Positions 1 through 23,847 of a DNA stretch of 23,847 bases are shown here, one piece after another. The first letter of the stretch is position 1; each line of letters opens with the position of its first letter. Below the pieces are notes generated by a model. The model did not search any database and was not told the origin of the DNA. It worked only from the letters and a program-made list of their open reading frames with translations. Source of the stretch: a virus; the IMG/VR virus record IMGVR_UViG_3300012411_000438, positions 1 through 23,847 of that record, one strand, 5' to 3'. Made by a program: the position numbers and the translations under genes.

Positions 1-100
1 AGGTTGGGATGCAGTAAACAAACAATGACCTAAAGAAACCTGTGGAGTAGAAATTACTTCACTGGTTTATTTGCATTGGATTTCTTTTGGGAGAATTCGC
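1..100 (+). other. Window edge and leader of the first gene
   Basis: No complete gene lies here. All three forward frames open at the window edge close quickly, at positions 17, 28 and 33, so a gene entering from the left must end in one of these, but the frame cannot be decided. The remainder is AT-rich and contains a purine-rich Shine-Dalgarno stretch (GGGAG, about 89-93) ahead of the ATG at 101. Confidence 0.4.
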
Positions 101-259
101 ATGATTACTTGGGCAGACATTCAAGCCGAGATTAAAGACGTACACGACCGGAAGATTCGTGAGGGCGAATTGAGAGCATCAGAAGCTGAACTCCAGAAAA
201 GGGAACTTCCTGGGTTTGGCTGTCGTTCCACCGTAAAGGGTGTAGAAGCCTGGAAGTAA
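101..259 (+). CDS. Small hypothetical protein (52 aa)
   Basis: An unrecognised, highly charged small protein that begins MITWADIQAEIKDVHDRK and is probably helical, with many Glu, Lys and Arg residues in its first 40 positions. The ATG at 101 is preferred over an upstream TTG at 71 because GGGAG lies at a good distance before it. It is followed immediately by a hairpin at 267-288, so its transcript may end or be processed there. No function can be given. Confidence 0.6.
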   Translation: MITWADIQAEIKDVHDRKIREGELRASEAELQKRELPGFGCRSTVKGVEAWK

Positions 260-266
260 ACATTTC

Positions 267-295
267 AGCGTAGAATAATATCTACGCTCTATTTT
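267..295 (+). terminator. Hairpin with short T-rich tail (possible terminator)
   Basis: AGCGTAGA at 267-274 and TCTACGCT at 281-288 are perfect 8-base inverted repeats around a 6-base ATAATA loop, followed by CTATTTT (289-295). This is the shape of a rho-independent terminator, although the stem is only half GC and the T run is short. It sits alone in the 46-base gap between the first two genes. The Shine-Dalgarno of the next gene (GGGAA) begins right after the T run, so it could instead be an mRNA-stability or translation-control hairpin. Confidence 0.5.
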
Positions 296-305
296 GGGAA
301 ACATC

Positions 306-1727
306 ATGCACGTCAAAGTAGAATATCTACAGTGCGAAGGCAATCTGTTCACCTTCGGAGTAACAACCTGTGGATACTCCCAAAAGTTTTTGTTCAGGTT
401 CCCCAAGTGGTTCCAGTTCTCCCACCAAGATGAACCTAGACTGTTTCTTCTAGTAGCTCCCACCGTTGCAAATCTTTTAGCTTACCAACCAACCAATTCA
501 CAGTTAGAAATAACTGGGATTGTTCAAAAAGACACTCAAGATGCTTTTGTTGAATTAGTTCAACTGATTTCTAACTCAATATCCCACCTTTTGGATAAAC
601 CATTTCAAGAAGTTTCAATATCCTGGAATATCAGACCAATTCCAAAGTTTAATCTTCTAGGACGTTCTAGTATTCTTATCCCAAAAAATACACTAGCTTA
701 TTTTTCTGGTGGGTCGGATAGTATGTTAACTCACTGTCTTTTGCGTTCACTTGGTGAAGACCCGATTCCATTTACTGCTACTCGTTCTTCTATTGCATGG
801 AATCGTGGGGGTCAGAAGCTGGTAGAAGAAAATGCTCAGAATTTGAATGTCAAACCAATTTATGTTTATAATACCGTAACTCACATGAAAAAAATTACTG
901 ATGCAGTTATCTCTAAAACATTAAATACTGTTCCAGAGAATTTAAAGTCTATACGTTTTGAATCATATGGAGACAAAAATTCATTTGTGCATAGATTATA
1001 TGGTCCTGTCCGTACAATGACAATGTTGCCAATGACAGCATTTATTGGTTCTAGATTTAGAGTCAGAAATATCTGTCCAGGTGAAGAATCCCACCAATTA
1101 ACAGAATACCTAGGACAAAACATACCAGATTGTGCTAACTATGAACAGCATTTTCAGTTTCACCAAATAATGTCTAAAATGTTATCATCCTGTAATTGGC
1201 CTATGTCTGTATGGAATCCAGCACCTAATTTAAGTGTATCATTCACTTGGCTTACTCTACATAGAAAATACTATCCAGAGTCAAAAATGATTTCTTCCTG
1301 TGAAACTGCTATTAACAGATGGTGCTACAGATGTGAAAAATGTTTCTTTGTCTACTTTCTATTTCAACTTCTCAGAATTCCCCCTGAAAACTATGGCTTT
1401 GACCCTGTGAAATTGGCAAATAGGCATCAATGGTTCCATCCTCCAATCAATCTAACTAACATTGCTGAAGATACATCGGTCTTTTCTCCCGGTGGTGGGG
1501 AGTGGGCTTGGTCTATTATGCGAATGAAACATAAAAAAATACATCCTATTATCGATAAATTTGTTAGAATACAAAAGTGGGATAACAGTGACGGAGCATA
1601 TGATTGGGAGCCAATCTTGATTAACGACGAAATTTTTATTGGAGTTCCCATTCAGCATCGTGAAAATGTCAAAAAATTGATGTCTGATATACAAACCATT
1701 GGAAATAAAGAAATGGCTAAACAATGA
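306..1727 (+). CDS. PP-loop ATP-pyrophosphatase-like protein with Cys4 site (MurL/QueC-like)
   Basis: A 473-residue protein with the ATP-binding PP-loop SGGSDS at residues 134-139, after a strand (AYF) as in the N-type ATP pyrophosphatase family, where the loop binds ATP so that a substrate carboxylate can be adenylated. Cysteines 332, 340, 343 and 346 form C-x7-C-x2-C-x2-C, the spacing of the zinc site of QueC. The overall length, the region before the Cys cluster and the hydrophobic helix after it (CFFVYF) look more like the larger MurL-type PP-loop proteins (MurL is a cell-wall precursor glutamate epimerase). I assign the superfamily, not the reaction. ATG 306 follows GGGAA; a TTG at 294 is less likely. 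The gene looks more AT-rich than its right-hand neighbours, suggesting separate acquisition. Its stop overlaps the next start (ATGA). Confidence 0.65.
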   Translation: MHVKVEYLQCEGNLFTFGVTTCGYSQKFLFRFPKWFQFSHQDEPRLFLLVAPTVANLLAYQPTNSQLEITGIVQKDTQDAFVELVQLISNSISHLLDKPFQEVSISWNIRPIPKFNLLGRSSILIPKNTLAYFSGGSDSMLTHCLLRSLGEDPIPFTATRSSIAWNRGGQKLVEENAQNLNVKPIYVYNTVTHMKKITDAVISKTLNTVPENLKSIRFESYGDKNSFVHRLYGPVRTMTMLPMTAFIGSRFRVRNICPGEESHQLTEYLGQNIPDCANYEQHFQFHQIMSKMLSSCNWPMSVWNPAPNLSVSFTWLTLHRKYYPESKMISSCETAINRWCYRCEKCFFVYFLFQLLRIPPENYGFDPVKLANRHQWFHPPINLTNIAEDTSVFSPGGGEWAWSIMRMKHKKIHPIIDKFVRIQKWDNSDGAYDWEPILINDEIFIGVPIQHRENVKKLMSDIQTIGNKEMAKQ

Positions 1728-2101
1728 AAACTCCAAAGTGGAAAACATTCTACCGAGATATTAAAATTGGGATTCCCACCACTACTGTCGTGGTGACTCT
1801 CAAAGTGTTCATTGTGGATGGTGGGGTGGTGAAACTGGAAAATCCGCCATTCTGCGAAGGTGGTAACTTCAAACGATATTCATTCATCCCGGATGGAGAA
1901 ATCTGGATTGATGGCAATATCTTCAAGAGCCAGTGGAATGCAATACTGGTTCATGAACTTCACGAAGCTGCATGGATGTTGTTTGGATATCAGTATAGTG
2001 AAGCACACCCCATTGCAGAAATAATCGAAACAATGTTCCGGCAATTGTCTCCCACCAAACAACAGGCGTTTCTGGATAAAATACACTATGAGGACGTCTG
2101 A
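1724..2101 (+). CDS. Zincin-like small phage protein (125 aa)
   Basis: The C-terminal half carries VHELHEAAW at residues 76-84, then YSEAHPIAEIIE (91-102). An HE..E block on a helix followed about 15 residues later by AH..A...E is a recurring pattern in small phage and bacterial proteins annotated as hypothetical or metallopeptidase-like. The strict HExxH signature is not met: the order is H-E-L-H-E. Metal binding by His77, Glu78, His80, Glu81 and His95 is possible but unproven. The N-terminal half is beta-rich, with a TTTVVVTLKV stretch. The gene overlaps both neighbours by 4 and 1 bases, so translation is probably coupled. No specific role is known. Confidence 0.65.
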   Translation: MKTPKWKTFYRDIKIGIPTTTVVVTLKVFIVDGGVVKLENPPFCEGGNFKRYSFIPDGEIWIDGNIFKSQWNAILVHELHEAAWMLFGYQYSEAHPIAEIIETMFRQLSPTKQQAFLDKIHYEDV

Positions 2102-2832
2102 TGAACATTCCAATTATTATTCCAAGCCGTGGTCGGTCCCAATTAGGGACAACATGGAACCTGTTTCCACAAGCTATCTTATACGTCCATGAATCCGAAT
2201 ATACTGAATATTCTCAAAATCTTCCCGAGAAAGTATTTGGAGTCCACAACCTAACCAATCTCGCTGCTATTCGTAATTCCATACTCAACCGATACCCAGT
2301 AGGGTCTTGGGTCATTTTGATGGACGATGACATTAAGAAAGTTGGCAAGTTTACTTGGAACGCTGAAACCAAGAAGGCCAAGTCTGTAAAAATGGAACCA
2401 GCAGATTGGTTGGCTGAATTTATTGGATGGATTGAAAAGGCAGACAAGCAGAAATATCATCTGGTCGGCCCTCATACCAGCAATCCACTTAATCACGATG
2501 GAAAACAATTCAAGATTTCCAAATTCATAGATACGGTTCTCATAGCCATAAAAATTCGTCCAGACCTCCGCTACGATGAAGTCTGCCAAATCAAGAATGG
2601 CATGGGTATCAATGCACTTGTTGTCAGCAAAGGATGGGGTTCTTTGCGTTTGGACTATCTCTGGAGAGAGTCTGACTACCACAAAATGTCTGGTGGTTGT
2701 CAGGGATACCGAACACCAGCAATGGAACAAGCTGCGTGTCAGTACCTTACCAAGAAATACCCCGGATTCTTCGTTGTAAAGCAAACTGAAAAAACCAACT
2801 GGGATTTGCGGTTTAGACCACCTAAGGGATAA
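2101..2832 (+). CDS. GT-A glycosyltransferase-like protein, TAGT family type
   Basis: The 243-residue protein opens with a strand and the motif IIIPSRGR (residues 5-12), then AILYVHESEYTEY (25-37), an arginine in AAIRNSIL (55-62), and VILMDDDI (71-78). The Asp triad at 75-77 is where GT-A glycosyltransferases bind the metal of a nucleotide sugar. This order matches my memory of the TET-associated glycosyltransferase (TAGT) family, which is predicted to put sugars on hydroxymethylated bases in phage DNA. No TET/JBP oxygenase is in the window, but a thymidylate-synthase-fold enzyme that could make a hydroxymethyl nucleotide lies at 22604-23440. The gene starts inside the previous stop codon. 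Acceptor and sugar are unknown; DNA as target is inferred. Confidence 0.65.
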   Translation: MNIPIIIPSRGRSQLGTTWNLFPQAILYVHESEYTEYSQNLPEKVFGVHNLTNLAAIRNSILNRYPVGSWVILMDDDIKKVGKFTWNAETKKAKSVKMEPADWLAEFIGWIEKADKQKYHLVGPHTSNPLNHDGKQFKISKFIDTVLIAIKIRPDLRYDEVCQIKNGMGINALVVSKGWGSLRLDYLWRESDYHKMSGGCQGYRTPAMEQAACQYLTKKYPGFFVVKQTEKTNWDLRFRPPKG

Positions 2833-2833
2833 C

Positions 2834-3025
2834 ATGGAAGCGCCCGACCCTATCATAGCAGCACAGTTCCGAGCAGAACATGGTCACAGATTGATTTGTG
2901 AAGTTCTATATGAAATACAAGAAATGATGATTGACCATGGAATAGAAGAGGAAGTTGTGGAAGAACTCATAGACGAAGCGGAACTGTATGCAACCAAAAT
3001 GGAAGATGGACTAAGAAGGAAATAA
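2834..3025 (+). CDS. Small acidic hypothetical protein (63 aa)
   Basis: An acidic, probably all-helical protein with Glu/Asp-rich stretches in its second half (EEEVVEELIDEAELY, residues 38-52). No motif is recognised. It fits exactly between the glycosyltransferase-like and HAD genes with one-base gaps, so it is very likely translated as part of the same message. Confidence 0.6.
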   Translation: MEAPDPIIAAQFRAEHGHRLICEVLYEIQEMMIDHGIEEEVVEELIDEAELYATKMEDGLRRK

Positions 3026-3026
3026 C

Positions 3027-3428
3027 ATGGTCGGTTATGATATGGACGGTGTTATTTGTGACCCTTCACCAGCAAGGCCCAAACCTTATTTCAAACAAAC
3101 TGGTGAAGAGCGCAAAGAGTTTGAACTGAACCTCATTCAGCATTATCTCACCGCCAGAAAGCGTACCGACCCTCTGGGAGAGTGGTGCGTTATCAGTGGA
3201 CGTTCTGAAAAGTACCTGCCCTATACTGTTAAATGGTTAGTCAGTAAGGAATTGCATCCAACTGGTATTTACTTGCGTCCAAAAGAACTTCCTAAGACCA
3301 GAGAGTCTATGATTGAACATAAGGCTTTCTGGTGTCAGGAACTAAAACTAGAAGTTTTCTACGACGATGATGAAAAGATAGTCAAAGCATTGACCGCATT
3401 GGGTATTTATACAGTATTGGTGAAATAA
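3027..3428 (+). CDS. HAD-superfamily phosphatase (133 aa)
   Basis: All four haloacid-dehalogenase motifs are visible: DMDGV with nucleophile Asp5 and Asp7, Ser57 in VISGR, Lys99 in EHKAFW, and the Asp cluster YDDDEK (113-115) for Mg2+. The short cap region and length resemble the small phage HAD proteins related to polynucleotide-kinase 3'-phosphatase domains and to 5'(3')-nucleotidases. The substrate cannot be read from sequence; a nucleotide or DNA 3'-phosphate is plausible given the replication context. The gene ends one base into the start of the next (TAATG). Confidence 0.75.
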   Translation: MVGYDMDGVICDPSPARPKPYFKQTGEERKEFELNLIQHYLTARKRTDPLGEWCVISGRSEKYLPYTVKWLVSKELHPTGIYLRPKELPKTRESMIEHKAFWCQELKLEVFYDDDEKIVKALTALGIYTVLVK

Positions 3429-4234
3429 TGCCAGCAATTTTAGTTCCGAAGAACAAAACTGCTCCTCCGGAAGCGTGGAGAGACGTGAATGACTATATGC
3501 AAACTTGCAATGAACTAGCCAAACAGGACATTGTGGCCTTGTTTCACTTTCAGAGAAAAATGCACTATACTCTGTTTGGAGAAAACTTAGACCACAATAC
3601 GCCTCTTGTTTTGGTACATAGTCGAATCATGCTCAAGTTACAACATGATGGGTTTGAGGAAACTGGTGTAGTGAATCTCTTGTCAGCGAAATTCATGCAA
3701 GATTATCGAGCAGCTATGACATTGGGAACAACTTTGCAGGGCTTTCACCCAGATACGTTTAATACGATGAAATTGGTTTATGAAGCTGAAACAGAAGAAG
3801 AACACGAATTATTTTACGGACATGAAGAAAGTCAAGTTTCTGAAATCATGTCTCAAAAACGGGAAGCAAACCGTAACGCTAGAAAGCTTCTAATTAAGTT
3901 GCTTTTGGAAAACAATATCAAGCAGTTCTGTGACGAAGAATTACAAAAGCTCATTTTTCAATCCGAACCTATGGCATCGAAGTTTCGGGATTTAAGTCAG
4001 ATATCTAGATGGCGTGGTAAGTTGAATCGTGGGAGTGTAAAAGATGTTGAACAACCAGAAGAAAAAATCAAACAATATCGTAAAGTCGTGCATGACTGGT
4101 ATCCGCAGTTTGTTGAAGAAAAACTGCAACCTAGTCTGGAAGAAGCAATGGCAGAAGTTGCCAGACTCAAAGATAGGCTCGAATCCGAGTCCGAAGAATC
4201 AGACAATTCAGAAGGAGACGAAGATGAGGCTTGA
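3428..4234 (+). CDS. Hypothetical protein with acidic tail (268 aa)
   Basis: Unrecognised. It is largely helical by composition, with a Lys/Arg-rich middle (about residues 140-200) and a strongly acidic C-terminal tail of Glu, Asp and Ser (about 250-268), a tail type often seen on DNA-mimic or protein-interaction regions. Its first codons encode MPAILVPK, nearly the same as the start of the unrelated nuclease at 8116; see the findings. It overlaps the next gene by 11 bases. Confidence 0.65.
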   Translation: MPAILVPKNKTAPPEAWRDVNDYMQTCNELAKQDIVALFHFQRKMHYTLFGENLDHNTPLVLVHSRIMLKLQHDGFEETGVVNLLSAKFMQDYRAAMTLGTTLQGFHPDTFNTMKLVYEAETEEEHELFYGHEESQVSEIMSQKREANRNARKLLIKLLLENNIKQFCDEELQKLIFQSEPMASKFRDLSQISRWRGKLNRGSVKDVEQPEEKIKQYRKVVHDWYPQFVEEKLQPSLEEAMAEVARLKDRLESESEESDNSEGDEDEA

Positions 4235-4457
4235 GCATTTTAGGTGTGGTCGGTGCTTGGCAAGTGGTCGTGGTGAGCCGATTCACGTGAAGCAGGAGCC
4301 AAAGGTGAAATTGTGTTCCGAGAAGTGTGTTCTCGACTATCTGGAGAAATACTTCCCAGGAAAGCATAATGGTTTGGGTGACATTCTTTCCATGGAACAA
4401 GAAGAAAAGAAATTGGAAATGGAAGTTCGCGAGAGTATTCCTAGTGAGACTGAGTAA
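4224..4457 (+). CDS. Small zinc-finger-like protein (77 aa)
   Basis: Two cysteine pairs, CGRC near residue 8 and CSEKC near residue 30, are spaced like a zinc ribbon or treble-clef finger, followed by an amphipathic helix. The charged C-terminal half is rich in Glu and Lys. The ATG at 4224 is chosen because AAGGAG sits 7 bases upstream; the open frame extends further left but is then only a shadow of the previous gene. Likely a nucleic-acid or protein binding module; function unknown. Confidence 0.6.
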   Translation: MRLEHFRCGRCLASGRGEPIHVKQEPKVKLCSEKCVLDYLEKYFPGKHNGLGDILSMEQEEKKLEMEVRESIPSETE

Positions 4458-4458
4458 C

Positions 4459-4596
4459 ATGATAAACAAAAAGTCTCATAAAAAGAACTATACTGTTACT
4501 GGGAGATTAGTCAGCACTAAACTGAATCTCCAAAACATTCCTATAAGAACTAAACTTGGTGAGAAACTTAGAAAGATATTCTGTAATGAAGCGTAG
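4459..4596 (+). CDS. Orphan fragment of family A DNA polymerase (45 aa ORF)
   Basis: The short frame contains TVTGRLVSTKLNLQNIPIRT (residues 12-31) followed by LGEKLRKIF. This is the hallmark segment just before motif A of bacterial DNA polymerase I, where the consensus is T-TGRL-S-xx-NLQNIP-R--G--IR-F. The first Ser of the usual SS and the usual Pro before NLQ are changed. The frame then stops, exactly before the catalytic Asp of motif A would appear, and no other polymerase sequence flanks it. The window's real polymerase (11744-13594) differs strongly in this segment, so this is not a recent copy of it. It starts two bases after the previous stop with only a weak Shine-Dalgarno and overlaps the helicase start by 11 bases. 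It may be a relic of a replaced polymerase or a small protein built on this segment. Confidence 0.55.
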   Translation: MINKKSHKKNYTVTGRLVSTKLNLQNIPIRTKLGEKLRKIFCNEA

Positions 4597-5941
4597 ATGC
4601 TGGCTGCATCAGTTCAATACATTTCCGTACACCAGAACACATCGCCATTTCGCGTTGTTCATGGAGATGCGTCTCGGGAAGAATCTAGTAGTTATTCGCA
4701 GGGTGGCTCTTTATAAGCCACTCAGCAAACGACAAGGTATCAAAGTGTTGGTCGTTTGCCCCAGTAGTGCGTTCTTGGGTTGGTCCGATGACTTGAAGTT
4801 AGAAGGAATACGTCCGAATTACCTTACTGGTAGTCGGGCTGAAAGGTTAGAGGTTCTTGGAGATAATGATGCCAACTGGTTTCTTATCAACAAAGAGGGT
4901 TGGAAGTATCTCCCAGAAATTGCAGACCCCAGTTACATCAATTGGGACGTGGTGTGTGTTGATGAAAGTACCTGTATTCGCAATCCCCAAGCAAAAATCA
5001 CAAAGTTCTTTCTTAAGAACTTTAGAGACGTTCCACATAGAATCATACTTACTGGAACACCCAATCCTGAATCACATTTGGAATTCTGGTCTCAAATGGC
5101 TTTCCTTGATGGTGGGTTTCTTGGCTGCAAGAACTATTGGGATTTCCGAGCCAAATACTTCGAGCCGGAACCATTTGGATTTGGATGGGTTCCAAAACCA
5201 GGAACATTATCTCTTATCAATGTAGCATTGAAGAAAAGGTGTTATATCTTGAAGCGTACTGATGCTGGAGTGGAAAAGCACGTTGTCCCAGAAAAGCGGG
5301 TTATTGAAATGCCCAAGCATATCCGAGAACTATACGACAAGATAGAGAACGAATATGCCATTTCAGATACCGTTTCAACCAAGTGGGCTATAACCAAACA
5401 CACATGGCTGAGACAACTTTGTTGTGGATTCTGCGAAGATAAGTTGGTTTGGGACGCTAAGGTTCAAGAATTGAAAGAACTACTTACTGGGGAATTGGCT
5501 GGTGAACAAGTCGTGGTTTGGTTCCCATTCAACCCACCTTTGTTCGAGTGTGAACACCAGTTGCGTGAAGCAAAAATCTCATGCGCTGTTATCTGGGGTG
5601 GTGTTGAAGTACAACAGCGAATGGAAATAACACGTCAGTTCAGATTGAAGAATTACAGGGTGCTTCTGATTCAAGTTGCAGTAGGTGATGGTGGACAGGG
5701 GTTAGACCTGTCCTGTTGCGATACGGCTATTTACTATGGTGAACCCGATTCAAGATTGCATAGTGACCAAAGCAAGGATAGAATCATCAAAGCCGATAAA
5801 GACACTTCCCTGTTGCATATCTTCCTCATGGCTAAGAATACTGTTGACGAGGATGTGCATGAAGCCCTAGCCGAAAAGCGCAGCAATTCGAACATGGCGA
5901 CGCGATTAAAGGAATTGGCTATGAAAAGGAGAGCGTCATGA
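4586..5941 (+). CDS. SNF2-family (SF2) helicase/ATPase
   Basis: A 451-residue DNA translocase-like ATPase. Motif I is EMRLGKN (residues 27-33), motif Ia VLVVCPSSAFLGW, motif II DEST (126-129), motif III LTGTP (155-159), and the C-terminal lobe has GGQGLDLSCCD and the motif VI region DQSKDRIIK. SNF2-like phage proteins of this length act on replication forks or recombination intermediates. Two deviations stand out: the motif I Thr/Ser is Asn33, and the usual Arg finger of motif VI reads Ile in DRIIK. ATG 4586 is chosen because the earlier GTG at 4556 lies well within the preceding frame. It overlaps the next gene by 4 bases. Confidence 0.85.
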   Translation: MKRRCWLHQFNTFPYTRTHRHFALFMEMRLGKNLVVIRRVALYKPLSKRQGIKVLVVCPSSAFLGWSDDLKLEGIRPNYLTGSRAERLEVLGDNDANWFLINKEGWKYLPEIADPSYINWDVVCVDESTCIRNPQAKITKFFLKNFRDVPHRIILTGTPNPESHLEFWSQMAFLDGGFLGCKNYWDFRAKYFEPEPFGFGWVPKPGTLSLINVALKKRCYILKRTDAGVEKHVVPEKRVIEMPKHIRELYDKIENEYAISDTVSTKWAITKHTWLRQLCCGFCEDKLVWDAKVQELKELLTGELAGEQVVVWFPFNPPLFECEHQLREAKISCAVIWGGVEVQQRMEITRQFRLKNYRVLLIQVAVGDGGQGLDLSCCDTAIYYGEPDSRLHSDQSKDRIIKADKDTSLLHIFLMAKNTVDEDVHEALAEKRSNSNMATRLKELAMKRRAS

Positions 5942-6207
5942 TTGTCCACATTAACAACAAATCGTACCGAGTATCTTGGGATCATGACTACTTGGATTAC
6001 TTAGAAGACAAACAAACTCTATGCACTATAGAAGAATCCACCGATAACTGTGAATGGATGCCGCTTATTACTGGAGTAGCTTACTGTTCTTTGAAAGACC
6101 ACTACTGTAAGGAAACCGGTCGTAAGATTTTTATGACAAAAGCTATTGCCAAATTTCCGAAAGAAGTCCGTAAGTTAATCTGGAACGCTTATCGGAGCAG
6201 AAAGTGA
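5938..6207 (+). CDS. Hypothetical protein (89 aa)
   Basis: Unrecognised small protein with an N-terminal beta-like stretch (MIVHINNKSYRVSWD), an acidic middle, and a basic C-terminus (FPKEVRKLIWNAYRSRK). The tail resembles many small phage proteins with a conserved R.....W..YR ending, but no role is known. It starts in the ATGA overlap with the helicase stop and overlaps the next gene by 4 bases, so it is part of one coupled message. Confidence 0.65.
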   Translation: MIVHINNKSYRVSWDHDYLDYLEDKQTLCTIEESTDNCEWMPLITGVAYCSLKDHYCKETGRKIFMTKAIAKFPKEVRKLIWNAYRSRK

Positions 6208-6722
6208 ACATAGACAAGCTGTTCACACGCCCAGTTACTAACGTGCTCTTCGTAGACCCCGGTGTAAGCGGAACCGGATTGGCTACGTTTGATAGGATAC
6301 CCAGTACGCATCCACAGATTCTTCAATACAAAGTTCTCAAAGCGAAAGCATCTTTGGACTGGACTGAAAAGTGTGATAGTATCTGGAACAACTTTGAGAC
6401 ATATCTCATGGAAAGACCATTGAGGTTAATCGTAATGGAGTTTCCCGCATTGTGGTCTGGAAGTGGACTAAGTTATGCAAGCGCGGAAACCGGAGATTTG
6501 TTCAAACTTACATATATCATAGGTGGGTTTGGGCGCATAGCTCAACATGGGTATGTACCAATAGCGTTAGTTAGTCCACAGGAATGGAAAGGGAATCTCC
6601 CTAAGACGGTGATAGAGCAGAGGGTTCTCAAACACTACCCAGATACGTTTCCAGAAAATAAAGTCCCCAATCACGCATGTGATTCCATCGGAATGGGTTT
6701 AGCTGCGAATAGGATGCTGTGA
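6204..6722 (+). CDS. RuvC-like Holliday-junction resolvase / RNase H-fold nuclease
   Basis: The 172-residue protein has the RNase H-fold acidic set of RuvC: Asp18 in LFVDPGVSGTG, Glu79 in LIVMEFP, and His157 with Asp160 in NHACDSIGMGL. RuvC-type enzymes resolve four-way junctions by metal-dependent cuts; in phages they process recombination intermediates and branched DNA before packaging. The start is GTG at 6204 with CGGAG upstream, overlapping the previous stop (GTGA). The length matches bacterial RuvC. Some phage relatives act on other branched structures, so resolvase activity is the most likely rather than certain role. Confidence 0.8.
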   Translation: MNIDKLFTRPVTNVLFVDPGVSGTGLATFDRIPSTHPQILQYKVLKAKASLDWTEKCDSIWNNFETYLMERPLRLIVMEFPALWSGSGLSYASAETGDLFKLTYIIGGFGRIAQHGYVPIALVSPQEWKGNLPKTVIEQRVLKHYPDTFPENKVPNHACDSIGMGLAANRML

Positions 6723-7024
6723 TGAATGAACTACCAGACGCTAAGAAATCTATCATAATGGAACACCATTGGTCGGGATGGCCTGGAGCATACTGTCTGC
6801 ATTGTGGTCATGATGACCCAATGGAATACGCTATCGGGAATTGTTTATATGACCCATTTACCAAAGAATGGGCATCAGACCAAGATAAGGAAGATTTTGA
6901 AGCTGCCAACGCTTGTTTTGCTACTGAAGAAGCAATCCAGAAATGTCCACAATGTCAATCGAAGAAAGCTAAAATCACAAAGTCTCCACTTTGTAATAAT
7001 CCAAACTGTCCGGAGCATGGGTAA
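6722..7024 (+). CDS. Cys-rich hypothetical protein (100 aa)
   Basis: The protein carries an N-terminal CLHCGHDD element and a C-terminal CPQC plus CNNPNC arrangement, together looking like two incomplete zinc ribbons joined by an acidic helical linker. A start at ATG 6722 overlaps the preceding stop by one base; an in-frame GTG three bases earlier is possible. No function is recognised; metal binding is inferred from cysteine spacing only. Confidence 0.6.
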   Translation: MNELPDAKKSIIMEHHWSGWPGAYCLHCGHDDPMEYAIGNCLYDPFTKEWASDQDKEDFEAANACFATEEAIQKCPQCQSKKAKITKSPLCNNPNCPEHG

Positions 7025-7027
7025 ATT

Positions 7028-7612
7028 ATGATGTCTATACTAAACTACCCTTCTGAATTGGTTCCGTGGTTATCCTGCACTAAATGTGGACTCCATCATT
7101 GGAGAAAAAATGTAGTCATAGGGCGTGGGGTCTGGCCTGCTGACATACTTTTCATAGGTGAAGGACCGGGGAAAACCGAGAATTTATTTGGTCAGCCGTT
7201 TTGTGGACCAGCAGGTAGAATCTTAGACAAGGGCATTATCTACTGTCAGAACGAACTGCATCTATCAGAGTTCCCCAGATATTTTATAGCGAATTCCGTG
7301 GCATGTCGTCCTACTGATTCAACAAATGGTTTCAATCGAGAACCATCAGAGGAAGAATTTTTAGCCTGTTGGCCATTACTCAAACGAATACACCAGATAG
7401 TTCAACCCAAGCGAGTAGTGTTTCTGGGAAAAGTGCCAATGAAGTATTGCAAGGAAGCATTTCCCAATGGAGTTTCTATCTATCATCCATCGTACATACT
7501 AAAATCTGGTGGTGAAAGCAGTCCTGTATTTCTCACGTTTGTTCGACAATTGATGGACGTGTTCCAAAGTATTCAGAGTAAGTCTAGAATTCGGAAAGTG
7601 GCTAAAGCATGA
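7028..7612 (+). CDS. Family 4 uracil-DNA glycosylase-like protein
   Basis: Removes uracil from DNA in known family members. Motifs in order: CTKC (Cys17, Cys20), GEGPG (residues 44-48), GQPFCGPAGRILD (55-67), IANSVACRP with Cys93, Cys114, and YHPSYIL (152-158). The four cysteines match the ligands of the 4Fe-4S cluster typical of thermophile-type family 4 enzymes, and motif order and length (194 aa) agree. It may protect phage DNA from uracil or act in a modified-base pathway with the thymidylate-synthase-fold enzyme at 22604. Two adjacent ATGs (7028, 7031) could start it. It overlaps the next gene by 4 bases. Confidence 0.85.
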   Translation: MMSILNYPSELVPWLSCTKCGLHHWRKNVVIGRGVWPADILFIGEGPGKTENLFGQPFCGPAGRILDKGIIYCQNELHLSEFPRYFIANSVACRPTDSTNGFNREPSEEEFLACWPLLKRIHQIVQPKRVVFLGKVPMKYCKEAFPNGVSIYHPSYILKSGGESSPVFLTFVRQLMDVFQSIQSKSRIRKVAKA

Positions 7613-7950
7613 AAGTCACCAAACACTGGATAATGCGAAATGGCAAACACATTCGTATCTGTGATATGGAAGATTCTCACATACTTCGTACTATTGCTAT
7701 GATACAACTCAAAGTGTGGAATAACTACCATAATTCACTTCGTTCTGGATACAGTGTTCTGGGGATGTTACAAGGAGAAATGGCTATTGATGATGTTGAA
7801 AGTGGCATAGCAACGCTGGAAGAAAATGGCCCAGAGGAGTATCTTCCAGAAATCTACTTTTATCTAGTAGAAGATGCACAACGACGCAAGTTAGAAGTAC
7901 CCGTTGCCCAGTGGGATGTTTCTCAGGAGATTAGACAATGCCAAATATAG
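7609..7950 (+). CDS. Hypothetical protein, conserved phage type (113 aa)
   Basis: The beginning, HWIMRNGKHIRICDMEDSHI, follows a pattern I recall from many phage and bacterial small proteins (W-T-dG--I-I-dM-d-HL-nTI). Such proteins have no established role. The rest is acidic and helical. It overlaps genes on both sides by 4 and 13 bases, indicating a coupled message. The call as a real gene is firm; its function is open. Confidence 0.65.
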   Translation: MKVTKHWIMRNGKHIRICDMEDSHILRTIAMIQLKVWNNYHNSLRSGYSVLGMLQGEMAIDDVESGIATLEENGPEEYLPEIYFYLVEDAQRRKLEVPVAQWDVSQEIRQCQI

Positions 7951-8111
7951 AAATCTATTTCGAAGATGAATCAGACTACCAAAAGGTGTACTGTTTCAGA
8001 CACGCTGTTGTTCGAGTAATGTCTGGTCAGAGGATTGAACCAAAACCCAGAGAAGTAGATGGTGAGGATCCTCGCAACTATTCATGCGTTGACTGTTTAA
8101 TTGGAAGATAA
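7938..8111 (+). CDS. Small CxxC protein (57 aa)
   Basis: A short frame starts at ATG 7938 inside the end of the previous gene and stops at TAA 8109-8111, just ahead of the nuclease. It begins MPNIEIYFEDESDYQKVYCF and ends with CVDCLIGR, giving Cys19, Cys50 and Cys53 and a nearby His22 as possible zinc ligands. AGGAG at 7925-7929 lies 8 bases upstream of the ATG. Without it there would be an unexplained 165-base gap in a genome that otherwise leaves none, which supports it as a gene. Confidence 0.55.
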   Translation: MPNIEIYFEDESDYQKVYCFRHAVVRVMSGQRIEPKPREVDGEDPRNYSCVDCLIGR

Positions 8112-8115
8112 AATT

Positions 8116-9084
8116 ATGCCAGCAATCCTAAAGCCTAAGCCAGTCTCTCGCTTCCACACTGGTTACACCATCGAACAGGGTGCGACACAGGGTATGCTCT
8201 GTAATTACTATGGATGTCGTGTCCGTATGGCAAACTTTCTCAATGGTTGGACCCAAGTAACTGGTGGAGGGTCAAACCGCGCCATAGACTTCGGAAGTTT
8301 GTTTCACGGTATGCTGGAAGCGTGGTATCTTGCACCAGAAGGTTCTGATCCCGTAGATGTTTCATATGACTACGCGAAAGAATACCGCAAGGGACAACTG
8401 GAAGATGGTGCAGATGCAAATGATACAGAAGAAGACATCGCAATGATGTTAGGATGTTTTCTGGCATACACAGAAAAATGGAAGAAATCCGATGCCATGA
8501 AAACATGGGTCGCTCTGGAGAAAGTGTTCGACGTAAAGTTCCACGGATATCGTATGCGAGGTCGTAGGGATGGTTTGTTCAAGTTTTCCAAATCCAATGG
8601 CCTGTGGCTTACCGAACGTAAGACATTTTCCAGAGATGATAACCTTGCAGCAAGGGAAGCATGTCTCAACTTCGATTTCCAGAATCAGTATTACATTGTA
8701 GCTGCGGAAGAGGAATACGGTGAGCCTGTGGTGGGTGTTGAATACGACATGATACGCAAACCCGGACTCAAGAACTGGGATAGCCCCAAAGACCTGACCA
8801 AGCGTGTCGTGGAAGATGCAATGGCTAGACCAGATTTTTATTTCCGACGTTATGAAATAGTGTACCCTGCCAGTCAGATAAAGAAGTTCCGAGAAGAAGA
8901 ACTGCTACCCAAGTTCCAAGAATTTGAGAAATGGGTATCTGGGGACAAGACATACGCTACGTTCCGTAACCAACCGAATGCCTGTTATGGGAAGTGGAAC
9001 TGCTCCTATATCGCGGCATGTGCAAATGATGGCTTTTCAGGATATGACCAAAGCGGGGAATTGTTCGGGGAATTACAGGATTAA
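8116..9084 (+). CDS. PD-(D/E)XK nuclease, RecB/Cas4-like, possible Fe-S cluster
   Basis: The 322-residue protein has the core of RecB-like exonucleases: FGSLFHGMLEAW (residues 59-70, counterpart of the G--H--LE motif), Asp152 in GRRDGLF, Glu167 and Lys169 in LTERKTF, and the Q-motif FQNQYYIVAA (188-197). Cys29 and Cys34 near the N-terminus plus Cys290, 296 and 302 near the end resemble the four-cysteine Fe-S clamp of Cas4/AddB nucleases, although spacing differs. Together with the Sak4-like ATPase and ssDNA-binding protein just downstream it forms a phage recombination set in which the nuclease makes 3' ssDNA tails. ATG 8116 is chosen over TTG 8101. Its first five residues are the same as those of the protein starting at 3428. 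Confidence 0.8.
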   Translation: MPAILKPKPVSRFHTGYTIEQGATQGMLCNYYGCRVRMANFLNGWTQVTGGGSNRAIDFGSLFHGMLEAWYLAPEGSDPVDVSYDYAKEYRKGQLEDGADANDTEEDIAMMLGCFLAYTEKWKKSDAMKTWVALEKVFDVKFHGYRMRGRRDGLFKFSKSNGLWLTERKTFSRDDNLAAREACLNFDFQNQYYIVAAEEEYGEPVVGVEYDMIRKPGLKNWDSPKDLTKRVVEDAMARPDFYFRRYEIVYPASQIKKFREEELLPKFQEFEKWVSGDKTYATFRNQPNACYGKWNCSYIAACANDGFSGYDQSGELFGELQD

Positions 9085-9111
9085 CTTTACTTTTCTTTAG
9101 GAGGTCGTGCT

Positions 9112-10062
9112 ATGGCAGTCGTGTTGAAGAAAACTGTACCAACTCTCGTTCGTAGAAATGTTCCAGTTACACCTCAGTATGTTATTCCAACAAAACCGAA
9201 AACTGCTGTGACTGACATTAATCAGTACGTTTTTATGATTTATGCTAGGGAAGGATTTGGCAAGACAACTGGATTCGCCACATGGCCCGATAGTATGTTC
9301 TTTTCATTTGAACCTGGAACTAAAGCGTTGGAAATCAGAGAATTCTTTTCTCAAAACAATGTTCAACCCAGTTGGGAAGCATTTCGTGCTGCTGTTGCTA
9401 TGTTAATAAAGATTCCGGTAGAAGAACGAACAGTCAAAAGTTTAATCTTGGATACTGGAGATAAAGCGTATGATTGTTGTATGGACTGGTTCTGTAAAGA
9501 CCGAAAAATACCATATCCCGGAGAAGATAGTGATGGTGATGAAGATTGGGGTAAAAGTTGGAAAGAATTAAAGAAAGAATTCACGGAACAAATTTGCATG
9601 GCATCCAACGCAGGATACGGTATTGGGATAACAAGCCACAGTAAAACATCAACAATTAATTCAGCAAGTGGGTCAAAGTATGAAATTATCACTCCAACTA
9701 TGGGTGGACAAGCATTCAGTGTTATGAGGGCAATTACAGATTTCATTTTTTATGGGGAATACGTTAAAGATTCGAGTGGGAATCCTGTTCGAGTTTTAAT
9801 TACTGAAGGTGATGAATTAGTAACCGCAAAGCATCATGAACGACAGGGAATTCGTATGCCGAAATACCTTCCGTTCCCCGCGCCGTGGGAAAACGAAACT
9901 CCCTACGAAGTTATCAGCAAAGCATTTAATGGACAACACCCTGGACTTGACCCTTCAACCTTCCAAACCAGTAAGCTGACCAGCGTGGCGGGTGTCAAAC
10001 AAGTATTGAGCACGAAAGCTGCTTCGCTCAAGACTGTGGTTAAGAAAGTAGGTCAAGCATGA
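9112..10062 (+). CDS. Sak4-like RecA-fold ATPase
   Basis: A 316-residue P-loop protein with Walker A AREGFGKT (residues 45-52), a Walker B-like LILDTGDKA, and a conserved GIGITSHSKT segment seen in Sak4-type phage proteins. Sak4 proteins are small RecA relatives that help ssDNA-binding proteins anneal strands during recombination and replication. The context agrees: exonuclease upstream, DUF669-type ssDNA-binding protein downstream. Translation starts at ATG 9112 behind a strong AGGAGGT, the best ribosome site in this region, suggesting high output. The first residue of the P-loop is Ala instead of Gly, a tolerated change. The 27 bases before it are T-rich. Confidence 0.8.
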   Translation: MAVVLKKTVPTLVRRNVPVTPQYVIPTKPKTAVTDINQYVFMIYAREGFGKTTGFATWPDSMFFSFEPGTKALEIREFFSQNNVQPSWEAFRAAVAMLIKIPVEERTVKSLILDTGDKAYDCCMDWFCKDRKIPYPGEDSDGDEDWGKSWKELKKEFTEQICMASNAGYGIGITSHSKTSTINSASGSKYEIITPTMGGQAFSVMRAITDFIFYGEYVKDSSGNPVRVLITEGDELVTAKHHERQGIRMPKYLPFPAPWENETPYEVISKAFNGQHPGLDPSTFQTSKLTSVAGVKQVLSTKAASLKTVVKKVGQA

Positions 10063-10376
10063 AAGCTATCTGGAGATTCTCTGTAAACATTCGAGACATT
10101 TCAATGGTCACAATGCCAAAGGGCGCGGAAATACTTTCAGTTGGACTGAAAGACGCAGCAAGTCCGATATTGCCCAATCCAGTTTCTCCATTGGGAATTT
10201 CTATCTGGGCATTGGTGGAAGTAGGTGCAAGCACTGTTCAGAGAGAAATCAGGGTCTCTGGTACTGGACATTCGGTTCAAGATGATGTAAGCAAGAACAA
10301 TTACATTGGAACGGTGATTCTGGAAAACGGGGCATTGGTGTTTCATTTCTTCGATATGGGTGAGAAAGGAGGCTAA
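10059..10376 (+). CDS. Small conserved phage protein, DUF7352-like (105 aa)
   Basis: The pattern of beta strands with TMPKGAEILSVGLKD, then ISIWALVEVG and VSGTGHSV followed by YIGTVILENGALVFHFF, agrees with a very widespread small phage family that I remember as DUF7352. Its role is unknown, but it is usually found near early or replication genes, as here. It overlaps the ATPase stop by 4 bases. Family assignment is from memory. Confidence 0.6.
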   Translation: MKAIWRFSVNIRDISMVTMPKGAEILSVGLKDAASPILPNPVSPLGISIWALVEVGASTVQREIRVSGTGHSVQDDVSKNNYIGTVILENGALVFHFFDMGEKGG

Positions 10377-10429
10377 GTCGTAGATGTACTGTCAGTCGTT
10401 GGTATTCCAGTTCAGGAAAGGAGACGCAA

Positions 10430-11440
10430 ATGGCTAGTGAATTTGCTAATCGTTTGGCTAAGATGCAAGAGAACGGTTCTTGGCAGAACGCCAAGAAGTT
10501 GGCGCATGGTGTTCCTTCTAGTCTCTACAACATGCAGTTGCAGGGACTGGAACTCAAGGAATCCCAAAATGGCAACCTGATGATTGCCAGAGAGCATGTC
10601 ATTCTGGATGGAGAGTTCCAGGGTGAAGTGGTTCGTGACAACATGAACCTGTCCAACGAAATCGGACAAAGGTTTGTGGCTCAATTCATTGAGCAGATGG
10701 GCTATCAGGTTCCGGATGACCTTACCCAGATTGAGGACGTGCTTACTGCAATCCTCAACGATGCACCTTCTTATACTGGACAGGTCAAACACAGTGAAGA
10801 AGGCTTTACCAATGTTCAGATTCGCAAGCTGCTCAGCGCAGAAGAGACTCCGGAGCGCGTGGTGGAAGTTCCAACCAAACCGGAACCTGCTCCTGCGGTT
10901 AAGGCTCCCACATCGAAGGCTCCGACTGCTGCTCCTGCGAAGCCTGTCGTTGCTGCTCCGGCTGCCAAGCCTGCCGCGAAACCCGTTCAGGCTAAGAAAT
11001 CGGAACCGCCCGCTCCGACGATTGTCGCTGGAGGGTATGTTTCGTTCAACGCTGATGCAGGTGATGGTTCCACCGTGGCTATCGTTGGCAAGGTGAACAG
11101 CATTGACGGGACTACCGTCCATGTTGAGAATCCGGAAGATACCGCCACGGAATACGAAGTTCCGATGGAAGAATGTACTCCGGCTGAAGCACCTGCGGTT
11201 TCTGCGGAGATGAATCCGCTGTATGATTCCTTGCAGGCGTTCTGTCAAGCGCAGGAGATTGCCACGGATGAGTCTGACACTCTCGAAAGCTTGATTGTGA
11301 AGGTCAAGTCGTACAAGTGGCCTGCCGACCAGCTTACGGCTGATGAAGTCGAGATGCTCAAGACCATCGAAGCCGACTTCGTGGAAGCGGCTCCTGTGGC
11401 AAAGCCGAAGGTGGTTGCGAAGGCTGTCGCGAAGAAGTAG
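10430..11440 (+). CDS. DUF669-like ssDNA-binding protein with long Pro/Ala/Lys linker
   Basis: Residues 1-105 contain the pattern of the DUF669 family of phage ssDNA-binding proteins: KESQNGNLMIAREHVILDGE, then GEVVRDNMNLSNE and FIEQMGYQVP. Residues about 145-200 form a low-complexity linker of Pro, Ala, Lys and Thr. After that comes a small beta-rich domain starting GGYVSFNADAGDGSTVAIV that looks like an SH3/KOW-type barrel, then an acidic helical domain (about 265-320) and an Ala/Lys tail. The protein is three times longer than a usual single-domain member. The gene has a strong AAGGAG and is visibly richer in G and C than its neighbours, especially in the linker. It likely coats ssDNA for the polymerase and Sak4-like ATPase. 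Confidence 0.7.
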   Translation: MASEFANRLAKMQENGSWQNAKKLAHGVPSSLYNMQLQGLELKESQNGNLMIAREHVILDGEFQGEVVRDNMNLSNEIGQRFVAQFIEQMGYQVPDDLTQIEDVLTAILNDAPSYTGQVKHSEEGFTNVQIRKLLSAEETPERVVEVPTKPEPAPAVKAPTSKAPTAAPAKPVVAAPAAKPAAKPVQAKKSEPPAPTIVAGGYVSFNADAGDGSTVAIVGKVNSIDGTTVHVENPEDTATEYEVPMEECTPAEAPAVSAEMNPLYDSLQAFCQAQEIATDESDTLESLIVKVKSYKWPADQLTADEVEMLKTIEADFVEAAPVAKPKVVAKAVAKK

Positions 11441-11444
11441 TATC

Positions 11445-11532
11445 ACTGGGTAGGTTACGTTAGAGGATACGCGCTGGCTCCGTTTAGATTGGCCTAGGTC
11501 TTGGATAGGCAGTTCACCAGCACCTACCCAGT
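11445..11532 (+). ncRNA. Structured intergenic element closed by an 11-bp perfect stem
   Basis: ACTGGGTAGGT (11445-11455) and ACCTACCCAGT (11522-11532) are perfect inverted repeats 66 bases apart. Inside, GCTGG (11473-11477) pairs with CCAGC (11517-11521), stacking directly on the outer stem, and GCCTA (11492-11496) with TAGGC (11506-11510) makes an inner hairpin. The right arm is followed by the pyrimidine run TTTCTTTTCTTCT. The element lies between the ssDNA-binding protein and polymerase genes. It is the size of a tRNA but no T-arm or anticodon arm can be drawn. It may be a structured RNA, a long-stem terminator or a replication-origin element. Type is uncertain; the paired arms are directly visible. 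Confidence 0.5.
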
Positions 11533-11555
11533 TTCTTTTCTTCTGGAGAATAAAC

Positions 11556-11741
11556 ATGTCGTGGACACGTAATACCAAACCGAAAGCTACTGGCTTTATC
11601 GAATGTCCGAATTGCCGTGTGATGATTCATATTGGTGAAGCTGTGCGTTGCCCAATCTGCAAACGGTATCTGGTGGTTAGTGGTGAACAAACTAAAACCA
11701 ACAAGACCAAATCGTTTGTCCATTCTGCGCTGAAAGGTTAG
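11556..11741 (+). CDS. Small zinc-ribbon protein (61 aa)
   Basis: Two CxxC knuckles, CPNC at about residue 17 and CPIC at about residue 32, are separated by 11 residues, the typical layout of a rubredoxin-like zinc ribbon; the tail is basic. CTGGAG precedes ATG 11556. It sits between the structured element and the DNA polymerase, two bases before the polymerase start, so co-expression with the polymerase is likely. A DNA- or protein-binding accessory role is plausible. Confidence 0.65.
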   Translation: MSWTRNTKPKATGFIECPNCRVMIHIGEAVRCPICKRYLVVSGEQTKTNKTKSFVHSALKG

Positions 11742-11743
11742 TA

Positions 11744-13594
11744 ATGGCTCTTCCGATTCCACCTGTTCAAGCGATAGATACAGAAACCACTGGACTCGCT
11801 CCGCATGGTTCTGACACTATGTTTTCGTATAGCCTGTGCGATTGGGATGGCAAAACATCCGTGCATAGGCTAGATGGTGGACCAATTCGTCAGACAACCA
11901 ACCATGCAAACCTTGACAAGTTTTGGTCTGATACTTCCATTGAAAAGACAATGTTTAACGCCAAATTCGACACATTATTCTGTGAAAAGAAATTGGGTAA
12001 AAGGTTGGCTGAGCAATCAGTTATCCATGACTCCTACATAATGTCCCACCTGTTACGCAGCGACCGCAAAGTCCACAAGCTGAAAGAACTTGCGTGGGAA
12101 CTCGCTGGCATTCCACGTGACGATGAACAGGCTATCCATGCTTACGTTCGTGGAGTAGAAGAAAACTTCTCCCATGTACCAGAACACTTGATGGAAATTT
12201 ATCAGCACAGGGATGCGGAACGCACTATGCTGATGCACCGTTATATGTACCCCCAGATACAAGCCAATCCAAAGTTCTTAGAAATCTACAAAATGGAAAT
12301 GGACCTTATCAAAGTTACCATGCGAATGGAGAAGCGTGGTATGATGATACACCGTCAACGAACTCTGGATACAATGGCAAAGTTGGAAAAAGACCTTGCG
12401 CTAGCAACACAAGAATTTGTGACAATTTCCGAGAAAATAACTGGGCAAAGAATCTTCCCTGGACAAACTGCAAAAGTATCCAAGCTGCTGTTCAAGTATC
12501 TCAAACTTCCAGATTTAGCTGATGGAAGCACGTCAAAAGACGACGTACTACTCCCGCTAAGAGAACAACATCCACATCCAATTATAGACCTGTTGCTCAA
12601 ATGCCGTTCATGGAAGCATGGCGTTTCAATGCTTGCCAGTTACCTTGACTATGCTGATGATACTGACACAATTCATCCAAGCATCAATACTTGCGGGGCT
12701 GGTAGCACAGGCAGAGAGTCTTGCAGCAAGCCCAATCTCCAAAATGTAGAAAAAGACGGCAATCTCAAGAACCCGTTTCCTTCACCTGCTCGGTTGTGTT
12801 TTAGACCCAGACCCGACCACATACTTATTCCAATTGATTATGCTGGTCAGGAAATGCGTTGGATTGTGCATATCTCTGGTGACAAGCGTATGCTGGCAGA
12901 ATTCAACCGTGTGGGTAGTGACCCACATAGTCTAGCCGCTGGTATTTTCTATCCTCCGTTCACCGAAGAAGAAGAACGAGATTTTCATTTTGTTAACGAT
13001 GCCATACGCAAGGGCTTTTCTGCATTTAAGAAAGGCCAAAAAGAATTCAAGATGCTTCGGGATTCCGCAAAGAACACTAACTTCGCCAAACCGTATGGAT
13101 GCAATTTTGTCAAAGCTGGCTTTATTCTAGGAATCCCAGAACCATTGTCAAAGAAACGGTGCGCAGAATACGATGCCATGTTCCCAGACTTAGTGGGTTG
13201 TCTTAGAAACGGTATGCAAGAAGTTAGAGAATGTGGTTACACGACTAATGATTTTGGTCGTAGATTGTATATCAATCCTAGTGAAGCGTATATGTGGTTG
13301 AACTACAGAGCACAAAGTGATGGTGCAGAAGTAACCAAGCGAGCGCAAGTGCGCGTTCATAAGTATCTGCGGGAAGCTACCAGTGAAGAAGTTGGAATCT
13401 TGCTGGCAATCCATGATGAAATTCTAATCGAGTATCCACGCAAGCGTCTCAAAGATATTGGAGACATTATGGGTAACATTCATAAACTCATGACTACCTT
13501 CCCAGAAGCATCAGTACCGATGGAAATAGAAGCGAAATTGTGTACGGTTTCTTGGGCGCAGAAGCGGGAACTTGTTTGGAAGGGTGTGGCATGA
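11744..13594 (+). CDS. polA: Family A DNA polymerase with 3'-5' exonuclease
   Basis: Replicative phage polymerase of 616 residues. The proofreading domain shows DTETTG (Asp12, Glu14), NAKFD (72-76) and Y153-xxx-D157. The polymerase domain has STGRESCSKPNLQNV (the pol I TGR/NLQN segment), motif A IDYAGQEMR with Asp365, motif B R439-x3-K443-x7-Y451-G452 with Phe447, and motif C HDE (557-559). The 5'-3' exonuclease domain of bacterial Pol I is absent, as usual for phage forms. Phe447 is at the position of E. coli Phe762, which disfavours dideoxynucleotides. It starts two bases after the zinc-ribbon gene with only a weak ribosome site and its stop overlaps the next start (ATGA). Confidence 0.95.
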   Translation: MALPIPPVQAIDTETTGLAPHGSDTMFSYSLCDWDGKTSVHRLDGGPIRQTTNHANLDKFWSDTSIEKTMFNAKFDTLFCEKKLGKRLAEQSVIHDSYIMSHLLRSDRKVHKLKELAWELAGIPRDDEQAIHAYVRGVEENFSHVPEHLMEIYQHRDAERTMLMHRYMYPQIQANPKFLEIYKMEMDLIKVTMRMEKRGMMIHRQRTLDTMAKLEKDLALATQEFVTISEKITGQRIFPGQTAKVSKLLFKYLKLPDLADGSTSKDDVLLPLREQHPHPIIDLLLKCRSWKHGVSMLASYLDYADDTDTIHPSINTCGAGSTGRESCSKPNLQNVEKDGNLKNPFPSPARLCFRPRPDHILIPIDYAGQEMRWIVHISGDKRMLAEFNRVGSDPHSLAAGIFYPPFTEEEERDFHFVNDAIRKGFSAFKKGQKEFKMLRDSAKNTNFAKPYGCNFVKAGFILGIPEPLSKKRCAEYDAMFPDLVGCLRNGMQEVRECGYTTNDFGRRLYINPSEAYMWLNYRAQSDGAEVTKRAQVRVHKYLREATSEEVGILLAIHDEILIEYPRKRLKDIGDIMGNIHKLMTTFPEASVPMEIEAKLCTVSWAQKRELVWKGVA

Positions 13595-13782
13595 AAATCA
13601 TAGGCGTAAGCAACTTCGACAAAGACACGGTAAACGATATTCTAGTTTGTGAGAATATCACAAACAAACTGTTTGGTAACAGTATGTTAGAAGTATTGAA
13701 TGATAGATATTGCAGTGAACACTCTCTTTACTTCTTCGAACTGGTTGAAGATGACAGAAAACTTCATGTGTGGGAACAGTAA
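13591..13782 (+). CDS. Small hypothetical phage protein (63 aa)
   Basis: It begins MKIIGVSNFDKDTVNDILVC and ends in an acidic FFELVEDDRKLHVWEQ. I recall many similar small phage proteins of this plan near replication genes, none with a known function. ATG 13591 overlaps the polymerase stop as ATGA. The frame opens further upstream within the polymerase gene, but the overlap start is far more natural. Confidence 0.65.
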   Translation: MKIIGVSNFDKDTVNDILVCENITNKLFGNSMLEVLNDRYCSEHSLYFFELVEDDRKLHVWEQ

Positions 13783-13783
13783 A

Positions 13784-13888
13784 ATGAGAAAATTACTTTT
13801 CTGGATATTTGACAATGTCTCACTTGGTCCACTAGCACCTTACGTCTTTGGACTTGCTATTGGTAGTTGGCCTAGGAGAGTAAAGTGA
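13784..13888 (+). CDS. Very small hydrophobic protein (34 aa)
   Basis: A 34-residue product, MRKLLFWIFDNVSLGPLAPY then VFGLAIGSWPRRVK. It contains a hydrophobic segment followed by an arginine-lysine end. It looks like a recurring micro-protein of tailed phages with an LG-LAPY-LGLA-G core. A membrane association is possible, but the segment is short. It begins two bases after the previous stop and overlaps the next gene start by 4 bases, which supports translation although no clear Shine-Dalgarno is visible. Confidence 0.55.
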   Translation: MRKLLFWIFDNVSLGPLAPYVFGLAIGSWPRRVK

Positions 13889-14055
13889 CCATTTCAGACA
13901 AACTCCGTTCTCTATCCGGGGACTGGAAATACCAGCGCAAGGAAGACCGACAGAGAAAGGAACTTACTCTACGAAAAATTGGCAAGGAAATGCGATTGGA
14001 TGCATCAGATGATAGAGTAGTACAGGCTTATAGGGAGAAACAGCATGACAGATGA
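13885..14055 (+). CDS. Small basic hypothetical protein (56 aa)
   Basis: Starts with GTG at 13885 (CTAGGAGAG about 8 bases upstream) and ends at TGA 14053-14055. The product is very rich in Lys, Arg, Glu and Asp with a WKYQRKEDRQRKELTLRK stretch and is probably a single long helix. Its frame is the only one that fills the gap between the 34-aa gene and the gene at 14045, with overlaps on both sides. No function is recognised. Confidence 0.55.
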   Translation: MTISDKLRSLSGDWKYQRKEDRQRKELTLRKIGKEMRLDASDDRVVQAYREKQHDR

Positions 14056-14215
14056 TAGAATAGTTAAAGACCTTCAAGCCTATGTCAGTAACATGGTGAA
14101 AATGAATGATGAAGAACTAACCAAGTGTGCCGCTGAAAGACACCTGTTAGGTGGTCCGAGAACCGTTGCGTGGGACTTGTATATCGCTTTGATGCTACGA
14201 CAGTTGCTGAAATAA
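14045..14215 (+). CDS. Small helical hypothetical protein (56 aa)
   Basis: ATG 14045 is preceded by AGGGAGA (14031-14037) and the frame runs to TAA 14213-14215. The product begins MTDDRIVKDLQAYVSNMVKM, has one Cys and ends in the leucine-rich LYIALMLRQLLK; it is probably helical. It overlaps the previous gene by 11 bases. No motif is recognised. Confidence 0.55.
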   Translation: MTDDRIVKDLQAYVSNMVKMNDEELTKCAAERHLLGGPRTVAWDLYIALMLRQLLK

Positions 14216-14228
14216 ACTAGGGTATAAT
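14204..14228 (+). promoter_or_regulatory. Possible sigma-70-like promoter ahead of primase-helicase
   Basis: A perfect TATAAT lies at 14223-14228 in one of the few true intergenic gaps (14216-14266). The best -35 candidates (TTGCTG 14204-14209, spacing 13; CGACAG 14198-14203, spacing 19) are poor, so this is a tentative promoter. A start near 14235 would give a leader of about 30 bases to the primase-helicase gene. Confidence 0.3.
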
Positions 14229-14266
14229 CATTCCAGTTAAGTCTCACCATAATAAACGGGAATAAA

Positions 14267-16363
14267 TTGGATATTGTCAAAGAACACCCGACACTCACAG
14301 GTTTCGCAGAGCATGGTGTACTCTTCACAAAAATAGTAGGGGACCAAGCCTGTGGAACGTGTCCACTCTGCGGAAAAATTGAGAAATTCTATGCCAACAT
14401 CGAAAAGAAAATCTGGGACTGCAAGACCTGCAATAAGTCCGGAACCTTTGATAAGTTTCTCACATACAGAGCGGAAAGCTATCGTGTCACACTTACGGAA
14501 GATGTACGTCGGAAACTTGCAGAGGATAGGGGTCTTAAAGCTGCGACGCTCGTTGCATGGGGTGTGGGTTGGAATCAACGTGGTGGATTTTACACAATCC
14601 CACTCTCCGGCAACGGCAAAGACTCCGTAACTGATATTCATCGTTACTATCTCACCGCCAGAAAAGAGAAACGCCGCTTATCCACATCTGGTGGAAAGCA
14701 TTCGCTTATTCAACCTTTGCAAATGAACAACACATCTACAGTATGGATTGCAGAGGGTGAATGGGATGGCATGGCTCTCTGGGAATGTTTACGCAGTATT
14801 GGCAAGACGGATGATGTTTACGCTGTTCCCGGTGCAAGTTCCTTCCCGCAGAAACTTGCAGAACTATTCGTAGGTAAGGATGTTATAATATGTCTGGACT
14901 ATGATGAAGCTGGTATCAATGGAATGGCTAAACTTCATAATCTGCTCACAGGAATTGCCAAGAGTCTGAAATTTATCCATTGGCCTGATGGTTGTCCAGA
15001 AGGTATTGACATTCGTGCGTTGTACCATAGAGAACAAAAGGATGCCGCTAAAACAGTCGGGTTCATTGAAGCCAATCTGGAAAATGAACGACCCTACTGG
15101 CAGGAAGATGATAAGCCCAAACCATCTGATGAATACATGCACCCTACTGGAACTGGGAAATCATCTATTGATACTATTACAGAATATCGCAAATGGCTTC
15201 ATCTTCCGAATAAAGAAGTTTTGGATGTAATGTTCGGTGCGATATTCGCCAACAGATTTGCAGCAGACCCTCTGTGGTTGTTTATCGTAGCCCCTCCGGG
15301 TGGTAGCAAAAGCGAACTACTCATGAGTTTGAAGGATGCTCCACTTATTCATGTGGCAACTACCATGACCCCACAGACATTGGTTAGCGGATTCAACTTT
15401 GCTGGTGGTGGGGACCCATCACTCATTCCCAAACTCAATGGCAAAACACTTATCGTAAAAGATTTTACCACTATCTTATCTATGAATCCCGGCGAACGTG
15501 AAGAAATTTTCGGGATATTCAGAGACGCTTATGATGGTGAAATATCCAAACCGTTTGGTAACGGAGTGGTTCGCAGCTACCATAGTCGGTTTGGTATCGT
15601 AGCTGGTGTTACTCCCATTATTGACAAGTACACAGCGAACAGCATTCTGGGCGAAAGGTTTATACGCTACCGAATCCGACAGTCTGGGAAAATCAATGTC
15701 GGTACAGAAGTAATACTTCGGGCCTTGCAGAACATCGCCAAAGAAATGGAAATGCGAAGTTTACTCAAATCAACTGCCAAACAAGTTCTTGACAGACCAG
15801 TGAACCTTACTCATGTTCCCAAGTTGAGACCAATCTTTATGAATCGCTTAATGAAGCTATCCCAGTGGGTTGCTTCACTACGCGGATGTGTTGATAAGGA
15901 TAAGTACAACGGAATTATCGCGTATAGACCCACATCTGAAATTGGAACACGTCTGGCAAAGGAATTTGCAACACTGGCAATCGGTATTAGCATCTGGAAA
16001 AATGAAACCGAAATATCAGAAGAGACTTATCTCACTATTGCGCGTGTCGCAGCTGATACAGTTCCAGGTCGAATTGAAGATGTAATCAGGCAGATGTTCA
16101 TACACATGACACCAGAAGATTCTGCATCTTCACGAGAAATATCCGAATGGACTAGGTATCCAGAAAATACCACACGATTAGTTCTGGACGATTTGGCTCT
16201 GTTGTACGTTGTTCAACCAGCTAAGAAACAACTGAGGGTTGAATGGCGAATTAGTCCAGCAGTACGCAGACTAATGGATGAAACGAAACTGTACGATAGG
16301 GAGATTCGTTGGTCAAAAGCTCTACGTGAGCACCGTAAATCAGGTCCAATTTTGGAGGTTTGA
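14267..16363 (+). CDS. Primase-helicase (zinc-ribbon + Toprim + P-loop ATPase)
   Basis: A 698-residue fusion. Residues 29-62 hold a zinc ribbon (Cys32, Cys35, Cys52, Cys55) as in DnaG-type primases. The Toprim catalytic core has EGEWDG (163-168) and DYDEAG (211-216), which bind the metals for primer synthesis. From about residue 290 follows an ATPase: PTGTGKSS (293-300), then the more convincing P-loop APPGGSKSE (342-350), and a Walker B-like LIVKDFTTIL. The order primase-then-helicase resembles T7 gp4, but the ATPase is not of the DnaB type I know; it looks closer to the P-loop proteins attached to phage and plasmid primases. The start is a TTG at 14267 behind GGGAATAAA, since no ATG is available before the zinc ribbon. 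It makes primers and opens DNA for the polymerase at 11744. Confidence 0.85.
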   Translation: MDIVKEHPTLTGFAEHGVLFTKIVGDQACGTCPLCGKIEKFYANIEKKIWDCKTCNKSGTFDKFLTYRAESYRVTLTEDVRRKLAEDRGLKAATLVAWGVGWNQRGGFYTIPLSGNGKDSVTDIHRYYLTARKEKRRLSTSGGKHSLIQPLQMNNTSTVWIAEGEWDGMALWECLRSIGKTDDVYAVPGASSFPQKLAELFVGKDVIICLDYDEAGINGMAKLHNLLTGIAKSLKFIHWPDGCPEGIDIRALYHREQKDAAKTVGFIEANLENERPYWQEDDKPKPSDEYMHPTGTGKSSIDTITEYRKWLHLPNKEVLDVMFGAIFANRFAADPLWLFIVAPPGGSKSELLMSLKDAPLIHVATTMTPQTLVSGFNFAGGGDPSLIPKLNGKTLIVKDFTTILSMNPGEREEIFGIFRDAYDGEISKPFGNGVVRSYHSRFGIVAGVTPIIDKYTANSILGERFIRYRIRQSGKINVGTEVILRALQNIAKEMEMRSLLKSTAKQVLDRPVNLTHVPKLRPIFMNRLMKLSQWVASLRGCVDKDKYNGIIAYRPTSEIGTRLAKEFATLAIGISIWKNETEISEETYLTIARVAADTVPGRIEDVIRQMFIHMTPEDSASSREISEWTRYPENTTRLVLDDLALLYVVQPAKKQLRVEWRISPAVRRLMDETKLYDREIRWSKALREHRKSGPILEV

Positions 16364-16506
16364 AGTGCAGATGTACCGTTTGCAAAGTGGCATAGGCCCA
16401 ATGGCACTAAGGCAATGGCGCAATACACTGGACGCAAGCTGTGGCGTTTCTAGGGCGTGTTCTGTGGCATACCAGACAGCCCAATAACCTAAGGAAAGGG
16501 TGTAAA
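16364..16506 (+). other. 143-base gap with hairpins and an interrupted mini-ORF
   Basis: This is the longest gap in the window. A bulged hairpin with GGGC (16453-16456) and GCCC (16479-16482) ends and a CATA loop, and a smaller ACGC/GCGT hairpin (16432-16447), are visible. The strong GGAGGT at 16354-16359 serves no intact long frame: TTG 16360 gives MKCRCTVCKVA then stops. Shifting forward by one base after TGC (16381-16383) reaches a frame that continues KWHRPNGTKAMAQYTGRKL and ends at TAG 16448-16450. An alternative 40-codon frame starts at GTG 16365. A broken small Cys-rich gene is the best guess; alternatively an RNA leader of the ParB-like gene. Confidence 0.3.
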
Positions 16507-17265
16507 ATGGCAGTAGCGAAGGTCGCTAAGGTTGAAAAGGTTCCGGCTTCTACTTTGGAACCGATTACGGAGCATAAGTACAATTTGGACATTACAATGG
16601 TCCCATTGGAAAACTTGAAACTGTGGGACAACAATCCACGCGTGAATGATGAAGCAGCAGATAAGTTGATTCCCATTATTGGCAAGCATGGGTTTATTAG
16701 TCCCATCATTGCCACCCCTGATGGGATTATTCGTGCAGGGAACACTCGCTACAAGGCCGCGATTAAAATGGGCTTCAAAACCGTTCCAGTTATCTATGTT
16801 CCGTTTGGCAGCGAGTCTGATGCGGAAATGTATTCAGTAGCTGACAACCGAGCTTCGGAGTTCGCGTCGTGGGACCAAAATAAGCTGTCGGAAATCTTTG
16901 GTGAACAGTCTATCAAGCTGGAACAAATGGCAGTATCTACTGGGTTTTCATTCCAGGAAATAGAGGGCTTGAGAAATCAGGCTCTACCAAAAGCCCCAGA
17001 AGGAGTAATGGTTATTGCTCCAGAAGATTTAACTCCAGAGGAGCATGAACTTATTGGCAAAGCGGCTAAGTCCAAAATGCTCAAAGTTCTGGTACTTTGC
17101 TTCGACAACAATGAAAAAGACAAAGTGTTCCATCTGTTAGGTGTTCCTCCCAAAACCAAGATTACAGTGATGGCTAGAGATTGCAAGAACGTGGCTGGCG
17201 TTCGTGTACCAGTGAAGGTTGCAGTTGAAACTCCCAAGCGTTCAAGAGTTAAGAAAGAGGAATAG
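16507..17265 (+). CDS. ParB/Srx-fold protein
   Basis: A 252-residue protein. Residues about 30-130 match the ParB N-terminal domain: VPLENLKLWDNNPRVND, IGKHGFISPIIATPDGIIRA, GNTRYKAAIKMG, VPVIYV, and DNRASEFASWD. ParB-fold domains bind CTP or act as nucleases, and in phages they are often next to or fused with DNA methyltransferases. A methyltransferase lies 4 kb downstream (21243). The C-terminal part (about 180-252) is not recognised and ends in a basic Lys/Arg tail that could hold DNA. There is no helix-turn-helix region typical of partition ParB, so plasmid-like partition is unlikely. AAGGAAAGGG precedes ATG 16507. Confidence 0.75.
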   Translation: MAVAKVAKVEKVPASTLEPITEHKYNLDITMVPLENLKLWDNNPRVNDEAADKLIPIIGKHGFISPIIATPDGIIRAGNTRYKAAIKMGFKTVPVIYVPFGSESDAEMYSVADNRASEFASWDQNKLSEIFGEQSIKLEQMAVSTGFSFQEIEGLRNQALPKAPEGVMVIAPEDLTPEEHELIGKAAKSKMLKVLVLCFDNNEKDKVFHLLGVPPKTKITVMARDCKNVAGVRVPVKVAVETPKRSRVKKEE

Positions 17266-17974
17266 TATCATGGCAGAACTTACTCAGTTTGATCTCTCGT
17301 TCGTGATGAGCCGTATTCCAAAGGACGTTATTACACTCCTAAAAGAAAACAAAGGACTCGCTTTTGGAGGTGGATTCATTCGTGCAACTATTGCACATGA
17401 AAAAGTTTCTGACATTGATATGTTTGGCTCTGATGCAGCTGTTCTCAAAATAATTGCAACTACATTTGCTCTCAAACGCGGCGGGAGACTGTTGGAATCA
17501 AAAAATGCTCTAACTGTGCTGGCTCCCCCACGAATACCTGTACAATTTATCACTCGTTGGTTATGGGAAACGCCTGAGGCTGCCATGATATCTTTTGACT
17601 TCACAATTTGTCAGACTGCAATCTGGTTTGACCAAACTTCTGGCAAATTTTGTAGTGTGTGCAGTGAACGTTTTTATTCTGACCTTGCTGCAAGACGGTT
17701 ATACTATACTGCCCCAGAAAGATTAGAAGCTCCAGGTGGAAGTCTTTTGCGTGTAAGAAAATTCTTGGCAAAAGGATATAATATCCAAGCACCATCGTTG
17801 GCAAGAGTAGTGTACCGTTTGATTCGTGATGTAGATTTTCAAAATATGCATCGAGTTGATTGTGAGAAAGTGCTCATTGGACTTCTTCGTGAAGTAGACC
17901 CATTAACAATAGTAGACGGAGTTGACGTGGTTGACGAACATGAAGTCTTAGAAGGTGAGAAATAGTATCATGGC
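17261..17974 (+). repeat. 14-base exact repeat at two consecutive gene starts
   Basis: AATAGTATCATGGC occurs at 17261-17274 and again at 17961-17974, exactly 700 bases apart. Each copy runs from the stop region of one gene through the ATG of the next (17270 and 17970). A shorter version, TAGTATCA, follows the stop codon of the gene ending at 11440. Confidence 0.7.
17270..17965 (+). CDS. Nucleotidyltransferase-fold protein (231 aa)
   Basis: GLAFGGGFIRATIAHEKVSD followed by IDMFG (residues 29-53) is the Gly-Gly plus Asp48-x-Asp50 signature of the pol-beta-type nucleotidyltransferase fold shared by CCA-adding enzymes and poly(A) polymerases. Downstream, FDFTICQTA, the aromatic DLAARRLYY stretch and a helical C-half with LRVRKFLAKGY agree with a CCA/poly(A)-like layout. 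I cannot say which nucleotide is added or to what; tRNA-end repair, antiviral-like signalling or small-molecule adenylation are all options. ATG 17270 follows AAAGAGG. The gene starts within a 14-base sequence repeated exactly at the next gene's start. Confidence 0.7.
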   Translation: MAELTQFDLSFVMSRIPKDVITLLKENKGLAFGGGFIRATIAHEKVSDIDMFGSDAAVLKIIATTFALKRGGRLLESKNALTVLAPPRIPVQFITRWLWETPEAAMISFDFTICQTAIWFDQTSGKFCSVCSERFYSDLAARRLYYTAPERLEAPGGSLLRVRKFLAKGYNIQAPSLARVVYRLIRDVDFQNMHRVDCEKVLIGLLREVDPLTIVDGVDVVDEHEVLEGEK

Positions 17975-19274
17975 TACACTCAATGTAGGGAAGTACCGTT
18001 CACCAAGATGGACAAGTGAAATCAACACCTGTTCCATGCCCATGACCTTCGACCAGTACAACCGATGTAGTTTTCGATGTTTCTATTGTTTCGCGGACTT
18101 TCAACGTAGCGCGAATGATGTTCGTAGTGGAAAGTTCACGGATAGAACACAGGTGGATAGCGTCAATCCGGAACTGGTAAAGTCTGTATTCGATATGACT
18201 ACCACCAGTCCTGGAATGAAACAGTTTATTCCGTTTATCAAAGAACGGAAAATTGTTCAGTGGGGCGGTATGTCTGACCCGTTCTGCAATTACGAACGTC
18301 AGTTTGGTATCGGTCTTCAGATACTACAGCACCTTTCTGCAATCAACTACCCAATGTCTTTCAGCACCAAAGGCTCTTGGTGGACAAAAGACACACGGTA
18401 CACTGACTGCTTCAAAGGTCACAAGAACTGGTCTCTGAAAATTTCATGCACAGTCCTTGGAGAAGAGAAACGCCAGTTGGTGGAACCCGGATGCTCTTCA
18501 ACCATGGACCGTTTTGCAGCAATGGAACGCATGGCTAAACTGGGAATCGGCACTATTTGTTTGAGACTGCGTCCGTTTATCATTGGGCTTACCAATCCAG
18601 ACCACAAAGAACTGATTAGGTTGGCGGCACTATCTGGAGCAAAGATTATTAATGCCGAGTTCTTGTGTTTGGATAGCCGATGCAAGCCTCTCCGGGATAT
18701 CTTAGCTACAAAGATAAACCCAGTTGCCAAATATGATATGTTGAAGTTCTACGAAAAGTGTTCTGACAGCACTGGATACATGCGTTTGAATTGGAAAATC
18801 AAAAAACCATTCGTGGAAGATATGGTTGAAGCGTGTGATAAATACGGGGTATCACTCTACATGGCAGACAATAACTGCCGTGGCAGGGAGATTGGTTTGA
18901 AGAAGTTCTATGGTGTGTCTGACGAAAGTTACGGTGCTAAATGTTCCAGAGGACAATGGGTAGAAGCATTGCGAATATGTGTAGAAGAAAAACGACCGTG
19001 TACATGGAATGACATTGGTCAGCATCTGGATTACGCAAAGGGATTTCTGTATCGTGTTGCAGAAGGTTTCAACACTAAAGGGTGCGAAGAAAGAGGGTCG
19101 TTTCACAATCACACCATGAAAGATTGGTTGCAATGGCATTGGAACCATCCAAACAGCCCTAAGAGTCCTATGGGTACGTTTGAAGGGCTACTCAAACCAC
19201 TTGACCAAGATGCAGAAGGTAATTTACGGTACATTCTCAACCAAGAACTTGTTGACAAGAGAGCGCGGGAATAA
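17970..19274 (+). CDS. Radical SAM enzyme, spore-photoproduct-lyase-like class
   Basis: The 434-residue protein has the radical SAM Fe-S motif CSFRCFYC (Cys33, Cys37, Cys40), preceded by SPRWTSEINTCSMPMTF, where a further cysteine (Cys21) occurs. Radical SAM enzymes cut S-adenosylmethionine to a 5'-deoxyadenosyl radical for difficult C-H chemistry. The SAM-binding barrel is suggested by alternating strands such as IVQWGGMSDPF and GTICLRLRPFIIG. A C-terminal region (about 300-434) is rich in Trp, Cys and Arg. The general arrangement resembles SPL-related radical SAM proteins, some of which act on DNA, but the substrate is unknown. Two bases later follows the DUF2284-like gene, likely a partner. 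ATG 17970 lies in the repeated AATAGTATCATGGC. Confidence 0.8.
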   Translation: MATLNVGKYRSPRWTSEINTCSMPMTFDQYNRCSFRCFYCFADFQRSANDVRSGKFTDRTQVDSVNPELVKSVFDMTTTSPGMKQFIPFIKERKIVQWGGMSDPFCNYERQFGIGLQILQHLSAINYPMSFSTKGSWWTKDTRYTDCFKGHKNWSLKISCTVLGEEKRQLVEPGCSSTMDRFAAMERMAKLGIGTICLRLRPFIIGLTNPDHKELIRLAALSGAKIINAEFLCLDSRCKPLRDILATKINPVAKYDMLKFYEKCSDSTGYMRLNWKIKKPFVEDMVEACDKYGVSLYMADNNCRGREIGLKKFYGVSDESYGAKCSRGQWVEALRICVEEKRPCTWNDIGQHLDYAKGFLYRVAEGFNTKGCEERGSFHNHTMKDWLQWHWNHPNSPKSPMGTFEGLLKPLDQDAEGNLRYILNQELVDKRARE

Positions 19275-19276
19275 CC

Positions 19277-19741
19277 ATGCCTAGTATCCTAGTCAAACCA
19301 GTTCTGGACACAGGAGTGCGTAGTCTGTGCATTCAAGCATACCCGAATCATCCTAAAGGTTGTCCAAACTACGGACAGAAACTTACGTGTCCACCTAATG
19401 CGCCAATCTTCGATAGGATTATCAACATACACTGTCCAGTGTATGCTATCTACAATGTGTTTGATTTGGAAGCACATCGAGAACGTATGCGAAAGCTTCA
19501 TCCTGAATGGAGTCCACGACAGCTAGACTGTTGTTTGTACTGGCAACCTTCCGCCAGAAAGCAACTTAACATGGAAATTTACTCATTCCTTCTTTGCCAT
19601 ACTGGGTGGAGAATAACCACATGCCCAGAAGCGGAAGGTGTCAACGTGACGGATACCATGAAAAGAGCTGGAGTGTTTCTAGAATGGCCTCCGGTGCATA
19701 CTACATACCAGATAGCTTTAGCTGGTGTTCCTTTTCATTAG
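19277..19741 (+). CDS. DUF2284-like Cys-rich metal-binding protein (154 aa)
   Basis: The N-terminal half has CIQAYPNHPKGCPNYG, then LTCPP (Cys18, Cys29, Cys38), and the C-terminal half has Cys107 and TTCPEAEGVNV (Cys116, residues 114-124) followed by a Gly at 132. This is the CPxYG/CPP...EAxGxxV layout of DUF2284 proteins, proposed to bind Fe-S clusters. Cys53, Cys85 and Cys86 add further possible ligands. The gene begins two bases after the radical SAM stop and is probably produced with it; a role in electron supply, cluster handling or substrate presentation for that enzyme is inferred. It starts MPSILVKP, one of the recurring beginnings noted in the findings. Confidence 0.65.
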   Translation: MPSILVKPVLDTGVRSLCIQAYPNHPKGCPNYGQKLTCPPNAPIFDRIINIHCPVYAIYNVFDLEAHRERMRKLHPEWSPRQLDCCLYWQPSARKQLNMEIYSFLLCHTGWRITTCPEAEGVNVTDTMKRAGVFLEWPPVHTTYQIALAGVPFH

Positions 19742-19753
19742 GAGTAAATAATT

Positions 19754-20608
19754 ATGTCAGCTAAGTTAGTCTTTAAGAAAACTAAAATATGTGAATGTTG
19801 TGGAGAGAAGTTTATTCTGAAACAAAAGCAGCCCCATCAGAGATTTTGTAGTCGGAAATGTAGTGGAAAATTTGGTAGGGGAGAACCAAGAGGTACTTTT
19901 GATAAAATATGTGAATGCTGTGGTAAATTATTTAAGACACCAAATCAACGACCAAATCAAAGATTTTGTAGTAATTCCTGTTCTAATAAACATACTTCAA
20001 CTGGGAGACATCCAACAAAAGAAACAGTAGAGAAAATTAGGTTATCAAACACAGGGAAACAAAGAACAAAAGAAACAATAGAAAAGTTGAGATTATCACA
20101 CATTGGTAAACATCTTCCAGAAGAACAAAAAATAAAAATAGGAATTTCAGGAAGATTAGCATATAGTGAAGGACGTACAGAACCACCGAAGTCTTCTGAC
20201 TGCTATGAACATGGAGATTTTCATTCTACCAGACAAAATTTGGATATTTACTACCAATCATCCTATGAACTAGCTGCTCTCAAAATTATGGAAGCTTCAC
20301 CTAAATCTATCCTAACTTTTATTCGTGGAACTGTATACAGAATGCCCTATGAAGCAGAAGATGGTAAAGTTCGCACATACTTTCCTGATTTTTATGTTAG
20401 ATATTCTAATGGAACAGAAGGTCTTGTTGAAGTGGGTTACGTCAACGACTTAAATAGAAAATTTTGTAAAATTCTAGCTGCTATAGATTACTGTGATGAA
20501 AGGAGGTGGTCATTCGAAGTATGGTGTGAAATATCAGATAACGAAATTATTGAAGAACTGTCTGAAGTATGTACTGTTAGACAAATGAAACAGTTTGTAG
20601 GTAAGTAA
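19754..20608 (+). CDS. Homing-endonuclease-like protein with two zinc ribbons and NUMOD3-like repeats
   Basis: A 284-residue probable selfish nuclease. Two near-identical zinc ribbons lie 40 residues apart: CECC at 13-16 with CSRKC at 32-36, and CECC at 53-56 with CSNSC at 72-76. Residues 88-120 repeat TKETVEKIRLSNTGKQ and TKETIEKLRLSHIGKH, as in NUMOD3 DNA-binding motifs of homing endonucleases. The C-terminal part resembles a PD-(D/E)XK fold: QSSYELAALK (169-178), YFPDFYV with Asp212, and LVEVGY with Glu226. The Lys expected two residues after Glu226 is Gly228. The gene is clearly more AT-rich than its surroundings and is inserted between neat operon partners, both signs of horizontal entry. 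TTAGGAG precedes ATG 19754. Confidence 0.75.
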   Translation: MSAKLVFKKTKICECCGEKFILKQKQPHQRFCSRKCSGKFGRGEPRGTFDKICECCGKLFKTPNQRPNQRFCSNSCSNKHTSTGRHPTKETVEKIRLSNTGKQRTKETIEKLRLSHIGKHLPEEQKIKIGISGRLAYSEGRTEPPKSSDCYEHGDFHSTRQNLDIYYQSSYELAALKIMEASPKSILTFIRGTVYRMPYEAEDGKVRTYFPDFYVRYSNGTEGLVEVGYVNDLNRKFCKILAAIDYCDERRWSFEVWCEISDNEIIEELSEVCTVRQMKQFVGK

Positions 20609-20632
20609 CAATTCTTTTAAGGAGTGGATATT

Positions 20633-20989
20633 ATGGAAGAGAAAAACAAATCTGTTGGTGAAAATTTTATAGTTCCAGGAGTTGATTCAATTGAGCGATT
20701 ATCAGAACTTGCTTCCAAGGAAAAGAAGGTTGCAGAAGGTGTGTTCACTCTTCAATGCGGGTGCAAGAGTCAGCCGGGGTTCTATGTTCAGATTGGTGGA
20801 CAGTGGTGGTTGTTTGTGATGGAACGAAAAGGCAAGAAAGTGGAAGTCAATGGTGAAGAAATTGGGTATTGTCGCAGTTGCTTCCGAAAATTGATGGTGG
20901 ACGAGCCTGCAATGGAACAGTATGTGTACGGTAGCGACAAAGCATTGGATGCTCAGGTCAAGCACATAGTTTCCAAGACAAGGGCTTGA
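20633..20989 (+). CDS. Hypothetical protein with CGC and CRSC pairs (118 aa)
   Basis: The product is acidic at its start (MEEKNKSVGENFIVPG) and holds LQCGC near residue 42 and YCRSC near residue 82, which could make one zinc site around a beta-rich centre (PGFYVQIGGQWWLFVMERKG). The tail is charged. The ATG at 20633 follows AAGGAG at 20619-20624. No family is recognised. Confidence 0.6.
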   Translation: MEEKNKSVGENFIVPGVDSIERLSELASKEKKVAEGVFTLQCGCKSQPGFYVQIGGQWWLFVMERKGKKVEVNGEEIGYCRSCFRKLMVDEPAMEQYVYGSDKALDAQVKHIVSKTRA

Positions 20990-20994
20990 ATATC

Positions 20995-21240
20995 ATGCCA
21001 GCCAGATTGGTCTCCAAGACTGACCCGCTAATACCCAGACACACAGCTAGGTTTTCTGGTGAATGTGTAATCACGATGGACTTGAGAGGCCATATCTGTG
21101 GGCAAATTCTGGACAAGGGCAAGCTGGTGTTCCAGTGGACTGCAACCAGTGACGTTTTGCAGAAAGAGTTGATTCTGGTTCATATAGACGCTAATGCCAA
21201 GCGGGGGATGTTAGCCTCGCTTGGCATTGGGAAGGAGTAA
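20995..21240 (+). CDS. Small hypothetical protein (81 aa)
   Basis: Begins MPARLVSKTDPLIPRHTARF and is beta-rich in the middle, with GQILDKGKLVFQWTAT. The ATG at 20995 follows the preceding stop (20987-20989) by five bases; an upstream TTG at 20986 is less likely. The start sequence belongs to the recurring set described in the findings. The last bases contain the AAGGAG used by the methyltransferase gene. Function unknown. Confidence 0.6.
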   Translation: MPARLVSKTDPLIPRHTARFSGECVITMDLRGHICGQILDKGKLVFQWTATSDVLQKELILVHIDANAKRGMLASLGIGKE

Positions 21241-21242
21241 CT

Positions 21243-21917
21243 GTGGTTAAGCTAATCCCAAAATCTCCAGTCTTTCAGATGGACTGCAAACAGTTTGTAG
21301 AACACCATTTGAAAGACAACAGTGTGGACTTGGTCTATGCTGACATTCTGTTTGACAATCCAGACCTAACGTGGCTAGACCTAATTAAACCAAAAATGAA
21401 ACTAGACGGTGTGGTTTATATTCATACGGACCAGAGAAGTGTTCTATATGTTTTGAATACTGCTGAACAATTTGGGTATCAGCATCAGTCATGGATAATT
21501 TGGGGATATAACTGGGGCGGTCGTCCAAGAAACAAGTGGCCTGCAAAACATGAGGATATACTATTCTTCAGTGTCGGAAATACTTGGCAATGGAACCCAA
21601 AAGCTATTGGGATTCCTAAAGCAACTATGATTCGCAGTACCAAAGATTGGCAGGTTCCAACAGATGTATGGACTGATATTGGTATAGTACACACTATGAG
21701 CAGGGAAAAGGATGAAGGTGAACATCGAGTTTGGCAAAAGCCTGTCAAATTGTTGGAACGTATTCTCAAAGCTCACTGGCGGAAGAATATTCTGGTGGTT
21801 GACCCGTTTTGTGGGACTGGAACTACTTTAGTTGTTGCAAAGCAGTTAGGCTGTCAATACGCAGGATGTGATATAGACTCAGAAGCAGTCAGGATAACTA
21901 GGAAACGACTGTCATGA
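21243..21917 (+). CDS. DNA methyltransferase, beta class, with altered motif IV
   Basis: Residues 187-195 DPFCGTGTT are motif I (SAM binding) of N4-cytosine/N6-adenine DNA methyltransferases, and the catalytic motif IV region DLVYADILFDNP (29-40) comes before it, the order of the beta class. The last block, CQYAGCDIDSEA, is motif II-like. The usual catalytic (D/N)PP(Y/F) is here Asp34-Ile-Leu-Phe37: the outer residues are kept and both prolines are lost. Middle residues about 90-110 (WGYNWGGRPRNKWPAKHED) lie where target contacts are expected. The enzyme might methylate a phage site, but the changed motif makes activity uncertain. It starts with GTG at 21243 behind AAGGAG and overlaps the next gene by 4 bases. 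Confidence 0.8.
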   Translation: MVKLIPKSPVFQMDCKQFVEHHLKDNSVDLVYADILFDNPDLTWLDLIKPKMKLDGVVYIHTDQRSVLYVLNTAEQFGYQHQSWIIWGYNWGGRPRNKWPAKHEDILFFSVGNTWQWNPKAIGIPKATMIRSTKDWQVPTDVWTDIGIVHTMSREKDEGEHRVWQKPVKLLERILKAHWRKNILVVDPFCGTGTTLVVAKQLGCQYAGCDIDSEAVRITRKRLS

Positions 21918-22441
21918 TTACTACCATTCGAGACAAAGCAACTACCATAGACCTGTTCCGAAGAGGGTTTTATGGGAACAGTATTAGACAGTGGGATACT
22001 GTAGAAGAATTAGAAGCTGATTCCTTTTCAGGAAGAGTGGTTATCAGAGGACGTATGCTCGGATTCCAAACTGTCTATGCAATCGAGAAGAGAAAAGCGA
22101 TTGTAATGGCGCAATGTTTTTCTGGTGGATTGGACAGCTACTACTTCAACGAATATGTGCCTAGTCCTATCTTCAATGCCGAGATAATGCGTTCCGAGCG
22201 CGGTTTGTATATGTATTACAGCAATGCTCCTGCTCCAATGAAAATTGCATTGGCGGGTGCTCCGCTACATGCCTTCGGTTTGGCAGCCAAAGTTATCGTG
22301 GAACAAGTGAGTGACCAAGCAGAAACTATCTGGGAATTACTAGACAAATTCCCAGACCATGTGATAGAGTTTTCCTGTTTTGGACAGGCTGTTGGTACGC
22401 TGAGTTGGCGTACCATTATCTGGGAAGTTCGGTTTTACTAG
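21914..22441 (+). CDS. Hypothetical protein (175 aa)
   Basis: No family is recognised. The first half is arginine-rich and beta-like (SGRVVIRGRMLGFQTVYAIE), followed by CFSGGLDSYYFNEYVPSP, and the C-half alternates helices and strands with Trp and Phe near the end. The SGGLDS in the middle is a chance resemblance to PP-loop ATPases, as nothing else fits. It overlaps the methyltransferase by 4 bases (ATGA), so the two are probably translated together, but a joint role is only a guess. Confidence 0.6.
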   Translation: MITTIRDKATTIDLFRRGFYGNSIRQWDTVEELEADSFSGRVVIRGRMLGFQTVYAIEKRKAIVMAQCFSGGLDSYYFNEYVPSPIFNAEIMRSERGLYMYYSNAPAPMKIALAGAPLHAFGLAAKVIVEQVSDQAETIWELLDKFPDHVIEFSCFGQAVGTLSWRTIIWEVRFY

Positions 22442-22452
22442 GAGGGTGTGGT

Positions 22453-22611
22453 GTGGCGAAATTGCCAGAATTCACGGAAGAAGCACATATCACCGGATGT
22501 TGTGGTGGTAAGATTGGGTGTACTCATGAATTTGATGAAACTCTTCCAGATTGTCAGGAATGTGTCAGAGATGCCATAAAAGGTATTGAAGAGGAGAATC
22601 GAAATGGCTAG
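22453..22611 (+). CDS. Small Cys-rich protein (52 aa)
   Basis: GTG at 22453 follows GGAGGG (22441-22446) and the product has CCGGKIGC then DCQEC, five cysteines plus one His within about 22 residues, which could form a compact zinc site. The C-terminal third is acidic and helical (AIKGIEEENRNG). It overlaps the thymidylate-synthase-fold gene by 8 bases. Function unknown. Confidence 0.55.
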   Translation: MAKLPEFTEEAHITGCCGGKIGCTHEFDETLPDCQECVRDAIKGIEEENRNG

Positions 22612-23440
22612 TATATTCGTGAAGGAAAAGACTCTACCCGCAGCGTGGGAAATGGCTGTGTTATCCTGCTGGTCTGATGGAGATATTATTCCAACCCAGT
22701 ACGACAAGCCGGGTGACCCTCCTAGCAGGGATTGCGCGGCGTTGATTGTGGTGGAAGACCCTCTGGCTGAGCCACGTATCCACAAAGCCTTTCCTGGAAG
22801 CTATGGCAAGCTGGAAGAGTATCGCCAGGAAGTGGTACTGGGTATTCATGACGGTTGGATTAACCCTGATGAAGGCAAGTGGACTTATACGTATCACCAG
22901 AGATTTACGAACCATCCTTCTGGTGCTGAATATGTTGATGGAGAGAAGGATGAAAGTGGATGCTTCGGAATTGACCAGCGTCAATGGGCTTTGAGGGCAT
23001 TGACAGAAGCTCCGCACTCAAGACGTGCTCTACAATCTACTTGGTATCCTCCAATGGACTGTGGCAGCACGGAACCACCCTGCGTTCAGTATATCACAGA
23101 CCGGGTGTTTGGGAATAAGCTGGTGAGGCATGTGCATATTCGCAGCAACGATGCGTTCAAGGCTTGCTTTATGAACGGATGGGCTTTTATTGCTGGTCAG
23201 ATTGAAATGGCTGAGGAACTTTCAGTTAGACTTGGCAGAGTTATTGAAGTTGGAGAGTTCAGGTGGTTTGCTGATTCGTTCCATATTTACGGCAGCTACT
23301 TCGAACAGTTCAAGGGCTTTCTGGATTCAGTGAAGAATCGCACTTGGGAAGAGCGCACTATCCGAAGTGATGATGAAAGTGTGGTTGAAGCGTTTGCCTC
23401 CGCCAGAGAAGCCATTGCGCGTGGAGAACTGGTAGTATGA
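22604..23440 (+). CDS. Thymidylate-synthase-fold enzyme (dUMP-type; synthase or hydroxymethylase)
   Basis: The 278-residue protein keeps the active-site plan of the thymidylate synthase superfamily: HSRR (residues 138-141, phosphate-binding arginines), catalytic Cys160 in TEPPCVQYI, phosphate-binding Arg180 in HIRSND (178-183), Asn191 and HIYGSYFEQ (227-235). Asn191 is at the position of E. coli Asn177, which reads uracil; dCMP hydroxymethylases have Asp there, so dUMP is the likelier substrate. The RSND form resembles the archaeal/phage branch rather than E. coli ThyA. It could make dTMP or 5-hydroxymethyl-dUMP. Phages use the latter as a base for glycosylation or other modification; a TAGT-like glycosyltransferase is at 2101. 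ATG 22604 has AGGAGAA upstream. Its stop overlaps the next start. Confidence 0.75.
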   Translation: MASIFVKEKTLPAAWEMAVLSCWSDGDIIPTQYDKPGDPPSRDCAALIVVEDPLAEPRIHKAFPGSYGKLEEYRQEVVLGIHDGWINPDEGKWTYTYHQRFTNHPSGAEYVDGEKDESGCFGIDQRQWALRALTEAPHSRRALQSTWYPPMDCGSTEPPCVQYITDRVFGNKLVRHVHIRSNDAFKACFMNGWAFIAGQIEMAEELSVRLGRVIEVGEFRWFADSFHIYGSYFEQFKGFLDSVKNRTWEERTIRSDDESVVEAFASAREAIARGELVV

Positions 23441-23637
23441 TTCCCAAGGCTGAGTGCTTTCGAGAACATGAGAACATTTCTCAAGCCATCGAGGATGAAG
23501 ACCTTATGGTGGTTTGTGAAGAGTTTCAGAGATGCTCAGTATGCTGGGATAGACTCACTGAATTATACTGCAAGGGATGGTTTTGTGAAAGTTGGATTGC
23601 TTCTGGTGGTTCCCTTTGTTATGGAGAAGAGAAATGA
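23437..23637 (+). CDS. Cys-rich hypothetical protein (66 aa)
   Basis: The product has a CSVC pair near residue 33 and further cysteines at about 27, 45, 50 and 61, with several Trp residues (CWDRLTELYCKGWFCESW). Metal binding or, less likely in a cytosol, disulfides may stabilise it. It starts in an ATGA overlap with the previous gene and overlaps the next by 4 bases. No family is recognised. Confidence 0.55.
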   Translation: MIPKAECFREHENISQAIEDEDLMVVCEEFQRCSVCWDRLTELYCKGWFCESWIASGGSLCYGEEK

Positions 23638-23804
23638 AGTTCAGGTTGAAGGCCAATGCGGTGTTTGAAGCGCGAGATTTGTCAGATGCGTACACGACAT
23701 TGAGCGGGTATTTTCTGGATTTGGAATTAGGTATTATCCCCAATGAAGCTGGCATTGTAGATGGGGTGGAAGTGATTGAAATAAAGGAGGCAGATAATGT
23801 CTGA
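23634..23804 (+). CDS. Small conserved phage-type protein (56 aa)
   Basis: Begins MKFRLKANAVFEARDLSDAY. The pattern of a basic first strand (MKF-KA-VF-A--DL-DA) followed by a helix matches many small phage proteins in my memory, function unknown. ATG 23634 overlaps the previous stop (ATGA) and GAGAAGAG lies just upstream. It carries the Shine-Dalgarno AAGGAGG (23784-23790) of the next gene within its end. Confidence 0.6.
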   Translation: MKFRLKANAVFEARDLSDAYTTLSGYFLDLELGIIPNEAGIVDGVEVIEIKEADNV

Positions 23805-23847
23805 TGATGTGCCTAACACAGATGTGGAGCCTGTAAGAGAACTTGGG
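23797..23847 (+). CDS. Start of a gene cut by the window end
   Basis: ATG 23797 follows a perfect AAGGAGG at 23784-23790 and opens a frame without stop to the window end: MSDDVPNTDVEPVRELG. The first 17 residues are acidic and suggest a flexible N-terminus. Nothing more can be said of its function. Confidence 0.6.
   Translation, partial: MSDDVPNTDVEPVRELG

Follow-up and report, generated by a model that had tools for sequence, protein, structure and literature searches.

A spore photoproduct lyase-like radical-SAM enzyme takes the place of TET/JBP in phage DNA-hypermodification cassettes

Introduction

Spore photoproduct lyase (SPL) is a radical-SAM enzyme that acts on thymine in DNA by way of a thymine-methyl radical. 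Enzymes of the TET/JBP type, which are to our knowledge the known route for oxidising the methyl group of a pyrimidine inside DNA, require oxygen. A radical-SAM enzyme is also encoded by Pseudomonas phage M6, and Lee et al. are said to have assigned it in 2022 a tailoring role in thymidine hypermodification that follows hydroxymethylation.

The usual handle for such modification is a 5-hydroxymethyl-pyrimidine, and 5hmdU is phosphorylated in DNA ahead of tailoring (PMC6449724, PMC12783734). The enzymes that install the handle are accompanied by ParB domains (PMC12783734, PMC11955845), and ParB-like, TET-like, aGPT-Pplase2-type and 5hmU-kinase genes together make up a named thymidine hypermodification system (PMC11955845). 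Both the cassette and the enzyme superfamily are thus already known; what appears to be new is that an SPL-like radical-SAM enzyme stands in for TET/JBP. No prior report of such a substitute was found in the open literature searched, and a mention outside that set is possible.

The phage locus

The DNA analysed, called the window throughout, is the whole 23,847-nucleotide stretch (23.8 kb) of the IMG/VR virus record IMGVR_UViG_3300012411_000438, which carries phage replication genes. The features that concern us are the following.

2101..2832, plus strand: TET-associated glycosyltransferase (TAGT); PF20691 29.0 bits, cut-off 27.5
16441..17265, plus strand: ParB-like protein, 274 aa; phrog_620 E 6e-31, PF02195 E 2e-5, just under cut-off
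17219..17965, plus strand: nucleotidyltransferase-like protein, 248 aa; phrog_4400 (unknown function) E 3e-12, phrog_1614 (nucleotidyltransferase) E 4e-4
17970..19274, plus strand: SPL-like radical-SAM enzyme (rSAM), 434 aa, ATG start; assigned by motif, NCBIfam matches, fold and cassette position
18066..18089, plus strand: CxxxCxxC radical-SAM cluster motif, codons C33-C40; conserved in relatives
18867..18896, plus strand: rSAM residues 300-309, the di-cysteine region of relatives, absent here; alignment of 64
19277..19741, plus strand: DUF2284-like small protein, 154 aa; PF10050 33.7 bits
19754..20608, plus strand: homing-endonuclease-like gene with a zinc-finger/HNH-like N-terminus and a TnsA-like nuclease; PF08722 37.5 bits
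21243..21917, plus strand: DNA N6/N4 methyltransferase; PF01555 E 2e-29
22586..23440, plus strand: thymidylate-synthase (TS)-like protein; PF00303 36.9 bits, cut-off 24.3

The first-pass annotation had described a CxxxCxxC radical-SAM protein followed after two bases by a small DUF2284-like protein, and this placement was recovered exactly, the 154-aa ORF starting two bases past the rSAM stop codon. The ParB-like gene is one gene away from rSAM, and the TAGT, for which the handle is probably the substrate, lies 15 kb from it. The TS-like protein is a possible source of thymidylate or 5-hydroxymethyl-dUMP. No kinase gene and no gene for an amino acid:DNA transferase (ADDT) was assigned within the 23.8-kb window. 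The nucleotidyltransferase-like neighbour, earlier taken as a clue to function, has no homologue in the flanks of the rSAM relatives. PADLOC assigned neither rSAM nor the DUF2284-like protein to a defence family. The homing-endonuclease-like gene is probably mobile and outside the system; homologues of it (L037:493-1413 and L060:6323-7255) are located between the split-intein halves of the rSAM genes of relatives.

The radical-SAM protein and its family

The window's rSAM contains the motif C33-x3-C37-x2-C40, and its AlphaFold model (pLDDT 92.7) shows a confident radical-SAM fold whose best matches are all radical-SAM enzymes, which bears out the class proposed for it at first pass. The closest solved fold is that of SPL (VIA Z 19.2), followed by SuiB (16.1), and ranks 1-6 of the Foldseek search are all SPL. 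The sole Pfam match is Radical_SAM (PF04055) at 16.2 bits, under the cut-off of 29.5; this is a search threshold, and for membership of the radical-SAM enzymes it is outweighed by motif and fold. The Tet_JBP domain (PF12851) is absent from the protein, and the likeness to TET/JBP proposed here is one of function only. The NCBIfam matches are to the PA0069-type (NF033668, E 1e-14) and Rv2578c-type (NF038135, E 1e-11) models, with both curated cut-offs missed (53.9 vs 360 bits and 44.5 vs 430 bits, respectively). Searches of PDB sequences with rSAM, the DUF2284-like protein and their profiles returned nothing significant.

Single-protein scans of viral contigs yielded 27 rSAM relatives and nine DUF2284-like relatives, and alignment-based scans raised these to at least 80 and to 74. 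Removal of near-identical copies left 72 rSAM loci, drawn from the at least 80 relatives listed, and 63 DUF2284 loci. Most of the relatives' records are fragments, and single absences are weak evidence. In an alignment of 64 rSAM proteins that includes the window's own, C21, C33, C37 and C40 are conserved (C33 and C37 in 63 of 64, C40 in all 64). A C-terminal vicinal di-cysteine, mostly SCCG, is present in 63 of the 64 and is missing solely in the window's copy.

The window's rSAM is the least certain member of the family and its reaction may have changed, because it has lost the SCCG motif, sits on a long branch of the rSAM tree (1.03 vs a median of 0.3) and shares its genome with a TS-like gene. 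These same three features would fit a copy that is decaying or has been repurposed, with the TS-like gene providing the hydroxymethyl pyrimidine and an rSAM without its di-cysteine site doing something else. On the other side, the reading frame is unbroken, the protein retains its radical-SAM cysteines together with most of the other conserved residues, and confidence in the modelled core is high. Decay or repurposing appears doubtful, if still to be reckoned with. It concerns the window's copy only and is compatible with the explanation given below for the family.

Gene neighbourhood and exchange with TET/JBP

Gene families within 6 kb of rSAM were counted over the 72 dereplicated loci, among the matches listed. 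The commonest neighbour is ParB-like (46/72), followed by TAGT (34/72) and the portal gene (26/72). GT1 glycosyltransferases and SPASM radical-SAM genes occur at 11 loci each, P-loop kinases at ten, ADDT at eight, B12 radical-SAM genes at five and GATase II at four. Of the 72 loci, 53 contain one or more genes of the glycosyltransferase, kinase, ADDT or GATase II kind, and these neighbours are DNA-hypermodification enzymes. The earlier suggestion of a radical-SAM catalyst that acts on DNA and is linked to ParB is supported by this company. Other radical-SAM genes are located within 6 kb at 19 of the 72 rSAM loci, compared with none in the flanks of 47 TET/ADDT loci. A TS-family gene is present in three of 50 rSAM records and a TET gene in two of 50, the latter from one lineage, so that a second source of the handle is mostly missing from these records. 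A shorter sister family of about 340 aa, present for example in the anaerobe genomes L271, L274 and L278, mostly adjoins ParB. Judging from genomes and bins, the hosts of both families belong mostly to anaerobic lineages, among them Clostridium, Faecalibacterium and Fusobacterium.

Viral contigs were also searched with the ADDT proteins from rSAM loci. The combined ADDT alignment was too diverse and a narrower alignment, A7, was used. The cassette recovered in this way is mostly ParB - TET - GATase II - ADDT - kinase. Among 52 dereplicated ADDT-anchored loci, 47 contain TET without rSAM, two contain rSAM without TET, three contain neither and none contains both. In whole viral ADDT records TET/JBP is present in 34 of the 35 without rSAM and in none of the seven with rSAM (Fisher p = 3e-7, on records that were not dereplicated). 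The lack of a TS-type hydroxymethylase was dropped as a stand-alone argument: ADDT records without rSAM lack TS as well (0/35), and the informative contrast is therefore confined to TET.

On the ADDT tree the TET/rSAM label swaps at least four times, and starred close pairs are found in opposite states, namely the sisters L227 (rSAM) and L233 (TET), and L023 (whose gene is a copy of that in L017) with L181/L182/L185. The same exchange is seen beside TAGT, where the order is ParB-TET-TAGT in L306, L307 and L315-L319 and ParB-rSAM-TAGT in L312-L314; neither TET nor rSAM was found near ten of the 24 TAGT loci. One lineage, L005/L006/L007, contains both in the order ParB-TET-ParB-rSAM-TAGT, and because L323, to which it is closely related, has the TET module but no ParB-rSAM, the ParB-rSAM pair appears to move as a unit. 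Both this coexistence and the TAGT loci near which neither gene was found weigh against the function proposed below. Hence rSAM takes the place of TET/JBP in the cassette, and does so repeatedly.

Proposed function

From the observed family, fold, cassette membership and exchange with TET/JBP we infer a reaction and a substrate base. On balance, and by a modest degree of confidence, the family is read as SPL-like radical-SAM enzymes that would act after replication, and independently of O2, on a 5-methylpyrimidine in DNA, likeliest thymine, at the step otherwise performed by TET/JBP. A wider proposal is put forward more tentatively, namely that in phages of anaerobes the SPL-like rSAM could be the O2-independent counterpart of TET/JBP, hydroxylating, or in some other way activating, the methyl of thymine or 5-methylcytosine once the DNA is complete and feeding both the glycosylation branch and the phosphorylation/amino-acid branch. 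Independence from O2 is argued indirectly, because the hosts are mostly anaerobic lineages and other radical-SAM genes lie nearby.

In the proposed mechanism rSAM would cleave SAM to give a 5'-deoxyadenosyl radical, which would abstract hydrogen from the methyl group of a pyrimidine in phage DNA, and the enzyme would leave a hydroxymethyl or equivalent handle without O2. The ParB-like protein would place rSAM on the DNA. The handle would then be decorated by a glycosyltransferase (TAGT or GT1), or by a P-loop kinase together with ADDT, and the decorated bases would shield the phage genome against host nucleases. In this scheme the DUF2284-like protein would be an optional accessory.

Alternatively, rSAM could be a tailoring enzyme that acts once the handle is in place, rearranging or oxidising an attached amino acid or sugar in the manner reported for the enzyme of phage M6. 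That enzyme (L171:20120-21628) is SPL-like and related, matching the same NCBIfam models and, weakly, the A1 profile (E 0.008); in L016, L055, L069 and L073 the window-type rSAM gene has M6-type relatives close by; TET and rSAM coexist in L005-L007, and the window itself has a TS-like gene. Against this, the family accompanies two tailoring branches that are unrelated to each other, TAGT/GT1 and kinase/ADDT, the loci that lack TET/JBP are precisely those with rSAM, and beside an M6-type enzyme the window-type rSAM gene is an additional one and no substitute. A tailoring role is considered unlikely, and the action of rSAM at the TET/JBP step is preferred.

If that reading holds, there is a second and unrelated chemistry for making hydroxymethylated DNA. 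It would account for post-replicative genome masking in phages of anaerobes and might provide an oxygen-free tool for DNA base labelling. The same reading would also mean that ParB-like proteins travel with whichever enzyme installs the handle.

The DUF2284-like protein

The small protein passes the Pfam cut-off for DUF2284 (PF10050; 33.7 bits vs 25), in agreement with its first assignment. It shares the conserved cysteine-proline stretch with the Pfam family, the best matched stretch covers profile positions 20-42 only, and it belongs to a short phage subfamily with an HPKGCPN...CPP...YWQ signature of its own. At least five conserved-looking cysteines had been noted in it. In alignment A4 this is true of C18 (54/54), C29 (54/54) and C38 (51/54), and it is not borne out for the poorly kept C85 (35/54), C86 (29/54) and C116 (28/54). 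The protein is modelled at a pLDDT of 96.6; Foldseek gave no clear match to this model (best E 1.3), and the top VIA rows are all nitroreductase-like flavoproteins, at a best Z of 5.5 that is too weak for use.

The two genes had been envisaged as a dedicated two-component system, with rSAM as the catalyst and the DUF2284-like protein as its cluster or electron partner. In the window and in L022 and L102 the two are tandem or overlapping, in L018 they are neighbours that converge, and in L088, L086 and L101 they are separated by 0.3-2.3 kb. Where both occur on one examined locus they lie within 3 kb in seven of nine cases, and the chance of such closeness given co-presence is about 3e-10 by a naive estimate that assumes random placement. 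Association with DUF2284 corresponds to six changes on the rSAM tree, and starred branches force no fewer than five of these. The association is recurrent, non-randomly close and of at least five separate origins.

These points speak for a dedicated system, as does L029, in which a DUF2284-like gene is found ahead of a different radical-SAM gene. They are opposed by the counts: among the matches listed, a DUF2284-like gene lies within 6 kb in only nine of the 72 dereplicated relatives and in 63 it does not, and most DUF2284-like genes of phages share their record with no such rSAM. The gene-neighbourhood survey proposed with the original idea thus went against it. Whole rSAM records contain a DUF2284-like gene in two of 27 cases in the first scan and six of 50 in the second, and DUF2284 records contain an rSAM relative in one of nine and three of 50. 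An obligate pair is ruled out by the counts over the 72 rSAM and 63 DUF2284 dereplicated loci, and a dedicated two-component system is improbable. The DUF2284-like protein is instead proposed to act as an optional accessory that has been gained repeatedly, possibly an Fe-S or redox helper.

It was also considered whether DUF2284 could substitute for the di-cysteine site that is missing in the window. This is unlikely because the DUF2284-neighboured rSAMs L018, L154, L102, L088, L086 and L101 keep the motif.

Comparison with known systems

SPL is the best fold match of rSAM, but a phage SPL- or photolyase-like enzyme for mending UV lesions is highly improbable, as the neighbours are hypermodification and not repair genes, rSAM exchanges with TET/JBP and it falls well short of the thresholds set for the SPL-like NCBIfam models. 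The PA0069/Rv2578c-type SPL-like proteins provide the best named family models, with scores far under the curated cut-offs. SPL itself (PDB 4FHF) has the same CxxxCxxC motif and aligns with rSAM over 262 residues (Z 19.2, rmsd 3.0 Å) at approximately 13% identity. rSAM differs from it by about 130 extra C-terminal residues, near the start of which lies the family-specific di-cysteine that the window's copy has lost, and by its setting, which is a modification cassette and not the repair of spore-forming hosts.

The M6 enzyme is likewise SPL-like and is encoded in a thymidine-hypermodification cluster beside ADDT-type and P-loop kinase genes, but it belongs to a separate subfamily, as the weak profile match indicates, and M6 carries a TS-type gene, found by the same search, that is likely its source of the handle. 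Phage TET/JBP (PF12851) occupies the same position in the cassette as rSAM and has the same ParB, kinase, GATase II, ADDT or TAGT neighbours. The two proteins are unrelated: TET/JBP is an enzyme of iron, 2-oxoglutarate and O2, whereas rSAM belongs to those that work through a 4Fe-4S cluster and a SAM radical.

Inteins and a probable mobile element

Intein sequences interrupt the radical-SAM gene at its CxxxCxxC motif in several loci of relatives:

L026, 6779-9227: intein-interrupted radical-SAM gene, insertion before the third Cys
L027, 6779-9227 (the same coordinates as L026): the same, before the third Cys
L060, 5875-8468: the same, before the third Cys
L037, 21-2794: the same, before the first Cys

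The intein of L060 and L037 is split, with a separate endonuclease gene between its halves, and a nuclease-like frame lies between the intein halves of L026. In the window the gene next after the DUF2284-like gene (19754-20608) is homologous to the endonucleases of L037 and L060, and on the strength of this homology the same mobile element may have visited the window locus in the past.

Other genes of the window

294-1727: protein of 477 aa that carries the PP-loop-like motif SGGSDS and the cysteine cluster CYRCEKC
7028-7612: member of the uracil-DNA-glycosylase superfamily (PF03167, E 7.5e-20)

The 477-aa protein matched no Pfam family and its MurL-like match is weak (E 0.02). The phage with this glycosylase gene is suspected of carrying modified pyrimidines.

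Variation within the radical-SAM family

The TAGT (TET-associated glycosyltransferase) genes of the related loci L321/L322 and L323 are 94% identical, yet L321/L322 have the order ParB-TET-ParB-rSAM-TAGT and L323 only ParB-TET-TAGT; the difference is a ParB-rSAM module that was recently gained or lost. A second radical-SAM branch has, directly upstream in place of ParB, a 112-152-aa protein of no assigned function (L024, 7468-7908, and 14 other loci), and this pair lies near clamp-loader and polymerase genes. In L019 and L020 (approximately 8001-9245) the radical-SAM homology spans 418 residues by tblastn, yet the frame is split into short ORFs, making stop-codon recoding a possibility in this phage. 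L029 (1271-2819) represents a second kind of DUF2284-radical-SAM neighbourhood: immediately downstream of its DUF2284-like gene lies a radical-SAM gene of another sort (PF04055, E 1.5e-18).

A recurrent order in Clostridia

Bacterial genome contigs of Clostridia share a recurrent order comprising a ParB-like gene, a ~340-aa SPL-like radical-SAM gene and a ~280-304-aa gene (L274, 7414-9840; also L281 and L270, and L269, in which alone the ParB-like gene was not called), which terminase genes adjoin in some contigs. The third gene encodes a PLP-dependent enzyme in L274 (PF00291, E 6e-12) and is similar in appearance in L281, L269 and L270. This order could constitute a further hypermodification cassette.
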